Shown: one piece after another, positions 1-64,000 of the stretch | How positions within the stretch are numbered: the first letter of the stretch is position 1 | How the letters are laid out: each line of letters opens with the position of its first letter | Source: Candidatus Gastranaerophilales bacterium | GTDB taxonomy: Bacteria; Cyanobacteriota; Vampirovibrionia; Gastranaerophilales; Gastranaerophilaceae | NCBI GenBank assembly: GCA_944324305.1 | Contig: CALUVV010000003.1 | Coordinates: 1 to 64,000 of the forward strand | Direction: 5' to 3' | Length of the DNA: 64,000 nucleotides | Translations under genes and position numbers: made by a program | The notes under the pieces: model-generated | Databases searched by the model: none | Seen by the model: the letters and a program-made list of their open reading frames with translations, nothing else | Told to the model about the DNA's origin: nothing

Positions 1-97
1 TTACAATTCATTGTGCCGTGTCAATCAGATACAGCCCGTTAAATTTTTCTTCTAACTCAAATTGCTCTATAGTATCACAATAAATGAGTTAGAATAC

Positions 98-131
98 GGT
101 GTCGAAGTATTTCGACACCTTTTCCTTTTTG
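98..131 (+). terminator. Rho-independent terminator of an upstream gene
   Basis: A 9-bp perfect stem (98-106 with 111-119, GGTGTCGAA/TTCGACACC) with a 4-base loop is followed by a T-rich run at 120-131. It would end a plus-strand transcript that enters from outside the window. The -10-like TAATAT that may serve rqcH lies just after it. Confidence 0.75.
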
Positions 132-146
132 TTGTAATATTTTCAT

Positions 147-1562
147 ATGATTAACTTTGACTCTTTAACGCTTAAACTCTGGCTTGAACAAAACGGAGAA
201 TTTTTAAAAGGAGCCAGAATTCAAAAAATTCAGCAGCCTACAAGACGCGACTTTGTTTTTTCAATAAGAAATAAAGGTGTCACAAAAAAGCTTTATATAA
301 ATATTAATCCTCAATATTATCATGTCTGTTTTATGGATAAAGATAATGAAGAAAAAAGATTAATTGAAATTCCGCAAAAGCCGCCTATGTTTTGTATGCT
401 TTTAAGAAAATATCTTGAAAACGCTTTGATTTCCAAGGTTGAACAGCCGCCATACGAGAGAATTCTGGAGTTTTATATTGAAACATATAATGAATTATCG
501 GAAAAAATATATTTGTGTCTTGCAATTGAATTAATGGGAAAATATTCAAATGTAATTTTATACAATTACGATACAAATATTATTCTGGGCTGTGCGCATA
601 ACGTGGGAGCGGAAAAAAGCAGAGAACGCGAAATGGCAGGCGGGCTGCCTTATGTCTACCCTTCAGGACGGCCGCAAGAGTGGTATGCGCTGGAAAATTC
701 GTTTGCCCATAAAAATGACGGCAATATTAATTCAATAATAGATAACTTATATGCTGATTGCATATATAAAGATAAATTTACAAGACTTAAAGAAACATAT
801 AAACAAATTGTAAACTCTAAGCTTAAAAAGGATAAAAATTCATTAAAAAAGATGGAATACAAGCTTGAAAAAGAGTTTAACTCCGATAGATACAGGCTTT
901 ACGGTGATTTGATAATGGCTAATCTTTATAGTTCATCTGATTATTCCAAGTCTGTAAATGTATATGACTATGAAAACGATAAAGATATAACCATTGAACT
1001 TGATGAAACACAAACATTAAAAGAGAATGCCAACAGATTTTATAAACTTTATAATAAAGGTAAAAATACCGTCGCAAAACTCACAGAACTGACTACTGAA
1101 TTAAAAGTGCAGACAGAATATTATGAACAGATTTTATATTCTTTGGAAATTGCTTCTTCAATATCCGATTTAATGCAAATAAAATCAGAAATTTTGCCCG
1201 AAAAAGAGAAAAAGGAATTGAAAAAGTCTGCTTTTGAACCGTTAGAACTTACTTTAAACGGCTGTAAAGTTTTTGTAGGAAGAAATAACAGGCAAAATGA
1301 TTATATTGTTTCAAAACTTTCAAAGGATGAGGATTACTGGTTTCACGCAAAAGATTGCGCAGGCTCTCATGTTCTTTTAAAATGTGAAAATCCCGATGAT
1401 GCATTACTTTTGAAATGTGCCGAACTTGCAAAACAATATTCGAAAGGTTCGGCTTCTTCTAAGGTAGGTGTAATTTATACTAAAAGAAAATATCTTAAAA
1501 AGCCTCCCGCTGCTAATTTGGGATATGTAACTTATAAAAACGAACGGGAAATTATTCTTTGA
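147..1562 (+). CDS. rqcH: NFACT family ribosome quality-control protein RqcH (Rqc2/FbpA-like)
   Basis: RqcH binds stalled 50S subunits carrying peptidyl-tRNA and recruits tRNA-Ala to add C-terminal alanine tails. The 471-residue protein shows the NFACT-N start (FDSLTLKLWLEQN), a charged helical middle (about 190-330) and the NFACT-R domain with the family hallmarks GRNNRQND and YWFHAKDCAGSH (about residues 395-410). It is somewhat shorter than the usual 550-580. No Shine-Dalgarno precedes the ATG; TAATAT ends six bases before it, so translation may be leaderless. The stop overlaps the start of the next gene. Family call is firm; the alanine-tailing role is inherited from the family. Confidence 0.92.
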   Translation: MINFDSLTLKLWLEQNGEFLKGARIQKIQQPTRRDFVFSIRNKGVTKKLYININPQYYHVCFMDKDNEEKRLIEIPQKPPMFCMLLRKYLENALISKVEQPPYERILEFYIETYNELSEKIYLCLAIELMGKYSNVILYNYDTNIILGCAHNVGAEKSREREMAGGLPYVYPSGRPQEWYALENSFAHKNDGNINSIIDNLYADCIYKDKFTRLKETYKQIVNSKLKKDKNSLKKMEYKLEKEFNSDRYRLYGDLIMANLYSSSDYSKSVNVYDYENDKDITIELDETQTLKENANRFYKLYNKGKNTVAKLTELTTELKVQTEYYEQILYSLEIASSISDLMQIKSEILPEKEKKELKKSAFEPLELTLNGCKVFVGRNNRQNDYIVSKLSKDEDYWFHAKDCAGSHVLLKCENPDDALLLKCAELAKQYSKGSASSKVGVIYTKRKYLKKPPAANLGYVTYKNEREIIL

Positions 1563-2782
1563 TGTTGGAAGAAAATCAAAACATAGCTGATAATGTTGAT
1601 ATGGCACGTAAAAATGTTATAGCTCTGGTTGATTGTGATTCTTTTTTTGTATCCTGCGAACAGGTTGTTAATCCCGAACTCAAAGGAAAACCTGTTTGTG
1701 TTATGTCCGGCCGCGGACAGTGCGTTATTTCACGCTCAAAAGAAGCCAAAAAACTCGGCATAAGAATGGGGATGCCGTATTTTCAGATTGAAGGACAAAT
1801 GAAAAAAGCTGTTTTCATTAATGCAAACCATGATTTATATTGCAAGATTTCAGACAAAGTTATGGATGTTCTCAAGTCTTTCAGCCCAAAAGTCGAAGTT
1901 TATTCAATTGATGAGGCTTTTGTAGATTTAACCGGATTGGAAAGATTATATAAAAAAAATTATCTTGAAATTGCTCAAATGATAAGACAGGAAGTAAGAG
2001 AAAAAGTTGATATTCCTGTTTCTATCGGACTAAGCTCGTCTAAATCTCTTGCCAAACTCGCTTCGGATAAAGCTAAAAAGATTGAAGAAGGAGTTTTTCT
2101 CATCGGCTCAAGAAAAATCATGCCCGTACTGGAAAAAACAAGTATAGATGAGATTTGGGGTATCGGCAAAAACTTATCTGCCATGTTTCGTAAAAACGGA
2201 ATTTTAACCGCTTATGAACTTGTTTCACAGGATGACCTGTGGCTCAACAAGCAAATCGGTATAAGAGGACTTGAGATGAAACATGAACTTCTCGGCGAAA
2301 TGGTTTCACCTGTTTCGGATGAAGTTAAGCTGCCAAAATCAATTCAGAAAACAAGTGCTCTTGCAAAATTTACATCAGATAAAAATTATTTGAAGAATTC
2401 ATTGAATTATCATATTCACAGAGCCTGTGTCAAACTACGCAGGATTAACGCAAAATGCAAAGGCATAAGTATATTTTTAAGAACAAAAGACTTTAAGGTA
2501 TTCTGTGAAAAGAAAGTGTTAAATGCGGGAACGGATTTTGAACTCGAAATTTCTGATATTGTGTTTGAGCTTCTGGACAAAATGTATAACCCCAATATCC
2601 TTTACAGAAGTACAGGTGTAATTCTTGATACTTTTGTATTTAATAATGAAGCACAGATGTCTTTGTTTTCAGATATAAGCGCAGATGAGAGAAAAGAGAA
2701 ATTGTCTAGGTGTTTTGATAGACTTGAAGAAAAGTTTGGAAAGGATATTATACAAACAGGTTTTATAAAAAAAGATGTGTAA
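1562..2782 (+). CDS. Y-family translesion DNA polymerase (UmuC/DinB type)
   Basis: An error-prone polymerase that copies past damaged bases. The palm motif VDCDSFF near the N-terminus and YSIDEAFVDLTG around residue 118 give the metal-binding acidic residues. A thumb helix-hairpin-helix (IDEIWGIGKN) and little-finger domain follow. QMSLF close to the C-terminus fits the beta-clamp-binding consensus, so clamp recruitment is likely. The CDSFF-SCEQ wording is closer to UmuC than to DinB, but no umuD is nearby. ATG 1562 overlaps the rqcH stop; a second ATG at 1601 (MARKNVIALVD) is an alternative start. Confidence 0.9.
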   Translation: MLEENQNIADNVDMARKNVIALVDCDSFFVSCEQVVNPELKGKPVCVMSGRGQCVISRSKEAKKLGIRMGMPYFQIEGQMKKAVFINANHDLYCKISDKVMDVLKSFSPKVEVYSIDEAFVDLTGLERLYKKNYLEIAQMIRQEVREKVDIPVSIGLSSSKSLAKLASDKAKKIEEGVFLIGSRKIMPVLEKTSIDEIWGIGKNLSAMFRKNGILTAYELVSQDDLWLNKQIGIRGLEMKHELLGEMVSPVSDEVKLPKSIQKTSALAKFTSDKNYLKNSLNYHIHRACVKLRRINAKCKGISIFLRTKDFKVFCEKKVLNAGTDFELEISDIVFELLDKMYNPNILYRSTGVILDTFVFNNEAQMSLFSDISADERKEKLSRCFDRLEEKFGKDIIQTGFIKKDV

Positions 2783-2785
2783 TAC

Positions 2786-2814
2786 TTGTATTCTCCGTAA
2801 CATATTGTTATAAT
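2786..2814 (+). promoter_or_regulatory. Sigma-70 promoter of pilin gene A
   Basis: TTGTAT (2786-2791), a 17-base spacer and TATAAT (2809-2814) lie upstream of a strong ribosome site (GGAAAGGAG) for the ATG at 2840. The same arrangement recurs at the other pilin genes. Confidence 0.7.
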
Positions 2815-2839
2815 TTATATAACGGAAAGGAGAGAATTT

Positions 2840-3624
2840 ATGAAAAATCTATTTAGCTTTGAAGCTCGGGGGGGGGGCGTTTCTTAGCTCCTAAACCTGC
2901 TTTTACTTTAGCTGAGGTGTTAGTAACTTTAGGAATTATCGGTGTTGTTGCATCCCTGACCCTACCTTCTTTAATCACAAAATATCAAGACAAAGTGCTT
3001 ATTTCTGCCACGAAAAAAACATATTCAGTTATTCAAAATGCACTTTTAGCCGCACAGAATGAAGGCGGTACAATAGGGGATAATACATATTTATTTGATA
3101 CAAATCAAACGCATGTTGAATTGGCTCATAAATGTTTAAAATACTTTAATGCCGCAAAACTATGTGAAAACAGAAATTCAGCGGATTGTTCAAAGTATTT
3201 TGATATAACTTATAAATATGCCGTAAAAACAATATCAAACGGAGGCACTATAGGCCAAAAAACAGATTATCCGCGAATTTTACTTGCTGACGGAAGTGTT
3301 CTGGCTGTAAAGCAGCAGCCATCTTGTTCAAATAAATGGGAGACTTGTGAACAAGATGAGAACGGGTATTGCAAGAAAGATGAAAATGGCAATGATATAA
3401 TGATACAAGGTGGTGATGATGCTTGCGGTTATATATATTTTGATGTTAACGGTATTAAAGGTCCTAATCAATACGGACGTGATGCTTATGTTCTAAAAAT
3501 CAGAACCGATAATATTACGGGTATATATTATAATCCGACAGGTTCACAAAGTTTAAAAAACATATTATCTGGAAAAGATGAACTTATATATGAAAAATAT
3601 AATTTGGGTGAAAGCGTAAATTAA
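2840..3624 (+). CDS. Type IV pseudopilin A, switched out of frame by a G10 tract
   Basis: Prepilin-like protein for a type IV pilus or type II secretion pseudopilus. ATG 2840 has a strong Shine-Dalgarno and reads MKNLFSFEAR into a G10 run (2868-2877), then meets TAG after GVS. Eight or eleven G would give RGGRFLAPKPA joined to FTLAEVLVTLG, a 260-residue protein. PA/FTLAE is the prepilin-peptidase site, with the methylated Phe and the conserved Glu5, so the tract falls in the discarded leader. The mature part is Cys-rich and has the shared signature DVNGIKGPNQYGRDAY. Out of frame here: a contingency off state, a decayed gene or a miscounted homopolymer. Confidence 0.8.
2868..2877 (+). repeat. 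G10 homopolymer in pilin A leader
   Basis: Ten G flanked by C on both sides (C-G10-C), 25 bases after the A of the start codon. The flanks carry a short direct repeat AGCTC (before the tract and at the end of the TTCTTAGCTCC that follows it). The frame to FTLAEV opens at 8 or 11 G. Confidence 0.95.
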
Positions 3625-3652
3625 AAAAGGTCCGATAATACCGGACCTTTTT
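3625..3652. terminator. Bidirectional terminator between pilin A and SLH protein
   Basis: The stem GGTCCG (3629-3634) with CGGACC (3642-3647) is extended by A4/T4 pairing, with T-runs on both strands, between two convergent genes. Confidence 0.85.
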
Positions 3653-3658
3653 AAAGTT

Positions 3659-4804
3659 TTACTCGATAATCCAGCCGTTTGTTAAATCAACTCTGATTGG
3701 TTTTAAAAGTTTTATATAAACTGTTTCTTCCGGATTAACATTAAGTTTTTCACCTTTTAAAGTTGCTCTGACTATTTTCATAAACCAGTTTCTGTCTTTT
3801 GTTATCTCGCCGACAGCGGCAAAAGATACGGTTTGATCATTATTTGTAGTAATTAACGAGTTATCAAGTACTAAGACCCCGTTTCTTACAAACCATTTTC
3901 CGCTTCTTACATCCAAAAGCTGTCCTTTGAGATTTGAGCCTTTGTAAATGAGAATAAATTTATCTTTAGTTACATAATTTTTCGGAGCTGATGCCGTATA
4001 TATTTCTCCGGGGTGTGAACTTTGCGAGCTTATATAACTGCTTAATTTTACGGGAACAACTGCTCCTGCAGGAATTGTTCCTATACTGCCCTGTACAAAT
4101 GCATTTTCTACAATAAAACCGTCTCCTGTTTTCTTTCTCATGGCTTCTGCAAGTTTAGCATTCGGATTAAGCTTTGCCTGCTCTGTCATTTCATACAGAA
4201 TAGCGGCAACTTCAGCTCTTGTTGCAGGTCTCTCGGCTTCTATTTCAGCTTTATTTTTAGAAGGAACAGTAACAAGCATATTTAAAATTTCCGCTTTTCC
4301 CGCAGGTATAATGAACCATTCGGGAACTTTTTCAACATCTGCATATTTTTTGCTTAAAACTTCTTTTGCTTTAAATTTACTAATTTGCTCAGTCGTTAAT
4401 GCATTAACCGCTACAGCTACGGATTCTGCCCTTGTGACCGTATCATCGGGGCTGAAAGGCTCACCTTCGGGCGGGCATGAAATTAAGTCAAAGTACAATG
4501 CTTTTTGAATAGCATCATAAGCCCAGAAAGAAGCTTCTATATCCGTAAACTTTACAGGCTGAGCCACGGTAGTGTGTTCCTGCCCCAAAGCTTTAATTGC
4601 CATTGATGCAAATTCTGCACGAGATACATTATCATCAGGTTTGAACGTTCCGTCAGGGTAACCGACAATAACGCCTTTTTCCGTTAAATTTTCAATCTGT
4701 TTTGCAGCCCAGTAATCTGCTGAAACATCCGGATACGCAATTGCCGGGATTGTTATAACCAGAGAAACCAGTGCAGATAAAACCAACTTGAATAAATTTT
4801 TCAT
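3659..4804 (-). CDS. S-layer homology (SLH) domain envelope protein
   Basis: A secreted envelope protein. An N-terminal signal peptide (MKNLFKLVLSALVSLVITIPAIA) is followed by three SLH repeats at about 25-75, 85-135 and 150-210 (YPDVSADYWAAKQIENL, FTDIEASFWAYDAIQKAL, with GxYPDGTFKPDDNVSRAEFA-type loops), then a beta-rich domain of about 170 residues of unknown role. SLH domains bind peptidoglycan-linked polymer, and in cyanobacteria anchor the outer membrane. ATG 4804 is preferred to the TTG six bases upstream because AAGGAG sits eight bases before it. Single gene, transcribed away from the autotransporter. Confidence 0.88.
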   Translation of the reverse strand: MKNLFKLVLSALVSLVITIPAIAYPDVSADYWAAKQIENLTEKGVIVGYPDGTFKPDDNVSRAEFASMAIKALGQEHTTVAQPVKFTDIEASFWAYDAIQKALYFDLISCPPEGEPFSPDDTVTRAESVAVAVNALTTEQISKFKAKEVLSKKYADVEKVPEWFIIPAGKAEILNMLVTVPSKNKAEIEAERPATRAEVAAILYEMTEQAKLNPNAKLAEAMRKKTGDGFIVENAFVQGSIGTIPAGAVVPVKLSSYISSQSSHPGEIYTASAPKNYVTKDKFILIYKGSNLKGQLLDVRSGKWFVRNGVLVLDNSLITTNNDQTVSFAAVGEITKDRNWFMKIVRATLKGEKLNVNPEETVYIKLLKPIRVDLTNGWIIE

Positions 4805-4942
4805 ATTCAACTCTCCTTATAAATATACTTTCTTATCTTACACATAAATACTTATTGCTGCAATAACTTAATAAAGTTATGTAACTTATTTATACCCGGC
4901 TGTATAATATAAGTCTTTTATTAAAGACAATAATATGATTTT

Positions 4943-7562
4943 ATGAAAATTTGTAAAAACTTATTTATAATTGCTTTTCTTTTTATTATAGGTTCATATT
5001 CTTACGCAAATGATATTCAGGTTGATAACTTTGATGAATTAATGAATTCTAATCCTGTTGACGGGGATGTAATCGAGTTTACAGGGGATTTAGATTCTAG
5101 TGAATCTATAGGGCGAAGATTTTTCGATATAGATATAACTTTTGAAGGACATAATCATTATTTGGATGGCAGTGATGCTTATGGCGGTTTTATATTAAGC
5201 CAGGACAGTGATTTTAACGAGGTTGATATAAGAAATTGCAAGGGGCAGGAATATCAGGGATCTGATTTTGCGGGAGCAATTTTTAATTTTGACGGTAATA
5301 TGAAAATAGATAATTCAGTTTTTTCACATAATTTTGCGGATGCCGGAGGTATTAACTTTGCAATAGGCGGTGCTGTGTATAATTTAAACGATGGAAATAT
5401 AAACATTTCATCCACGATTTTTAGAAATAATTTTTCAATCGGTGCTTCCGCGTCTGGTGGTGCAGTGGCTAACGGTTTTTCTGCTTCGGATAATCCGGAT
5501 ATGTTTCTTGATAATGTTGTGTTTGAAAACAACTATGCGCAAGGTACCGTGACTTCTCAAGGCGGTGCTTTGTATAACAAAGGGGCAATTACTATAAACA
5601 ATGCATTATTTAAAGATAATTATACCGTATCAGGAGATAACGCTTTATCATTTTTTGTACGGCGGTGCAATAGATAATGCGGGAAATATGACTATAAACA
5701 ACAGCATACTTTCCGGGAATTATTCTAACGGGACTACGGATCAGGCTGTTGCGTTAGGCGGTGCTATATATAACAGCAAGACATTAACAATAAATAACAG
5801 TGTTATAAGAGGAAATACAATTCATTCCGATTATTACGCGGACGGCGGTGCAATTTATAATGCAGAAAATGCCGAAGCTACAGTCCGCAATTCACTTATA
5901 GAAAGTAATACCGTTTCATCGAAAGTTCAATACAGTGCGGGCGGCGCTATATATAATGCGGGAAGATTTATTATTGAAGGCGTAACTCTGCGTGACAACC
6001 ATGATAAAGACGGAGAGCTTAACGATATATTTAATACAAGTACGGGAACATTAGTATTTTCATCCGGCGCTGTTACAAATATTGAAAGCGGCATCAGAGG
6101 AGAAGGGAATATTATTAAACAAGACAGCGGGATATTAAACTTAGGCGGTAAAAACGATGATTATACGGGAAATTTTAATTTTGAAGGCGGTACGGTAAAC
6201 CTTCTTGCAGACAGTACTTATTTTAATGCTGCCAATACAAGTTTTTCAAACGGTATTAATTTCAATATGCAAAACGCTCAAATTAATAACATAAATTTTG
6301 GGAATTTAAATCTTACAGGCAGCGCTAATATTTATCCGGATGTTAATTTTAACAACAATACGATGGACAGGATTAATGCAAATTCTATTTCCGGCGGCGG
6401 CAGTCTTTTTGTACCTGATCTTGCCATTCAGGGTACTCCTGAAGCTCCGTTTATATCAATACCGTTTGCGGATAGTGTTTTAAAAGATTATGTACAATAT
6501 GTATCTTCAACTATTCATACTCCTATTTACAATTACAGCTCAAGCTATGATTCGGGGGACGGTAATTTTAATTTTGTAAGAGAAGGTTTTAACCCTTCAA
6601 TTTTTGCACCTGCAGTTGCCGCACAACTGGCAGGGTATGCTGCTCAAATAGAAACTTATAAAAATGTCTTTTCAAACCTTGATATGGTAATGATTGCTCC
6701 TCCTGACGCTCCTGCAAACAGTATGTCTTTACTGAATAAGACCGCCAGCGCGTCGGGGCAGTTTGTTTTTTCACCGCTGTCGTTCCCCGAGCAGAGAAAC
6801 GGTATATGGTTTAAGCCTTACACTATTTTTGAAAAAGTGCCTTTAAAACATGGTCCGGATGTCTCAAATGTCAGCTACGGAACTTTAGTCGGAGGCGAAA
6901 GCGGTTTAAGAGAGCTCAAAAGGGGCTGGTATAATCTTTATGGGGCTTATGCCGCATATAACGGATCTCATCAGGCATTTAACGGAAACAGTATATATAA
7001 CAACGGCGGTTTAATAGGTGCGGATACTGCTTTTTATAAAGGAAAGTTTTTCAGCTTATGGACTGCTAATGTCGGGGCAAATTCCGCAGAGGCTTCAACA
7101 GGCTTCGGAAGGGATAATTTTGCAATGCTAAATACGGGTATTGCCGAAAAAACAGGTTATAATTTTGAAACTTTTGAAAGAAGATTAATTATTCAGCCCA
7201 GTCTTTTAATGTCTTATACCTTTATAAACACTTTTGACTTTACAAATGCCGCTAATGTGCACATGAATGCCGACCCGCTTCATGCAATTCATATTGAACC
7301 GCAGATAAAATTAATAGGTAATTTCAAAAATTATTTACAGCCGTATTTAAGTGTTTCGATGATTTGGAATATAATTGACGATACAAAATTTCAGGCTAAT
7401 GATGTCTATCTTCCGGACTTGTCAATAAAACCGTATGTACAATACGGTGTCGGTGTTCAAAAACGATGGGGTGAAAGATTAACGGGATTTCTCGAAGCAA
7501 TGATAAGAAACGGAGGAAGAAACGGTATTGCTTTACAATTCGGTTTACGTTTCAGCATATAA
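4943..7562 (+). CDS. Pmp-like autotransporter with a frameshift at a T6 run
   Basis: A type V secreted surface protein of about 872 residues if the frame is repaired. The signal peptide (residues 1-22, ending SYSYA) leads to a passenger with repeats of GGA[IVL]YN and FxNN (GGAVYN, GGALYNKG, GGAIDNAG, GGAIYN), the repeat pair known from chlamydial polymorphic membrane proteins and typical of a right-handed beta-helix. The last 270 residues, from NGIWFKPYTIFEK, form an autotransporter beta-barrel ending in a Phe-rich strand. The first frame ends at 5677 and the second begins upstream of it; removing one T from T6 at 5651-5656 joins ALSF to LYGGAIDN. This is either another contingency run or a sequence error. 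Confidence 0.82.
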
Positions 7563-7632
7563 CGGCAATTTTTTATATTTATATGTTTTATAAGTTTATG
7601 TTATTATTGCACTGTTAATAAGGAGTGTGAAT

Positions 7633-8820
7633 ATGCCTGTAGACTTTAATTCTCATATTTATTTTGTTAATAATAACAGACCGTTTTTGCAAAATTTAGT
7701 TAATTCAGCCTATATTGTTAACCAACCGCTAAAAGATACTTTTATAAAATCTGTGCAAAATGACGCCGTAAAAGTTGAAAAAAAGCCTTTCGGCAAAATT
7801 GAAAAAACAAATCAAACAGCAGAACTTTATACAATTACGAACAAAAACGGCGCAAGTGTAAGCCTGTCGTCTTTCGGTGCAGCAATAACGTCAATAAAAG
7901 TTCCCGATAAAAACGGGAAATTGACAGATGTTACACAAGGATATAACTCGGTAACTCCATATGAAAAATCCCCCGTAGGCCATGCCGGAGGTACAATCGG
8001 CCCCTGTGCGAATAAGATTAATAAAGGAACTTTCAAACTAGGAGAAAAAGAATATAAATTAGACTGCAACAAAGATAACGGCCAAACGCATTCACATGGC
8101 GGAAAAGAGGGACTTGACGTTAAAAATTGGGATGCGCAGGTTTTAAAAGACGGCGTAAAATTTACATATACCAAAAAAGATATGGAAGGCGGCTACCCTG
8201 CTAACGTAAAAATGGCTGTTACATATAAGCTGGATAATAACAATAACTTAACCGTAAACTATGAAGCGGAAACCGATGATGATACAATTTTAAATCTGAC
8301 TAATCATTCTTATTTCAATCTTGACGGTGCGGAAAATGCGCAGGAAAATTCCGTAATGGAACATTCGGTTCAATTGCCAAATTCGTCAAAATATACTCCT
8401 GTTAATGAATTAGCAATCCCTACAGGAGAAATAAAATCTGTCGAAAATACAGATTTTGATTTCAGAACGCCTAAAAAGCTTTCTGAAATGAATAAAAACG
8501 GTTATGACCAGAATTATGTAATAGATAACTATGACGGAAAAACATTAATAGAAGCCGCAAGAGTTAAATCTGATAAATCGGGAATAGTTCTGAATGTTTT
8601 AACAGATTTACCTGGTTTTCAGTTTTATACCGCTAATAACTTGGGTAAATCGGAACAACCTTTAGGAAAAGACGGAAAACGATATGAAAAACATTCGGCA
8701 TTCTGTGTAGAACCTCAATTTTTTCCTGATGCAATAAATACTTTTGATGAAAAACCTGTTCTTAAAAAAGGTGAAAAATATAACAGAACCATAATTTATT
8801 CATTTAAAACAGAAAAATAA
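7633..8820 (+). CDS. galM: Aldose 1-epimerase (mutarotase)
   Basis: Interconverts alpha and beta anomers of aldoses such as galactose and glucose. The GalM domain starts around residue 60 and keeps THSHGGKEGLD (substrate His), NHSYFNLDG (catalytic His) and FCVEPQFFPDA (position of the catalytic Glu). Two features are odd. About 50 extra N-terminal residues of no known function precede the domain, without a clear signal peptide. The usual GRxANRI loop reads GPCANKI, so the substrate-binding Arg is replaced. ATG 7633 is chosen over GTG 7627 because AAGGAG is eight bases upstream. A terminator follows directly. Confidence 0.87.
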   Translation: MPVDFNSHIYFVNNNRPFLQNLVNSAYIVNQPLKDTFIKSVQNDAVKVEKKPFGKIEKTNQTAELYTITNKNGASVSLSSFGAAITSIKVPDKNGKLTDVTQGYNSVTPYEKSPVGHAGGTIGPCANKINKGTFKLGEKEYKLDCNKDNGQTHSHGGKEGLDVKNWDAQVLKDGVKFTYTKKDMEGGYPANVKMAVTYKLDNNNNLTVNYEAETDDDTILNLTNHSYFNLDGAENAQENSVMEHSVQLPNSSKYTPVNELAIPTGEIKSVENTDFDFRTPKKLSEMNKNGYDQNYVIDNYDGKTLIEAARVKSDKSGIVLNVLTDLPGFQFYTANNLGKSEQPLGKDGKRYEKHSAFCVEPQFFPDAINTFDEKPVLKKGEKYNRTIIYSFKTEK

Positions 8821-8846
8821 AAAAGACAGATAAAAATCTGTCTTTT
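8821..8846. terminator. Terminator after galM, also facing the tRNA cluster
   Basis: An 11-bp stem AAAAGACAGAT/ATCTGTCTTTT with a 4-base loop and T-runs on both strands. It can end galM from the left and the minus-strand tRNA cluster from the right. Confidence 0.85.
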
Positions 8847-8851
8847 TTAAC

Positions 8852-8934
8852 TGGGCAAGGGTGGATTCGAACCACCGTAGTCTCGCGACGGCAGATTTAC
8901 AGTCTGCTCCCTTTAGCCACTCGGGCACCTACCC
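8852..8934 (-). tRNA. tRNA-Tyr (GTA)
   Basis: An 83-nt class II tRNA with a long variable arm. The anticodon loop reads CTGTAAA with anticodon GTA; the acceptor GGGTAGG pairs with CTTGCCC; discriminator A; T-loop GGTTCGAATCC. No encoded CCA. Last of a three-tRNA minus-strand cluster. Confidence 0.95.
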
Positions 8935-8952
8935 ATATTCTTTTTTCAAAAA

Positions 8953-9024
8953 TGCCTTTGACGGGATTTGAACCCGTGGCCTCTCCCTTACCAAGGGAGT
9001 GCGCTACCCCTGCGCCACAAAGGC
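8953..9024 (-). tRNA. tRNA-Thr (GGT)
   Basis: A 72-nt tRNA. Acceptor GCCTTTG pairs with CAAAGGC; anticodon stem CTCCC/GGGAG with loop TTGGTAA gives anticodon GGT; T-loop GGTTCAAATCC. Middle of the cluster. Confidence 0.95.
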
Positions 9025-9054
9025 AGAATGCCACAAGGGCTTTTTATGTAAAAA

Positions 9055-9126
9055 TGCCGACTATAGGAATCGAACCTACAACCTACGGTTTACAAAACCG
9101 TTGCTCTACCATTGAGCCAAGTCGGC
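9055..9126 (-). tRNA. tRNA-Thr (TGT)
   Basis: A 72-nt tRNA. Acceptor GCCGACT pairs with AGTCGGC; anticodon stem ACGGT/ACCGT with loop TTTGTAA gives anticodon TGT; T-loop GGTTCGATTCC. First of the cluster; it complements the GGT isoacceptor next to it. Confidence 0.95.
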
Positions 9127-9236
9127 AAGTCACATGAACTATTCTATTAAGAAAATATTTAAATGTCAAGACTTTCTTTTAATAATTTGATGTATAATTA
9201 TCTGGTAAAAATCTTTTATAGAAAGGCTGATAATGT

Positions 9237-9578
9237 ATGTTTAAATATTTTGTTCCGATTATGCTTTTAACTGTTTCTAATGTATTTATGACATTTGCCT
9301 GGTACGGTCATTTGAAGCATAAATCCGCAGCGTTATGGGCTGTTATACTTATAAGCTGGGGAATTGCTTTTTTTGAATACTGTTTTCAGGTGCCCGCAAA
9401 CAGAATTGGAAGCTCGGTATATTCAGCTGCTCAATTAAAAACTATTCAGGAAATTATAACACTTGTTGTTTTTAGTGTGTTTTCCGTTCTGTATTTAAAA
9501 GAAGAATTTCGCTGGAATTATCTTATAGGCTTTATTCTTATTGTTTTTGCCGCTTTCTTTATATTTAAAAAGTGGTAA
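9237..9578 (+). CDS. DMT-family small membrane protein (DUF486)
   Basis: A 113-residue integral membrane protein with four predicted helices, in the drug/metabolite-transporter-like DUF486 family. The family signatures SNVFMTFAWYGHLKH, WGIAFFEYCFQVPANRIG and AQLKTIQEIITL are all present. Substrate is not known. GAAAGG lies about ten bases before ATG 9237, and a TATAAT at 9193-9198 may be the promoter. It converges on the glycosyltransferase gene with a one-base gap. Confidence 0.85.
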   Translation: MFKYFVPIMLLTVSNVFMTFAWYGHLKHKSAALWAVILISWGIAFFEYCFQVPANRIGSSVYSAAQLKTIQEIITLVVFSVFSVLYLKEEFRWNYLIGFILIVFAAFFIFKKW

Positions 9579-9579
9579 T

Positions 9580-11241
9580 TTATTTGGAATAAATTGTTAT
9601 AACGTATGGAGATTCCTCTTTTGTTTCTATAAACTTCAGATTATAACTGCAGATTTCTTTTATATCCGTAAGCGATTTAATCGTCAGCAAATCGTTTAAG
9701 GATGCAGCCTGATACTGTTCGGGATTTTCAACAAGATGTTTAAATTTTTCTTTGTCAAAATCGTTAAAATTTGCGGTTGTTGTTATTATGAATTTCTGAC
9801 CGGGCTGCATGTTTGTTATTATATAATTCATTAACAACAATGTGTTGTACGGTGTATTATTTTGATAAAAATACGGCTGCAATATTTCCTTCCTTTTCTC
9901 TATGGAAAGTGAATTAAATTGTTTTTCATTTGCTGCCATAACCTCTGATTTATAGGCGAAATCCTTTAGAATACTTATAACATTTACCTTTTTGTCTAAA
10001 TATTTATCAAGTATTTCTTTTCTGTTCCAAACAAGAACGAAATCCGAATTATGAAGTTCTGATTGATTTATAAGGTTCGCAAGAGGGCGGAAGCCGTCGC
10101 GGGGAATTTTATATGCGGCGTAAGGAGAAAATAAAAGATAAACCAGATTTAATACAATAAATATTGACGGAATAATTACATTCAGCCTTTTTGCGCTTGA
10201 AATAAGAGAAAATCCGTAAGCCGTAACTATTAAAAAAGCAGGCATGGATATTGCCGCATATCTCGGAAGTATTTTAAAATTAGTGAATTTAAATGCAATA
10301 ATTTCCGCAATAAAAAATACTGCAGCAGGAGCAATAACTGCATAGGAAAATTTATCTTTTCTTAACGCTGTGTAAATTCCGAAAAATGCCGCTGCAACAG
10401 GCAGTATTATAAAAATTAATTTTGATAATGAAAATGTTGTAAAGAATAAATGCATATAATGCGGCGGGTTATTAGCAAGACTTTCGAGAACAGGAGTAAA
10501 CATGTCCTGAATTACAATAAATAAGCTTGACCAGTCGCAATAATAGCCGTTAATCTGGTTTGTGTATTTTGCCGAATTAATAAATAAAAATAAACATACA
10601 GGAACACATAATATTATGAGTGTGAATATTGCATTCCTGAGATGCTTGAGCGGCTGTTTTTGTAAGCATAGATATACCAAAACGGTAAATATTAATGCAA
10701 TAACATATATAAAAGCAATTGTATAAGTGTGTATTAACGCAAAGCATGTCAGAACAAGTGCAGCATAATTCCATCTGTTTTCCGGATTATTTTTTATTTT
10801 CACGGTAAAGAGCACAGTTAAGGAGGCCAGCAAGATTAAAAGAGAATACATTCGCACTTCTTGTGAATAATATATAAAGAAACTGTTAATTGCAAATAAT
10901 GAAGCGCATAAAATACCTGTTCGGGGGGGGGGCAACTCTTTGCCGGTATAAAATCCAACTATAATTGTTAACAGCCCGCAAAAAGCTGAAAAAGCCCTCA
11001 GCGATAAATCCGATAAACTGAATATTTTAGCCCACCAGTGCAAAAACAGCTGATACAAGGGCATGTGTACATCTGTTTTAAGAGTATAATAAAGGGTAGA
11101 CAAAGCATTTGGCTGGCTTGCCTGTTTAAAAGAAACCAGTTCGTCATAAGACAATCCTCCTGCTTTATCAAGAAAAAGCAATCTGAAAATTAATCCTGCT
11201 ATAAATATAACCGCAATTAACCAAATACTTTTATTTTTCAT
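9580..11241 (-). CDS. GT39/ArnT-like membrane glycosyltransferase carrying a C10 tract
   Basis: A polytopic membrane protein of about 553 residues with roughly a dozen hydrophobic segments. It fits the PMT_2/ArnT superfamily, which transfers sugars from a polyprenyl phosphate donor on the outer face of the inner membrane. The first loop has the acidic pair in SYDELVSFKQ and the HMPLYQLFLHWW motif; QEVRMYSL follows. The coding strand holds C10 (10923-10932 on plus), read in frame as KELPPPRTG. Any change not a multiple of three would truncate the protein at about residue 105. ATG 11241 has GGGAG five bases upstream. Acceptor unknown; pilin or surface glycan is a guess. Confidence 0.8.
   Translation of the reverse strand: MKNKSIWLIAVIFIAGLIFRLLFLDKAGGLSYDELVSFKQASQPNALSTLYYTLKTDVHMPLYQLFLHWWAKIFSLSDLSLRAFSAFCGLLTIIVGFYTGKELPPPRTGILCASLFAINSFFIYYSQEVRMYSLLILLASLTVLFTVKIKNNPENRWNYAALVLTCFALIHTYTIAFIYVIALIFTVLVYLCLQKQPLKHLRNAIFTLIILCVPVCLFLFINSAKYTNQINGYYCDWSSLFIVIQDMFTPVLESLANNPPHYMHLFFTTFSLSKLIFIILPVAAAFFGIYTALRKDKFSYAVIAPAAVFFIAEIIAFKFTNFKILPRYAAISMPAFLIVTAYGFSLISSAKRLNVIIPSIFIVLNLVYLLFSPYAAYKIPRDGFRPLANLINQSELHNSDFVLVWNRKEILDKYLDKKVNVISILKDFAYKSEVMAANEKQFNSLSIEKRKEILQPYFYQNNTPYNTLLLMNYIITNMQPGQKFIITTTANFNDFDKEKFKHLVENPEQYQAASLNDLLTIKSLTDIKEICSYNLKFIETKEESPYVITIYSK
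10923..10932 (+). repeat. G10 homopolymer inside the glycosyltransferase gene (antisense strand)
   Basis: C-G10-C on plus, C10 on the coding strand. The plus-strand sequence after it (CAACTCTTTGCC) resembles that after the pilin D tract (CAATTCTGTAGC). It is in frame at ten, the only one of the eight that is coding-competent for its gene at this length. Confidence 0.95.
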
Positions 11242-11260
11242 CACATCTCCCTCATTAAAA

Positions 11261-11332
11261 AGCGGAAGACGGGACTCGAACCCGCGACGTCAACCTTGGG
11301 AAGGTTGCATTCTACCGCTGAATTACTTCCGC
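11261..11332 (-). tRNA. tRNA-Gly (CCC)
   Basis: Acceptor GCGGAAG pairs with CTTCCGC; anticodon stem CAACC/GGTTG with loop TTCCCAA gives CCC; discriminator T, as usual for bacterial tRNA-Gly. Confidence 0.95.
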
Positions 11333-11352
11333 ATATAAATTTTTTACAAAAT

Positions 11353-11379
11353 AAAAACCAGCCTCAGGGGCTGGTTTTT
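11353..11379. terminator. Terminator between the two tRNA-Gly genes
   Basis: An 11-bp stem AAAAACCAGCC/GGCTGGTTTTT with T-runs on both strands. It would end the upstream tRNA-Gly(GCC) transcript, so the two glycine tRNAs are probably separate units. Confidence 0.85.
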
Positions 11380-11383
11380 ATGG

Positions 11384-11455
11384 AGCGGGAGACGAGGCTC
11401 GAACTCGCGACATCCTCCTTGGCAAGGAGGCATTCTACCACTGAATTACCCCCGC
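11384..11455 (-). tRNA. tRNA-Gly (GCC)
   Basis: Acceptor GCGGGGG pairs with CTCCCGC; anticodon stem CCTCC/GGAGG with loop TTGCCAA gives GCC; discriminator T. It reads the main glycine codons. Confidence 0.95.
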
Positions 11456-11514
11456 ATCGGGTACTTTTTTATTATTACATGAACAATTTTTTTTTGCAAG
11501 CTTTTTTTTTTGCA

Positions 11515-11808
11515 TTATTGAAATATTTTTGTTAATTTATACAGGAGCTTTTTAACTATATTATGAGGTTGTTTAGTTGGTTTGGGGGGTAAATAAATTT
11601 GTGCAGTCGGAAAGCAGTCAATTTTAAATTTCCACTCTTTTATATTTTGTACTTGGCTTTCAATTAACGATAAAATATACGAAATCTCTGATTTCCCGTT
11701 TACAACAATTTCTTTTATATGTTCTGTTACGCCATTTATTTGCTTAGCATGACGATATCTGGTGGATAACCTGAAGATTTTGTCATCATATTGTATATAA
11801 TGTGTCAT
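11515..11808 (-). CDS. Small hypothetical protein
   Basis: A 97-residue basic protein I do not recognise, with a Lys/Pro-rich tail (PPKPTKQPHN). No signal peptide or membrane segment is seen. GCGGGA lies some nine bases before the ATG and a TATAAT about 20 bases before it, which supports expression, but codon use is not decisive and it could be spurious. Confidence 0.5.
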   Translation of the reverse strand: MTHYIQYDDKIFRLSTRYRHAKQINGVTEHIKEIVVNGKSEISYILSLIESQVQNIKEWKFKIDCFPTAQIYLPPKPTKQPHNIVKKLLYKLTKIFQ

Positions 11809-11893
11809 ATTATTATTCCCGCAATTATATATTTTTTATAAGACTGTTTATTAATAAATATAATTTTTGCATTAGAATTAGACAAAACCGGTT

Positions 11894-14800
11894 TTAACAT
11901 ACAAGTTTTTCTTCTGTTTCTTTTAGATTTGTGTCCATCGAACGAACTTCTATATCAAGTCTTTCAGAAAATTGTTTTTTAAGGCTGTTTACAAGTTCAT
12001 TCGAGCTTTCCACCCAGAACATTGAAGCTGTGAGAACCTTAACATCGCCATCAAAATCTTTAAGCTTAAATGTTACGGGGTCTGAACCTGAATGCTGGCA
12101 GAGCATGTTTTTCAGGAGTACAATTTCTTCAAATTTAAAATCATCCAAAAGTGATATTGTAAAAATATTTGAGTTATCGACGGTTTTAACCGTTTCAACA
12201 ATCAGTGAAGGCGGTTCATCATCGCTTCTTCTGTTAACTTTTCCGGATATAATTACCCTCTGTTCGTTCTGCAGGTAATCACCGTATTCCTGAATTTTTC
12301 CGTTAAAAGCAATTACTTCGATTTTTCCCGATAAGTCCTCGACAGTTATAAATCTAATAAATTTTGTCGGATCTTTTTTTGTCGGAATTTGTTTAACTCC
12401 CGTAATAAGCCCGCAGATTGTAACGATTTTGTCATTCGGCTGTTCAGGAATTTCAGTTATTTTATGCGTCATAAGGAACGGCAATTTATCTCTTATGGTT
12501 GAAAGCGGGTGGCTTGTTACATAAAAGCCGAGGAATTCTTTTTCAAAATTTTGCAAAGTTCTGGCATCATACTCTTCATCAGAACCTGAAAGCTGGAATT
12601 TTGCATCTTCAATTGCAGAGGTGTCGCCGAGCATGTCAAATAAGCTGCCCTGTCCTGATTCTTTTGCTTTGGATTCTTTTGATGCGGTTGCAGTAATGTA
12701 TTCAATGTTATCCATAAGCTGCTTGCGGCTTTTTTCAATTGAAGCAAATGCTCCTGCTTTTATTAAACCTTCAAGAGTTTTTTTATTTGAACATTTTGTA
12801 TCAAGACGTTTAATATAATCATAAATTGACTTATAATCCCCGTTTGCTTCGCGTTCTTTAATAATTTCTTCAATAACACCTTCCCCAACCTGCTTAATCG
12901 ATGCAAGTCCGAAGCGGATATTTTTTCCGTCGGGAGCATATTCAAGGTAAGATTTGTTGATATCTGGCGGTAAAACTTTAATTCCGTATTTCAATGCTTC
13001 CTCAATATAAGCCTGTGTTTTATCCTGATCTCCGGCGACACTGGAAAGCAAAGCTGATAAATATTCAACGGGATAGTGGCATTTGAGATAAGCTGTCTGG
13101 TAGGCAACAAATGCATAAGCTGATGAATGCGCACGGTTAAAGCAATATTGCGCGAAGTTTTCGATTTTTTCAAATAAATCTTCGGCTTCTTCTTTTTTCA
13201 TGCCGTATTTTGCGGAACCTTCTACGAGTTTACCTTTTTGCGCAGCCATGGCAACAGGGTCTTTGTGCCCCATCATACGGCGAACCTGATCGGCTTGTCC
13301 GAGTGAATAATCAGCCATAATTTGGAAGATTTGCATGATTTGTTCCTGATAAACCATTGTTCCGTATGTATCTTTAAGGATTGGTTCTAATCTCGGGTGT
13401 GCATAAGTAATTGCCTGACGTCCATGTTTTCTTTCAACGAAGTCGTCGACCATGCCGGAACCTAAAGGACCGGGTCTGAAAAGAGCAACAAGAGCACCTA
13501 AATCTTCAAATACGTCAGGTTTTAACTTTTTAACCAAACTTGTCATACCAGAGGATTCTAACTGGAATACTCCTACTGTTTCTCCTCGAACAAGCATGTC
13601 ATAAGTCGGTTTATCATCTAGCGGAATATGGTTAATATCGACATCTATACCCTGACACATTTTTACGAGCTTGCAGGTTTTGTGTATCATTGTAAGGTTG
13701 CGAAGCCCCAGAAAATCCATTTTAAGAAGCTTCATTTTTTCAAGAATTTCTCTGTGATACTGGGTTATGATAATACCGTCTTTTGAAGGCTGTACGGGCA
13801 CAATCTGGTCAAGAGGTTTATATGAAATAATAACACCTGCCGCATGCATGCCGATACCGCATTTCATACCTTCCACACATTTTGCCGTATCAATTACACG
13901 CTTAATCTCCGGGTCGGTGTCATAAAGGTTTTTGAGTTCCGAGCCTTCAATCATTGAACCTTCAATTGTGTCTTCAATTAATGAAGCAGTCCTGTTACTT
14001 TTTGCATATTCCATACCGAATACTCTTGCCACACTTTTAAAAGCGTTTCTTGCGGCAAGCGTATTAAATGTAATAATCTGGCAAACCTTATCTTCTCCGT
14101 ACTTCTTTACGACGTAGTCAATAACTTCTCCGCGCTTTTCAATACAAAAGTCCGTATCAATATCGGGCATACTGAAACGTTCGGGGTTAAGGAACCTTTC
14201 AAACAACAGGTGGTGGCGTATAGGATCTAAGTCTGTAATATCAAGAGCGTATGCAACAACAGAACCGGCAGCCGAACCTCTTCCGGGACCTACGGGAATA
14301 TCATGTGTTTTCGCATAGTGGATAAAGTCCCAAGTTATCAGGAAGTATGCTGAAAATCCCATTTTTTCAATGATACCGAGTTCGTACTTTACACGTTCTT
14401 TAAGCTCGGGCGTGATTTCTTCTTCACTGTACTTTCTTTTTAACCCCTGCATTACGAGTTCTTCAAGGTAAGAATCCGTTGTGTGGTTCGGCGGAACTGG
14501 AAAATCGGGTAAAGGAGCTTCCCACTTGATAGTAACGTGGCATTGCTCTGCAATGTCTACCGTATTTTTAATACACTGGTCGAAAGTTTCCGAATCCAGC
14601 CATTTAAATGCGTCGCGCATTTCCGAAACGGTTTTTACATAGAACTCGTTATTCGGGAAGTGGAAGCGGTTTTCTTCGTCTTTCATCGACTGTGTTTGCA
14701 TGCAAAGCAATGTATCATGCCAATCTGCGTCTTCCTTTCTCAGATAGTGAGAGTCGTTGGTAATAATCATTTTAATATCGAGCTCTTTAGCTATTTTAAT

Positions 14801-15373
14801 TAAGTCAGGGTTGGTTCTTTTTTGTTCTTCCAGCCCGTGGTCTTGAAGTTCGATATAGTAATCATCTCCGAATAAATCTTTATATTTTTTTGCAACTGCT
14901 TTTGCTTCTTCGTAATCACCTTTAAGCAGGTTTTGAAGAACTTCACCGCCAAGACACGCCGAACAGCATATTACTCCTTCGTGGTGTTCCTTAAGAAGTT
15001 CAAAATTAATACGGGGTTTCATATAAAAACCTTTGCAAGCCGCGTCAGAAGCCAGCTTTACAAGGTTCATGTAGCCTGTATTGTTTTTTGCTAAAAGTAT
15101 AAGGTGATATCTGGGATTGTTATTCGGATCGCGTTCTGTGATATCACCGTTATGAACGTAAAACTCACAGCCTATAATAGGCTTAATCCCTGCTTCTTTT
15201 GCTTCCAAATATAAGTCAAGTGCACCGTACATTACACCGTGGTCGGTAATTGCAACGGCAGGCATGTTATTTTCTTTTGCAAAATTGCAAAGATCTTTTA
15301 ATTTTATGGCACCGTCCAGCAGCGAAAATTCACTGTGCAGGTGTAAAGGTACAAATTGAGTGTTACTATCCAT
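11894..15373 (-). CDS. dnaE: DNA polymerase III alpha subunit
   Basis: The replicative polymerase, 1159 residues, close to the DnaE1 norm. The PHP domain (LHLHSEFSLLDG, AITDHGVMYG) is followed by the palm with GPGRGSAAGS and the catalytic PDIDTDF, then the thumb/fingers, helix-hairpin-helix, and an OB domain (VTICGLITGVKQIP). QGSLF around residue 915 is a good internal beta-clamp-binding motif. No Shine-Dalgarno is seen: TGCTAAAAT (extended -10) ends seven bases before the ATG, so the mRNA is probably leaderless. Single gene. Confidence 0.97.
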   Translation of the reverse strand: MDSNTQFVPLHLHSEFSLLDGAIKLKDLCNFAKENNMPAVAITDHGVMYGALDLYLEAKEAGIKPIIGCEFYVHNGDITERDPNNNPRYHLILLAKNNTGYMNLVKLASDAACKGFYMKPRINFELLKEHHEGVICCSACLGGEVLQNLLKGDYEEAKAVAKKYKDLFGDDYYIELQDHGLEEQKRTNPDLIKIAKELDIKMIITNDSHYLRKEDADWHDTLLCMQTQSMKDEENRFHFPNNEFYVKTVSEMRDAFKWLDSETFDQCIKNTVDIAEQCHVTIKWEAPLPDFPVPPNHTTDSYLEELVMQGLKRKYSEEEITPELKERVKYELGIIEKMGFSAYFLITWDFIHYAKTHDIPVGPGRGSAAGSVVAYALDITDLDPIRHHLLFERFLNPERFSMPDIDTDFCIEKRGEVIDYVVKKYGEDKVCQIITFNTLAARNAFKSVARVFGMEYAKSNRTASLIEDTIEGSMIEGSELKNLYDTDPEIKRVIDTAKCVEGMKCGIGMHAAGVIISYKPLDQIVPVQPSKDGIIITQYHREILEKMKLLKMDFLGLRNLTMIHKTCKLVKMCQGIDVDINHIPLDDKPTYDMLVRGETVGVFQLESSGMTSLVKKLKPDVFEDLGALVALFRPGPLGSGMVDDFVERKHGRQAITYAHPRLEPILKDTYGTMVYQEQIMQIFQIMADYSLGQADQVRRMMGHKDPVAMAAQKGKLVEGSAKYGMKKEEAEDLFEKIENFAQYCFNRAHSSAYAFVAYQTAYLKCHYPVEYLSALLSSVAGDQDKTQAYIEEALKYGIKVLPPDINKSYLEYAPDGKNIRFGLASIKQVGEGVIEEIIKEREANGDYKSIYDYIKRLDTKCSNKKTLEGLIKAGAFASIEKSRKQLMDNIEYITATASKESKAKESGQGSLFDMLGDTSAIEDAKFQLSGSDEEYDARTLQNFEKEFLGFYVTSHPLSTIRDKLPFLMTHKITEIPEQPNDKIVTICGLITGVKQIPTKKDPTKFIRFITVEDLSGKIEVIAFNGKIQEYGDYLQNEQRVIISGKVNRRSDDEPPSLIVETVKTVDNSNIFTISLLDDFKFEEIVLLKNMLCQHSGSDPVTFKLKDFDGDVKVLTASMFWVESSNELVNSLKKQFSERLDIEVRSMDTNLKETEEKLVC

Positions 15374-15430
15374 AATTAAAATTTTAGCACAGTTAATAAA
15401 TAAATAAATTGATTGTTAAAGAATGTTATT

Positions 15431-16363
15431 TTATGTTTCATCATAATTTTCGAGCGTTCTGTTAATTCTCTCAATCATTTCTTCTTTCAAAAATTTGGGT
15501 GAAGATATTTCGCATTCGGTTCCGTATCTCATAAGACGTTTTATAAGCAGATTTAAATCCTCATTTTTGTTTACTATAATGTGGCATCCGTCAGCTTCAA
15601 TTTTATCAAGCCTTTCCCAATCTCTTAATTTATAATTTCTGGCAAGTCTGTTTTTTATTCTGTAAACAACAGTTGTCGGAATTGATTGTGATGAAGTTGA
15701 AATAGGAAGCTGTTTAACTGATTTTATGTTTTCAATGGGAATTTCATAAACTCTGCTTCCGTTATTTCCCAACACTTTAAGACATATTTTACGTTTTTGA
15801 TAAATCTGTTCAATAGGAGAGCAAAGAAGGTTTATTTCTTCTCCTTTGTCGTTTGTAAAAATAATTTCTAATTTTAATTTATCCTGACAGTATTTTTCGC
15901 ACTGCTTAACCTGCTCAACCATCTCTGAATGGTAAAATGACAGATGAAGATTTTTTGTATTGTCAGCAATTTGCTCAAGGCTCTGCGCTGCTTCGTCATA
16001 TCTCACTTCAAGGTCATGAATAAAATGTTCACAGTTCGTTTTATTTTTACCTGCAGGAAGTATACTGCACGCTTCTTTTAACAGGCCGATACTTTTCATG
16101 TCATTCAAGTCGAGTTTTATCTTATATAAAGAACTGAACATGTGATATTTATTATTAATCTTTTTAACCTTAATACCAAATATTCTCATTGCATTGAGAT
16201 ATTTATTTAAGGTTACATGGGTATTTGAAGTCCCGTCATATTCACCGTTTGAGAAGTGGTCTATAACTTTTTTAAACTCAACTTCTCCTTCATAAAGCAT
16301 TTTAATGAATTCAAACAGTTTAACACAGGAATCATTGTATTTTTCTGTTAATTTTTTAGCCAC
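15431..16363 (-). CDS. WYL-domain transcriptional regulator (downstream of a pair)
   Basis: A 310-residue protein with an N-terminal winged-helix region, a WYL-type beta domain around 160-240 and a WCX-like C-terminus. WYL regulators sense nucleic-acid or nucleotide ligands and often control DNA damage or defence genes. It starts at GTG 16363, preceded by GCGGGG, and overlaps its paralogous neighbour by eight bases. The pair resembles pafBC in layout; the sequence is divergent and the target is unknown. It is close to dnaE but has its own start signals. Confidence 0.75.
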   Translation of the reverse strand: MAKKLTEKYNDSCVKLFEFIKMLYEGEVEFKKVIDHFSNGEYDGTSNTHVTLNKYLNAMRIFGIKVKKINNKYHMFSSLYKIKLDLNDMKSIGLLKEACSILPAGKNKTNCEHFIHDLEVRYDEAAQSLEQIADNTKNLHLSFYHSEMVEQVKQCEKYCQDKLKLEIIFTNDKGEEINLLCSPIEQIYQKRKICLKVLGNNGSRVYEIPIENIKSVKQLPISTSSQSIPTTVVYRIKNRLARNYKLRDWERLDKIEADGCHIIVNKNEDLNLLIKRLMRYGTECEISSPKFLKEEMIERINRTLENYDET

Positions 16364-17300
16364 AATAATACCCCGCTTTCATATCTTTTAGAAGTTTAAT
16401 AAAATCATTTTTAAAGCTTTCCGGCTCTAACACTTTGCATGCCGGACCGTATTCAAGAAGCTTTTGTTTTGCGAGAAAATCATTTGAAGTTTTCATTTCA
16501 ATGACGGCATAATTATTATGTTTCTCAATAATTTTTTCGTTATCATCCAAATTGAGTTTGTCAGGACTTCCGTCAAGTGTATATGTAATTCTGAATTCTT
16601 TTAATTCCTCGGGTATTGTTTTTTCGATTTTAATTTCATTAATTTTCTTTATTCTGCTTACAAGAAAACTTCCGTACTGCATGTATTCAAAACCTGTACC
16701 GTAAAGATAAATTTTACCGTTTGATGCATCAACTTTATCTGCAATCAATTCAATACTTTTTTCACCCGAGTTCGGAGAATTATATTGTATTACAATTTGC
16801 TCTTTTCTGTCACAACAGTCAAGTAAATCTTCAAGCAGTTTTTTATCAATATCTCTGAGCATTGAAATTTTTCTGATATCTGCAATGAAGTCATCATTTT
16901 TTATATAAGAACCTATTTTCTCAAAAAAACGTTCCATAGATAAAAGTTCTTTGACATCCATATTTTTTACAATGCTTTTATAAATCTTAATTACGCTTTG
17001 AATTTGTTCATCAGAGAGCTTCAGTTCAAACGGGTGGGCTGTTATAACATATCTTGAAATTTTGTCATCGCCTCTAAATCTCTTAACTTCGCATCCAATG
17101 CGCCTCAAAGAGTTAATATAAACTCTTAATGTATCAATTGAAATTTTTTCTCTTAAATACGGATGATTAAAAAAGTATTCGCAAATTTCTTCATAAGATT
17201 TAGGACCTTCTGTTAAAAGCGAAAACAAAAGAAGTGCTTTATAACCTGTGAACGACATTAAATTATATGTAACTTTTTGATTTTTAATAAATTCTTTCAT
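16356..17300 (-). CDS. WYL-domain transcriptional regulator (upstream of a pair)
   Basis: A 314-residue protein with a helix-turn-helix start (SYEEICEYFFNHPYL...IDTLRVYINSLRRIGCEVKR) and a WYL-type domain (about 170-235: IVIQYNSPNSGEKSIELIADKV, IYLYGTGFEYMQYGSFLVSRIKKI). Same architecture as the following gene, so the two may form a heterodimer. GGGGAG lies before ATG 17300. Target genes cannot be read from the context. Confidence 0.75.
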   Translation of the reverse strand: MKEFIKNQKVTYNLMSFTGYKALLLFSLLTEGPKSYEEICEYFFNHPYLREKISIDTLRVYINSLRRIGCEVKRFRGDDKISRYVITAHPFELKLSDEQIQSVIKIYKSIVKNMDVKELLSMERFFEKIGSYIKNDDFIADIRKISMLRDIDKKLLEDLLDCCDRKEQIVIQYNSPNSGEKSIELIADKVDASNGKIYLYGTGFEYMQYGSFLVSRIKKINEIKIEKTIPEELKEFRITYTLDGSPDKLNLDDNEKIIEKHNNYAVIEMKTSNDFLAKQKLLEYGPACKVLEPESFKNDFIKLLKDMKAGYYCG

Positions 17301-17507
17301 TATGCTCTCCCCGTATTATTTTACTATAAAATTCATGGCATGTACACAGGCATGGTATTTAACGCTGATTATAAATTGTCAATTAAAATATCTTTTATTT
17401 TTACCTAATTTCATTAAGTTTTCTTCATTAAGATTTAAGAACTTGAATTTTTCCTTGATACTTCTAGGGGCATGGTCAATTGTAAATTTTATTTTATTTT
17501 TCTTTAC

Positions 17508-17536
17508 TTGTCAAACATTTAACTTAGATTTACATT
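17508..17536 (+). promoter_or_regulatory. Promoter of a possible non-coding transcript
   Basis: TTGTCA (17508-17513), 17 bases, TACATT (17531-17536). No credible gene starts downstream before anmK, and a terminator stands at 17781-17806. Confidence 0.4.
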
Positions 17537-17542
17537 TAAAAA

Positions 17543-17806
17543 CGTGGAGGGGGCGCGAGACTGAAATCAGTTTAAAGTAAGAGCGGCTGCCGGATAGTTA
17601 AAAATCGGAATATTGAAAAAGTGAGGTGATGGCAAAAGTCCGATAGTTGGAGAAGATAAGGAAGAAATGGACAGGAAGATTTTAGAAGTGCAAAAAGATT
17701 AGGGATATTTTTTTTATTATTATTTGGGGATTTATAAAAAAGAATTAAAATGGGATGAGGAGATAGTTGTAAAAATTTCAAAGCTTGCGATTTTGCAAGC
17801 TTTTTT
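17543..17806 (+). ncRNA. Possible ncRNA of about 265 nt upstream of anmK
   Basis: The 520-base gap between the WYL genes and anmK holds no convincing reading frame. From about 17540 the plus strand becomes strongly purine-rich, unlike its surroundings, and holds two copies of a CCGGATAGTT-like element about 55 bases apart. A sigma-70 promoter precedes it and an intrinsic terminator ends it. It matches none of the RNase P, SRP, tmRNA or 6S core motifs I know. The bases 17301-17507 are AT-rich, with nothing I can assign. Confidence 0.3.
17781..17806 (+). terminator. Terminator overlapping the anmK promoter
   Basis: Stem AAGCTTGC (17781-17788) and GCAAGCTT (17795-17802), then T6. The -35 of a probable anmK promoter (TTGCGA, 17785-17790) lies inside the stem, and TATTAT (17808-17813) follows it. 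Confidence 0.7.
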
Positions 17807-17820
17807 ATATTATATAAATT

Positions 17821-18948
17821 ATGGAAGAATTGCAGACAAAACTGGTTATCGGGTTAATGTCAGGTACATCATGCGACAGTATTGACGCAGGATTGTGCGA
17901 AGTTCATCCTGACATGTCGGTTAAGTTGATTTCAGGAATTAATTATAAATATCCGGAGCATATAAGAGCCAAAATTTTTCAGCTTTTTTCAGGAAATGTG
18001 TCTGTTAAAGATGTCTGCCAGATGAATTTTGCAATAGGGCACTGTTTTGCGGAAGCATGTAAAGTTTTGATTTCGGAACACGGAAAACCTGATTTTATCG
18101 CAAGCCACGGCCAGACAATTTTTCATTTTCCTATAGATGAAATATTAGACAAAATTTCTTTAAAAAGCACTTTACAAATCGGTGAAAGTTCTGTAATTGC
18201 ACAAGAGACAGGCTGTTTAACAATATCCAATTTCCGTGAAGCTGATATTGCGGCAGGCGGAGAAGGGGCGCCTTTAGTCTGTTTTGCGGACGAAAAATGG
18301 TTTAAGCCGTTGAAGAAAAATCTTCTCATTCAAAATATCGGCGGCATTTCTAATGTAACGGTTATTTCGCAGGATTTTCCGACTTTCGGGTTTGACACGG
18401 GACTTGGTAACATAATGATTGATTATTGTGTTAATAAATATTTTAACAAACCGTATGACAAAGACGGTAAAATTGCGGATTCGGGAAAGGTCTGTGAAAG
18501 CTGGCTTGAATGTCTGATGCAGGATGAGTATTATTTTAAAGTTCCGCCTAAAACTACGGGAAGAGAATATTTTTCTGCTGAATATATTGAAAATGCTCTT
18601 CGTTTCGGACCTAAAAATCCTGAAGATATTATTGCAACGGCAACAGCTCTTACCGCAAAAACTATTACATCCGCTTATGAAAGATTTATTTATCCGGATA
18701 TTAATGTTAAAGAGGTTATTGTTGGCGGCGGCGGAGCTTACAATCTGACTTTGATGAAGTATTTACGTCATTATCTTCCGAAGCATATTGATTTGAAAAC
18801 TCATGAAGCTTACGGAATTTCTAATAACTTTAAAGAGGTTATGGCATTTGCCCTTCTCGGATACTGCACCTACTATAATATCCCGAATAATCTTCCCTCG
18901 TGTACGGGAGCTTCAAAAAGGGTTATATTAGGTAAGGTGGCTAATTGA
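17821..18948 (+). CDS. anmK: Anhydro-N-acetylmuramic acid kinase
   Basis: Phosphorylates and opens 1,6-anhydro-MurNAc to MurNAc-6-P in peptidoglycan recycling. The 375 residues show the nucleotide motif GLMSGTSCDSIDAGL at the N-terminus, the ASHGQTIFH motif, NIGGISNVT and DTGLGNIMID. The ATG has no Shine-Dalgarno. TTGCGA-17-TATTAT ends seven bases before it, so it is probably leaderless. It fits with dacB and ldcA elsewhere in the window as wall-turnover genes. Confidence 0.95.
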   Translation: MEELQTKLVIGLMSGTSCDSIDAGLCEVHPDMSVKLISGINYKYPEHIRAKIFQLFSGNVSVKDVCQMNFAIGHCFAEACKVLISEHGKPDFIASHGQTIFHFPIDEILDKISLKSTLQIGESSVIAQETGCLTISNFREADIAAGGEGAPLVCFADEKWFKPLKKNLLIQNIGGISNVTVISQDFPTFGFDTGLGNIMIDYCVNKYFNKPYDKDGKIADSGKVCESWLECLMQDEYYFKVPPKTTGREYFSAEYIENALRFGPKNPEDIIATATALTAKTITSAYERFIYPDINVKEVIVGGGGAYNLTLMKYLRHYLPKHIDLKTHEAYGISNNFKEVMAFALLGYCTYYNIPNNLPSCTGASKRVILGKVAN

Positions 18949-19065
18949 AATTTTCAATCCTTTTAGTATGCTTGTTTTATTAATATTTGTAAATAAGTTT
19001 AGAAATATTATCAAATTTTATATTTACAAGTATTATGTATGTAGTAACTAAAAGGAGAATTCATA

Positions 19066-19392
19066 ATGATTGACAAAACAGCATTTACCTCTAACAAAAC
19101 TTTGGCCCAACAATATTTGGAAAGAAAAGCCGCTAAAATTGAAGCTAATTTAAATGAAACTATTAAAGAAACAGGCAGAATGATGATAAGAAAAAATCAA
19201 GAGGCTGCTCGTAAAGGTGCTTATATTTCCGAAGGTTCATATTTCGGCAAAGTTCCTGTAACCCCGCGTAACATTGGACACAATAAAACTATGGAATCTA
19301 TTGGTGTTACAAAAACAAATACAGGTGTATTAGAACAAGCTGCAACGAAAGAAAATATTATTCCGGAAAACAGCATTAATTATCTTGCATAA
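19066..19392 (+). CDS. Hypothetical protein, 108 residues
   Basis: Not recognised. A soluble, helix-rich N-terminal half (LAQQYLERKAAKIEANLNETIKE) is followed by a polar, Asn/Thr-rich tail. A very good ribosome site (AAAAGGAG, nine bases before ATG) and an AT-rich promoter region support a real gene. Its end overlaps the convergent nnrD end by 17 bases. Confidence 0.65.
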   Translation: MIDKTAFTSNKTLAQQYLERKAAKIEANLNETIKETGRMMIRKNQEAARKGAYISEGSYFGKVPVTPRNIGHNKTMESIGVTKTNTGVLEQAATKENIIPENSINYLA

Positions 19393-20215
19393 GATATTTT
19401 TTTATAGCATAAGGAATGTACCTGATTGTATCGGAAGCCAAAACTCCGTAAGCAGTCAGGTCATTTTTTGCCAGATCTCCCGCAAGTCCGTGCAGATATA
19501 CTCCCAGTACGGCTGCATCAAAGGTATTCATATGCTGTGCAAGAAGCCCTGCGATTATTCCCGCAAGCACGTCGCCGCTTCCGGCTTTTGCAAGTGCGCT
19601 GTTTCCCGTGTTGTTGCGGTACACTGTACCGTATTGAGAAGCTGTAAGCGTTTTATGGGATTTTAGTACGGTAATACAATTATATTTTTTGCTGATTTTC
19701 TCTGCGCATTCTTCCATGTTTCTTAATACATCATCTAAAGAGCAATGTAAAAGCCTTGAGGCTTCTTTGGGATGAGGAGTAAGAATTACGTTTTCAGGTA
19801 ACTTTATTTCATTTTGAGAAAGAATATTTAAACCGTCCGCATCTATAACCGTAGGTATTTTCCCGGCAAGCTCCAGAGTATCTGTAAAAATTCTCACTGC
19901 ATTTGCGGTTGTTGAAAGCCCGCAGCCGATTAATAAAACAGTAGAACTTTTTATAATTTCAGGTATTTTGTCTGTCGGAGCAAGAACGATTTCGGGTGAC
20001 AGGCAGGCGGCTGCTTTTAAGGCATTTTCATGACTTGCAAGTTCAACATACCCGGCACCTGTTCTCAGTGCGGCAACAGACGATAAGCAGGCGGCTCCTG
20101 TCATATATTCGGAGCCTGATACATTTAAAATTTTTCCGAAAGTTCCTTTGTTTGAATTTTCTTCTCTTACGGGAAGTTTTGGAAGATTATAAACCATTCT
20201 GTCTGATAGCCTCAT
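19376..20215 (-). CDS. nnrD: ADP-dependent NAD(P)H-hydrate dehydratase
   Basis: Repairs hydrated NAD(P)H. The ribokinase-like NnrD domain is complete, with VIDADGLNIL, LTPHPKEASRLL and the anion-hole motif AGSGDVLAGIIAGLL. The N-terminal epimerase (NnrE) domain found in many fusions is absent. The start is uncertain: ATG 20215 or ATG 20197 (MVYNLPKLP); both overlap the end of trmL, so the two genes are co-transcribed. Confidence 0.9.
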   Translation of the reverse strand: MRLSDRMVYNLPKLPVREENSNKGTFGKILNVSGSEYMTGAACLSSVAALRTGAGYVELASHENALKAAACLSPEIVLAPTDKIPEIIKSSTVLLIGCGLSTTANAVRIFTDTLELAGKIPTVIDADGLNILSQNEIKLPENVILTPHPKEASRLLHCSLDDVLRNMEECAEKISKKYNCITVLKSHKTLTASQYGTVYRNNTGNSALAKAGSGDVLAGIIAGLLAQHMNTFDAAVLGVYLHGLAGDLAKNDLTAYGVLASDTIRYIPYAIKKYLMQDN

Positions 20216-20636
20216 ATGTGACAATCGCAACGGAATTTGAAAGATTTAAGCTTCTCTGTCCTTCTCTCATAGGAATTGTTAAAGCATTTTTGTCTTTGAC
20301 ATAAATATCGGGAAGCCCTCGTGTTTCAGGTCCGAATACTATAAAATCTCCGTCTTTGAATTTTATATTTGTATAAAGTCTTTTTGTTTTGGTTGTCAGA
20401 TAATAAAAGTTAGCATCTTTATGTGCTTCAAGCAATTCATCCATTGTATCAATTTTATGCAGGTCTACACTGTCCCAGTAGTCTAACCCTGCGCGTTTAG
20501 TATACTTGCTTGAAAGCGAAAAACCGAGTTTCCCTACAAGATAAAGACTTGCTCCCGTACAGGCGCAAAGTCTTGCAATATTTCCTGTATTTTGCGGAAT
20601 TTCGGGTTCATATAAAACAATGTTTAGTTTCATCAT
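20187..20636 (-). CDS. trmL: tRNA (cytidine/uridine-34 2'-O)-methyltransferase
   Basis: A SPOUT-family enzyme that methylates the wobble ribose of tRNA-Leu. The 149 residues match TrmL closely: LYEPEIPQNTGNIAR at the N-terminus, FGPETRGLP and the knot segment IPMREGQRSLNLSNSVAIVTYEA. Leaderless start: TTGACA-16-TATAAT, six T, ATG. First gene of the trmL-nnrD unit. Confidence 0.96.
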   Translation of the reverse strand: MMKLNIVLYEPEIPQNTGNIARLCACTGASLYLVGKLGFSLSSKYTKRAGLDYWDSVDLHKIDTMDELLEAHKDANFYYLTTKTKRLYTNIKFKDGDFIVFGPETRGLPDIYVKDKNALTIPMREGQRSLNLSNSVAIVTYEAIRQNGL

Positions 20637-20642
20637 AAAAAA

Positions 20643-20670
20643 ATTATACCTGTCCAGTATTTATTGTCAA
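20643..20670 (-). promoter_or_regulatory. Leaderless promoter of trmL
   Basis: TTGACA (20670-20665), 16 bases, TATAAT (20648-20643), then exactly six bases to the ATG at 20636. No Shine-Dalgarno can fit, which makes this the clearest case of a leaderless start in the window. Confidence 0.75.
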
Positions 20671-20672
20671 CA

Positions 20673-20882
20673 TCAAAAAAAATCTTTTATATCAATCTCG
20701 AAGTAAGCAGCCAGATTATATAAAGTCTCGACGGTAGGAAGATTTTTGCCTCTTTCGATACAAGATATATGTTCTCTTGACATATTAGAGTATTCTGCAA
20801 GTTTTTCTTGCGACAAACCTTTTTCCAAACGTAAATTCTTAAGCTTTTTGCCTATATCGTTTCTGAGCTTCCTTATACCCAT
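20673..20882 (-). CDS. XRE-family helix-turn-helix regulator
   Basis: A 69-residue stand-alone Cro/C1-type DNA-binding protein. The helix-turn-helix is LSQEKLAEYSNMSREHISCIERGKNLP, residues about 23-48. No effector domain. It is divergent from pilin gene B, whose promoter lies about 70 bases away, so control of that gene is possible. Confidence 0.9.
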   Translation of the reverse strand: MGIRKLRNDIGKKLKNLRLEKGLSQEKLAEYSNMSREHISCIERGKNLPTVETLYNLAAYFEIDIKDFF

Positions 20883-20950
20883 ATATTTATTGTTTCACGT
20901 AATATTTATATATTCTGTAATATTGATATTACAAAAAGTTAATAAAAGGC

Positions 20951-20979
20951 TTGATATACATGGATTTCAAGCCTATAAT
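20951..20979 (+). promoter_or_regulatory. Sigma-70 promoter of pilin gene B
   Basis: TTGATA (20951-20956), 17 bases, TATAAT (20974-20979), followed by AAAGGAGG before ATG 21001. Confidence 0.75.
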
Positions 20980-21000
20980 ATTATATATAAAGGAGGATTT

Positions 21001-21698
21001 ATGAAAAAAATAAACCATCGGGCTTTTACATTAGCTGAGGTATTGATTACATTAGGGATTATTGGAATAGTTGCGGCTATGACGCTTCCTGCTTTAATTT
21101 CAGATCATAAGGCTAAGGTAATAGCAAATAAGTTAAAAAAAGTACAAAGCACTTTTGCTCAAGCTTTGCTTATGGCTGAAAATGAATATGGTCCGCTGGA
21201 TAGCTGGGGAGTAGTAAAAGATACCAAAGAAAGTGCCGAAATACTTGGAAAAGAATAACACCTTACTTAAAACTTATTGATAATTGCGGAATACAAGCTT
21301 GTGAAAGCTATACAGGCGAATGGCATTTCCTTAAAGGTAATCAGGACCCGGATATTGCTTCCTTCCACAAAGATAACTTCTACAAACTAAGATTGGCAGA
21401 TGGCTCTGAAGTATTCATTCGTCCGGATAATGATCATTTTGGGTTATTTATCGACATTAACGGTAAAAAAACACCTAATATAATGGGTAAAGATATTTTT
21501 AGACTTGTTGGATACACTAATGGAAAGGTTATACCAACGGAAGTCGGGGAAGATCCGAAAACACAGGGGTGGCCTTATTGTAATCCGACAACAGGAGAAG
21601 GATGGGCTTGTGCGGCATGGATTATGTACAAAGAGAATATGGATTATCTGAAATGTGCGGATAAATTAGAATGGAGTGGAAAAACAAAATGCAATTAA
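21001..21698 (+). pseudogene. Type IV pseudopilin B, frameshifted at an A4 run
   Basis: Pseudopilin with a short leader and no G tract: MKKINHRA/FTLAEVLITLGIIG. After ILGK (about 21250) the frame ends at TAA. Adding one A to the A4 run gives GKRITPYLKLIDNCG and an open frame to 21698, for a 232-residue protein with the family signature DINGKKTPNIMGKDIF. The break is a one-base loss, in a mononucleotide run like the breaks in the other pilins but in the mature domain. It is a pseudogene, a switch or a sequence error. Strong promoter and AAAGGAGG remain intact. Confidence 0.75.
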
Positions 21699-21700
21699 TT

Positions 21701-21729
21701 AAAAAGCCTCTTTAGTTAGAGGCTTTTTT
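21701..21729. terminator. Terminator between pilin B and the CDP-alcohol phosphatidyltransferase
   Basis: A 10-bp stem AAAAAGCCTC/GAGGCTTTTT with an 8-base loop and T-runs on both strands, between convergent genes. Confidence 0.85.
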
Positions 21730-21731
21730 AA

Positions 21732-22346
21732 TTAGTTATCAAATAACTTTCCGCTTTCAGCCACAACAGGTATTGCTCTCACTACACAGAAAATAATCGC
21801 TGTCCAGGCAAATACCATTGTAATTGTATGAAGTACGGGAGTTCCCTTCCAGAGCTCCATTCCCGGAGTATTCACGGCAATCAAAAGAAGGAATGCAAGA
21901 ACTTTTGCAACGGCATAACTTATTCTCATAAATCTTGAGGCACAAATAAATTTACCCCATGATGTCGATTGCATCGATTTTTCTCCGAAAGCTGTCATGC
22001 CTTTTGATAATGCTACACTTCTTATTCCGTCAGTGGTAAATGCTCTTGCCACACATACAAGCGGAAATAAAATATTTATCCATCCCATTACGGCAAATAC
22101 CGTCCAGTATGATACTTCCACAATTCTGTCCCCGAGAATATCAAGTACAGAGCCCCATTCGGAAGATTGATTGAGTTTTCTTGCAAGATAGCCGTCAAGT
22201 CCATCCATTGCAAACGCAATTATTGTAAGGACAAAAGCAATTAAATATGCCCAGGTGGTTTGTTCATATAATAGTGCAATTGCCGCGTATGCAACAAAAA
22301 TTCTTGCTATTGAAACAATATTGGCAATGTTATTTTTTATATTCAT
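21732..22346 (-). CDS. CDP-alcohol phosphatidyltransferase (PgsA-like)
   Basis: A membrane enzyme that transfers a phosphatidyl group from CDP-diacylglycerol, most likely to glycerol-3-phosphate. The full catalytic motif is present around residues 48-74: DGLDGYLAR, eight residues, G, three, D, three, D (SEWGSVLDILGD). Five to six membrane helices. GGAGAG lies eight bases before ATG 22346. It precedes no other lipid gene. The acceptor alcohol is inferred from length and motif only. Confidence 0.85.
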   Translation of the reverse strand: MNIKNNIANIVSIARIFVAYAAIALLYEQTTWAYLIAFVLTIIAFAMDGLDGYLARKLNQSSEWGSVLDILGDRIVEVSYWTVFAVMGWINILFPLVCVARAFTTDGIRSVALSKGMTAFGEKSMQSTSWGKFICASRFMRISYAVAKVLAFLLLIAVNTPGMELWKGTPVLHTITMVFAWTAIIFCVVRAIPVVAESGKLFDN

Positions 22347-22366
22347 TTTAGTGTCTCTCCAATATA

Positions 22367-23365
22367 TTATTTTTTAGTTCTTGATAATGCGAAATTAACT
22401 TCGTCAAGTTTTTTAACTTTGTCTCCCAGCATAATTTTTTCGGCTTCTTCGAGTATCTGCGTAACCATAAATCCGTTATCGCCGTCCGAACGGGCTTTTT
22501 TACCTGTTGCACAACAGCTTATAAAGTGCTGGCATTCGAGTTTTAGAGGTTCAATTTCCAAATAATCAAGTTTAATATTTTGCGTATTATCTTTTACGAA
22601 GTTGTCAAAGATTACAAGTTTATTTTCAGCAACAGTATCGTCTAAGATTGCAGTTGCCTTTGTTCCTCTTACAAGAAGCTGAACGTGTTTTCTCGGAGTA
22701 ATCCAGCTGTCTGAAATATGTCCGACAACTCCGTCTTCAAACTGAATTCCGATATGTGTTATATCCATAATTTCGTTTTGTTCGGAAGAGCAGCCCACTG
22801 CGGATATAACATGCAGAGGTTCTTTTCCTGTAACGTAGCTTATCATGGAAACATCATGGGGTGCCAGATCCCACATTACGCTTCTGTCATTTTTAAAGTA
22901 ATTAACATTCATTCTGTCGCTCTGGGCGTAAACAATTTTACCTAAAGCTCCTTCTTCAATAAGCATTTTTAAACGGTTAACGGCAGGATGGTATAAAAGT
23001 AAATGACCTACCATTAAAACCAGGCCTTTTTCATGAGCCAGCTGCGATAAGTCTCTGGCTTCTTCGGCAACAGTTGAAATAGGTTTTTCAACATAAACAT
23101 TTTTCCCTGCTTCAAGCATGGCTTTTACCATTTTATAATGCGTATGGCTTGGTGTAACAACGCATACACCCGTAATTTCTTTGTTATTTATAATTTCATG
23201 AAAATCTTTAGTAACTTTTACACCCGGATATTGTTCGGTTACTTTTTTTAAGTTTTCTTCATCAATATCACAAACAGTGTCAAGCACATTTAAATTATAG
23301 AAATTGCGGACAATGTTTCTTCCCCACACACCGCAGCCGATTACTGCAACTTTCTGTTCACTCAT
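22367..23365 (-). CDS. Gfo/Idh/MocA-family oxidoreductase
   Basis: An NAD(P)-dependent sugar dehydrogenase of 332 residues. The Rossmann motif GCGVWGRNIVRNF is at residues 10-22, the VEKPIS motif near 95, and the C-terminal GFO_IDH_MocA domain follows. The YAQSDR-N-ND-SVMWDLAPHDVSM region resembles nucleotide-sugar dehydrogenases such as WbpB/WlbA. With the downstream-lying GT2 upstream on the same strand it may act in surface glycan synthesis; that is inference. Confidence 0.88.
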   Translation of the reverse strand: MSEQKVAVIGCGVWGRNIVRNFYNLNVLDTVCDIDEENLKKVTEQYPGVKVTKDFHEIINNKEITGVCVVTPSHTHYKMVKAMLEAGKNVYVEKPISTVAEEARDLSQLAHEKGLVLMVGHLLLYHPAVNRLKMLIEEGALGKIVYAQSDRMNVNYFKNDRSVMWDLAPHDVSMISYVTGKEPLHVISAVGCSSEQNEIMDITHIGIQFEDGVVGHISDSWITPRKHVQLLVRGTKATAILDDTVAENKLVIFDNFVKDNTQNIKLDYLEIEPLKLECQHFISCCATGKKARSDGDNGFMVTQILEEAEKIMLGDKVKKLDEVNFALSRTKK

Positions 23366-23453
23366 ATTAATTCCCTAATATTCTCTCTGTTATACATTTA
23401 TATCATACTCTGCAAAGATTTTTTTGCAAATTTTTAACCAAAATTTTTACAAA

Positions 23454-24314
23454 CTACTGTTGTTGTTGGGCATTTTTTGCATTTACTCTTAATTGATGCA
23501 TTTCTTCACATCTTGCAAAGAAAAGTTCTCTGTCCGCTTCAGGAAAATATCTTGAAAGTTTTTCGAGTAAAGGTTGTGGAAATGCAGAGTATTGCGCCAT
23601 TTGATCCAAAACATTATCATCCATCGGATAAAGGCTTCTAAAGTTTTTATAATATATTGCTTTGCTTTCTTCCTCAGAGCGCTGAGGATTTTGAAGCGGT
23701 TTTGTACCAAGCTTGTATGTGACATAGTTTCCGTCAAAATATACCGGTTTATATCCTTTCATAATTATTCGCATTATGAAGTCAAAATCTGACATTGTTT
23801 TGAATTTTTCATCAAAGTAATTTTCTTTTTCAATCATTGATTTTTTGAAAAACATTGCCTGTCTTGCACACGGCATAACCTGAAACGCGTTGTGCATTGC
23901 AGGTGCAAAAAGGAATACAAAACCGTCGGGGTGTCTGCAGTATGCCGGAGCAAATGAAAAGTCTGCGTTATTGGCTTCCAGCACATTAACAATATCGTAA
24001 ATTGAAGTTATATCGTGAATAAAATCATCACAGCTTAAAAAGGCTACATATTTCCCTTTTGCACGCATAACCCCTTTGTTATATGCATTAAATTTTCCGG
24101 TATCACGTTCGGAATAAAACTTAAAAAATCCTAAATTTTTATAGTTTTTAAGCATTTCTATAGTACCGTCGTTTGATGCATTATCTATTACCAGATGCTC
24201 AATGTTCGGGTAGGTCTGCAAATCAAGCAAAGATATCAGTAAATTAAAATCGTCTGCCAAATTATTTTCAAGCAGATTATATGTCGGAGTTATTATAGTA
24301 ACAAAAGGTTCCAT
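23454..24314 (-). CDS. Family 2 glycosyltransferase
   Basis: A GT-A fold transferase of 286 residues using a nucleotide-sugar donor. ITPTYNL at the start, DNASNDGT (about 45-52) and the metal-binding FLSCDDF (about 93-99) are clear. No membrane helix; the C-terminus ends in a Gln-rich tail (NAQQQQ). AAGGA precedes the ATG by about nine bases. It is upstream of, and probably co-transcribed with, the oxidoreductase; gap 88 bases. Confidence 0.9.
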   Translation of the reverse strand: MEPFVTIITPTYNLLENNLADDFNLLISLLDLQTYPNIEHLVIDNASNDGTIEMLKNYKNLGFFKFYSERDTGKFNAYNKGVMRAKGKYVAFLSCDDFIHDITSIYDIVNVLEANNADFSFAPAYCRHPDGFVFLFAPAMHNAFQVMPCARQAMFFKKSMIEKENYFDEKFKTMSDFDFIMRIIMKGYKPVYFDGNYVTYKLGTKPLQNPQRSEEESKAIYYKNFRSLYPMDDNVLDQMAQYSAFPQPLLEKLSRYFPEADRELFFARCEEMHQLRVNAKNAQQQQ

Positions 24315-24468
24315 ACTTCTTAATCCTTTCCGTTAATAATATAGCATATTTCTGCCTTATTTACGAATTGTTACGAGATGTAAATTCTATGTCAAAAAAT
24401 CCACAAAAAACTCTATTATGAGTTTAAATGTATACGAATAGTGTTTATTAAGAGTATAGGAGGTTATT

Positions 24469-24900
24469 ATGAGTCAGTATGGTCAGTATACGTCTGTTTC
24501 GCCTGCCGAAGTCGGTTTAATGACAGGTATGATTGGTGCGGGTATCGGTTACACCCTTGCTCCGAGAAAGTATAATCTCGAACAGCTTTTAACTCAAAAA
24601 GCTGATGTTTTTGAAAAATCCGTTCCGGAAAGATATTTAAGCAAGGCAACGGATGCGCAAAAAGCTGCTCATAATTCAATTGTTGAAGCCAGAAAAACTA
24701 TACTTGAAGCCGTTAAGACAAATACGGCAGAAGCAAAGCTTGCAGAACTTGTGAGAACTCCAAAGCTTGAAAATGCTTATAAATCAATTAAAAGTTTCCT
24801 GCCAAAAGCAAGAGTTCAAACTGCCATAGTTTTAGGCGTTATAGGCGGTGTTATAGGTGCTTTGTCCAAAATAATTTTCTTCGGAGAAAAAACAGCTTAA
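24469..24900 (+). CDS. Hypothetical membrane-anchored protein
   Basis: A 143-residue protein I do not recognise. Hydrophobic, glycine-rich segments sit at both ends (GLMTGMIGAGIGYTLAP, about 15-32, and TAIVLGVIGGVIGALSKIIFF at the C-terminus) and a charged helical stretch lies between. AGGAGG is six bases before ATG. The architecture resembles the hypothetical at 30964 and the one at 57787, both with a GIGGG/AGG helix. Confidence 0.65.
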   Translation: MSQYGQYTSVSPAEVGLMTGMIGAGIGYTLAPRKYNLEQLLTQKADVFEKSVPERYLSKATDAQKAAHNSIVEARKTILEAVKTNTAEAKLAELVRTPKLENAYKSIKSFLPKARVQTAIVLGVIGGVIGALSKIIFFGEKTA

Positions 24901-26246
24901 TAAGAGGTATAAATATCTCTTAAAATGTATTCTTCCAGAGATTTTTTATCATTCGGTCTGCTCTTAGGGTCATTAATCATAATATCGAATGCGTATGTTT
25001 TGCCGTTTCTTGATGTTATGTAGCCTGCAATTGCGCTTACATCGGACAATGTTCCTGTTTTTGCTCTTAAATTATCTTTAAAATAAAGCATTCTTGTTTT
25101 AAGCGTTCCTTCTCCTGCTGTAGGAAGATTATTTTTTAATATTTCATTTTCAGCTTGCTTTACAAGGTAATCGGTCATAAAATCCGCGGTTATTATATTA
25201 TTTTTTGAAACGCCGCTGCCGTCTACTATTTTTATGTCATCAGAATTAATTCCGAGTTTTTCAAAATATGCTTTAAGCATTTGCTGCGAGTGTTCAAGCG
25301 AGCCGGTATTATTTACGAATTTTGCTCCCGCAAGCTTAAACACGGTTTCTGCAACATAATTATTACTGTCTTTAAGAATTGCTTTTACTGCATTATCTAT
25401 CGGGTGTTTTACTTCTGACGCAATATAAACGCCTGATGACGGAGTTTTTTTCTGTACAAATTTTCCGTAGTAATCCATTTTAGCGGAACGAATAGCATCT
25501 TCAAGCCTTAGAATAAAATATCTTTTCGGGTTGTTGACGGGAATTTTTTCCGTCGTCTGCTTGTTAACTGTACCTGATACGGTTAATATATGAGGCGAAA
25601 TACTGTTATTTCTGTTTAACTCAATATTTGTTTCTTTACCTGTGGTTACAAGGTTCATGAATGTTACGGGATAAAATTTTGTTGTATAAATTTGTGCGGG
25701 AGCTCCTGATGTTGTGGGTGAAATTACAACGCTTATTATGTTTTTATCTATGTTGTATGAGCTGAATTTCGGCATTAAAGGGTTTAAATCATCATCCCAT
25801 TGCCAGCCTTCACCCCATTCCGTTGTGTCAAAAATATAATCATCAATATATATATTTTTTGGCGAAAGAATTTTTTTCTCTTTTACGGCTTTTTCCATTA
25901 AACTGTTTAATCCTGCAGATGTCAAAAACGGATCTGCCCCGAGTTTTAAATACAATTCGTTATTTGTATTTTTGTATAATTTTGTTGTAAACTCGTAGTC
26001 TTTTCCTAGCGTGTCAAGAGAGGCTCCAAGCGTAATTAATTTTAACGTGGAAGCAGGCATTGACGGCTGTTTGTCATTCAATTTATAAACTGTTTTTCCT
26101 GTTTGGGTGTCTTTTACCGATACTGATACAGCTCCTTTGTTAATACCTGATTTAGAAATTGTTCTGTCAATTGCGGCAGAATATGCTTTTGTTTGCACTG
26201 TAAACAAAATGAGTAAGGCAATTAAAATATTAAACAGTTTTTTCAT
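24897..26246 (-). CDS. dacB: D-alanyl-D-alanine carboxypeptidase/endopeptidase (PBP4 type)
   Basis: A periplasmic low-molecular-weight penicillin-binding protein that trims or cuts peptidoglycan cross-links. Signal peptide about residues 1-23; the active-site SxxK is STLK around residue 64; the SxN-like SNN lies in DSNNYVAE; KTG is AKTGTLSD around 390. Its start overlaps the end of the nitrilase by four bases, so it belongs to an operon with the nitrilase and acyltransferase. It converges with the gene to its left by four bases. Confidence 0.92.
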   Translation of the reverse strand: MKKLFNILIALLILFTVQTKAYSAAIDRTISKSGINKGAVSVSVKDTQTGKTVYKLNDKQPSMPASTLKLITLGASLDTLGKDYEFTTKLYKNTNNELYLKLGADPFLTSAGLNSLMEKAVKEKKILSPKNIYIDDYIFDTTEWGEGWQWDDDLNPLMPKFSSYNIDKNIISVVISPTTSGAPAQIYTTKFYPVTFMNLVTTGKETNIELNRNNSISPHILTVSGTVNKQTTEKIPVNNPKRYFILRLEDAIRSAKMDYYGKFVQKKTPSSGVYIASEVKHPIDNAVKAILKDSNNYVAETVFKLAGAKFVNNTGSLEHSQQMLKAYFEKLGINSDDIKIVDGSGVSKNNIITADFMTDYLVKQAENEILKNNLPTAGEGTLKTRMLYFKDNLRAKTGTLSDVSAIAGYITSRNGKTYAFDIMINDPKSRPNDKKSLEEYILRDIYTSY

Positions 26247-27064
26247 ACGCTTTTTACCTCGTAAGTTTTTCTTATATCATTCATACAGGTACATTTTTCC
26301 CTGAATTCATACATCGGAGTGAAGTCTAATACCGCACTCATAGCTCCTTCTTTCTGGTCTGTAATTTCAGATAAGGTTTCTCCTTTGTAATCAATAATTC
26401 GTGAGTGACCTATATTCCATTCTCCGTTTTCAATGTAACCTGATTGTGTTAATGCAGCCATAAATGTCTGGTTTTCAACTGCTCTGCATCTTGTCATGCA
26501 TTCCCATGGAACAGGTTTTTTAAGACCCCAGGCAGCACAGTTGATAAATAAATCCGCTCCTGCAATTCTGTATGCCCTGTAAATTTCGGGAAATCTTATA
26601 TCATAGCAGATAGTTAAGCCTGTTTTAATACCTTCAATATTGACAATTACAGGAGATTTTCCCGTTTCTACGAATTTACCTTCATCGCATCCGTAATATG
26701 AAAACAAATGATTTTTCGAATAAGCTGCGATAAGTTCCCCGTTTCTGTTTAAAACAGGGCAGGTATTATAATAATGCTCTCCGTCTTTTGTTATAAAACT
26801 TCCGCCAACAACCCAGCTTTTGTATTTTTTTGCAATCTGCGAAAGAAAGTCAATTGTTTTGCTGTCGTTAATATCTTCTGCACTGTCTCTGAAATGCTTT
26901 GGGGACCACCCGACAGTCCAAACCTCTGGCAGAACTATAATATCAGTACCTGCTTTTATATCTCGTTCGGCAAGTTCCAGAACCTTCTCGAAATTTGCCT
27001 GCTTATCCCCAATCTTTGAACACATCTGAATAGCAGATATGCTTAATTTTTTTTCTTGTTCCAT
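26243..27064 (-). CDS. Carbon-nitrogen hydrolase (nitrilase superfamily, omega-amidase-like)
   Basis: A soluble amidase of 273 residues. The Glu-Lys-Cys triad is visible: VLPEVW (about 44), YSKNHLF (about 117) and LTICYDIRFPE (about 152). The C-YDIRFPE context and length are typical of the omega-amidase/NIT2 branch, which hydrolyses alpha-ketoglutaramate, but the substrate is not certain. It overlaps the upstream acyltransferase by 22 bases and dacB by four. Confidence 0.88.
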   Translation of the reverse strand: MEQEKKLSISAIQMCSKIGDKQANFEKVLELAERDIKAGTDIIVLPEVWTVGWSPKHFRDSAEDINDSKTIDFLSQIAKKYKSWVVGGSFITKDGEHYYNTCPVLNRNGELIAAYSKNHLFSYYGCDEGKFVETGKSPVIVNIEGIKTGLTICYDIRFPEIYRAYRIAGADLFINCAAWGLKKPVPWECMTRCRAVENQTFMAALTQSGYIENGEWNIGHSRIIDYKGETLSEITDQKEGAMSAVLDFTPMYEFREKCTCMNDIRKTYEVKSV

Positions 27065-27726
27065 AATTTCTGTTTTTTTGCCTCTTCATATATTTTCGGA
27101 GCTTTTGCTTCCAAATCAAGAAGCTGAGTTCTTATGTTTTCTTTTGCGGATGAGAGTTCCTCATCTGAAGCATCTTGTTTTACATATACAGGAGTTCCGT
27201 ACAGATTTAAGATTTTACAATCCCCGAAAGGTGTTTTCATTTTATCCCAGGAAGGCAGACTGATAAATGTTTTTTGCGGAGAATACCAGTGTGCGGGGAT
27301 AATTGGAGCTCCTGACATTTGAGCAAGTTTAATTGCCCCGTTTTTAACCTTATGCAAAGGCCCGCTCGGACCGTCTACCATTATTCCGACACATTCGCCT
27401 TCTTTTAATCTTGAAAGCATCTGCATTGTAGATTCAACCGCTCCTTTTTTGCCGGATGAACCTCTTACAACTTTAAATCCCCATTTCTCAACGGCTCTGG
27501 CAACAACTTCTCCGTCAATGGAGTTACTTACCAGAATACTTGTATGTGCTTTATCCTCAAGCCCGTGGACTAAAAACTGGTTGGCATGCCACATTGCGTA
27601 AATACAAGGTTTAATGTTCGGGTTATTGTACTCATGGATGTGTGTAAAAATTTCTTGAAGCCTCATTAATCTGTAGGCGGTATTTGCCAGAAAATCAATA
27701 TTCCCATCATTAATTAATCTTACCAT
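27043..27726 (-). CDS. Lysophospholipid acyltransferase-like protein (DUF374)
   Basis: A 227-residue member of the DUF374 branch of the LPLAT family, thought to acylate lipid or lipid A-like acceptors at the membrane. AMWHANQFL gives the H(x4)D-like catalytic region; VSNSIDGEVVARAVEKWGFKVVRGSS and GIMVDGPSGPLHKVKNGAIKLAQMSG are family signatures. First gene of the acyltransferase-nitrilase-dacB operon. It has an extended -10 (TGATATAAT) ending six bases before the ATG, another leaderless-type start. Confidence 0.87.
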   Translation of the reverse strand: MVRLINDGNIDFLANTAYRLMRLQEIFTHIHEYNNPNIKPCIYAMWHANQFLVHGLEDKAHTSILVSNSIDGEVVARAVEKWGFKVVRGSSGKKGAVESTMQMLSRLKEGECVGIMVDGPSGPLHKVKNGAIKLAQMSGAPIIPAHWYSPQKTFISLPSWDKMKTPFGDCKILNLYGTPVYVKQDASDEELSSAKENIRTQLLDLEAKAPKIYEEAKKQKLWNKKKN

Positions 27727-27749
27727 GCCTCGATTATATCATAATCAGG

Positions 27750-27778
27750 TTGAAAAGTTGAGTGAAAATTGATATAAT
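27750..27778 (+). promoter_or_regulatory. Sigma-70 promoter of pilin gene C
   Basis: TTGAAA (27750-27755), 17 bases, TATAAT (27773-27778), then GAAGGAG before ATG 27809. It overlaps the divergent promoter region of the acyltransferase operon. Confidence 0.75.
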
Positions 27779-27808
27779 AATTACGTGAACAAGAAAGAAG
27801 GAGTAATT

Positions 27809-28509
27809 ATGAAGAAATTATTTAATTTTGCTACGCGGGGGGGGGGCGTACTTTAAGCTCCAATAAAGGTTTTACCCTCGCCGAGGTCCTGGTAACTTTA
27901 GGCATAATCGGCGTGGTTTCTGCGATGACCGTGCCTTCTTTGATGCAAAATCACCAGCGTAAAACTTATGTAACACAGCTTCATAAGTTTTATAACGAAC
28001 TTTCTCAAGCTTTGTTACAATATCAGACCGATAGAAACGCTTTAAATTTAAAAGAAGCCGGATTAAACAGTCAGGAAGCTTTGGATGCCTTTTTTAAGGA
28101 ATATTTTAAGGTTATAAATGATTGCGGTAATACCCAGACACCATGTCTTGCTCCCGCAAGTGAATACAAAAATATTGCAGGCAGGGCAATCGGTACGGGA
28201 TGCAACGCATATATTACAATTGCTGACGGAAATTCATTCGGGTATTCATATTCAGGCGGGACTGTGTTATTTAATCTGTATCTCGATACGAACGGGCAAA
28301 AAGGTCCTAATATTGCTGGGAGAGATATTTTTGCCGTTTATGTTTATAATAACGGATTAATTGATGATAGCGGCGGAGCAAACGGTGCGCCGTTAACCAA
28401 AGAGGAAAGGGAAGCTTCTTTTAATTCTCATTGTATTCAGTCGACAGGTACAACTTGGTACGGCTGTTTCGGTAAGATTTTAAATGATAATTGGGAAATG
28501 AATTATTAA
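27809..28509 (+). CDS. Type IV pseudopilin C, switched out of frame by a G10 tract
   Basis: Pseudopilin whose ATG reads MKKLFNFATRGGGVL and stops at TAA just after the G10 run (27837-27846). With 8 or 11 G the leader becomes RGGRTLSSNKG joined to FTLAEVLVTLGIIG, giving 232 residues. The mature domain is a close paralogue of pilin E: both have VSAMTVPSLMQNHQRKTY and a C-terminal CFG-LN-NWEM. The signature is DTNGQKGPNIAGRDIF. The leader codons are almost identical to those of pilin F, 15 kb away. Confidence 0.8.
27837..27846 (+). repeat. G10 homopolymer in pilin C leader
   Basis: ACGC-G10-CGTACTTTAAGCTCC. C-G10-C again; stop codon TAA eight bases after the tract in the present frame. Confidence 0.95.
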
Positions 28510-29195
28510 TTTTTAAAGCAAGGAATATCAAAAATGCTCCTGTCTATTTCATCAAAGTTTTTTATGATTTGTGAAACGGCAGGAATATTTTTATATAAAT
28601 CTTCACTTTCCATTGATGCTATTGCTACAATTTTTCCGATACCTGCTGCTCTTGCTGATTCTATTCCTGAAACGGCATCTTCGACAACTATACATTCTTC
28701 AGGTTTTAAGCCTATTTTTTCTGCAGCTCTGATATAAATATCGGGAGCGGGTTTTCCGCGTAATGTTCCGTCGGCGTATACGATTTTTTCTATATCAAAC
28801 CATTTTGCAAGCTTGAATTCTTCAATATAAAAATCAACGTTATCTTTTTCGGACATTGTAGCGATTGTATGCGGAATATTATTTTCTTTCAAATAATCCA
28901 AAAAGGTTTCTGCTCCGGGGGCCAGTACAGTATTTTCGTAATCTTTTCTGCACATTTCTCTATATACGGCTTCTTTTTCTTTGCCGAATTTTTCAACCAT
29001 TTCAGCTGATGGTCTTTTGCCTGTAAGGTAGGCAATAATATCTTCGTTTGTCCTTCCAAACATATATTCGCGCATTTCGTCGTCCGTAAATGCATGTTCC
29101 CTAAGCCGTTTTGAAAATTCGCGCCAGGCTTCAAGATGTTTTTCAGAGTCAAAAAACAGTGTTCCGTTAAAATCAAAAATTATTCCTTTGTACAT
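28506..29195 (-). CDS. HAD-superfamily hydrolase, beta-phosphoglucomutase-like
   Basis: A 229-residue HAD protein with an alpha-helical cap of the beta-PGM type. Motif I is DFNGTLF at residues 8-14; motif II ATMSEKD; motif III K in LRGKPAPDIYIRAAEKIG; motif IV VVEDAVSGIESARAAGIG. The second Asp of the usual DxD is Asn, as in one known subgroup; this would weaken general acid/base catalysis, so mutase versus phosphatase activity is open. Converges with pilin C by four bases. Confidence 0.85.
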   Translation of the reverse strand: MYKGIIFDFNGTLFFDSEKHLEAWREFSKRLREHAFTDDEMREYMFGRTNEDIIAYLTGKRPSAEMVEKFGKEKEAVYREMCRKDYENTVLAPGAETFLDYLKENNIPHTIATMSEKDNVDFYIEEFKLAKWFDIEKIVYADGTLRGKPAPDIYIRAAEKIGLKPEECIVVEDAVSGIESARAAGIGKIVAIASMESEDLYKNIPAVSQIIKNFDEIDRSIFDIPCFKN

Positions 29196-29202
29196 GATGC
29201 CT

Positions 29203-29826
29203 CTACATTTGTTCTTGTATTAATTTATTATAGTATTCCAAATACTGTTTTGCCTGTTTTTCTTTTTTTAACTGCTTATATACATAAGCAAGATTATAGT
29301 GAAAATCAGGTACGGTATTTTTTAAGTCCGTTGCTGTTAAAAGTTCGAATTTAGCTTTACCGTATTTGCCGAGTTTTATATAGGCACATCCGAGATTATA
29401 GTGTGCATAAGGATATTCCGGTTTTAATTTAATAACTTTTTTATATTGTTCGACTGCCATATTAGGACGGCCGTCCTGAAGATATATATTACCTAAGTTA
29501 TAATAGGCTTTGTAATATTTGTCATCAACCTGTATTGCTCTGTTATACATAAAAACCGCTTCATCGATTTTCCCCTGATCCTGAAGAATGTTTCCTAAAA
29601 GAAGCCAGTTTTGGGCTGTTCTTTCATTCTCGGGAATACTTAAAAACAAATTAAATGCGCTTTTTATATCATTTTCCGCATAAAAAATATTGGCTTGATT
29701 TGTTATATTTTGGTACTGCTCTGATTGTACAAATTTTGGGGTTTCTTTTGTTTTCGGCAAAGAAAGCGCAAATGTACAATTAGTACTTAGCAAAAATATT
29801 AAAAACAGGTATAAAAATCTTCTCAT
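29203..29826 (-). CDS. Exported TPR-repeat protein
   Basis: About 207 residues with an N-terminal signal peptide (MRRFLYLFLIFLLSTNCTFA) and four to five tetratricopeptide repeats (NWLLLGNILQDQGKIDEAVFMYNRAI, YNLGNIYLQDGRPNMAVEQYKKVI and so on). Likely a periplasmic scaffold protein. ATG 29826 is preferred over the upstream GTG because it begins the signal peptide and because TATAAT ends six bases before it (leaderless type); no Shine-Dalgarno is present. Eight bases separate its stop from the HAD gene start, so they may be one operon. Confidence 0.85.
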   Translation of the reverse strand: MRRFLYLFLIFLLSTNCTFALSLPKTKETPKFVQSEQYQNITNQANIFYAENDIKSAFNLFLSIPENERTAQNWLLLGNILQDQGKIDEAVFMYNRAIQVDDKYYKAYYNLGNIYLQDGRPNMAVEQYKKVIKLKPEYPYAHYNLGCAYIKLGKYGKAKFELLTATDLKNTVPDFHYNLAYVYKQLKKEKQAKQYLEYYNKLIQEQM

Positions 29827-29868
29827 AAAAGGATTATAAAATAAATTAAAAAAAATATCCACAAAAAT

Positions 29869-29896
29869 TTGACTTAATTTTTAAATATTCCATAAT
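29869..29896 (+). promoter_or_regulatory. Promoter of a candidate small RNA
   Basis: TTGACT (29869-29874), 16 bases, CATAAT (29891-29896). It faces a hairpin with T-run only 35 bases on, without an open reading frame. Confidence 0.5.
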
Positions 29897-29902
29897 GTCA
29901 TT

Positions 29903-29963
29903 GATGTCTCTTTTACTGATTTAATGCCCGCATCTTAACTCCTTGGTGCGGGTGTTCTTTTTA
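29903..29963 (+). ncRNA. Candidate small RNA with a CTCCTT loop
   Basis: A short transcript is implied by the promoter at 29869-29896 and by an intrinsic terminator whose stem is CCCGCA (29927-29932) with TGCGGG (29947-29952), followed by TTCTTTTTATT. The 14-base loop contains ACTCCTT, complementary to the AAGGAGt ribosome sites of the pilin genes, including that of pilin D 70 bases downstream. The terminator T-run abuts the -35 of the pilin D promoter. Structure is read by eye; function is inference. Confidence 0.4.
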
Positions 29964-29992
29964 TTGCAAACATTGTAAAAACATGGTAAAAT
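29964..29992 (+). promoter_or_regulatory. Sigma-70 promoter of pilin gene D
   Basis: TTGCAA (29964-29969), 17 bases, TAAAAT (29987-29992), then AAAGGAG before ATG 30018. Confidence 0.7.
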
Positions 29993-30017
29993 AATGTGTA
30001 TAAAGAAAGGAGCAATT

Positions 30018-30904
30018 ATGAAAATTTTTGAAGCAGAACAGGCACATGCGTTTTGTAAATTTTGCGGCGCTTGTGTTGAAGTGTCTACGCACGTAGTACT
30101 CGGGGGGGGGGCAATTCTGTAGCTCCTGCTCATAGTTTTGAAGATTTATTCAAAATCTTTGTGCCGTGTCAAGCGGCACGCCCGGCATTTACCCTTGCGG
30201 AAGTTCTTGTAACATTAGGCATCCTTGGCGTGGTTGCAGCTGTTACTATGCCTGTACTTATAGGAGGTACAAAGCCGAAAGAACTTGAAACTCAATTTAA
30301 AGAAGCATATTCACTTCTTTCTCAGGCTGTTGTTCAGGTTGTTGATGAAAAGGGGATAGGATTAAGAAAACTGTATGCAGCATATAACGGTTCTTCATAT
30401 CCCAATGCGTCGGAAATACAAAATGCAATATACTCAAAAATGAAAGTTACGGGAGATTGTACATATAAGACTGCGGTTAAAAATTATTCAAAAACCAGTG
30501 ATAATCCCTACGTTGATTTAGGCACGGTAAAACCTGATAAGCTTCTGGCAAACGGTATGTGCTTGAATGTTACCGTTAACGGCGGAAGTATTAATCTTAC
30601 AGTTGATATAAACGGGGCGGGAAAACGTCCTAATGCTCTTGGACATGATATATTTTATTTTTATATAGATGACAATGATACTTTGCAGCCTAAAAAAATG
30701 AGTAAATTGCTGACTGACGATGAAGTTGAAGATTTGAAAGGACAAGATTATAGTGGAGTTGAGAATATTTCTTCCCAGAGTGGTCTGCCGTGTTCGGCAA
30801 AATCAAAACAACGCGGAAATGGGCTGGGATGTGCCTATTATGCTTTAGTTAATCAAAATCCGGATGATAATTCCGTAACGTTTTGGGATAATTTGCCTAA
30901 ATAA
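30018..30904 (+). CDS. Type IV pseudopilin D, switched out of frame by a G10 tract
   Basis: Pseudopilin with an unusually long leader. ATG 30018 reads MKIFEAEQAHAFCKFCGACVE to VVLGGG and stops at TAG right after the G10 run (30102-30111). With 8 or 11 G it continues NSVAPAHSFEDLFKIFVPCQAARPA to FTLAEVLVTLGILG, giving 294 residues. Here the tract is entered in a different codon register (CTC GGG) from the other pilins, yet needs the same G number modulo three. Mature part has the signature DINGAGKRPNALGHDIF. Two CxxC-like cysteines in the leader are odd. Single gene with its own promoter. Confidence 0.8.
30102..30111 (+). repeat. G10 homopolymer in pilin D leader
   Basis: GTACTC-G10-CAATTCTGTAGCTCC. 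TAG closes the present frame eight bases after the tract. Confidence 0.95.
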
Positions 30905-30910
30905 AATAAA

Positions 30911-30935
30911 AGAGGTTGAATTTATTTCAACCTCT
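30911..30935 (-). terminator. Terminator of the gene at 30964-31779
   Basis: A 10-bp perfect stem AGAGGTTGAA/TTCAACCTCT, loop 5, with a T-rich tail only on the minus strand (30899-30910). Pilin D may use it too, but the plus-strand side is ACACAC. Confidence 0.7.
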
Positions 30936-30963
30936 ACACACACTTTACACACTATATAATTTT

Positions 30964-31779
30964 TTATTTTGATGCTGTTGCAAGTGCTACGCCGACGCCT
31001 GCAATACCGCCTGCCAGTGCTGCCCAGAACGGTTTATTTTTAGCACCTGCGCAGAATGCTTTAAGCAGATATTTTGTTGAAATTGCCGCAGCTCCGCCAA
31101 ATACCGCACCGCCTGCTATATTACCTGCGATTTTCTTAGCTCTTTCGCTTCTGCCTACAGGTTGTCCTGTTAATTCGGAAACGTTTTCTTCCGCAGTCTT
31201 TTTATCAGCCAAACCGAGAGTTACTGTTTGCAAGAAGCCCTGAGTGAATGAACCTCTGCCGTATTTTCTTATGTCATCTGTTATTGAACAGCCGTATTGT
31301 TGTGCATAAAGAGTAGATGCTCTGTTTGCTATTTCTTGCGGACTTGCGTTACCATACATACTTCTTACGCTTTGTACAAAGTTCTGGTAAGCTTCCTGAA
31401 TTTGTTGCTGTTCATTGCGCATAATCTTTTCGTGAAGGTAGGTTGCCTGTTTGGCAATTCCTTCTTGAGGCGAATTCAATCTGAGGTCGGCATTACGCAT
31501 TTTTTGCTGGCGTCTTACCTGACTATCAATCATGAAGTCCTGATATCTTTCATAATTTTTGTAGTAGTCTTCGTAATTATATCCGCCGCCGTACATTGGC
31601 ATTGCAGGATACATTCCGTAACCTCCGCCGAAGATACTTCCGTTCATACTCATCATAGGGTTTGCCATTCCAAGCGGGGAGTATAAATCCATACCTGTTA
31701 AATCGTTTAATGCTACCTGGTTATTGTATATATTCGGAAATAATCCGTACATACTTGCAGCCATATCAAAGCCTGCCAT
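30964..31779 (-). CDS. Hypothetical protein with Gly/Met/Tyr-rich start and C-terminal hydrophobic hairpin
   Basis: A 271-residue protein I do not recognise. Residues 1-70 are rich in Met, Gly and Tyr (GGGYGMYPAMPMYGGGYNYEDYY). A coiled, charged middle (about 75-150) follows, then two glycine-rich hydrophobic segments (KIAGNIAGGAVFGGAAAIS, FWAALAGGIAGVGVALA) that could insert in a membrane. TTGGAGG precedes ATG. It resembles in layout the gene at 24469. Confidence 0.65.
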   Translation of the reverse strand: MAGFDMAASMYGLFPNIYNNQVALNDLTGMDLYSPLGMANPMMSMNGSIFGGGYGMYPAMPMYGGGYNYEDYYKNYERYQDFMIDSQVRRQQKMRNADLRLNSPQEGIAKQATYLHEKIMRNEQQQIQEAYQNFVQSVRSMYGNASPQEIANRASTLYAQQYGCSITDDIRKYGRGSFTQGFLQTVTLGLADKKTAEENVSELTGQPVGRSERAKKIAGNIAGGAVFGGAAAISTKYLLKAFCAGAKNKPFWAALAGGIAGVGVALATASK

Positions 31780-31945
31780 AACCTAACCTCCAAATTGAAT
31801 TTTTCTAACCTACCTTACTTATATAAAAACTTTTTGCTTTGTGAAATTGCTTTTTTCATATTTTTTATGTTACAATTTCGTAACAATAGTGTATTGCATA
31901 AATAATTAAATATATGTAATATGGTCATATAATGAGGTATAGCAG

Positions 31946-33055
31946 TTGAAAAAGTTTTTTTCGGGATTGTTTACATTACTAATAATCGGAGCTGTAGGTG
32001 CTCTTGTTTATCTTCATCCTGCTTTTTTCAACAGACAGCTTGATAAAGTCCGCGGGATGTACTATGTGCATAAGGGCGACAAGGCTTTAAAGAAAATGAA
32101 ACTTCAAAAAGCCATAAATTATTACAATGCGGCACTGCGCTTGTATCCGGAACATTACGGAGCATGGTATAATCTCGGAAATATTTACGTTGTTTATGAA
32201 GATTACTATTCTGCAGTTGACGCGTATGAAAAGGCTTTTGAATACAACCCGAAAATGATTATTGCAAGAATGAATTACGGAATTGTTTCCGCTGAAAAGT
32301 TAGGAGATTTTGACGGCGCAATTAATCAATATGATGAAATAATTAAAACAAAAAGGCATCTTCTCTCTATCCCGTTTGTTTACAGTAACAGAAAAAGCTA
32401 TAAGACAAATAAAGGATTGGCTTATTACAATAAAGGTGTTGCTTTTAAGAAAAAATCGGTTTATATAGAAGATGAGTGGGAATTCAGACGGCAATATCTT
32501 TTGAAAGCTCTTGATGCCTACAAAGAAGCCTGTAAAATTTTGAAAAAAGATTACGATGCACGCTATAATCTTGCTTTGACTTATCATCTTCTAGGTGATT
32601 ATAAAGAGGCAGGTTTAACTTATTGCAAAGCTATAGAACTTAATCCTATGAATTACGAAGCTCATTATAATCTTGCAATTTTATTGAGACACTTGAAATA
32701 TTACAAAGAATCTCTTGACGAACTTGAAAAGGCAACAACTTTAATAACAAACAGCGGAGGAAATAATGCTTCGTCAAGGCAGCGTTATGTATTTGATGTT
32801 ATGAATGACGTTACAAGAACAATTTTAGCGAATTCAAACAGCGATTTAATTGATAAGCTTTCTGATGAACCCACGAAAAATTCATACGTAACTTATGTCA
32901 ACGGTAAAATTGTATTGACGGAAGAACTTGATAATGCCATTATTAAAAATTTGAAAATCTGCTCCGCAAAAAAAATATTTCTTGAAGATATGGAAGATGA
33001 AAACAGTGAATTTGATGATGTCCGCTATAACGTTCATGTGCCGGGTGTAGAATAA
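31946..33055 (+). CDS. Membrane-anchored TPR-repeat protein
   Basis: A 369-residue protein with one N-terminal membrane helix (residues 5-24) and at least five TPR units (AINYYNAALRLYPEHYGAWYNLGNIY, YKEAGLTYCKAIELNPMNYEAHYNLAI). Likely a scaffold facing the periplasm; partner unknown. TTG 31946 is chosen as start because GAGG is about eight bases upstream and the membrane helix begins right after it. Confidence 0.82.
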   Translation: MKKFFSGLFTLLIIGAVGALVYLHPAFFNRQLDKVRGMYYVHKGDKALKKMKLQKAINYYNAALRLYPEHYGAWYNLGNIYVVYEDYYSAVDAYEKAFEYNPKMIIARMNYGIVSAEKLGDFDGAINQYDEIIKTKRHLLSIPFVYSNRKSYKTNKGLAYYNKGVAFKKKSVYIEDEWEFRRQYLLKALDAYKEACKILKKDYDARYNLALTYHLLGDYKEAGLTYCKAIELNPMNYEAHYNLAILLRHLKYYKESLDELEKATTLITNSGGNNASSRQRYVFDVMNDVTRTILANSNSDLIDKLSDEPTKNSYVTYVNGKIVLTEELDNAIIKNLKICSAKKIFLEDMEDENSEFDDVRYNVHVPGVE

Positions 33056-33898
33056 TTACCCCTTTACAGCACCTTCGTTTTCACCTGATATGAAATATCT
33101 TTGCATTGCAAGAAAGAATATTAAAATAGGTATAGTTGAAAGAATTGAACCCGCCGCAATAAATCTCCAGTTTGAACTGAACATTCCCTGCAAATTATTG
33201 ACGCCGACAGGCAGTGTGTACATTGCTTCTTTTGTCAAAACAATGCTCGGCCATAAAAATTCGCCCCATGAGCCGATAAATGTAAATATTGCCAGAACCG
33301 CAAGAGATGGTTTAACCATAGGTAAAAGAACTTTCCAGAATACCTGAAAAACATTGCACCCGTCAACGATTGCTGCTTCTTCCATTTCTTTGGGAATTCC
33401 CAGAAATGCCTGACGCATAAGAAAAATTCCGAATGCACTCACGGCAAAAGGCATTATTAAACCGATAAATCCTGCAAAATTACTTACACTGTCAACCAGA
33501 TGCAATTTTAATGTTATCAGATAAACAGGAAGCATAATAGCCTGAAAAGGTATCATAATAGTTGCTAAAATTGCAAAAAAGGTTATTTTTTTACCTTTAA
33601 ATTCCATTCTTGCAAGAGGGTATCCCGCCATTGCAGAAAGAATAAGATTAAGCAACACCGTTCCTCCCGCAACAATCATACTGTTTATGAAATAACCTAT
33701 AAAATCGACTTTATCCCAAACTCCTGTATAGTTTGCCCATGTAAAATCAGAAGGGATTATCTGCGGCGGATATGCAAAAATGTTCTCGCTGTTTCCTTTC
33801 AGAGAGGTTGATATCAGCCAGATAAAAGGAAATATTGAAAGCAGGGAAACAAAAATTAAAACCGCGTGTATGGAAAATTTTTCTATAAGCCTTCTCAT
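33056..33898 (-). CDS. ABC transporter permease, carbohydrate type (MalG-like)
   Basis: One of two membrane subunits of a CUT1-type sugar importer. Six helices; the cytoplasmic EAA loop reads EEAAIVDGCNVFQVFWKVLLPMVKP, which contacts the ATPase. 280 residues, normal length. Its start overlaps the end of the partner permease by four bases. Neither the binding protein nor the ATPase is adjacent, so the ATPase must be encoded elsewhere, perhaps a shared MsmK-type one. Confidence 0.92.
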   Translation of the reverse strand: MRRLIEKFSIHAVLIFVSLLSIFPFIWLISTSLKGNSENIFAYPPQIIPSDFTWANYTGVWDKVDFIGYFINSMIVAGGTVLLNLILSAMAGYPLARMEFKGKKITFFAILATIMIPFQAIMLPVYLITLKLHLVDSVSNFAGFIGLIMPFAVSAFGIFLMRQAFLGIPKEMEEAAIVDGCNVFQVFWKVLLPMVKPSLAVLAIFTFIGSWGEFLWPSIVLTKEAMYTLPVGVNNLQGMFSSNWRFIAAGSILSTIPILIFFLAMQRYFISGENEGAVKG

Positions 33899-34767
33899 AA
33901 TTGATACTTATTCCTTTCGAAACATAATATATTAATTAAAGAAAATCCCATTACAATAATAAGTAAAACAACAGCCATTGCCGATGCAAAGCCTAAGTCA
34001 AGATTTTCAAAAGCTCTTTCGTAAATATAATAAACAATGGTTTTGCTGGAATTTAAAGGGCCGCCTTTTGTCATTACATAAATTTCCGCGAAAACTTTCA
34101 TTGCGGAAATAGCACTTATTGTAGTAACAAGCGCTATGGTCGGCATAATATGCGGTACCGTAACCGTAAGATGCTTTGTCAAAAAATTTGCACCGTCAAT
34201 GTCGCAGGCTTCGTAAAGTTCTTTCGGAACACTCATTAATGCCGCCAGATAAATTATCATATAATATCCTATACCCTTCCAGATTGTAACTATAATAACC
34301 GAGTATAAGGCAAATTTCGGGTCGGTCAGCCAGCCTACAGGTTCAATCCCTAATCTTGTGACAAGATAATTTAAAATTCCCTGATCTGCGTAAAGCCATT
34401 TAAAAGCAATTGCCGCTACTACTATCGAAACAATTACGGGGAGATAAATTAGTATTTTATATAAAGTTACGCCCTTAATTTTTTGATTTATCAATATTGC
34501 AAGAAACAGAGGAAATACGGCCAAAATCGGAACTGCAACAAAAAGGTAAACAAATGTATTCCATAAAACTTTATAAAAAACAGGATTACGGAAAAGGTTA
34601 ATATAATTTTCTAAACCAATAAACGCTGGCTCATATATATTATGAGAATAATCCATAAAACTTAAAAGAAAAGTTTGAAAAAACGGTATAAAAAAGAATA
34701 TAACCAGAACAATTGCCGCCGGCAGCAGGAACAAATAAGGTGCATATTTTCCGTAATATTTAAACAT
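33895..34767 (-). CDS. ABC transporter permease, carbohydrate type (MalF/UgpA-like)
   Basis: The other membrane subunit, 290 residues, six helices. The EAA loop is LYEACDIDGANFLTKHLTVTVPHIMP. First gene of the pair. Leaderless start: TTGACC-17-CATAAT, six bases, ATG 34767. The promoter is back to back with that of the orphan G10 cassette upstream of pilin E. Confidence 0.92.
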   Translation of the reverse strand: MFKYYGKYAPYLFLLPAAIVLVIFFFIPFFQTFLLSFMDYSHNIYEPAFIGLENYINLFRNPVFYKVLWNTFVYLFVAVPILAVFPLFLAILINQKIKGVTLYKILIYLPVIVSIVVAAIAFKWLYADQGILNYLVTRLGIEPVGWLTDPKFALYSVIIVTIWKGIGYYMIIYLAALMSVPKELYEACDIDGANFLTKHLTVTVPHIMPTIALVTTISAISAMKVFAEIYVMTKGGPLNSSKTIVYYIYERAFENLDLGFASAMAVVLLIIVMGFSLINILCFERNKYQL

Positions 34768-34773
34768 AGATTA

Positions 34774-34802
34774 ATTATGGCATTATTTCAAAACAGGGTC
34801 AA
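34774..34802 (-). promoter_or_regulatory. Leaderless promoter of the ABC permease pair
   Basis: TTGACC (34802-34797), 17 bases, CATAAT (34779-34774), then TAATCT and the ATG at 34767. No ribosome site. Confidence 0.7.
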
Positions 34803-34805
34803 GAG

Positions 34806-34834
34806 TTGAAATATTCTTTAAAATATGATAAAGT
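34806..34834 (+). promoter_or_regulatory. Promoter of the orphan G10 cassette
   Basis: TTGAAA (34806-34811), 17 bases, TAAAGT (34829-34834), followed by GAAAGGAG and ATG 34859. Identical layout to pilins A, C, D and F. Confidence 0.55.
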
Positions 34835-34893
34835 AATAAATGAAAGGAGCAATTTATTATGAAAAAGTTAAGAGTTTTATCACGCGTAATCTC

Positions 34894-34903
34894 GGGGGGG
34901 GGG
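34894..34903 (+). repeat. G10 homopolymer in the orphan cassette
   Basis: ATCTC-G10-CGTTTTTAGAGC. C-G10-C as at the other sites; upstream ACGCGTAATCTC resembles the ACGCACGTAGTACTC of pilin D. Confidence 0.95.
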
Positions 34904-34981
34904 CGTTTTTAGAGCTTTTCCTTTCAAAAGAATTTTTTCAACAATGGTCTAATCTGTTAATATTATTTTTTGTCAACTGTA

Positions 34982-35010
34982 TTGATAAATGTGAATTAAT
35001 ATGTCATAAT
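34982..35010 (+). promoter_or_regulatory. Sigma-70 promoter of pilin gene E
   Basis: TTGATA (34982-34987), 17 bases, CATAAT (35005-35010), then GCGGGAG before ATG 35044. Confidence 0.7.
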
Positions 35011-35043
35011 GGGAATATAATAAATAAGCGGGAGACTATTGTT

Positions 35044-35742
35044 ATGAAAAAATTGTTAGCTTTTACATTAGCGGAAGTTTTGGTTACGCTCGGAATAATC
35101 GGTGTAGTATCTGCTATGACCGTACCTTCATTAATGCAGAACCATCAGCGTAAAACTTACGTAACTCAATTGCATCAGGTTTATAATTTATTTCAGCAGG
35201 CTTTTTTGCAATATACAAATGATAAAAATGCTTTAAATCTTCATGAAGCAGGTTTAATTTCTTCTGCTGAAGTAAGTAATTTTATGAACTCCTATTTTAA
35301 AATTGTTCAGTCTTGTACTGATTTTACCGAATGTTTTTATGACGGAAGCTATAAAAATATGAGCGGTACGGATCTTACTAACGCCAGTTATTGGCCGGGA
35401 GCTTCAGCAGCACCTTGTTTTGTTCTTGCAAACGGTGCTTCCGTATGTGTTGAAAATTCCAAATATCATACAACATACGGGCACATAACAATTGATATTA
35501 ACGGTAAAAAAGGTCCTAATATTGCAGGACGTGACCTGTTCTTTGTTACATATTACAGTGACGGTTCAATCGACGAAGACGGAATACCGCCGGAATGCAG
35601 AACATCGGGTACCGGATGCGGTTCAGGTAAAACCAATCCTAAAGATGTTAGAGCTGCTGTTGGTGCAACCTGTTCTTCCCGAGGCGATGCTAAAGGCTGC
35701 TTCGGATTACTTTTAAATAATAATTGGGAAATGGATTACTAA
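35044..35742 (+). CDS. Type IV pseudopilin E (intact)
   Basis: The only pilin-like gene of the seven that is uninterrupted. Short leader MKKLLA, cleavage before FTLAEVLVTLGIIG, 232 residues. No G tract in its leader. The mature domain is a paralogue of pilin C (MTVPSLMQNHQRKTYVTQLH, C-terminal GCFGLLLNNNWEMDY) with cysteine-rich loops and the signature DINGKKGPNIAGRDLF. It may be a constitutive counterpart of the switchable pilin C. Its stop overlaps the convergent Usp gene by four bases. Start chosen from GGGAG and its own promoter. Confidence 0.9.
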   Translation: MKKLLAFTLAEVLVTLGIIGVVSAMTVPSLMQNHQRKTYVTQLHQVYNLFQQAFLQYTNDKNALNLHEAGLISSAEVSNFMNSYFKIVQSCTDFTECFYDGSYKNMSGTDLTNASYWPGASAAPCFVLANGASVCVENSKYHTTYGHITIDINGKKGPNIAGRDLFFVTYYSDGSIDEDGIPPECRTSGTGCGSGKTNPKDVRAAVGATCSSRGDAKGCFGLLLNNNWEMDY

Positions 35743-36602
35743 CCTTTACACCTGATTAACCATATGTCGCTTACAACATTTTCTAAAACTCGTTTGCTTA
35801 CCGAACCGGTTAAAAAGCGATCGAGTTTTGATTTGTTGCGTGAACCCAGTACTATTAAATCTATATCGTTTATCCGTGCATAATCTATTATTTTTTGTGC
35901 AGGTATTCCTGTAAGTATAGATGTTTCATTTACTTTTATATTATGTCTGCCAAGCATGCTCCTGATATCTTCAATTGCCTTTGCGGCATATATTTGCTGC
36001 TGGCGCTGAATATCAAGAAGCCAGTTTGTATCAAGTGTTCCGTCAAGAAAAAGAAAATTAGGATCTTCATTAACCATGCATATATGGATTTCTTTATCTT
36101 CCAAATTCATTTCAGGTATAATACTGTTTATTATTTCCAGTGAACAGCCGGTGCCGTCTGTTGTCAGAAGGAGTTTTTTCTTGTTATTTTCCTCTTTTGC
36201 AATATAGTCTGATATTTTACTGCTGTTTATAATCTCCTGTGATACAGAACCTAACCATTTTTGCAGACCCTTTTTACCGTGTGAACCCATCAGTATTAAA
36301 TCGTAATGTTTTTGTTCCGATTGCTCAAGTATGCTTTCAATTGCCGCACCGCAGCTTTTTATACGCTCTTTCGGATGCATCCCGAGGTTTTTAATTTCTT
36401 CCTCAGCATAATCAAGTATGGTGTCGGCTGTATTTGCACATGAATATGTAAAATTTTCTTCTTCGATACTTATTTCATCAGGAAGAAAACTCCAGTCAAT
36501 TACGCAAATCGTATCAATTTCAGCATTTTTAACCCATCCTGATATATTCTTTAAAGCATTAAAGCTGATTTTTGAACCGTCTGTACAAAATAATACTTTC
36601 AT
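35739..36602 (-). CDS. Tandem universal stress protein (UspA family)
   Basis: A 287-residue protein with two Usp domains (about 1-135 and 140-287). The C-terminal one keeps the ATP-binding pattern LGSRNKSKLDRFLTGSVSKRV; the N-terminal one has MGSHGKKGLQKWLGSVSQEI. Usually links ATP sensing to stress survival; the target is not known. AAAGGAG is eight bases before the ATG. Divergent from the sigma factor gene. Confidence 0.9.
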   Translation of the reverse strand: MKVLFCTDGSKISFNALKNISGWVKNAEIDTICVIDWSFLPDEISIEEENFTYSCANTADTILDYAEEEIKNLGMHPKERIKSCGAAIESILEQSEQKHYDLILMGSHGKKGLQKWLGSVSQEIINSSKISDYIAKEENNKKKLLLTTDGTGCSLEIINSIIPEMNLEDKEIHICMVNEDPNFLFLDGTLDTNWLLDIQRQQQIYAAKAIEDIRSMLGRHNIKVNETSILTGIPAQKIIDYARINDIDLIVLGSRNKSKLDRFLTGSVSKRVLENVVSDIWLIRCKG

Positions 36603-36727
36603 ATCTTATCTCCTTTTTTGAAATTAATATAAATTATGTTAAGGAAAATTACATTGTCTGGTATTCTATATTTTTTTCTGTTATTATGTTTTTAGGGAAA
36701 TGTTTTTATAGGAAAATTGTTATAGTC

Positions 36728-37345
36728 ATGGTGCCAAATCAAAAACTTCAATCAAAGGTTAATTTAAGGGATTATAAAGATTTAATTGAGACAATTGCAA
36801 AGGTGGAATACCAGAAATTTTCTACCTCGCACTTAATAGAATTACCTGAACTTATTAACATCGGAAACCATACTTTATATATTCTTTTTAAAAATCATTC
36901 CCCTGAAAATTACAATAATACTTATCTTTCAACCGCAATCAAATGGGCTATAAGAAACGAAGTACGCAGACGTTATAAATGGTATTCGCTGAAAAATAAA
37001 AAACAGCAGCTTGAAGATGAAAACGGGAATCTCAGAGAAGAAGTTTATAAAACAATTCTTTCAATTGATGAGATGCAGGATGCGGAAGTTCCGACACAGA
37101 TTAAGGCCGAAGACAAGACCCCCGAAGAATGTATTGAACTTTCAGAGTTGAAAAATGAAATTTTAGAATCAATGAAAAAACTTCCCCAGCGTGAAAGAGA
37201 ATTGATTGAATATAAATTTTTTAAAGAAAAGAAATTAAGAGAAATCGCAGAAGAATTTAATATTTCACAATCGAGAATTTCACGTATTATTCAATCGGGT
37301 TTAGATAAAATTAAAAGGGATTTAAAAAGACAGGGGATTATTTAG
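36728..37345 (+). CDS. Sigma-70 family RNA polymerase sigma factor
   Basis: A small alternative sigma factor of about 205 residues. A region-2-like segment ([23 protein letters not shown], about 70-92) and a clear region 4 with helix-turn-helix ([48 protein letters not shown]) are present. ATG 36728 (MVPNQKLQ) is chosen because the upstream extension is an unlikely hydrophobic stretch in intergenic sequence; GTG 36731 is possible. It overlaps gcvPB by one base. No anti-sigma gene is adjacent; the regulon is unknown. Confidence 0.82.
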
Positions 37346-38769
37346 TGAAAACTATTTTTGAAAAAAGCAGCGGAGTTTCAGGGATAACTTTAACAGATGA
37401 AAAAGAAGATTTAAGTTTCCTTGACGATAATTTATTAAGACATTCTGAAATCGGACTGCCGCGGGTCAGTGAGTTAGAGGCCTTAAGGCATTATAAAGAA
37501 CTTTCAGACAGAAATTTTTGTATTGAAAAAGGGTTTTATCCTTTAGGCTCCTGTACTATGAAATATAATCCTAAAGTCAATGAACTTCTTGCTTCTCTTG
37601 ACGGTTTTGCAAGTCTTCATCCTCTTGCCGATGATGATGATTGTCAGGGAGCTTTAGAATTAATGTACAAGCTTCAGGAAGCTTTGAAAAAAGTAACGGG
37701 GATGGATGCTGTTACTTTACAGCCTGCCGCAGGTGCTCATGGCGAGCTTACTGGCATGATGATAATAAAGAAATATTTCGAGGTTAAAGGCGATAACCGT
37801 AAAAAAGTTATTATCCCTGATTCTGCGCATGGTACAAACCCCGCAAGCGCGCATCTTTGCGGATTTGATATTGTACCCGTTAAATCTGACGAAAAAGGAC
37901 AGGTTGATATTGATGAATTAAAAAATCTTATTGACGGCGATGTTGCCGCAATTATGATGACTAATCCCAATACGCTTGGAATATATGAAGAAAATGTTCT
38001 TGAAATTTCCAAATTAATGCATCATAACGGTTCATTATTATATTATGACGGGGCTAACTTTAATGCTGTTATGGGCTACACAAATCCTAAATTAATGGGA
38101 TTTGACGTTGTTCATTTAAATCTGCATAAAACATTTTCCACTCCTCATGGCGGAGGCGGCCCAGGCGCAGGTCCCGTTGGAGTTGTTGAGGAATTAAAAG
38201 AGTTTTTACCTTCTCCTGTTATTGATTTTGACGGAGAAAAATATTTCAGAAATTATAATATTAAAAATTCTATCGGAAGCGTTAAAGGTTTTTACGGAAA
38301 CTTCGGTGTACTGGTAAAAGCATACGCATATATTCTTATGATGGGCGATAACCTTAAAGAAGCCAGCGAAAATGCCGTTCTTAATGCAAATTATCTTAAA
38401 GAAAAATTAAAAGGTGCTTATTTGCTTCCTTATGACCAGCCCTGTATGCATGAATTTGTTCTGTCAGGCGAAAAACAAAAACATGAAAACGGTGTGTCAA
38501 CTCTTAATATTGCAAAAGCACTTATGGACGAAAACACCCACCCGCCGACGGTTTATTTCCCGCTTATTGTACATGAAGCGATTATGATTGAGCCGACCGA
38601 GACAGAGACTAAAGAAGTTCTTGATAACTTTGTTGATGTGATGTTAAAAATTGCTGAGGAAGCAAAAACAAATCCCGAAAAATTAATTTCGGCACCTCAC
38701 ACAACACCTGTAAAACGTCTTGATGAAACCCTTGCGGCACGTCATCCGGATTTAAATTTTAAACAATAG
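37345..38769 (+). CDS. gcvPB: Glycine dehydrogenase (decarboxylating) subunit 2
   Basis: The PLP-bearing half of the split P-protein of the glycine cleavage system. [16 protein letters not shown] and the PLP lysine in [18 protein letters not shown] (about residue 257) are diagnostic; 474 residues is normal. GTG start, sharing one base with the sigma factor stop, with AGGGG eight bases upstream. gcvPA, gcvT and gcvH are not in the window, so the system must be scattered. Confidence 0.95.
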
Positions 38770-38788
38770 AAATAAAGAGATATTAACC

Positions 38789-39937
38789 ATGAGTAAAGAA
38801 AATAAAAAATTAAAAGTAGCATTTCCCCACATGGGAACAGTATATATAGCCTGGGCGGCCGCCCTTAAAAAAATAGGGGTTGAACCTTTTATTCCGCCCT
38901 ACACAAGTAAAAAAACTTTGTCACTGGGGACTAAGCATTCTCCCGAAGCAATCTGTCTGCCTTATAAACTTATTCTTGGTAATTTTATTGAAGCAATTGA
39001 AGGCGGCACAGATTATGTTGCGATGATTTCATCTCCCGGATGCTGCCGTCTCGGGGAATACGGAAATTGTATTCATAATGCGCTGACAGACCTCGGGTAT
39101 AAGGCAAAGTATATTGAGCTTACCTTGTATGACGGGCTTAAGGGAATGTATGATTTTCTTAAAAAAATAAGCGGTAAAAACGACCCGATTTTGTTTGCAA
39201 GAGCTATTAATATTGCTATCAGAAAAATGTTTGTGCTTGATGATTTGGAAAATGCATTATCATACTATAGAGCACGTGAAATACATTTTGGGGATGCCGA
39301 AAAAAATTACAACAAAGCCTTAAAGTATATTAAAGATGCGGATAATACAAGAAAGCTCAATAAAGCTAAAAAAATGGCCTTTGAAGAAATGAAAAAAACT
39401 GAAATTGATGCTTCAAAAGAAGTTTTGCATGTTGATCTGACAGGTGAAATTTATCTTGTATGCGACCAGTTTTCAAACCAGAATATAACCAGAGAACTCG
39501 GGAAAATGGGAGTTCAAACCCGCAGAAGTCTTACCATCAGCAGCTTTTTAAAAGATGCGATTATTCCTAAGGTATTCAGAAAAGGTGAAACTCACCTTCA
39601 AAGAGCTTACAGACTTGCAAAACCATACTTAATGCGTGATATCGGAGGAGATTCTCTTGAATGTGTTTCGGATGTGGCTTATGCTGACGAGCGCGGTATT
39701 GACGGTATAATTCATATCAGCCCGTTTACCTGTATGCCTGAAATTATGTCGCAAAATATTTTCCCTGCTATGAGAGAAAATTGCGATATTCCTATCCTGC
39801 CGTTAATTATGGATGAGCAGACCGGTAAGGCAGGATACCTGACAAGATTGGAAGCTTTTGTTGACCTTATGAGAAGAAGAAAAAGAAAATTGTCACAAGC
39901 TTCTGCCGCTGAAAAAACGGTTGAACTTACTAAGTAA
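38789..39937 (+). CDS. CoA-dehydratase activase-like protein (DUF2229)
   Basis: A 382-residue protein of the DUF2229 family, related to a module of large 2-hydroxyacyl-CoA dehydratase activases. The N-terminus has KVAFPHMGTVYIAWAAALKKIG, and three cysteine sites (PEAICLPYK, SPGCCRLGEYGNC, SPFTCMPE) could bind an iron-sulfur cluster. The ATPase module is not attached. Nineteen bases after gcvPB, so probably co-transcribed. The true substrate is unknown. Confidence 0.75.
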   Translation: MSKENKKLKVAFPHMGTVYIAWAAALKKIGVEPFIPPYTSKKTLSLGTKHSPEAICLPYKLILGNFIEAIEGGTDYVAMISSPGCCRLGEYGNCIHNALTDLGYKAKYIELTLYDGLKGMYDFLKKISGKNDPILFARAINIAIRKMFVLDDLENALSYYRAREIHFGDAEKNYNKALKYIKDADNTRKLNKAKKMAFEEMKKTEIDASKEVLHVDLTGEIYLVCDQFSNQNITRELGKMGVQTRRSLTISSFLKDAIIPKVFRKGETHLQRAYRLAKPYLMRDIGGDSLECVSDVAYADERGIDGIIHISPFTCMPEIMSQNIFPAMRENCDIPILPLIMDEQTGKAGYLTRLEAFVDLMRRRKRKLSQASAAEKTVELTK

Positions 39938-39979
39938 ACAGGTTATTTAATTTATTTAACTTTGAGGTCATTATTAAGT

Positions 39980-40855
39980 ATGCGCGAATTATTTAAAGAA
40001 GCCACAAGAATTACAAATTATAATATTATATTAACAATACCTTTAATTTTGTTCGTAAAAATTTTAGACTTATATTCTTTGTATTCTAAATACACCGTGG
40101 ATTCGGCTCCAAAATTTATACTTGCTTCAATAACCGTATTATTTATGTTCGGTGTGTTTTGTGCCGGCTGGTTTTATATGGTTGAGCAGGCAGTTAAACT
40201 TTCCAAAAAAGTTTTTATTCTTGATGCGGACAGGGCAAAAGCTACTTTAAATTTATTTAAAACTATTCCCGAAGGAATAGGTAAATTCTTTTTATCGTTT
40301 GTTGGGGTATACGTAATTTTTTTCATAATTCAAATAATCGCGACACCGGTAGTTTATCTTATGGGCGTAAAAATTATAGGCGGTCTTGATGCAGCATCAA
40401 TGCAGCACTTACAGGAAATGACAATTGATCCTGCGATTGCAACAAATCAGGGTATGGCAGCTTTTATCGACAGTCTTACACCTGAACAGATTGTGTTTTT
40501 CGGAAAATGGAGCCTGCTTTTTATGTCAGTTACATCCGTAATTATGTATTTACTGATGTTGTGGATTCCGGAAATTATTTATATGACGCCTAATCCTTTA
40601 GCTGCTTTATGGCGTTCGCTTGTTAAATTGTTTAAAGATTTTTTTACAACGGTAAGGCTTTTCCTTGCTTTGTGGTTTATGGGATTTGCGCTGCTGTTTA
40701 TTAACACTTTCGCAGCATTTAATCCTTTTGCTTATATAATTATGAGTATTATTCTTTTCTATTTTTCAGTGTATTTCGTAATTCTTATTTTCTTATATTA
40801 TGACAGAAAGTATGTTGAGTTGGAAACTGTGAAAGATGAGAGAGAGCAAGAATAA
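39980..40855 (+). CDS. Polytopic membrane protein of unknown function
   Basis: About 291 residues with five or six hydrophobic segments, for example ILTIPLILFVKILDLYSLY, FILASITVLFMFGVFCAGWFYM, FFLSFVGVYVIFFIIQIIATPVVYLMG and two near the C-terminus. It looks like a DUF6159/YciC-type membrane protein but I cannot assign a family. ATG 39980 is taken over the earlier TTG. It overlaps miaA by 20 bases. Confidence 0.7.
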   Translation: MRELFKEATRITNYNIILTIPLILFVKILDLYSLYSKYTVDSAPKFILASITVLFMFGVFCAGWFYMVEQAVKLSKKVFILDADRAKATLNLFKTIPEGIGKFFLSFVGVYVIFFIIQIIATPVVYLMGVKIIGGLDAASMQHLQEMTIDPAIATNQGMAAFIDSLTPEQIVFFGKWSLLFMSVTSVIMYLLMLWIPEIIYMTPNPLAALWRSLVKLFKDFFTTVRLFLALWFMGFALLFINTFAAFNPFAYIIMSIILFYFSVYFVILIFLYYDRKYVELETVKDEREQE

Positions 40856-41711
40856 AGTTATTGCTGTTGTAGGTGCAACCGCAAGCGGGAAAACAAGGTA
40901 TGCCGTTGAACTTGCTAAAGAAATTAACGGTGAAATTATCTCGGCTGATTCAAGGCTTGTTTACAGGGGCATGAATATTGGTACTGCAAAACCGACTGTC
41001 GAAGAAATGCAGGGTATTCCTCACTACATGATTGATATTGCGGAGCCTGAATTTAATTATTCGGCGGGATTGTATGCCAAACAGGCAAAAGCTCATATTT
41101 ATGATATTTTATCTAAAGGAAAAATTCCTGTTATTGCAGGCGGGACAGGGCTTTATTTTCGCATATTGCTTGAAAATTATGATTTGCCTGATGCTGAACC
41201 CGATTATAATTTAAGAAAAGAATTATCTGAACTTTCGTATGACGAACTCTTTTCAATGTTGTCCGAGTTGGATTTGGAAGCAGCTAATTCCGTTGAAAAA
41301 AATGACAGGAAAAAATTAATACGTTATATTGAAATTGTTAAACAAGCCGGTTCTCCATTAAGCAAGGCCAGAGGATTAAAAGAATGTGAATTTGATGTTG
41401 AATGGATAGGACTGAACTTTCCGCGCGAAGAACTTTATGACAGAATAAACAAACGTGTTGACTTAATGATTGAACTGGGGTTGGTAGAGGAAACAAAATA
41501 TCTTCTTAAAAAACACGGCAGAATTCCTAATATAACTGATACCATCGGGTATAAGGAGATTATAGCGCATCTTGACGGAATATTAACTCTTGACGAAGCA
41601 AAAGACAAGCTTAAACAAAATACCAGAAATTACGCCAAACGCCAGTTAACCTGGTTCCGGAAAAATGAGAACATTAAATGGAATTGTTATCCTGAAAAAA
41701 TGAAAAAATAG
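40836..41711 (+). CDS. miaA: tRNA dimethylallyltransferase
   Basis: Adds the isopentenyl group to A37 of tRNAs reading UNN codons. The P-loop GATASGKT (residues 13-20), ADSRLVYRGMNIGTAKP, AGGTGLYF and DTIGYKEI are present. At 291 residues it is slightly short at the C-terminus. The first motif reads DSRLVY where DSxQVY is usual, so the Gln that contacts the substrate base is Leu; other family motifs are intact. Operon with the preceding membrane protein. Confidence 0.95.
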   Translation: MRESKNKVIAVVGATASGKTRYAVELAKEINGEIISADSRLVYRGMNIGTAKPTVEEMQGIPHYMIDIAEPEFNYSAGLYAKQAKAHIYDILSKGKIPVIAGGTGLYFRILLENYDLPDAEPDYNLRKELSELSYDELFSMLSELDLEAANSVEKNDRKKLIRYIEIVKQAGSPLSKARGLKECEFDVEWIGLNFPREELYDRINKRVDLMIELGLVEETKYLLKKHGRIPNITDTIGYKEIIAHLDGILTLDEAKDKLKQNTRNYAKRQLTWFRKNENIKWNCYPEKMKK

Positions 41712-41775
41712 GTATTACCATATCAGCTATTTATTATTTTTATGCTTTTATGTAAAACATAATTGAGGGTGTGAC

Positions 41776-42924
41776 ATGAATAAATTTTTCAAATATACGT
41801 TTATTTTACTTGTAATCTTTTATGTTTTATTTCTGGTATTTCCTTTTTTTATAACTGATACAGACTTTATTACCCGGCGAATTAAAGACAGTACGGAATA
41901 TAAATTAAATTTTGAAGATACTGTTATATTAACCTCTCCCAAACTAACTGCGGGACTAGGGGTTAAGCATCTGGAAGCGGCGCTGCCGACAGGTGAAACA
42001 TTTCTTACCGCAGATAATGTCAGGATTAAAGCGGCTGTTTTACCGTTAATTTTCAGAAAAATCGAAATAGATATGGTTAGTGCGGAAAACCTTAATCTTA
42101 ATCTAAAGGTTAAAAAGGACGGTACCTTTTTAATTAAAGATTATATGTTTCCTGCTCATGCTGATAATTTCAAATTCTCAAAAAATATGCCTGATATTTA
42201 TGTAAATAATTACAATATTTCTTTTATTAGTATTCCGTCTGATAAAACTTTTTCTCTTTACGGTAATAATCTTTCTATCAGCAGCTTTATTCAGGACAAA
42301 AAAGTTAAAATTTCAGCAGACGGTAAACTTATGTCAGGTAAACTTAATGCAATTATAAATACCGACACTAAAATCGTAAAATCAAAAAAAGGGCTGAAAT
42401 TAGACGGATATACTAATATCTCTGATTTTTCCGTTGTCGTTAACGGGAAACAGCTTCCCGCGAGTAATTTGGATTTAAACTTCAAACGAAATAATATAGC
42501 TTTTTACGGTAAACTTTATTCTTCCGAGGATGAAGTTACCGAGTTATTAGGCAGTTTTTCCGACGGCATTTATCCTAAAGCAGATTTAAATTGCAAATCG
42601 AATTTACGATTGAAATCTGCGGCGGAGATTATTAAAAGTATTGCAGAAATGCTTGATTACGATAAATTTGGCGATTTAAAAGCTTCAGGTGTTGTAGATG
42701 CCGATTTCAGCATTAAAACAAATTTTGATGAAATTGAATCTTCAGGTTATTTAAAAATTAAGTCTGCTTCAGTTAGTTACGATTTATTTAATATTGACGC
42801 AAATAATATAAATGCAGATGTTGATTTATCCAACAGTATGATTGATATAAGAAAAGCTCAGGTAACCATCGCAGGGCATACTTACCGTTTTGGCCGCGAT
42901 GCATTTTGCTGCAGGCAGATGTAA
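41776..42924 (+). CDS. AsmA/TamB-like protein, apparently truncated at the 3' end
   Basis: A 382-residue protein with an N-terminal signal anchor (FFKYTFILLVIFYVLFLVFPFF) and beta-strand-rich AsmA-like repeats (ITDTDFITRRIKDSTEYKLNFED, IRKAQVTIAGHT). These proteins bridge the periplasm and help lipid transport to the outer membrane. Family members are usually much longer. The last dozen residues (RFGRDAFCCRQM) look like a frameshifted end; another frame reads ILLQADVIEKFF. The stop falls at the promoter of pilin F, so the 3' part seems to have been lost or replaced there. GAGGGTG precedes the ATG. Confidence 0.65.
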   Translation: MNKFFKYTFILLVIFYVLFLVFPFFITDTDFITRRIKDSTEYKLNFEDTVILTSPKLTAGLGVKHLEAALPTGETFLTADNVRIKAAVLPLIFRKIEIDMVSAENLNLNLKVKKDGTFLIKDYMFPAHADNFKFSKNMPDIYVNNYNISFISIPSDKTFSLYGNNLSISSFIQDKKVKISADGKLMSGKLNAIINTDTKIVKSKKGLKLDGYTNISDFSVVVNGKQLPASNLDLNFKRNNIAFYGKLYSSEDEVTELLGSFSDGIYPKADLNCKSNLRLKSAAEIIKSIAEMLDYDKFGDLKASGVVDADFSIKTNFDEIESSGYLKIKSASVSYDLFNIDANNINADVDLSNSMIDIRKAQVTIAGHTYRFGRDAFCCRQM

Positions 42925-42953
42925 TTGAAAAATTTTTTTGTATAGTTTAGAAT
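42925..42953 (+). promoter_or_regulatory. Sigma-70 promoter of pilin gene F
   Basis: TTGAAA (42925-42930), 17 bases, TAGAAT (42948-42953), then AAAGGAG before ATG 42980. It begins at the stop codon of the truncated AsmA-like gene. Confidence 0.7.
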
Positions 42954-42979
42954 AAACTTATAGAAAGAAAGGAGCAATT

Positions 42980-43785
42980 ATGAACAAATTATTTAATTTT
43001 GCCACGCGGGGGGGGGGCGCACTTTAGGCTCAGCTCCTGCGTTTACTTTAGCTGAGGTTTTGGTAACTTTAGGAATTATCGGGGTTGTTGCGGCTTTAAC
43101 TCTTCCTGTACTTATTAATCAGACGCAAAATAAAGAAATTCAAACACAATTTAAAAAACTTTATTCTGAGTTAAATCAAGCTTCACGGTTGTTTATGAAT
43201 GATTTTGGTGTTTCTGTAACAGAATATTGTCGGGATAAAGGAACTTCTTCATTTGTAAGAACTTTATTACCAAAATATTTAAAAGGGCTTAAATTGTATG
43301 ATGATACTACTTCAGGTTCACAAGATGAAGAAGGCAATGCTAAAAGTTCGGCATATCAAATGTATACTTTAGGCGGCGCAAAGTTGAGACTTGGGCCTTG
43401 CGATGATTTCGGTTATATGACTGATATTGCAGGCAGAATTTATTCATTTGAGTATAACGGCATTACGGATGAACAGCAAGGTCCTGTTGTGTGTATTGAT
43501 GTTAACGGACATAAGAGACCTAATAAATTCGGGTATGATATTTTTATATTCAGGTTTGTCGAAAACGGGCTTGTTCTTCCTATGGGACAGGAATATAAAG
43601 CAGGCGAAAGCAGTTATGGATTTGCACGTGACGGCAGCTCAAATAATTTTTTCTCCAAGAATGAGTGCAAAGTTTCGTCAGATCTTACTAATCAGCTGAC
43701 CTGTGCAAAATATGCATTAGCCGATGTACATCCCTTTGAGAAAGGTAAAAATTACTGGCAGGATTTTCTGGGCAAAAACCGTTAA
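42980..43785 (+). CDS. Type IV pseudopilin F, switched out of frame by a G10 tract
   Basis: Pseudopilin; ATG reads MNKLFNFATRGGGAL and stops at TAG after the G10 run (43008-43017). With 8 or 11 G the leader is RGGRTLGSAPA joined to FTLAEVLVTLGIIG, giving 267 residues. The first 40 bases of coding sequence are nearly identical to pilin C even at synonymous sites, but the mature domains differ. Signature DVNGHKRPNKFGYDIF. Placed directly after a truncated AsmA-like gene, which suggests insertion of the pilin unit or deletion at this point. Confidence 0.8.
43008..43017 (+). repeat. G10 homopolymer in pilin F leader
   Basis: ACGC-G10-CGCACTTTAGGCTC. C-G10-C; in-frame TAG follows eight bases later. 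Confidence 0.95.
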
Positions 43786-43789
43786 TCTC

Positions 43790-44722
43790 CTAAAGGACAC
43801 AAGCTAAAATCATCAGTAAGATTGTACCAATCTGCATTGCGGTTGCCATGTTCTGGGAAAACTTGTTTGAATCGTATCTGCTTGCGCTCTTTGCTGCTTT
43901 GTAAGCGCTTGAGATACGGTTCAAACGTGCCTCCTGCGGGTCTGAATTAAATGTTGTGCCGAACATTGTGGATTCAAGGCGTGATAATCTGTTTTCCGTA
44001 CTGTCACCGTTAAATGACTTTTTAAATATTGATTTTTCAACAGATGCCAGATTTACTTTTACAGGTTTGCTGTTTCTTGCATTATAAGCATCGTAATCGA
44101 ATTCAGGCGGTTGATATTCATCAAGTTTATAGTTTTTATCGAGCGGAATTGCTCCTTCATCGTAGTAATCATTTGAAGATTGAGCAATACTATTGTCCAT
44201 AAACGAGTCCGGTTTTAACTTTGCCTGTAATCTTTCAACGCGTGTAGAAAAAGCTTCGCTGTCATAAGTTTGACCGAGTGATTTCTTTTCGAGATTTGCA
44301 AGACGGCTGTTTAAATCCTGATTTTTAAATTCTTTTTTAAATACCTGTCTTTCAAGTTCGTTAATGGAAGGATAATCAACATTTGCACCTGCAGGCGGCA
44401 TTTTTTCTTCTGCAATTGTGTCTTTGTAGCTGTCTTGTTCTTCTGCAAAAGTATCTTCTTTCGGTGCTATTTCCTGTCCTATCTGTTCCGCTGACATGTC
44501 TTTATTTAAGCTTGCAATCCTTTCCGAAACAGATTTATTATTCTTACTTTGACCGTACACGCTTTCTTCTATTCGTGAAAGCCTTGATTCGTCATCTGCG
44601 GTTGTATATGTAAAACCGTACAAAGAATTTTCCAGTTTATCAAGTAATGCTGAATATTGGCTTGACGCATAACAGCAATTTATACTGAGTAAGATACTTA
44701 TAATTACAATAACTTTTTTCAT
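43790..44722 (-). CDS. Exported repeat protein with RLxRLE units
   Basis: About 310 residues, signal peptide (MKKVIVIISILLSINCCYA) and a hydrophobic C-terminal helix (AMQIGTILLMILACVL). Four degenerate units of about 30-35 residues follow the pattern LE..[IVL]FxxxF......RLxRLE (ENSLYGFTYTTADDESRLSRIEES, ERQVFKKEFKNQDLNSRLANLEKK, EKSIFKKSFNGDSTENRLSRLEST, MFGTTFNSDPQEARLNRI). Function unknown; probably a periplasmic coiled-coil-forming structural protein. ATG 44722 is preferred to 44728 since AAGGAG is nine bases away. Confidence 0.75.
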   Translation of the reverse strand: MKKVIVIISILLSINCCYASSQYSALLDKLENSLYGFTYTTADDESRLSRIEESVYGQSKNNKSVSERIASLNKDMSAEQIGQEIAPKEDTFAEEQDSYKDTIAEEKMPPAGANVDYPSINELERQVFKKEFKNQDLNSRLANLEKKSLGQTYDSEAFSTRVERLQAKLKPDSFMDNSIAQSSNDYYDEGAIPLDKNYKLDEYQPPEFDYDAYNARNSKPVKVNLASVEKSIFKKSFNGDSTENRLSRLESTMFGTTFNSDPQEARLNRISSAYKAAKSASRYDSNKFSQNMATAMQIGTILLMILACVL

Positions 44723-44811
44723 AACCATAAACTCCTTACAGACAGAATAATGGTGAACGTGGTATAAAGCTATTCTACAAAGTCAGTATTTAAAAAAGCC
44801 GATAAATAAAT

Positions 44812-44847
44812 AAAAAATCGTAGTACCTGAGTGCTACGATTTTTTTA
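44812..44847. terminator. Terminator of the nifU-nifS operon
   Basis: The stem AAAAAATCGTAG/CTACGATTTTTT with a 10-base loop ends in T-runs on both strands; it follows nifS on the minus strand. Confidence 0.8.
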
Positions 44848-44875
44848 TAATAAGTAAAAAGTATTAACTATAAGA

Positions 44876-46069
44876 TTAATGCCTCAATTTTTTTAACGCT
44901 TCAAGTTCATCCTGAAACGGTGAAATATTTGTTAATTTTTCAATTATTCCGGGCATTTTTTCACATACGTAATCAATTTCCTGCTCGGTTGTATATTTGC
45001 TCAATGAGAAACGTATACTTCCATGAATTGCAGTGAACGGAACATTCATTGCTCTCAAAACATGAGAAGGCTCAAGTGAGCCTGACGTACATGCACTTCC
45101 CGAGCTTGCGCAAATTCCTAAGTCGCTTAGATGAAGAAGAATTAATTCTCCTTCAATATATTCAAAACCTATATTTGTAGTATTAGGAACCCTGTTGACA
45201 ATTCCTGTATTTAATCTTGCATTAAATACGTTTTTGACAATATTTTTTTCAAGCTTATCACGCAGTCTTTTAACTTCCGTTGCTTCATATTTCAGATGGT
45301 CTGTTGCCAGTTCTGCAGCTTTCCCAATTCCGACGATATACGGAACATTTTCGGTCCCCGCACGTTTCCCGCGTTCCTGATGACCGCCGATAATTAACGG
45401 CGTTATAAGCGTTTTTGAATTTACATAAAGAGCTCCGACACCCTTCGGCGCGTGGAATTTATGACCCGATATTCCCACCAGATCAGCACCGATTGCCTGA
45501 ACGTCAATAGGAATTTTTCCTGAAACCTGAACAGCATCAACAAAGAATTTTGTTTCTTTATTTTTTGATTTAATTATTTCCGAAATTTTTTCAATCGGGA
45601 AAATAACGCCGGTTTCATTATTTGCGTACATTATTGAAACGAGTGCGGTATCATCATTTACGGCTTCTTCAAGCTGTGCAAGATCAAGTTCTCCGTTTGA
45701 ATTTACGCCGATATAGTCAACTTTATAACCTTCTTTTTCAAGTGCCTGATATAAATTCAATACGCAGGGATGTTCAACCTTTGTTGTTATAATATGTCTT
45801 TTATTTTTATTCATATTTAACACGCCGCGGATTGCCATGTTTGCACTTTCAGAACCGCAGGATGTAAAAATTATTTCTTTTTCATCTTTTGCGTTGAAGA
45901 AATCTTTCATAATTCCGCGTGCTTCTTTAACCGCATGATTTGCACGTTTGGCAAAATCATATACGCTTGAAGGGTTTGCATATTCTTCCTGAAGATACGG
46001 AAGCATTGCTTCAAGTACTTGAGGGTCAACCTTTGTGGTTGCGTTATTATCTAAATATATTAAACTCAT
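44876..46069 (-). CDS. nifS: Cysteine desulfurase (NifS/IscS type)
   Basis: A PLP enzyme that supplies sulfur for iron-sulfur clusters. YLDNNATTKVDPQVLE at the start, the PLP lysine in GISGHKFHAPKG (about residue 200) and the mobile sulfur-carrying Cys in CASSGSACTSGSLEPSHVLRA (about 325-330) are all present; 397 residues is typical of NifS/IscS. It follows nifU by four bases, forming a two-gene unit. Confidence 0.95.
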   Translation of the reverse strand: MSLIYLDNNATTKVDPQVLEAMLPYLQEEYANPSSVYDFAKRANHAVKEARGIMKDFFNAKDEKEIIFTSCGSESANMAIRGVLNMNKNKRHIITTKVEHPCVLNLYQALEKEGYKVDYIGVNSNGELDLAQLEEAVNDDTALVSIMYANNETGVIFPIEKISEIIKSKNKETKFFVDAVQVSGKIPIDVQAIGADLVGISGHKFHAPKGVGALYVNSKTLITPLIIGGHQERGKRAGTENVPYIVGIGKAAELATDHLKYEATEVKRLRDKLEKNIVKNVFNARLNTGIVNRVPNTTNIGFEYIEGELILLHLSDLGICASSGSACTSGSLEPSHVLRAMNVPFTAIHGSIRFSLSKYTTEQEIDYVCEKMPGIIEKLTNISPFQDELEALKKLRH

Positions 46070-46073
46070 TTTT

Positions 46074-46922
46074 CTATACCTCTATAACTTCAATATTTTT
46101 ATCAACGGTATCTCGTAAAGTTGTTTCTACAAATGCTTTAAGTGTCAGATGCGAATTTTTGCAGCCTGAACATTTCCCGCGTAGTTTTACCATAACTTTG
46201 TTCCCGTCAATATCAACAAGGGTTATATCGCCACCGTCTTTTCTTAACTCGGGTGATATTTGATTTTCTATTATGTTATTTATTTTGAGAATTTTTTGTG
46301 CGGGGCTTAAAGTTGATTCAGCTTTTTCATTTTCTTCTTTCTTGTAGTAAGTATCAATGATATCTTGAATTAACCCTTTGCATTTTCCGCAGGCTCCCCC
46401 TGCTTTAGTGTAATTTGTAATTTCTTCAACGGTTTTTAAACCGTTCATTTTAATTGCGTCCCATATAACGTTTTCTGTTATTCCGAAACAGGTGCAGACA
46501 ATTTTTTCTCTTTTTTGAGCTGCTGCTTCTTCGTTTCTGATATCGTCAAGGTCAGTGAAGTCATCGTAATTTTTCAAAGCGTCTTCCAGTGCTTCATAAC
46601 CCATAACTGAGCAGTGCATTTTCTCTGGCGGCAGGCCGCCGAGCTGGTCGGCAATATCTTTGTTTGTAATTTTTTTTACTTCATCAACTGTTTTGCCGAT
46701 AATCATTTCCGTTAAGATGCTAGAGCTTGCGACTGCCGAACCGCAGCCGAAAGTTTGAAATTTAGCATCTGTAACTATTCCGTTATTAATTTTTAAATAT
46801 ATTTTTAAAGAGTCTCCGCATGCAAGCGAACCTGCTTCGCCGATTGCATCCGCATTATCAATTTTTCCCACATTTCTGGGGTTTCTGTAATGATCTATAA
46901 CTTTATCCGAATAATCCCACAT
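46074..46922 (-). CDS. nifU: NifU iron-sulfur cluster scaffold
   Basis: A three-domain scaffold of 282 residues. The N-terminal IscU domain has the cysteines in GSLACGDS, QTFGCGSAVAS and KMHCSVMGYEAL. The central [2Fe-2S] domain has CTCFGITE and ACGKCKG, and the C-terminal NifU domain has GKCSGCKNSHL. No nitrogenase gene is present, so this is the general cluster-assembly system, as also known in Epsilonproteobacteria. AAGGA precedes the ATG by about nine bases. Confidence 0.95.
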   Translation of the reverse strand: MWDYSDKVIDHYRNPRNVGKIDNADAIGEAGSLACGDSLKIYLKINNGIVTDAKFQTFGCGSAVASSSILTEMIIGKTVDEVKKITNKDIADQLGGLPPEKMHCSVMGYEALEDALKNYDDFTDLDDIRNEEAAAQKREKIVCTCFGITENVIWDAIKMNGLKTVEEITNYTKAGGACGKCKGLIQDIIDTYYKKEENEKAESTLSPAQKILKINNIIENQISPELRKDGGDITLVDIDGNKVMVKLRGKCSGCKNSHLTLKAFVETTLRDTVDKNIEVIEV

Positions 46923-47005
46923 AATCTTTTTCCTTATTTATCTTATACATATTTATATTTTATCTCAAAAACATTTGCGGGAATATATACTTAATATAAA
47001 ATTAA

Positions 47006-47397
47006 TTATTCTTGATTGATAAGTTTTGACAATGTGTTTTTTATAAATGTTTCCATTTCTTGCAGAATTTTATCGGATTTTTCACATACTTTACGAAAAC
47101 ATCTGTTATATTCTCTTCTGTAATAGACAATATTTTTACCGTCATCATTTACTTGCAATACTTTCTTAATACCTTGTTTGTTTTTTGTATATTCAACTAC
47201 TCCTAAAAGGTTGTCATCTGACGAATATAATCTTAAATTTTTGAAATTTCGGGGGGGGGGCAGCTAAAAGCTTGATTTCCAGCCATTTCCCGGATGCCTT
47301 TATCCAGTAATTCATTAGCGGACTTGCTTAAGATTGAGCGTTTGGCGTAGTAATATCCTGTAAAATTTGTGTAATCTGTTTTGCTTCCTGACAACAT
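47006..47397 (-). CDS. Small unknown gene disrupted by a C10 tract
   Basis: ATG 47397, with AAAGGA eight bases upstream, reads MLSGSKTDYTNFTGYYYAKRS to GNQAFSCPPP and hits TAA soon after the C10 run (47251-47260 on plus). With 8 or 11 C the frame continues RNFKNLRLYSSDDNLLGVVEYTK to LSKLINQE, a 129-residue protein. The C-terminal half is charged and helical. No family recognised. Both halves have coding-like composition, so this is a real gene either off or broken. Confidence 0.6.
47251..47260 (+). repeat. G10 homopolymer inside the small unknown gene (antisense strand)
   Basis: TTTC-G10-CAGC on plus, C10 on the coding strand. C-G10-C as elsewhere. Frame restored by 8 or 11. Confidence 0.95.
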
Positions 47398-47471
47398 ACA
47401 TTTTCCTTTCTTTTTTTATTTTTATCATAATGATTGTAATAATTTATTTTTGCTATCTAATTAATAAATTT

Positions 47472-48269
47472 TTACATTTGTCCATATGGTATTGTTGCTT
47501 TCCTGTCTGAATGCGATGACGGAAAATTCTTTATCAAAGGTAAATCTAATTCCTCAAAAATGTAATCAATATTTTCGCAGCCTAAAAAGTCGCCGATTGC
47601 TATTGCTTTTGTGTTTTTGCGGATTTTTTCAATATTAAATAATTGTGTAACCATTTTATCTATTTTGTAAGGCGGTTCGTTCAAATCTTCTAAAAACAGC
47701 GTAAATTCAAAATCAGGTATAAAATCCTGCCCGCAAAGAGATACAAGTGTTGCAAGATTACCGCCCCAGAAAGTACCCTCGTAATCAAATTTGCCCCCGC
47801 AAACGGTTTCGAAAAATTTGCTTACGGTATATTCGTTTAAATTTTCCTGACCAAAATCGCTTAATATCATGGGACCTGAATAAGTAACTAGCCCTGCACG
47901 TTTTAAAAACATTGCATTAAGCGCGGTAATATCGGAATAGCCGCAAAAAATTTTAGGATTTTTGCGGATTAAATCATAATCAATTTTATTAATAAGCCTA
48001 ATTGCTCCGTATCCGCCGCGTAAACAAATTATTGCATTTACTGATTTGTCTGCAAACATTTTATGGAGAGCATGAAGTCTTTCTTTATCCGAACCCGCCA
48101 GATATCTCTCTTTTGAGTAAACATTATCGGATAATTTAACTTTATAACCTCTGTTTTCAAAAAAAGTTATTGCACGTTTGAGGTTTGTGTCATCTTCCAT
48201 TGCCCCTGAAGGTGCAAGTATACCTATCGTATCCCCTTCTTTTAATAATGGCGGTTTAATAATCTTCAT
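47472..48269 (-). CDS. ldcA: LD-carboxypeptidase (peptidase S66)
   Basis: Removes the terminal D-Ala from muramoyl tetrapeptides in wall recycling. GDTIGILAPSG, the nucleophile Ser in CGYSDITAL (about 110), the Glu in FLEDLNEPPYKIDKM and a His in PSSHSDRKATIPYG make the Ser-Glu-His set. It stops right after the final PYG motif, about 30 residues earlier than usual. Divergent from dnaX across 40 bases that hold a DnaA box. Confidence 0.9.
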   Translation of the reverse strand: MKIIKPPLLKEGDTIGILAPSGAMEDDTNLKRAITFFENRGYKVKLSDNVYSKERYLAGSDKERLHALHKMFADKSVNAIICLRGGYGAIRLINKIDYDLIRKNPKIFCGYSDITALNAMFLKRAGLVTYSGPMILSDFGQENLNEYTVSKFFETVCGGKFDYEGTFWGGNLATLVSLCGQDFIPDFEFTLFLEDLNEPPYKIDKMVTQLFNIEKIRKNTKAIAIGDFLGCENIDYIFEELDLPLIKNFPSSHSDRKATIPYGQM

Positions 48270-48272
48270 TTT

Positions 48273-48281
48273 TTATCCACA
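48273..48281 (+). promoter_or_regulatory. Consensus DnaA box between ldcA and dnaX
   Basis: TTATCCACA is a perfect match to the DnaA-box consensus TTATNCACA. It is single and lies 17 bases before the dnaX -10, in the position of the -35, so DnaA could act on dnaX or ldcA transcription. One nine-base match can occur by chance. Confidence 0.35.
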
Positions 48282-48294
48282 TTTGTTATAACTC

Positions 48295-48309
48295 TGCTAT
48301 AATATTACC
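48295..48309 (+). promoter_or_regulatory. Extended -10 promoter of dnaX (leaderless)
   Basis: TG-C-TATAAT (48295-48303) ends six bases before ATG 48310. There is no good -35, as expected for an extended -10, and no ribosome site. Confidence 0.65.
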
Positions 48310-50151
48310 ATGAATGAAAAATACATACCTTTATACAGAAAATACCGCCCGCAGAAATTAGAAGAAGTTGTCGGGCAGGAACACATTAAGAAAGCTTTAA
48401 GAAATGCAATTGAGCTTAATAAAATTTCTCATGCATATCTTTTTACAGGCCCGAGAGGAACGGGAAAAACTTCAACGGCTAGAATTTTTGCTAAGTCTTT
48501 AAACTGTAAAGAAGGCCCGACTGTTTCTCCTTGCGGTGTTTGCGAAAACTGCGTTGATATTACAAATTCAACTCCGATGGATGTAATTGAAATTGATGCC
48601 GCAAGCAACAGAAAAGTCGAAGATGCCCAGAATATTCTGGAAAAAGTTATGTATGCGCCTGTTAACAGCAGATACAAAATTTACATAATCGACGAAGTTC
48701 ACATGCTTTCAACTACTGCTTTCAATGCTCTTTTGAAAACATTGGAAGAACCTCCGAAAAATGTTATATTTATTCTTGCAACAACAGAAGTTCATAAAGT
48801 TCTGGATACGATTAAGAGCCGCTGCCAGCGTTTTGATTTTAAACGCATTACAACGGAAGATATTGTTAAACATCTTCGTTATATTTCAGATAACGAAAAA
48901 ATTAATATAACAGATGATGCACTGTTTACTATTGCTAAAAATTCGGCCGGCGGAATGCGTGACAGTATTGCGCTGCTTGACCAATTAAGCGTTCTTGACG
49001 GCGAAGAAGCTATTTCAACGGACGACATAAATAATCTTCTGGGGCGTTTATCTTTTGATACGCTTAATTCTCTTGCTGATAAAATTGTAAATTCCAGACC
49101 GCAGGAAGCTATTGAGGACTTAGAGAATATTTATAATTCAGGAAACGAACCTGTTCAAATTTTGACAAACCTGATGGATTATTTAAAAAATCTTCTTATT
49201 GTAAAAAATTGCAGAAAAGAAATTGTTTTTGAATTAACACAGGCAAATGATGCACAGGTGCAAGCATTAACTTCACAAGCTGAGAACATTGAAACTCATC
49301 AAATTGTATTTTTAATTGATAAATGTTCGGATTATATAAAAGAGCTTAAATTGACTAATAATCCGCGTTTGTGGCTGGAAGTCGCAATAATTGACCTTGC
49401 GAATTTAACGGAAAACACATCTCTTGTAGAGCTTCAAAACAGGATTGCAAGACTTGAGGGAGGTTCAGTTGAGCCTGTTAAGGTTTCAGCCTATAAAACA
49501 GCTCCCGCCCCCGTAATGAAACCTGAAATGCAAAGACCGGAACAGCCAAAAACGGAAGTTGCAAAAGAAAAAGAACAGCCTGCAAAAGCTGTTGAACCTC
49601 AGGAGATACCACAACCGCAGGAATTTGCACCAATGCCGAAATCTAAACCCGTTGCAGGCAATGATATTTCTGTATTGTGGGGACAGCTTTTGGAGCAGGT
49701 TAATAGTGCTCCGACACGTGCTCTTTTGAAACAGTGGGCTAATCCTGTAAAAATTTCGCCTGAAGAAACAATTCTTACTATGAAAAATGAAATTTTTCTT
49801 AATCAGGTACAGAGCGGCTCTAAAAAACAGGCAGTTGTTGATGCGGTTAATGCATTGTTCGGTCAATCGGATTCAAATGTTACCGTAAGGCTTCCGCATG
49901 CCGATGATGTTCAGATTAAGCCTGCTGCAGCTGCTCCGGCAGAAGTCCCGAAGCAGACAGCACAGCCAAAGCCGTCACCTGTCATGAAACCTGTACAGAT
50001 GGAACCCGAGGTATCTGATGAAGAAGTTCAGGAAATAAAAGAAGAAATCAAGCCTCTTAAATCTGATAGTGCCGCTAAAATTGAGGCTTCGTTGCATTCG
50101 GATAACGTAAATATGGTAATGGAACTTTTTGACGGAAAAGTTATTGAGTAA
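48310..50151 (+). CDS. dnaX: DNA polymerase III subunit gamma/tau
   Basis: Clamp-loader ATPase of 613 residues. Walker A GPRGTGKTST (about 44-53), the zinc site CxCGVCENC (about 65-80), Walker B IIDEVHML and the sensor region TTEVHKVLDTIKSRCQRF are present, then domain III, a Pro/Gln/Lys-rich linker (about 385-455) and a tau C-terminal domain. No obvious slippery A-run for a gamma form was noticed. The ATG is leaderless-type. Converges with the Memo-AMMECR1 gene with an 11-base overlap. Confidence 0.96.
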   Translation: MNEKYIPLYRKYRPQKLEEVVGQEHIKKALRNAIELNKISHAYLFTGPRGTGKTSTARIFAKSLNCKEGPTVSPCGVCENCVDITNSTPMDVIEIDAASNRKVEDAQNILEKVMYAPVNSRYKIYIIDEVHMLSTTAFNALLKTLEEPPKNVIFILATTEVHKVLDTIKSRCQRFDFKRITTEDIVKHLRYISDNEKINITDDALFTIAKNSAGGMRDSIALLDQLSVLDGEEAISTDDINNLLGRLSFDTLNSLADKIVNSRPQEAIEDLENIYNSGNEPVQILTNLMDYLKNLLIVKNCRKEIVFELTQANDAQVQALTSQAENIETHQIVFLIDKCSDYIKELKLTNNPRLWLEVAIIDLANLTENTSLVELQNRIARLEGGSVEPVKVSAYKTAPAPVMKPEMQRPEQPKTEVAKEKEQPAKAVEPQEIPQPQEFAPMPKSKPVAGNDISVLWGQLLEQVNSAPTRALLKQWANPVKISPEETILTMKNEIFLNQVQSGSKKQAVVDAVNALFGQSDSNVTVRLPHADDVQIKPAAAAPAEVPKQTAQPKPSPVMKPVQMEPEVSDEEVQEIKEEIKPLKSDSAAKIEASLHSDNVNMVMELFDGKVIE

Positions 50152-51469
50152 TTCTTGTTGTTTTAAATTTGAAAGCTTCCAAGCTTTCGGAAAAATAATC
50201 TTTTGGCAAACCTGCTTTGAGTTTTAGTTGTTCAAGAAACTCTTTTCTGTCAGGCAGCTGTTCCCACACATCAGGCAGAAATACCGACTGGTAATTTCCG
50301 TCACGTATTATAAGACCGTCAACTGCGGGTGTTAATTCTTCAAGTAATTCACGTTCATTTTCAAACTCCAACCTTACGGGTTTTGATAAAAGAGAAACGC
50401 TTATACTTATCTTATTGTATTCGTTTAAGGTCAGTGCAGGAAATCTCGGGTCGGAAAATGCTGCCGCGTGGGCATTTTTTATTAAATCTTGTATAAGTGG
50501 TCTGTGTGCAATGATTGAACCTATACAGCCGCGAAGAATTCCGTCAAGCTCAAGGGTTACAAAAGACGCTCCGTATTCTTCAAAGACACATTCATAATTG
50601 TTTAAGTCAGCGTGGCCGAGCTGCAAGCCTGATAAAATACTATCCTTACAAATTTTTTTCACAAAATCGGAATAATATTTTTTTATATAATTATTTTTTT
50701 CTCCCTCGTATAAAAACCAGCTTCCGTAGCCGACAACGCGCGAGCTGTCCCCTGTTGTCGCCGCCGAGTTTGTAAGACCTGCTCTTATAAGGGAAAAGTT
50801 TTTCTTCTTTGCAAATTCTACAAGTCCGCAAATCCCTACTGCACCGCAAGCCTGTTCCTGCTCAAAATTACTCATGTTATTTTCTTCAATTAACCTTGCA
50901 GTGTAATTGTCAATTTTGTAAGCTTCTTTTTCAGGATAAAAGTGGCTTAAATCGCTTGATATAACAAAAACATTATCTTCATTTTCATAAAAATGTTCAA
51001 TTGTTTCTGCCAGATTCTTGAAATTTTCACAGCCGTATAAAACGGGAATGATTTTTGCATCGGGTAAAAATGTTTTGATTAACGGAAGCTGAACTTCTAT
51101 TGAATGTTCTTTCTCAAATACAAAATTTCCGACATTACAATCGCAAAATTTTGCAATTTCTTTTGTGAGCTCTTTATTTACTTCAATATCGCCAAGCGGT
51201 GTTACAAATGCATCGTAGTCACACACTGTACAGCCGAAAATCCTCTCATAATGAGCGGGTGCGAATATAAAAACATTTTTTGCATCTTTTTTAAGCTGCT
51301 GAATTCCTTTTGCTGCAAGTTTCCCCGAATAAATATAGCCCGCATGCGGTATTATTACTGCACGTGAATAGTATTTGGGCTCTTTTATTCTGAAGCTTTC
51401 AATTATTTGCTCTAGCTCATGTTTTTCTGCAGGATAAAAAGTTCCTGCTGCTCTCCCTGTTTTTTTCAT
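50141..51469 (-). CDS. Memo-AMMECR1 fusion (AmmeMemoRadiSam proteins B and A)
   Basis: A 442-residue fusion. The N-terminal Memo domain (about 1-265: AVIIPHAGYIYSG, FAPAHYERIFGC, SSDLSHFYPEKEAY, GDSSRVVGYGSW) resembles a metal-dependent dioxygenase; the C-terminal AMMECR1 domain (about 280-442) has the LRGCIGSI motif. These two plus a radical SAM enzyme form the AmmeMemoRadiSam system, of unresolved function; the radical SAM gene is not in the window. ATG 51469 follows TATAAT by six bases with no ribosome site. Confidence 0.92.
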   Translation of the reverse strand: MKKTGRAAGTFYPAEKHELEQIIESFRIKEPKYYSRAVIIPHAGYIYSGKLAAKGIQQLKKDAKNVFIFAPAHYERIFGCTVCDYDAFVTPLGDIEVNKELTKEIAKFCDCNVGNFVFEKEHSIEVQLPLIKTFLPDAKIIPVLYGCENFKNLAETIEHFYENEDNVFVISSDLSHFYPEKEAYKIDNYTARLIEENNMSNFEQEQACGAVGICGLVEFAKKKNFSLIRAGLTNSAATTGDSSRVVGYGSWFLYEGEKNNYIKKYYSDFVKKICKDSILSGLQLGHADLNNYECVFEEYGASFVTLELDGILRGCIGSIIAHRPLIQDLIKNAHAAAFSDPRFPALTLNEYNKISISVSLLSKPVRLEFENERELLEELTPAVDGLIIRDGNYQSVFLPDVWEQLPDRKEFLEQLKLKAGLPKDYFSESLEAFKFKTTRITQ

Positions 51470-51492
51470 AAATTAATTATACAACTTTTTTA

Positions 51493-52536
51493 TTATTTTG
51501 AAATAGGATAGTAAGTTAATAAAATATCAGGTTCAAAAATATCTGTTTGTGTAATTTTAAAATTAAAACTGTCGTTAATGTTGTCGATTTGTCTGAAATC
51601 AAAGCAGGATAAAGAACTGTTATCGCCTGTAATCTTCGGGGCGATAAAATGATAAATTTTATCTGTGTATTTTAAAATTTCTCCGTTAAGATGTCCGCCG
51701 CTTTCAACCAGAATGCTTTTTATACCGAGTTCATAAGCTTTTTTTAAAATATATTCCAAATCAAGTTTTTCATTTTTAACGGGTGTTTTTATAAAGTTTA
51801 TTCCGCCTTCAAACATATCAAGTGTTTCATTGAACAAATAAATTTCTCCGTTTTTATATACGGGTGCTTCAAGATTTGTTTTAAGTTTTCTGTCCAGTAT
51901 AATTTTTTTTCGGTGCATCATTGTCGGATTATCGGCAATAATTGTTGAAGATGTAGTCATAATCGCATCATAGCGGTTTCTTATTTTTTTTACTTCTTCT
52001 CTGGCTTTTTCAGAGGTAATCCATTTGGAAGAACCGTTATGTGCTGCAATTTTACCGTCAAGAGTTGCCGCTGTTTTTATTGCAACAAAAACTTCTTTTT
52101 TTGTCATATTCTTGATAAATACTTCATTTAGAGCTTTGCATTCTTTTTCAAGAACATTTTCAATAACTTCAATTCCCGCATCTTTAAGTTTTTTAATTCC
52201 GTTTCCCGCTACAATCGGGTTTACGTCACGCATTCCGATAACAACTCTTTTCAACCCGCGTTCTATAATTAAATCTGCACAGGGCGGAGTTTTACCGAAA
52301 TGCGAACAGGGTTCGAGATTTACGATTAAAGTGCCGCCTTTTTCTTCCCCGTTATGAATCTTTAAAAGGGCATCTCTTTCAGCGTGACTTTCTCCGTATT
52401 TTTGATGATAGCCGTTTGAAATTTCATTCCCGTCTTTATCAAGAACAACGCAGCCGACTAAAGGATTAGGAGATGTCAAACCTTCTCCTTTTTTTGCAAG
52501 TTCTATGCATTTTTGCATTAATAAGTTATATTGCAT
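51493..52536 (-). CDS. ribD: Bifunctional riboflavin deaminase/reductase
   Basis: Performs the deamination and reduction of the pyrimidine intermediate in riboflavin synthesis. The deaminase zinc site is HAERDAL and EPCSHFGKTPPCADLI (about 50-90); the reductase domain has VAIKTAATLDGKIAAHNGSSKWIT and ILVESGGHLNGEIL. 347 residues, normal length. No other rib gene is near and no FMN riboswitch fits: TAGAAT ends six bases before the ATG, so the start is leaderless. Confidence 0.95.
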   Translation of the reverse strand: MQYNLLMQKCIELAKKGEGLTSPNPLVGCVVLDKDGNEISNGYHQKYGESHAERDALLKIHNGEEKGGTLIVNLEPCSHFGKTPPCADLIIERGLKRVVIGMRDVNPIVAGNGIKKLKDAGIEVIENVLEKECKALNEVFIKNMTKKEVFVAIKTAATLDGKIAAHNGSSKWITSEKAREEVKKIRNRYDAIMTTSSTIIADNPTMMHRKKIILDRKLKTNLEAPVYKNGEIYLFNETLDMFEGGINFIKTPVKNEKLDLEYILKKAYELGIKSILVESGGHLNGEILKYTDKIYHFIAPKITGDNSSLSCFDFRQIDNINDSFNFKITQTDIFEPDILLTYYPISK

Positions 52537-52592
52537 AATTGCATTCTACTATAAAATTTGCTATATTAAAATGAAAAGAAGGAGTATTTATT

Positions 52593-53255
52593 ATGGATTT
52601 AAAATATATCGGACACAGTGCTTTTGAAATTAAGTTAAAAGAGAATTCAATTATGGTTGACCCGTTTGTGAGTGTTAACCCCAAATATGACTGGCATAGT
52701 GCAAATATTACGGATATATTTTTAACCCACGCCCATGGCGACCACTTAGGACAGGCTATTGAAATTGCTAAAGAAAAAGATGCCACTATTACCGCAATTG
52801 TTGAACTTGCCCAGTACTGCAAAGAGCAGGGATGCAAGGTTAAATCGGTAAATTTCGGCGGCTGGCTTAATTATGATTGGGGAAGAGTTGTATTTGTTCC
52901 TGCATTCCATACAAGCTCGCTTCCTGACGGCAGATATGCGGGAGAACCTGCAGGAATTATATTTGATGTTGAAAATGTTCGTATTTACCATGCGGGCGAT
53001 ACTGCTTTAACTTCAGAAATGAAAACAATTAAAGAACTTTACAGACCGAATATTGCACTTCTTCCAATAGGCGGACATTATACAATGGATCCCGAACACG
53101 CAGCCGTTGCTGCTGACTGGCTCGGTGCACAAACCGTAATTCCTATGCATTACAATACTTTCCCTGAAATCCAGGCGGATTTGGAAAAATTCATGAAACT
53201 TATTCACATGAATAATTCAAACTGTGTAATTTTAAATCCTGAAAACATTAATTAG
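52593..53255 (+). CDS. Metal-dependent hydrolase, UPF0173 (metallo-beta-lactamase fold)
   Basis: A 220-residue MBL-fold protein. The metal-binding motif THAHGDHLG (about 46-54), the second His FHTSSLPDGRYAG, YHAGDTAL and the last His in IPMHYNTFPEI are all there. Close to the UPF0173/UlaG-like branch; substrate not known. AGAAGGAG is nine bases before the ATG. Divergent from ribD. Confidence 0.92.
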   Translation: MDLKYIGHSAFEIKLKENSIMVDPFVSVNPKYDWHSANITDIFLTHAHGDHLGQAIEIAKEKDATITAIVELAQYCKEQGCKVKSVNFGGWLNYDWGRVVFVPAFHTSSLPDGRYAGEPAGIIFDVENVRIYHAGDTALTSEMKTIKELYRPNIALLPIGGHYTMDPEHAAVAADWLGAQTVIPMHYNTFPEIQADLEKFMKLIHMNNSNCVILNPENIN

Positions 53256-53317
53256 CCCGCTTCCCTATTGCAGCAGAATATTGTTGATGTAAACTTAAAT
53301 CGAAGTGGAGATTAAAA

Positions 53318-54277
53318 ATGGATATTTTATTTATTATAGACAGAATTGAACTCAAATATTTTGAGTTTAATAATCTTGTTACAAATTTTTGGTTAATCAG
53401 AGAGCTTTTATTTGAAAATAAAAACGTATGGATTACGACGATTGATAATTTAAGTCTTATAAGCGGTATTCCTTATACTCACTGTTATGAAGCTTATGAA
53501 AAAAATGGCAATATATTTTACGATAAAACATTAAAAGAAAAAAAGATTAACGATTTTTCTCTGGTAATGTTCAGGCCCGATCCACCTGTTGATTTGGATT
53601 ATATTAACGCAACTTATATATTTGATTTTGTAGATAGAAATAAAACTTTGATTTTAAATGACCCGAAAGCAATCAGGGATTTTAACGAGAAAATGCATAC
53701 AGTAAAATTTCTTGATTTAATGCCTGAAAATATTGTTACTTCTTCAAAATCCGATATAATTAATTTCCTGAAAAAGCATGAAGAAATTGTTCTTAAACCT
53801 TTAAACGGCTGTTTCGGCTCGGGCGTTATGACTTTAAAAAAAGGTGATAAAAATACGGCTGTAATTATTAATACAATGACCAAAAATCAAACACAGCTCA
53901 TTATGGTTCAAAAATATATTCCAAAAGCAAGATTTGGCGATAAGCGTGTTATGTTTCTGGGTGATGAGGTTCTGGACGTTTGTATTCAAAAACTTCCGTC
54001 AAATGATGACTTTAAATTTAACGAGCATTGCGACAGCAACATAGTTAAAGCTGAACTTACCGAAAGTGAAAAGGAAAACTTTGCTCCTGTTGCAAAAGAA
54101 TTGAATAAAGCAGGTTTGCCTCTTGTCGGTCTTGATGTTATTGACGGAAAAATTATTGAAATAAATGTTACAAGTCCCTGCTATTTTATAAAAGAAGTAA
54201 ACGGACATTTTAACTGTCAACTGGAAAAGAAAATTACACAATTTATTTTATCGAAACTTTATGCAAAAGTGTCTTAA
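53318..54277 (+). CDS. gshB: Glutathione synthetase-like ATP-grasp ligase
   Basis: A prokaryotic glutathione synthetase of 319 residues. The N-terminal domain (FRPDPPVDLDYINATYIFDFV) and the ATP-grasp region (EEIVLKPLNGCFGSGVM, VQKYIPKARFGDKRVMFLGDEVL, GLDVIDGKIIEINVTSPC) are typical of GshB. gshA is not in the window. GTGGAG is eight bases before the ATG; 62 bases follow the MBL gene, so the two may be co-transcribed. The substrate could differ from glutathione if no gshA exists. Confidence 0.88.
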   Translation: MDILFIIDRIELKYFEFNNLVTNFWLIRELLFENKNVWITTIDNLSLISGIPYTHCYEAYEKNGNIFYDKTLKEKKINDFSLVMFRPDPPVDLDYINATYIFDFVDRNKTLILNDPKAIRDFNEKMHTVKFLDLMPENIVTSSKSDIINFLKKHEEIVLKPLNGCFGSGVMTLKKGDKNTAVIINTMTKNQTQLIMVQKYIPKARFGDKRVMFLGDEVLDVCIQKLPSNDDFKFNEHCDSNIVKAELTESEKENFAPVAKELNKAGLPLVGLDVIDGKIIEINVTSPCYFIKEVNGHFNCQLEKKITQFILSKLYAKVS

Positions 54278-55197
54278 ATATGTGTAATCCCGCCGAAATC
54301 AATAAGTTTTAAAAGCGGATTGCCATTTTTGTCAGTTGTGATTATGTAGTTGTCAGGATTACATTGAAGGTCGTAATCTTTCAGTCCGTATTTTTCAAAC
54401 ATATTTGAAAAATAATTGTATATAATTCTGTCTTCGGGATAAGAATAAAACTTATCTTCATATTCATATCCCGTTTTGACTTTATATTTTTTGATTTCTT
54501 CGTAAGTAAAGCCGTACTTTTTATATAAGTCATTTACAAGAGATTTTTCACTGTCGTAATATTCTTTTATCTCAATAGGTGACTTATATTCTTTCAGCGG
54601 TTTCACATATTCGCTGACCATATATCCGTTTTTGGTATCGCCCCAGTGAGTATGCATAATATGCCTGTCTTTAATCCTGTTGTTTATATTAAGTGCACGT
54701 GCAAGTTCTACGAATTTTCCGTTGCTCTCTGTATGCATCTTATATAATCTCGGACTTTTATGGCTTAAATCTTTAAATTCTTTAATGAAGAAACTGTCAA
54801 TGTTATTGCCTGCTAAAATGTATCCGTTTGCAGTATATACAGAACCTGATGTATCGATTTTTACAATATTATAACTCTGGTCCGGAGCCAGTATTTTATG
54901 TTTGCGTAATACTGTATTAATATTTTCCGCTGCATTTTCGATATTTGTTTTTGCAAGTTCTATGGTTTTTGCAAATTGGCTGTAAATTTCTTTTATTACT
55001 TCGTGTTTTTTAGTTCTGTCGATTTTTCTAATCCAGTTTATAGGGAGCTGCCCTGCAATACCTTTCTTTTGAGGATGTTTATTGAATATTTCTGCAACGT
55101 CGGCTTCACAATGATAGTAGCTGCGTGATAATTTCCTTGTAATGCCGCTTGTGAATGCCGGTTTATAGTTTCTGTTTTCAGTTGAAATGTTTAGCAT
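54274..55197 (-). CDS. Kinase-fold hypothetical protein
   Basis: About 307 residues from ATG 55197 (MLNISTENRNYKPAFTSG). The C-terminal half has protein/aminoglycoside-kinase features: a glycine loop with a following Lys (DTSGSVYTANGYIL then FFIKEF), a hinge-like YVKPL, a catalytic-loop-like DLQCNPDN and the metal-binding IDFGG near the end. It ends straight after DFG, so the lobe is unusually short, and the sequence between the loops is novel. A longer start at 55335 would add a low-complexity AT-rich stretch with a palindrome, so it is rejected. Possibly a secreted or host-directed protein; not shown. Confidence 0.65.
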   Translation of the reverse strand: MLNISTENRNYKPAFTSGITRKLSRSYYHCEADVAEIFNKHPQKKGIAGQLPINWIRKIDRTKKHEVIKEIYSQFAKTIELAKTNIENAAENINTVLRKHKILAPDQSYNIVKIDTSGSVYTANGYILAGNNIDSFFIKEFKDLSHKSPRLYKMHTESNGKFVELARALNINNRIKDRHIMHTHWGDTKNGYMVSEYVKPLKEYKSPIEIKEYYDSEKSLVNDLYKKYGFTYEEIKKYKVKTGYEYEDKFYSYPEDRIIYNYFSNMFEKYGLKDYDLQCNPDNYIITTDKNGNPLLKLIDFGGITHI

Positions 55198-55245
55198 ATT
55201 GCTTATAAAAACACGTGATAATTTTTTTTGCTTATAAATAATAAG

Positions 55246-55269
55246 GCGGAAATAAATATTTATTTCCGC
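55246..55269. repeat. 24-bp perfect palindrome
   Basis: GCGGAAATAAAT followed without a spacer by its reverse complement ATTTATTTCCGC. It lies about 50 bases before the kinase-fold gene. It may be a terminator stem (the minus strand has CTTATTATTT after it) or an operator. Confidence 0.6.
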
Positions 55270-55365
55270 AAAAAAGGTTTCATAGTATAGTTTTTTTTTA
55301 TTCCCAAGATTTTTCACTATTACAATACACAGCAAAAAAATAATTTGCTGTTTTAAAGTGTAAAA

Positions 55366-55379
55366 TTTACAATTGTAAA
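55366..55379. promoter_or_regulatory. 14-bp palindrome TTTACAATTGTAAA at the tsaD 3' end
   Basis: A perfect palindrome between tsaD and the kinase-fold gene, like an operator for a dimeric regulator. Function not known. Confidence 0.3.
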
Positions 55380-55383
55380 CATT

Positions 55384-56439
55384 TTAGTTTACTCTTGAGA
55401 AAACTTCAGTATTAACATCGTCGAAAGTGTTTGTATTAAAGTATGCACAGGATGCAACCATAGCCGCATTATCGGTGCAGTACTTCATCGGCGGTGCAAA
55501 AACTTTATAACCTTTATTTTCCAGATTAAATATTTTCTTTCTGATTTCTGAATTAGCCGCAACTCCGCCCGCTATTACAACCTGATTATAGCCGCTTTCT
55601 TCCAATGCTTTTTTCAGTTTATGCAGAAGTGTTGATGACACTGTTTCCTGAAAACTCGCGCAAATATCTTTTTCGGGGAGTTCTTGACCGTCAAAAGATT
55701 TTACAAGCCGTAAAACTGCTGTTTTTAAACCGCTGAAACTGAAATTAAATCCGTCAACTCTGGCTTCAGGCAGTTTGAAAGCGTAAGGATTTCCTTCCTG
55801 AGCCAGTTTATCCAATCTCGGGCCGCCGGGGTAGGGAAGCCCTATAAGCCTTGCAACTTTATCATAAGCTTCTCCGACTGCATCATCAACTGTTTCCCCG
55901 AGAATTGACTGTTCGGAATAAGATTTTACGTCAATAATTTGTGTGTGTCCTCCGCTTACCAGAAGTGCCATAAACGGCGGTTTTAATTCCGTATCAAGAT
56001 AATTCCCGCATAAATGTGCGTTTAAGTGATTAACCCCGATGAATGGTTTATCATAGGTTAACGCAAGTGTTTTTGCCGCATTTAAACCTACAAGCAGACA
56101 GCCGACAAGCCCTGGGCCTACGGTCCCCGCAAAAGCCGTTATATCTTCGGGATTAATCCCTGCATTTTCCTTCGCCTGCTTAAATGCTTCGTCTATTACA
56201 ATATTTATGGAATCAAGATGTTCTCTGGCTGCAATTTCAGGTATTACGCCTCCGAATTGTGCGTGCGTTTTAATCTGTGAAGCTACAACGTTTGCTATAA
56301 CTTCCCTGCCGTTTTTTACAATTGCACAGGCTGTTTCGTCACAGCTCGATTCAATTGCCATTATATAATTGTCGTATCCGCTGTCGGGTCCTATTGTTAC
56401 AGGTGTCTTAGAGAACAATTTATTTTTTATATTTTTCAT
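55384..56439 (-). CDS. tsaD: tRNA threonylcarbamoyladenosine (t6A37) transferase subunit
   Basis: Transfers the threonylcarbamoyl group to A37 of ANN-reading tRNAs together with TsaB and TsaE. The metal-binding PEIAAREH (about 83-90) and GVNHLNAHL, the nucleotide motifs VSGGHTQI and IAGGVAANS, and AIESSCDETACA at the start are conserved. ATG 56439 (MKNIKNKLF) gives about 350 residues; TATAAT ends six bases before it, while a longer start would run into the obgE 5' region. Divergent from obgE. Confidence 0.95.
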   Translation of the reverse strand: MKNIKNKLFSKTPVTIGPDSGYDNYIMAIESSCDETACAIVKNGREVIANVVASQIKTHAQFGGVIPEIAAREHLDSINIVIDEAFKQAKENAGINPEDITAFAGTVGPGLVGCLLVGLNAAKTLALTYDKPFIGVNHLNAHLCGNYLDTELKPPFMALLVSGGHTQIIDVKSYSEQSILGETVDDAVGEAYDKVARLIGLPYPGGPRLDKLAQEGNPYAFKLPEARVDGFNFSFSGLKTAVLRLVKSFDGQELPEKDICASFQETVSSTLLHKLKKALEESGYNQVVIAGGVAANSEIRKKIFNLENKGYKVFAPPMKYCTDNAAMVASCAYFNTNTFDDVNTEVFSRVN

Positions 56440-56470
56440 AGTAATATTATAATACAAAAAGGAAATAAAG

Positions 56471-57754
56471 ATGAAATTTATTGATAAATCAAAGATAAGA
56501 GTAGTATCAGGACGCGGCGGCAACGGAATGGTTGCGTGGCGCAGAGAAAAATATGTTGATAAAGGCGGTCCCGCAGGCGGAGACGGCGGCAGAGGCGGTG
56601 ACGTTTATCTTGTTGCCGATGAAAATATGTCTACACTGATGGATTTCAAGCATAAGTCCGTTTTTAAAGCGGAAGCAGGCGAAAACGGCGGAATTAAGAA
56701 TATGCACGGCCGCTGTGCGAGAGACTTATTTATAAAAGTTCCTGTAGGAACGGTTGTTAAAGATATTAAAACAGGTAATATTATTGCGGATTTAACCGAA
56801 CATGAACAAAAAGTTCTTGTTGCAAAAGGCGGTAGAGGCGGCAGAGGGAATGCACGTTTTGCAACAGCTCAAAAAAGAGCTCCGCAATTTTGCGAACCCG
56901 GGGAACCGTCTATTGAAAGAGAATTGTTTCTTGAATTAAAACTTATCGCGGATGTAGGTTTGCTCGGAATGCCAAATGCGGGAAAATCAACTCTTATAAG
57001 CAGAATAAGTTCCGCTAAACCTAAGATTGCGGATTATCCTTTTACGACTTTAATTCCGAATTTGGGGGTCGTAAGAAAACGTTCGGGCGACGGTTATGTC
57101 GTAGCCGATATCCCCGGACTTATTGAAGGAGCTTCGGAAGGTGTCGGGCTCGGTCATGACTTTTTGCGCCATGTGGAAAGATGCCGTTTTCTTGTGCATT
57201 TGATTGATGCAACAGAAGAAAACCCGTTAGATAATTATAAAAAAATTAATCTTGAATTGGAAAAACATTCACAGCATCTTGCAGAGCTTTATCAGATTAT
57301 TGCGTTAAATAAGATTGATGCTATTGATGAAGAAAAGAAAAAACAACTTTTGGAACAATTTAAAGAAGTATCGTCGGACGTCTTTGAGATTTCGGCCGTA
57401 ACAGGTGAAAATCTCGATAAATTACTTGATTTTATGGGGGAAAAGGTCGATGAAATTCCCAAACCCGAAACAGAAATTGTTGTAGAAGAAGACTTAGGTG
57501 CATACAATAATGATGACAGTTCTTTCGAAATATTTAAAGTCGCAAAAGACACATTTATTATTGAAGGCGGTAAAATAGAAAGAATTGCGGGTGTTACCGA
57601 TGAAAGAAATTCTGAACAGGTAATTCGCTTCCAGAATATTATGAAAGGTATGGGAGTATTTGACGAACTTGCCAAAAAAGGAATTAAAGACGGTGATACG
57701 GTCATCATCGGACATCTTGAATTTGTATTTTATTCAGATGAAATTTTCGGGTAG
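56471..57754 (+). CDS. obgE: Obg family GTPase
   Basis: Ribosome-associated GTPase for 50S assembly and stress. The glycine-rich Obg fold (residues 1-158: VSGRGGNGMVAWRREKYV, GGPAGGDGGRGGDVYLVAD), the G domain (GMPNAGKSTLI, DIPGLIEGASEGVGLG, NKID) and a C-terminal OCT domain (about 345-427) are present. Length 427 is normal. AAAGGA is eight bases before the ATG. Confidence 0.97.
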   Translation: MKFIDKSKIRVVSGRGGNGMVAWRREKYVDKGGPAGGDGGRGGDVYLVADENMSTLMDFKHKSVFKAEAGENGGIKNMHGRCARDLFIKVPVGTVVKDIKTGNIIADLTEHEQKVLVAKGGRGGRGNARFATAQKRAPQFCEPGEPSIERELFLELKLIADVGLLGMPNAGKSTLISRISSAKPKIADYPFTTLIPNLGVVRKRSGDGYVVADIPGLIEGASEGVGLGHDFLRHVERCRFLVHLIDATEENPLDNYKKINLELEKHSQHLAELYQIIALNKIDAIDEEKKKQLLEQFKEVSSDVFEISAVTGENLDKLLDFMGEKVDEIPKPETEIVVEEDLGAYNNDDSSFEIFKVAKDTFIIEGGKIERIAGVTDERNSEQVIRFQNIMKGMGVFDELAKKGIKDGDTVIIGHLEFVFYSDEIFG

Positions 57755-57786
57755 CAAAAAAAGTTTTGTTCGGTTTTTATAATAGC

Positions 57787-58695
57787 ATGCGAATTTCACC
57801 TTTACGTAATATATCATTTAAAAATAATAATGATGTTAAACCAACAGAGCCTTCGGATAATAAAAAAGGTTTAAGCAATTCTGCGAAATTAGCTTTAGGT
57901 ATCGGAGGAGGTATGGCTCTCGGAGCTGCGACATACTTTATTTTCAGAGGTAAACCTCAGGTTAAGCCTGAAATTGCTAAACCGATTGATAAAATTCCTG
58001 AACAGATTAATCAGACACTGTCAAAATTCAAGTCTGATATTGAAAATTTAAGTTCAAAAACGGTTGTAAAGCTTAAAAACGGCGGAACAAAAGTTCAATA
58101 TTCAACCCCGCTGAAGGAAGATGCGGATACTTTACGTGATATTTTAATTTTTGATAAATCAGGAAATTTAGAAAAAAGAATTGTTTCTAAATTTGATGCG
58201 GAAACGAAAGAAACCGTTCACAGAATATTCAAAGGTGATGCCTCACAGATTATTGATAAACCTGACGAGATAGACAGAGAATTTCTTGTTAAAGAAATTA
58301 CAATTGGAAACTTTAAGCCTTTCTTGGCAGACAGACTTGAACGCAATACCGTAATAAAACATGCGGATAATACAGTTACTAAGTATCAGGATTTCTATCG
58401 TAAAAGTAAACTTTATGAAAGATATGTTTATAATAATTATGACGGAGAGTTGAGAGATACTGATAAAGTTGTTCGTTATAATTTTGCTTATGATAATGGG
58501 AATTTGACATCTGTTGCAAGACAGGATATTTATAAAGACGGACATCAGCACGGTGTATATTCCGACAAAGGTTTTGATCCTTTTCCGATTTATATAAAGA
58601 AAAACGGAGAGAAAGATTTTCAGGTGTTAAAAGATATTTATACTTTTGAACCTTTATGCCGATTTGATAGTAAATTTAACCCTGATAATTTATAA
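57787..58695 (+). CDS. Hypothetical protein with one membrane helix
   Basis: About 302 residues that I do not recognise. The start MRISPLRNISFKNNN is followed by one glycine-rich helix (LALGIGGGMALGAATYFIF, about 35-53), a helical segment and a C-terminal beta-rich part with tandem Y/F-rich strands (IVSKFDAETKETVHRIF, VIKHADNTVTKYQDFYR, NYDGELRDTDKVVRYNFAYDNGN) reminiscent of YD-type repeats. A TTG 21 bases upstream is a weaker start. It follows obgE by 32 bases. Confidence 0.65.
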   Translation: MRISPLRNISFKNNNDVKPTEPSDNKKGLSNSAKLALGIGGGMALGAATYFIFRGKPQVKPEIAKPIDKIPEQINQTLSKFKSDIENLSSKTVVKLKNGGTKVQYSTPLKEDADTLRDILIFDKSGNLEKRIVSKFDAETKETVHRIFKGDASQIIDKPDEIDREFLVKEITIGNFKPFLADRLERNTVIKHADNTVTKYQDFYRKSKLYERYVYNNYDGELRDTDKVVRYNFAYDNGNLTSVARQDIYKDGHQHGVYSDKGFDPFPIYIKKNGEKDFQVLKDIYTFEPLCRFDSKFNPDNL

Positions 58696-58752
58696 TATAT
58701 GCTTGCTTTTTACTTCCCGCTAATGTAAAATACGGTTTATAGGGGAGACATT

Positions 58753-60060
58753 ATGAAGTGTTATAAAGCAAAATGGATATTAACATCTGCGGATAAAGTT
58801 CTTGAAGATATGGCCATAGTTGTTGATGAAGGCAAAATCATCGACATAATTCCTAATGCCGATGTCAATTTTGATGAGAAAAATATAAAGGATTTAGGTA
58901 ATGCCGTTATTACTCCAGGCTTTATAGATTTGCTTACACAGTTTCAATATACTGATGTCGGGGTCGCAAAACCTCAGAGCTTAAAAAATAAGATTAAAAA
59001 GCTTTTTAAACTTTTCTCTTTAAAATACAACTTTGCAGGTGTAAGCAAGGACAGCTATTCAAGGAAATGGGCGGAAATCTTAACAGATTATTTTACATTG
59101 GACAGAGTTGAAAAAATTGCATCTTTTAAGCACGGTGTTACCGAAGCTATAAAATCAGGAACAACATGTATTGCGCAGGTTTCCAAAGAATTTAAATATT
59201 TTGAAATTATTAATAAACTGCCTGTAAAGAATTATCTTTTCTTTGAGGTTTTTGCAGATACCAAAAATAAAAGTAAAAAGAATTTTAAGACTGTCCGCGC
59301 CGTTGTGGAAGAACTTATATTCCATAAGGGGGAAAATACGCATATCGGAATTATGCTTAATTCTATGTCAGGTGTGCATAAAAAATTATGGGCTTTGTTT
59401 TCCAAATATTGCCGTAAGCATAATATGCTTATGATGACAAGATTTGCTGAATCGCAGGATGAAATTGACTGGCTTGAACACGGGTTTTCCGATATTGATA
59501 TACTGCATAAATTTATGGGAATGAGAAAAATCAGCCCTTATGATAAAGAGCTTACACCGGTTAAATATTTGGAAAATCTAAAAGTTCTTACCAAAAAAGT
59601 ACTTGCGGCAAATGCAAATTATGATTTTGATGAGCTTGATAAACTTTCCGAAACAGGTGTGAAATATATTTACCAGCCTTTATACAGTGAAGAAATCTGT
59701 AATAAAAAGCTTGATTTTGAAACGGTATTAAAGCATTTTGAAGGTAATTTCGGTTTTTCAACTCAAAGTTTTGCTAAAGAAAAGAGTTTTAGTCTGCTTG
59801 CACTGGCACGAAACGCAAATTCTCAAAAACTTATAAGTACGGTTGATTTAATCAAATATCTTACTATATATCCTGCTAAGATTTTGCGTTTGGATAATTC
59901 AACGGGTTCTATTGAAATCGGTAAGGATGCTGATTTTAACGTATTTAAACTTTTTGACGGCGAAGACTATAATGCGATACTAAAACAGGATTTTCCTTTT
60001 GCGGTTTATTCAAAGGGCAGAAAACTTGTTAAAGACGGCGAATTGAGGTTCAGCTTATGA
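58753..60060 (+). CDS. Amidohydrolase-like protein lacking metal ligands
   Basis: A 435-residue protein with the overall plan of the chlorohydrolase/S-adenosylhomocysteine deaminase branch: a small N-terminal beta domain (KAKWILTSADKVLEDMAIVVDEGKIIDI), a TIM-barrel and a C-terminal strand (IYPAKILRLDNSTGSIEIGKDADFNVFKL). The metal-binding positions are changed: GFIDLLTQFQY where GFIxxHxH is usual, MMTRFAES for HLAE, ANANYDFDE for HxxxxDxxE, and STQSFAKE for TDS. It is probably a pseudoenzyme with a binding or structural role. Its stop overlaps the next gene. AGGGGAG precedes the ATG. Confidence 0.8.
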   Translation: MKCYKAKWILTSADKVLEDMAIVVDEGKIIDIIPNADVNFDEKNIKDLGNAVITPGFIDLLTQFQYTDVGVAKPQSLKNKIKKLFKLFSLKYNFAGVSKDSYSRKWAEILTDYFTLDRVEKIASFKHGVTEAIKSGTTCIAQVSKEFKYFEIINKLPVKNYLFFEVFADTKNKSKKNFKTVRAVVEELIFHKGENTHIGIMLNSMSGVHKKLWALFSKYCRKHNMLMMTRFAESQDEIDWLEHGFSDIDILHKFMGMRKISPYDKELTPVKYLENLKVLTKKVLAANANYDFDELDKLSETGVKYIYQPLYSEEICNKKLDFETVLKHFEGNFGFSTQSFAKEKSFSLLALARNANSQKLISTVDLIKYLTIYPAKILRLDNSTGSIEIGKDADFNVFKLFDGEDYNAILKQDFPFAVYSKGRKLVKDGELRFSL

Positions 60061-60473
60061 CAGTTATAAATGAAAAATTTACCGTTAATACTCAAGGCTT
60101 TACCGATATAATTGACATAACACAGAAAGTAAAACATGCGGTTTACAGCCATTCGCTGCAATCTGCTGTTGTGCATGTATATGTTGCAGGCAGTACTGTT
60201 TCGATTACAAATATTGAATTTGAACCGGGGCTTCTTGTGGACTTGCCCGAAGCGTTAGATAAGTTTGCACCTTCGGATGGTGATTATCATCATGATGAAA
60301 CCTGGCATGACGGTAACGGATATGCCCATGTAAGAGCTTCAATTATCGGAAACAGTACCATGGTGCCTTTAATTGACGGAGCATTGCAGCTCGGACAATG
60401 GCAGCAAATAGTATTAATTGATTTTGATAATAAAGCAAGGACAAGAACTGTTTATATTCAAATAGTATATTAG
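60057..60473 (+). CDS. YjbQ/UPF0047 family protein
   Basis: A 138-residue YjbQ-family protein (sometimes named secondary thiamine-phosphate synthase). The family core is complete: GSTVSITNIEFEPGLLVDL, the His-rich DGDYHHDETWHDGNGYAHVRAS and LGQWQQIVLIDFD. It overlaps the amidohydrolase-like gene by four bases, so they are co-translated. The physiological role is unsettled. Confidence 0.92.
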   Translation: MTVINEKFTVNTQGFTDIIDITQKVKHAVYSHSLQSAVVHVYVAGSTVSITNIEFEPGLLVDLPEALDKFAPSDGDYHHDETWHDGNGYAHVRASIIGNSTMVPLIDGALQLGQWQQIVLIDFDNKARTRTVYIQIVY

Positions 60474-60493
60474 TTTAAATGAAAGGAGCGATT

Positions 60494-61251
60494 ATGAAAA
60501 AAGTATTGAATTCCGGAATCCGGGGGGGGGGCATTCTGTAAGCCTTAGTCAGCCGGGAGCTGATGCGTCTAAGCGTCAAAATGGCTTTACTCTTGCCGAA
60601 GTATTAATTACGCTTGGCATTATAGGAATTATCTCTGCATTGACTATTCCTAATATTATTGCAAATTTTAGAGCTCAGCAGTTAAGGACTGCTTTTTTGA
60701 AGGGCTATTCCGTTATTACTCAGGCTTTTGAAATGTATCATAAAGATACGGATTGTTCGAGTACTGACTGTATTGCATCCGGTTTATTTTATCAGGAAAT
60801 CAAACCGTATTTTAAAATTTTAAAGTTATGTGAACACACTAAAGATTTGAAATCAGATGACTGTATGCCAAAAAGTACAACTGATATGAAATATCAAAAT
60901 TTTAATAAGACTTCTCGCGGTATTCAATCTTCAATGTTTGATGACGGACAATTTATCACAACTGACGGTATGCTGATAACTTTTGAGCAGCAGGCTTCCG
61001 GACGTAAATCTATTTTTATAGGTTTGGATGTGAACGGGAGAAGAAAGGCTCCTAATGTTTTAGGACAGGATTTTTTTCTTTTTCAGCTCGTAAATAAATC
61101 AGGCAGGGGATTTATATTACCTGTCGGAGCTGACGGAACTGATTATTCAACGAAAACATTTTGCTCTTTGACTTCAACATCAAGGGAAAACGGTTATGGC
61201 TGTGCTGCCAAAGCTCTTTATGAGCCTGATTTCTTTAAAAATCTTAAATGA
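60494..61251 (+). CDS. Type IV pseudopilin G, switched out of frame by a G10 tract
   Basis: Pseudopilin; ATG 60494 (GAAAGGAG upstream) reads MKKVLNSGIRGGGIL and stops at TAA after the G10 run (60522-60531). With 8 or 11 G it continues RGGHSVSLSQPGADASKRQNG to FTLAEVLITLGIIG, giving 251 residues. Signature DVNGRRKAPNVLGQDFF. Unlike A to F it shows no clear promoter of its own and lies 20 bases after the YjbQ gene, so it may be part of that operon. A terminator was not found before gpmI. Confidence 0.8.
60522..60531 (+). repeat. G10 homopolymer in pilin G leader
   Basis: AATCC-G10-CATTCTGTAAGCC. Preceded by CC rather than C; otherwise as in the other tracts. TAA ends the present frame. Confidence 0.95.
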
Positions 61252-61327
61252 AATATGCTCTTGTATTTAGTTTATGTTCCTGATAAAATTTTTTTAAATG
61301 TGGAAATATAAATAGAGGACTATAATT

Positions 61328-62854
61328 ATGACACAGAGAGTATTATTATGTATTATGGACGGTTGGGGAATAAGCAAAAATCACCCCGAATATGATGCAA
61401 CAAAACTTGCACATCCTGTTCATGTTGATAAATTGGAAAAGGAATATCCGACAATTTCAATTCACGCTGACGGTGAATATGTCGGTTTGCCTGAAGGACA
61501 AATGGGCAACAGCGAAGTCGGACACTTAAATTTAGGTGCAGGACGTGTTGTTTATCAGGATTTGTCAAGAATTAACAGAGCTATTAAAGACGGCTCTTTC
61601 TTTAAAAATGAACGTTTCTTAAAGGCTGTTAATCACGCAAAAGAGAATAATTCCGCTTTACATATTTTCGGACTTGTCTCGACAGGCGGTGTTCATTCTT
61701 CTTTAGCCCACCTTTTAGCTTTGATTAAAATGGCTGCAGATAACGGGCTTACAAAAGTATATGTTCATGCGTTTTTAGACGGACGCGACACGCCGCCGCA
61801 AAGTGCTTGCAATTATATCCAACCGGTGGAAGACGAGTTGAAAAAATATAATCTTCCTCCTGTAGCAACAATAATCGGCCGTTACTATATTATGGACCGC
61901 GACAACAGATGGGACAGAGTTGAAAAAGGTTATAATGCACTTCTTTTCGGAGAAGGCGAGCACGCTGCTTCGGCTTGCGAAGGTGTTAAGGCTTCTTATG
62001 AAAGAGGAGATAACGATGAATTTGTTCTCCCGACTGTTATAGGCGGAGAAGAATCAAGAATTCATGATAACGATGCGGTTATTTTCTTTAACTACAGACC
62101 GGACAGAGCAAGAGAAATTTCTAAAGCTTTAAATTTTGCCGACTTTGACGGCTTTGAAAGAAAGAAAGTTCTTAAAAACCTTTGTTATATAACTATGACA
62201 AGCTACAATGAAGATTTTACATTCCCTGTAGCATTCCCGAAAGAGCACCTTGTAAATATTCTGGGTGATGTTCTTGAAGCTAACGGCGTAAAACAGTTCA
62301 GAACAGCAGAGACAGAAAAATATGCACACGTCACATTTTTCTTTAACGGCGGCATTGACGAACCTCAGCCTCACGAAACAAGAGTACTTGTTCCGTCACC
62401 TAAGGTTCCGACATACGATATGCAGCCTGAAATGAGTGCTCCTGAAGTTTGCGAAAATGTATTGAAAGCTATTGAAAATCCCGAATACGGATTTATTCTC
62501 GTAAACTTTGCCAACCCTGATATGGTCGGTCATACAGGTGTTGTTGAAGCGGCAACTAAAGCTTGCCATGTTGTAGATGAGTGTGTGGGCAAAATTGCCG
62601 AAGCTTGTAAAAAACATGGAGTTATCATGCTTCTTACTGCTGACCACGGCAACTCTGAAGTTATGGTTAACCCTGAAACTGGTAAACCGCAGACAGCACA
62701 TACAACGAACAAAGTTCCTTTTGTTCTTATCAACGCACCAAAAGATTTGCAGTTAAAAGAAGACGGAGCTTTATGCAACATTGCTCCTACCGTGCTTCAG
62801 TTAATGGGTATTGCTAAACCCGCCGAGATGGATTGCGGGTCTTTAATTAAATAA
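61328..62854 (+). CDS. gpmI: Cofactor-independent phosphoglycerate mutase
   Basis: Interconverts 3- and 2-phosphoglycerate in glycolysis. 508 residues, standard. CIMDGWGISKN holds the first metal Asp, GQMGNSEVGHLNLGAG the phosphoserine nucleophile (about residue 62), and LTADHGNSEVM and TTNKVPFVL the C-terminal metal site. AGAGGAC precedes the ATG by eight bases. Confidence 0.97.
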   Translation: MTQRVLLCIMDGWGISKNHPEYDATKLAHPVHVDKLEKEYPTISIHADGEYVGLPEGQMGNSEVGHLNLGAGRVVYQDLSRINRAIKDGSFFKNERFLKAVNHAKENNSALHIFGLVSTGGVHSSLAHLLALIKMAADNGLTKVYVHAFLDGRDTPPQSACNYIQPVEDELKKYNLPPVATIIGRYYIMDRDNRWDRVEKGYNALLFGEGEHAASACEGVKASYERGDNDEFVLPTVIGGEESRIHDNDAVIFFNYRPDRAREISKALNFADFDGFERKKVLKNLCYITMTSYNEDFTFPVAFPKEHLVNILGDVLEANGVKQFRTAETEKYAHVTFFFNGGIDEPQPHETRVLVPSPKVPTYDMQPEMSAPEVCENVLKAIENPEYGFILVNFANPDMVGHTGVVEAATKACHVVDECVGKIAEACKKHGVIMLLTADHGNSEVMVNPETGKPQTAHTTNKVPFVLINAPKDLQLKEDGALCNIAPTVLQLMGIAKPAEMDCGSLIK

Positions 62855-62865
62855 AAATGACTTAT

Positions 62866-62895
62866 AAGATGCCGTATTTATTGCGGCATCTTTTT
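62866..62895 (+). terminator. Terminator of gpmI
   Basis: Stem AAGATGCCG (62866-62874) with CGGCATCTT (62884-62892), loop 9, then T-run. Confidence 0.85.
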
Positions 62896-62920
62896 ACAAA
62901 TAAAAGAGATTAGGATGATT

Positions 62921-64000
62921 ATGGCTGACAATAAAGTTTTAGATATCGATTTTTCATTTAAAAAGAATAACGTTGATGAACTGTTTTTTAATTTATCCGA
63001 AAACCCCGACGGATTTAAAAATAAGGATTTCCGTTATACTTTAAGCTTGATTTATCAGACCGTCGAAGACGAGTTTGCGGGTGTATTTTTAAGCCCTAAT
63101 CCGCCTACAAGAAATACTGATTTTTATCTTGTAAATACTAATGATAAGCTGTCGTTTTTTGTTACTCCGACAAATAATTTTCAATATTACCTGAAATCTA
63201 AAGGTTCATTATTCCGCTTTAAATCAGAAGTTATGGATGATAAAGTCGGATACGCCATGAGTCTTGACCTTGTCATGGATTACTTCGGCGGTTTTGGGAA
63301 TATTGTTGATTTGGAAGCTCTTACGCCGACTTTTATTTATTTAAACAAGCTGACTTATTTTGTTATGAAGCTTATTGAAAAGCTGTATTTTATTCCGACA
63401 ATAAAAAAACACGGTTCAATGTTCAGAATTGTTTATGAACCTATTATTAACTCTCAGCAGCTTGCAAGAATTATTAATCAGTTTGAAGAAAATATTCCTG
63501 AGGATTTGTTCATAAAAGGTGAAAAACCTAAGAATTTTATCAATGATTTTATATATAATTATTTAAACTATGTAATTTATAAATTTTTGGGAATTAAGGC
63601 TTATAAGTTCAAAGATGTTAAGTCAGGCACTTATATGATAAAAGATTTAGAGCAGCGTTCTGTAATGAAAGGACATGATATTGCCGAAAGTTTTGCTCAA
63701 TGGTTCGATGAACTTTATCTCGGAAAATATGATGTTATTCCGTTCTTTAAGATTACCAAACTCGAAAATGAAGAACTGTTCCGCCTGAAAGTTCATATTA
63801 AAAACAGAAAAACAGATGAAGATGTATTAATCGATAGGCTTTATACCGATGAAGAAGTTTTCGGTGCAAATTCGTCTGACATTGCAAGAATTGTTGAAAA
63901 ACAGCTTAACTACGCAATTCGGTATATGCCTGAGTTGGAAGATTTATTTGAAGATGAAGAAAAACTTGCACTTGATCTGGATTTAAATCAAGTTTATAAG
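62921..64000 (+). CDS. Large protein of unknown function, N-terminal part only
   Basis: An open frame from ATG 62921 (TTAGGA upstream) to the window edge, at least 360 residues and no stop. It begins MADNKVLDIDFSFKKNNVDE and has alternating aromatic and charged segments without membrane helix or signal peptide. I do not recognise a domain; the pattern and length would suit the N-terminal region of an SNF2-type helicase, but no ATPase motif lies inside the window, so this is a guess. Confidence 0.7.
   Translation, partial: MADNKVLDIDFSFKKNNVDELFFNLSENPDGFKNKDFRYTLSLIYQTVEDEFAGVFLSPNPPTRNTDFYLVNTNDKLSFFVTPTNNFQYYLKSKGSLFRFKSEVMDDKVGYAMSLDLVMDYFGGFGNIVDLEALTPTFIYLNKLTYFVMKLIEKLYFIPTIKKHGSMFRIVYEPIINSQQLARIINQFEENIPEDLFIKGEKPKNFINDFIYNYLNYVIYKFLGIKAYKFKDVKSGTYMIKDLEQRSVMKGHDIAESFAQWFDELYLGKYDVIPFFKITKLENEELFRLKVHIKNRKTDEDVLIDRLYTDEEVFGANSSDIARIVEKQLNYAIRYMPELEDLFEDEEKLALDLDLNQVYK

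What the first reader, a model, noticed from the sequence alone, without database searches (positions are those of the whole stretch)
4943..7562. Pmp-like autotransporter broken at T6, possibly another contingency gene
GGA[IVL] and FxxN repeats plus a C-terminal barrel match the layout of chlamydial polymorphic membrane proteins, some of which vary by homopolymer length. Here one surplus T in T6 (5651-5656) splits the passenger. Of the genes in the window with clear homopolymer breaks, the identifiable ones are all surface proteins, while long housekeeping genes with many A/T runs are intact.
Basis: partly seen in the sequence, partly recalled or inferred. Interest (0 to 1): 0.55.

Follow-up and report, generated by a model that had tools for sequence, protein, structure and literature searches.

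The report
Frame-broken autotransporter in gut bacterium
A gene for a self-secreting surface protein, resembling chlamydial surface proteins, is cut in two by a small shift of reading frame in a gut relative of cyanobacteria; comparison with relatives suggests ordinary recent damage rather than a built-in on/off switch.

Summary
Window 4943-7562 is one gene read in two frames that change at a T6 run (5651-5656). The host is a Gastranaerophilales bacterium; its nearest relative is the record "Fusobacterium sp. CAG:439".

The protein is a classical (type Va-like) autotransporter: a model of an intact orthologue shows a beta-helix passenger, a pore helix and a 12-strand barrel (Z about 30 to EspP, NalP, AIDA-I). 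GGA[ILV] repeats are real; FxxN enrichment is weak. It misses Pfam's autotransporter model and stays under the Pmp-repeat cut-off.

The contingency reading is not supported. T6 runs are common here; the T-run at this site varies from 1 to 6 among orthologues, and three orthologues with T6 are open. The sister's copy is open at this site but broken about 290 bases later; a third orthologue is broken at a doubled 8-base unit; about 70 others are open. Strong purifying selection makes the window and sister breaks recent.

Best reading: recent, independent frameshifts in an accessory surface gene. Consensus error is possible but not favoured: 137 coding A/T runs of 6 or more match the sister in length. 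Better phase-variation candidates in this window are eight G10 tracts, five of them before pilin-like genes.

The parts
4943..5677 (+). 5' ORF: signal-peptide-like N-terminus and first part of the beta-helix passenger (244 aa, last residues out of frame)
   Evidence: orthologue alignment; strands of the orthologue model
5651..5656 (+). T6 run at which the reading frame changes
5657..6600 (+). rest of the beta-helix passenger, in the second frame, with GGA[ILV] repeats (approximate end)
   Evidence: model mapped by alignment
6609..6690 (+). helix that would thread the barrel (approximate)
   Evidence: model helix 556-580 of L038, mapped by similarity
6801..7562 (+). 12-strand beta-barrel translocator and stop codon
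5601..7562 (+). 3' ORF as listed mechanically (653 aa from an ATG upstream of the frame change; no visible signal peptide)
5939..5939 (+). window position corresponding to the frame break of the sister copy (G001/L036); the window itself is not broken here
3659..4810 (-). neighbour: SLH-domain protein, next to the epimerase gene in four relatives that lack the autotransporter here
7627..8820 (+). neighbour: aldose 1-epimerase

Best explanation
The gene encodes a classical autotransporter of a family widespread in Gastranaerophilales. The full product would cross the inner membrane by its signal peptide, insert its 12-strand barrel in the outer membrane with the help of a BamA-type Omp85 protein (two Omp85 matches are in the genome), and display a beta-helix passenger, probably an adhesin. 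In the sequenced organism one frameshift at a T-run has recently separated the exported N-terminal part from the barrel, so no display is expected: the 5' product has no barrel and the 3' ORF has no signal peptide. The change is ordinary, unprogrammed loss of function in an accessory surface gene; the sister species and one more distant relative lost the frame independently at other sites, and four relatives have no such gene at this locus. Shown: the frame change, the fold of an orthologue, conservation, the independent breaks, the empty sites and purifying selection. Inferred: export, adhesion and absence of function.
For: Two frames at one gene. 34 of 36 related loci L037-L072 are full-length and open, the other 2 being cut by contig ends; in a family sample, of 74 close matches 70 are open, 2 cut by contig ends, 2 broken. 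Different lesions in the window, in the sister and in G098. dN/dS 0.04-0.20 between window and sister in every segment, so the breaks are recent. Gene present in 6 of 33 genus genomes by DNA and absent between the SLH and epimerase genes in four. Autotransporter fold. Coding A/T runs of 6 or more agree with the sister in 137 cases with no length change.
Against: No reads, and no second genome of the same species. Two of two nearest genomes being broken in the same gene is odd for random recent decay and fits repeated switching or an assembly problem in repeat-rich genes equally well. Breaks in the family sample (2 of 72 complete rows) against dnaE (0 of 148 complete rows shown) are not a strong contrast.
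Confidence: 0.6

Rival explanations
1. The break is a consensus or strain-mixing artefact of the assembly, and the gene is intact in the organism.
For: A one-base change at a homopolymer is the typical error; the gene is open in nearly all relatives and under purifying selection; repeat-rich surface genes are prone to mixed-strain assembly (general knowledge).
Against: 137 coding A/T runs of 6 or more have the same length in window and sister and none differs, runs that were interrupted or substituted being set aside, this T6 among them; no housekeeping gene in the aligned part of the window is broken.
Confidence: 0.22
2. Phase-variable contingency gene: the T-run slips and switches the autotransporter on and off.
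For: A homopolymer at the break in a surface gene; the gene stays under selection; the genome has G10 tracts of the contingency type elsewhere.
Against: T6 is short and common; the run is not conserved and three orthologues with T6 are open; the sister and G098 are broken by other lesions at other sites.
Confidence: 0.1
3. Programmed frameshifting or transcriptional slippage at the T-run yields the full-length protein from the sequence as it stands.
For: The downstream frame is under strong purifying selection.
Against: The frame change is private to this copy; orthologues need no shift; T6 is short for slippage (general knowledge).
Confidence: 0.04

Closest known systems
Classical (type Va) autotransporters: EspP, NalP, AIDA-I transport units; pertactin and Vag8 passengers
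   Same: Beta-helix passenger, helix in the pore, 12-strand barrel; Z 29.6-30.8 over 267-283 residues for the barrel unit of EspP, NalP and AIDA-I, Z 26.8 for the Vag8 passenger and 24.6 for pertactin
   Different: Sequence identity of about 9-13%; no match to PF03797; host is not a proteobacterium
Chlamydial polymorphic membrane proteins (Pmp)
   Same: Repeated GGA[ILV] in a beta-helix-like passenger, C-terminal barrel
   Different: Pmp repeat model under cut-off (17.2 against 20.6 bits), no Pmp middle domain listed, no invariant cysteine, FxxN not clearly enriched; no long poly-G tract such as that of pmpG (PMC4488443, section read)
Contingency genes with slipping repeat tracts
   Same: Surface protein with a frameshift at a homopolymer
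   Different: Short, common, non-conserved T run; related copies are broken by other lesions

Membership tests
Classical (type Va) autotransporter | N-terminal signal peptide | tested here: inconclusive
   Hydrophobic N-terminus seen in the sequence and modelled as a low-confidence helix 2-17 in the orthologue; no signal-peptide predictor was run
Classical (type Va) autotransporter | Beta-helix passenger | tested here: met
   Orthologue model, residues about 25-550; matches Vag8 and pertactin among many beta-helix proteins
Classical (type Va) autotransporter | Single-chain C-terminal 12-strand barrel with a helix leading into it | tested here: met
   Helix 556-580 and 12 strands 620-871 in the model; Z 30.8 to EspP
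Classical (type Va) autotransporter | Passenger shown on the cell surface | not testable with these tools
   Needs experiment; in the window copy the passenger and barrel are in different frames
Pfam PF03797 Autotransporter (sequence model) | Match over the model cut-off | tested here: not met
   0 of 1: no match in the own genome up to E 0.01; not listed for the window ORFs or for 33 orthologues
Chlamydial Pmp | Repeated GGA[ILV] | tested here: met
   6 against a shuffle mean of 0.15 and maximum of 2
Chlamydial Pmp | Repeated FxxN above chance | tested here: inconclusive
   9 against a shuffle mean of 7.15 and maximum of 16
Chlamydial Pmp | PF02415 repeat over its cut-off | tested here: not met
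   17.2 bits against 20.6 in the window; 1 of 33 orthologues at E 0.01, and that one under the cut-off
Chlamydial Pmp | Conserved cysteines in the passenger | tested here: not met
   No cysteine among the invariant or nearly invariant columns of A1; the feature is described in PMC4488443 (passages)
Contingency (repeat-tract phase-variable) gene | Long or hypermutable tract, kept in relatives | tested here: not met
   T6; run length 1-6 among 37 copies; 142 T runs of 6 or more in the window
Contingency (repeat-tract phase-variable) gene | Both frame states within one species | not testable with these tools
   One genome per species is held and no reads are available

The most novel reading that the evidence does not exclude
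Autotransporters in this lineage of gut Gastranaerophilales are recurrently and recently silenced by unrelated small indels in the passenger while selection keeps the sequence intact over longer times: a strain-level on/off diversity of surface adhesins without dedicated repeat tracts, beside a separate set of G10-tract pilin-like genes.
Probability: 0.15. Interest if true: 0.5.

Novelty: new member of a known kind. Interest (0 to 1): 0.3.

Why it matters
It shows that Gastranaerophilales, gut relatives of cyanobacteria, carry a widespread family of autotransporters that the standard Pfam barrel model does not flag. In the held library, Gastranaerophilales plus autotransporter found 0 papers, Melainabacteria plus autotransporter found 1 review with one mention of each word (listing only), and Melainabacteria plus type V secretion found 0. 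It also shows how relatives can separate a true contingency tract from an ordinary frameshift.

Tried and rejected
Contingency at T6: set aside on non-conservation of the run and on the different lesions in relatives. Programmed frameshift: set aside, as the change is private to this copy. A profile of the family against the sequences of solved structures gave 0 matches up to E 1, so the fold rests on the model. An apparent giant ORF with Pmp repeats in one relative was dropped: the fetched contig reads mostly as N. Passenger matches to polysaccharide lyases and tailspikes show a common fold only. L073 (38% identity over 94 residues) was dropped from the orthologue counts. One search failed on an import and was redone; one search stopped after printing the T-run table, and its second half was redone.

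Full report
Identity of the host. The window lies in a 2.2 Mb, 16-contig genome. Its closest relative is FR900452.1, 'Fusobacterium sp. CAG:439', the same contig as G001:C52 (138,702 bases; gene identical over 2618 bases), with 91% DNA identity over the gene region. Most other relatives are labelled Candidatus Gastranaerophilales, and one Candidatus Scatousia.

The gene. Frames 4943-5677 and 5601-7562 are halves of one gene. The frame changes at T6, 5651-5656. Four further homologues in the same genome sit in open frames of 1023-1833 aa.

The fold. Thirty-three intact orthologues (A1: 33 of the 34 full-length open ones, L054 left out) gave a model of L038 with mean pLDDT 87.5 and pTM 0.70: beta-helix to about residue 550, helix 556-580, then 12 strands to the C-terminus. 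The best solved matches are autotransporter translocators and, for the passenger, Vag8 and pertactin among many beta-helix proteins. Autotransporter repeats PATR and TIGR02601 match 23 and 20 of 33 members at E 0.01. The genome has two Omp85 matches over the cut-off. A diderm envelope in this group is reported in PMC4040986 (one passage seen).

The Pmp comparison. GGA[ILV] is strongly enriched and FxxN is not. PF02415 stays under its cut-off here, yet passes it in 94 of 192 genomes of the order, including a homologue in this genome on C5; E. coli rings among the 14 controls, so the repeat is not specific to Chlamydia. The resemblance is one of layout and motif, not of tested family membership.

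The break in context. Of L037-L072, 34 of 36 are full-length and open and 2 are cut by contig ends. In the family sample (191 genomes), 74 genomes have a close match (826 bits or more): 70 open, 2 cut by contig ends, 2 broken (G000 and G098). These sets overlap and are not added. L008-L011 from the genus search are open too. The sister copy, which is not in that sample, is open across T6 and loses frame near window 5939 at a place without a long homopolymer. The G098 copy loses frame at a doubled 8-base unit. In the sister, a second autotransporter that is a 1740-aa frame in the window's genome is split into frames of 1301 and 473 aa around an insertion. In dnaE as a control, 150 rows were shown: 148 have frames of at least 1143 aa and 2 are cut by contig ends; further matches were not listed, and stops reported inside some rows were taken, unchecked, to be terminal ones. 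The contrast with the autotransporter (2 of 72 complete rows) is weak.

Selection and age. Between window and sister, dN/dS is 0.20 before the window break, 0.06 between the two break sites, 0.12 in the next 260 codons and 0.04 in the last 273 codons. The gene was functional for most of the time since the split. dS in the gene (0.26-0.39) is below that of its neighbours (0.78 each) and of dnaE (0.45), which may mean exchange or codon constraint; this was not followed.

Accessory nature. In a DNA search, long matches (1.5 kb or more) appear in 6 of 33 genus genomes (G000, G001, G013, G017, G007, G015). In G014, G020, G018 and G008 the SLH and epimerase genes are neighbours with no gene between.

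Is it an error? Coding A/T runs of 6 or more agree with the sister in 137 cases with no length change; noncoding ones agree in 34 and differ in 4; interrupted or substituted runs were set aside, and the T6 of this gene, by the way it aligned, belongs there (with the alignment). This argues against scattered homopolymer errors but cannot replace reads.

Contingency. The window has 100 T6 and 42 longer T runs but only eight G runs of 7 or more, all exactly G10, five of them just before prepilin-like N-termini. In Chlamydia, too, the tract under discussion is poly-G, as in pmpG (PMC4488443, section 12 read). At the T6 site the run is 1 to 6 long in 37 copies.

Verdict. A real autotransporter of known kind in a poorly described group, with a recent frameshift. 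The contingency reading of T6 is not supported; recurrent loss of frame in this lineage is the open and more interesting point.

Noticed in passing
window 2868, 10923, 27837, 30102, 34894, 43008, 47251, 60522: Eight G10 tracts, all exactly 10 long and all on the + strand; those at 2868, 27837, 30102, 43008 and 60522 lie just before prepilin-like FTLAEVLxTLG N-termini. The sister contig has similar tracts of 9 to 13. Better contingency candidates than T6.
   Followed up: partly
window 20746-21698, break near 21247: A prepilin-like gene (PF07963 N_methyl) is frame-broken here and open (330 aa) in the sister; the change is in a short G run, not an A/T run.
   Followed up: partly
L191 (G001:C72:44500-54500) against L192 (G000:C5:159500-169500): A second autotransporter, one frame of 1740 aa in the window's genome, is split into 1301 and 473 aa frames in the sister around an insertion.
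   Followed up: partly
window 4811-7626: The autotransporter is missing between the SLH and epimerase genes in four congeners, and its synonymous divergence from the sister is about half or less that of these neighbours: possible gain, loss or exchange.
   Followed up: no

What the first reader, a model, noticed from the sequence alone, without database searches (positions are those of the whole stretch)
10923..10932. The glycosyltransferase tract is in frame at ten when the pilins are off
In the GT39-like gene, C10 encodes Pro-Pro-Pro and keeps the frame; lengths 8 or 11 would truncate it. At the same nominal length, pilins are off and the glycosyltransferase is on. If tract lengths drift together this would couple surface glycosylation and pilin expression inversely. 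The tripled proline is in a loop where the family has variable residues, so the tract probably entered as a neutral insertion and then became a switch.
Basis: partly seen in the sequence, partly recalled or inferred. Interest (0 to 1): 0.6.

Follow-up and report, generated by a model that had tools for sequence, protein, structure and literature searches.

The report
Leading-strand ten-G motif gating pilins
The run of ten Gs in this sugar-transferase gene is one copy of a fixed twelve-base sign (C, ten Gs, C) that gut bacteria of this genus carry up to about 165 times on one strand of the chromosome, mostly at the start of pilin genes, where it leaves the gene one base short of being readable.

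Summary
At 10923-10932 there is a G10 (C10 in the sense strand of a PMT_2 glycosyltransferase) encoding PPP. The gene is open at 10 and truncated to 117-135 aa at 8, 9, 11 or 12. Pilin leaders with the same tract are closed at 10 and open at 11.

The coupling reading is not supported. The tract is one copy of a discrete element, C-G10-C. In 784 kb of this genome, leading-strand G runs number 3 at length 6, none at 7, 3 at 8, none at 9, 88 at 10 and 3 at 11; the other strand has none above 6. Polarity holds whatever the gene direction. The element is common in this Gastranaerophilales genus and nearly absent elsewhere in the phylum.

In three non-pilin genes, this one included, orthologues without the motif have the same length: it was built by substitutions, not insertion. 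About 80% of pilin-like genes carry it; nearly all need +1 base, in either orientation, yet evolve under purifying selection (dN/dS 0.13).

Best reading: a DNA-level, leading-strand-bound motif held at ten, used in pilin leaders as a default-off, +1-on gate. The switching step is inferred.

The parts
10922..10933 (+). C-G10-C element inside the glycosyltransferase gene (C10 in the sense strand, codons 105-107 PPP)
9580..11244 (-). PMT_2 (PF13231) membrane glycosyltransferase, 554 aa, open at tract length 10
   Evidence: PF13231 E 5.8e-11, over cut-off; frame test
2867..2878 (+). C-G10-C in the leader of a pilin-like gene (leader ATG about 2840, pilin part to 3624); open at 11
27836..27847 (+). 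C-G10-C in the leader of a pilin-like gene (to 28509); open at 11
30101..30112 (+). C-G10-C in a long leader of a pilin-like gene (to 30904); open at 11
   Evidence: TIGR02532 prepilin motif over its cut-off downstream
34893..34904 (+). C-G10-C in an upstream leader ORF of a pilin-like gene that also has its own internal start (MKKLLAFTLAEVL); the leader with the tract is replaced by a tractless, in-frame leader in G004
43007..43018 (+). C-G10-C in the leader of a pilin-like gene (to 43785); open at 11
47250..47261 (+). C-G10-C with no clear pilin; longest ORF across it is 130 aa, antisense, open at 11
60521..60532 (+). C-G10-C in the leader of a pilin-like gene (to 61251); open at 11

Best explanation
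Shown: the tract is one copy of a genus-specific 12-bp DNA motif, C-G10-C (in pilins usually followed by R, 7-10 nt and GCYYY), with a fixed length of ten, on the leading strand only, independent of gene direction. In the non-pilin genes tested, this glycosyltransferase included, it arose in place by base substitutions at an unchanged length, so the frame is kept at ten. In leaders of pilin-like genes it is placed so that exactly one extra base (11, or 8) joins start codon and pilin, whether the gene reads G10 or C10. Inferred: it works as a replication-linked, DNA-level two-state (10/11) element with ten as the strongly preferred state. Pilins are off by default and switched on one at a time; the glycosyltransferase is on by default because its copy evolved in frame. 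What holds the length at ten and ties the motif to the leading strand (a binding protein, a strand-specific slippage or repair bias, or a recombination role) is unknown.
For: Run-length spike at exactly ten on one strand, C flanks 87/88 and 88/88. One polarity per contig with a single flip on C3 near the GC-skew peak, including 15 pilin-like genes with C10 in the sense strand. Genus-restricted. Pilin leaders open in the 11 class in both orientations in several species; pilins found at 11 or 8 are on. Same-length substitution origin in three non-pilin genes. Tract pilins under purifying selection, dN/dS 0.13 over 16 pairs. Orthologous loci differing by one base between G000 and G004 (L063:14437, L095:8431). 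An intergenic copy kept at exactly ten in both species (L082:7657).
Against: No read-level evidence of 10/11 mixtures; lengths are assembly consensus. No enzyme or binding protein identified. The purifying selection could equally come from translation of the G10 form by frameshifting. Three of 16 non-pilin genes are not open at ten.
Confidence: 0.45

Rival explanations
1. Ordinary homopolymer phase variation: a slippage-prone poly-G contingency tract as in Campylobacter, Neisseria or Bifidobacterium pili, sampled when most pilins are off.
For: Frame-gated pilin genes and a glycosyltransferase; pilins at 11 or 8 are on; one-base differences between related species; a published pilus precedent.
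Against: Runs of 7 and 9 are absent and 8 and 11 rare; intergenic copies are also ten; 100% strand polarity and C flanks are not needed for slippage; sister species G002 and G006 show the expected spread of 9-15 with mixed flanks and polarity; the motif arises by substitution at constant length.
Confidence: 0.2
2. Constitutive recoding: pilins are made from G10/C10 by -1 ribosomal frameshifting or +1 transcriptional slippage, and ten is selected because only ten gives the right product level.
For: All pilins need the equivalent of one extra base; off-frame peptides usually end soon after the tract; purifying selection although both species are at ten; 9 and 12 nearly absent.
Against: Does not explain leading-strand polarity, conserved flanks with opposite gene directions, intergenic copies at ten, or in-frame copies created by substitution in unrelated genes.
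Confidence: 0.17
3. A chromosome-architecture or recombination motif (Chi-, KOPS- or AIMS-like), tolerated in genes; the pilin frame is a by-product or a secondary use.
For: Complete leading-strand polarity; evolves in place by substitution; leaders around tracts are locally replaced between species with breakpoints at the tract.
Against: Copy number ranges from 0 to 165 within one genus, unlike a housekeeping motif; about 80% of pilin-like genes carry it; the uniform pilin frame class is unexplained.
Confidence: 0.13
4. Assembly or sequencing artefact: longer tracts collapsed to ten.
For: The G004 assembly has N gaps and misread bases next to tracts; a published warning that annotated G-tract lengths can be wrong.
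Against: Runs of 11-15 are represented in the same assemblies or in sister genomes; non-pilin genes are mostly in frame at ten; ten dominates in assemblies from different sources.
Confidence: 0.03
5. One reading: glycosylation and pilin expression are inversely coupled by tract lengths drifting together, after a neutral insertion in the glycosyltransferase.
For: Opposite open classes at ten.
Against: Loci change singly, with no sign of joint drift; no insertion.
Confidence: 0.02

Closest known systems
G-tract replication-slippage switch of sortase-dependent pili in Bifidobacterium breve (PMC9187656)
   Same: A pilin gene split by a poly-G tract whose annotated length is out of frame; a tract-length change fuses the two ORFs; a gut commensal (read).
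   Different: Two clusters, ordinary length heterogeneity, -1+3n needed, Gram-positive pili; here well over a hundred prepilin-type genes are inferred, fixed ten, +1 needed, leading strand only, defined C flanks.
Poly-G contingency loci of Neisseria and Campylobacter (for example PMC5953494, PMC539331; seen as search hits, otherwise from general knowledge)
   Same: Poly-G tracts in surface and glycosyltransferase genes with frame-dependent on/off states.
   Different: Those tracts vary in length and are not known to be bound to one replication strand; here length is nearly invariant and copies arise by substitution.
Polar leading-strand motifs: Chi, KOPS, AIMS (AIMS: PMC5993296, abstract only; the rest from general knowledge)
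   Same: Oriented G-rich motif, leading-strand bias, many copies.
   Different: Usual polarity is partial; copies are not concentrated in one gene family, nor set one base out of frame; here copy number varies from 0 to 165 within a genus.
GnT mutation hotspots (PMC12344412)
   Same: G runs on the leading strand extend when followed by T, which gives a leading-strand bias.
   Different: Predicts open-ended growth through T only; it does not give exact ten, a 5' C, or A/C to G changes.
DNA uptake sequences (DUS/USS; general knowledge)
   Same: A lineage-specific motif of about 12 bp that accumulates in place by substitution; a type IV pilus connection.
   Different: DUS/USS are far denser and occur on both strands; uptake was not testable here.

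Membership tests
Homopolymer phase-variable (contingency) locus | Gene open or closed according to tract length | tested here: met
Homopolymer phase-variable (contingency) locus | Tract length varies between loci or close relatives as expected from slippage | tested here: not met
   Spike at ten with 7 and 9 absent; only a few one-base differences to G004; contrast G002/G006
Homopolymer phase-variable (contingency) locus | Reversible switching in a clonal population | not testable with these tools
   No reads or cultures
Programmed frameshifting or transcriptional slippage | Slippery run with the product in one fixed alternative frame | tested here: met
   Nearly all pilins in the +1 class
Programmed frameshifting or transcriptional slippage | Trans-frame protein made from the G10 allele | not testable with these tools
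   Needs proteomics or a reporter
Polar leading-strand motif (Chi/KOPS/AIMS-like) | Orientation bias that flips at the terminus or origin | tested here: met
   terminus inferred from GC skew only
Polar leading-strand motif (Chi/KOPS/AIMS-like) | Recognised by RecBCD/AddAB, FtsK or another factor | not testable with these tools
   No binding data
DNA uptake sequence | Present on both strands without replication polarity | tested here: not met
   One strand only
PMT_2 / GT39-like glycosyltransferase | PF13231 match over the curated cut-off | tested here: met
   43.3 bits against a cut-off of 26.1
Prepilin-type (type IV pilin-like) protein | Prepilin N-terminal cleavage/methylation motif | tested here: inconclusive
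   FTLAEVLVTLGIIGVV after the tracts; TIGR02532 over cut-off for one of four queries; PF07963 just under cut-off for two of five. Most queried ORFs began inside the motif, which weakens the scores

The most novel reading that the evidence does not exclude
A dedicated DNA-level system recognises C-G10-C on the leading strand, holds it at exactly ten and toggles single copies to eleven, giving the genus a repertoire of probably more than a hundred pilin genes that are off by default and turned on one at a time; new copies arise wherever a near match in a tolerant stretch can be turned into the motif.
Probability: 0.3. Interest if true: 0.9.

Novelty: new variant of a known kind. Interest (0 to 1): 0.72.

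Why it matters
Poly-G contingency tracts are known, but a homopolymer with a near-invariant length, fixed flanks and complete replication-strand polarity, evolving in place by substitution and leaving nearly all tract-bearing pilin genes one base short, was not found described in the papers searched. It would link replication direction to frame-based gene control, and it makes a testable claim about how a gut lineage manages a very large pilin repertoire. It also warns that automatic annotation of these genomes will miss or truncate most of their pilins.

Tried and rejected
Reverse-transcriptase-templated spread: PF00078 hits do not track motif count (G007 has 69 copies and no hit; G045 has no copy and a hit). 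Hairpin on the G strand (GGGGC...GCYYY): GCYYY is strongly enriched, but its third position is mostly T (a G.T wobble) and most non-pilin copies lack it, so this is left open. GnT hotspot alone (PMC12344412): cannot give A/C to G changes or a stop at ten. Slippage growth: runs of 7-9 nearly absent. Insertion origin: no length change against orthologues. A literature search for Gastranaerophilales with phase variation found nothing. The tally counts one locus twice (L098 = L208); one search is free of that.

Full report
Observation. The window holds eight runs of eight or more Gs; all are exactly ten, all on the + strand, all read C-G10-C, and there is no C run longer than five. Shuffled sequence gives 0.01 such motifs per window. 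The one at 10923-10932 lies in a minus-strand gene of 554 codons, a PMT_2 (PF13231) membrane glycosyltransferase. C10 encodes Pro-Pro-Pro at codons 105-107. Lengths 7, 10 and 13 keep the frame; 8 and 11 stop at 117-118 aa, 9 and 12 at 134-135 aa. The window pilins with short leaders (tracts at 2868, 27837, 43008, 60522) and the long-leader pilin at 30102 join start and pilin only with one more base.

It is a discrete element. In 784 kb of this genome oriented to the leading strand, G runs number 69 at length five, 3 at six, none at seven, 3 at eight, none at nine, 88 at ten and 3 at eleven; the other strand has none above six. The ten-runs have C before (87/88) and C after (88/88). The whole genome has 165 exact C-G10-C copies and 7 runs of eleven or more. 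In the listed part of the genome each contig has one polarity, except C3, where the sign flips between 123 and 163 kb, close to the peak of cumulative GC skew. So G10 is on the G-rich strand, taken as the leading strand; that the flip marks the terminus is inferred. Polarity does not follow gene direction: 15 of the 73 tract-bearing pilin-like genes in the sampled 0.8 Mb carry C10 in their sense strand. A weaker 3' motif, GCYYY 6-10 nt after the C, is present at 61 of 91 tracts against 3.4% of random Cs.

Distribution. Of 33 genomes of the genus, 29 have the motif, with 1 to 165 copies; four have none. C-G10-C-N6-10-GCTYY is otherwise found in only three of about 270 other genomes of the phylum sampled, one or two copies each. 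Two species of the genus, G002 and G006, instead have ordinary G tracts of 9-15 with mixed flanks and both polarities.

Frames. From a start codon with a ribosome-binding-like site, 66 pilin leaders at length ten in this genome are open in the 11 class, 64 of them only there (51 sense, 13 antisense). The same holds for most leaders in G004, G007, G044 and other loci, with one clear in-frame exception and two G004 leaders next to N gaps. Pilins at 11 or 8 are on: three at 11 and one at 8 among the 73 tract-bearing genes in the sample, one more at C2:272219 (L210), and many of the 11-runs followed by C in other species. Runs of 11 without the C are mostly substitutions or misreads that leave the overall frame unchanged. 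Non-pilin genes differ: 13 of 16 with an ORF of at least 120 aa are open at ten, two at 11 and one at 9. Some pilins also have an internal start (for example at 34894, MKKLLAFTLAEVL), so 'off' is not absolute there.

Origin in non-pilin genes. The glycosyltransferase orthologue in G004 reads CCCTCACCCC (PSP) and in G020 C10 (PPP), same length; which state is older cannot be told from three sequences. In a DPM1-like GT2 gene, five species have ordinary codons for GG[K/R/E]Q, G044 has TCG GGA GGG GGG CAG, and G000, G004 and G020 have C-G10-C at the same length, with an amino-acid change (G003 has T-G10-C). In a matrixin-like protease, about two dozen orthologues align without a gap at the site and only G000 and G004 have G-C10-G (five rows of that alignment are a wrong reading frame or gene and are ignored). 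In these two genes the motif evolved in place by substitution. Slippage, insertion and the GnT hotspot do not account for that, which points to selection or a bias acting on the DNA motif itself.

Pilins. 91 pilin-like genes were found in about 0.8 Mb; 73 have a tract, 18 do not and have short leaders. Sixteen tract-bearing orthologue pairs between G000 and G004 give dN/dS 0.13 at dS 0.41, so the proteins are used although nearly all are out of frame in both assemblies. In 13 of 14 such pairs the leader around the tract is far more diverged (22-81% identity) than the pilin itself, and in most also than the 150 bases upstream, with breakpoints at the tract.

Mechanism. Shown: fixed length, flanks, polarity, frame class, in-place origin, purifying selection. 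Inferred: a DNA-level two-state element with ten as default. A purely RNA-level explanation (frameshifting or transcriptional slippage) fits the +1 class and the selection, but not the polarity, the flanks, or an intergenic copy kept at ten in two species (L082:7657). Ordinary slippage fits the switching but not the length spectrum. Neither can be excluded without reads or expression data, hence the modest confidence.

Verdict on the finding. The opposite frames are real. They do not imply coupled drift, and there is no sign that the tract entered as an insertion. The glycosyltransferase is on at ten because its copy sits in frame in a loop of unchanged length; the pilins are off at ten because their leaders are set one base short.

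Noticed in passing
window about 30069-30101; also leaders in L062, L065, L069, L086, L087, L089: A second recurrent, partly palindromic segment (like TGTCTACGCACGTAGT) sits in many pilin leaders just before or after the tract, in both gene orientations; it may be another dispersed repeat.
   Followed up: no
G002 and G006 (L146-L175): Two species of the same genus carry ordinary variable poly-G tracts (9-15, mixed flanks, both strands), several in glycosyltransferase-like genes, instead of the fixed motif.
   Followed up: partly
own genome, about 0.8 Mb sampled: 91 pilin-like genes in about 0.8 Mb, an unusually large prepilin repertoire; 18 lack the tract and have normal short leaders.
   Followed up: partly
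L068:350, L069:10823, L083:14201, L095:8431; window 34894-35070: In some pilins the long leader reads in frame through a promoter-like stretch (TTGTAAAA...TATAATAGTGAT) and a second start codon, so two forms of the pilin may be made.
   Followed up: no
G004 (L199-L207, L404): N gaps and misread bases sit right at tracts, so assemblies of this genus break there; population mixtures or sequencing trouble after poly-G are possible causes.
   Followed up: no
L092:11842 and L092:13008: One large non-pilin gene seems to carry two C-G10-C tracts, the first in frame at ten and the second open only at eleven.
   Followed up: no
G004 / FR900471.1, FR900479.1: The public genome labelled 'Fusobacterium sp. 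CAG:439' belongs with this Gastranaerophilales genus.
   Followed up: partly
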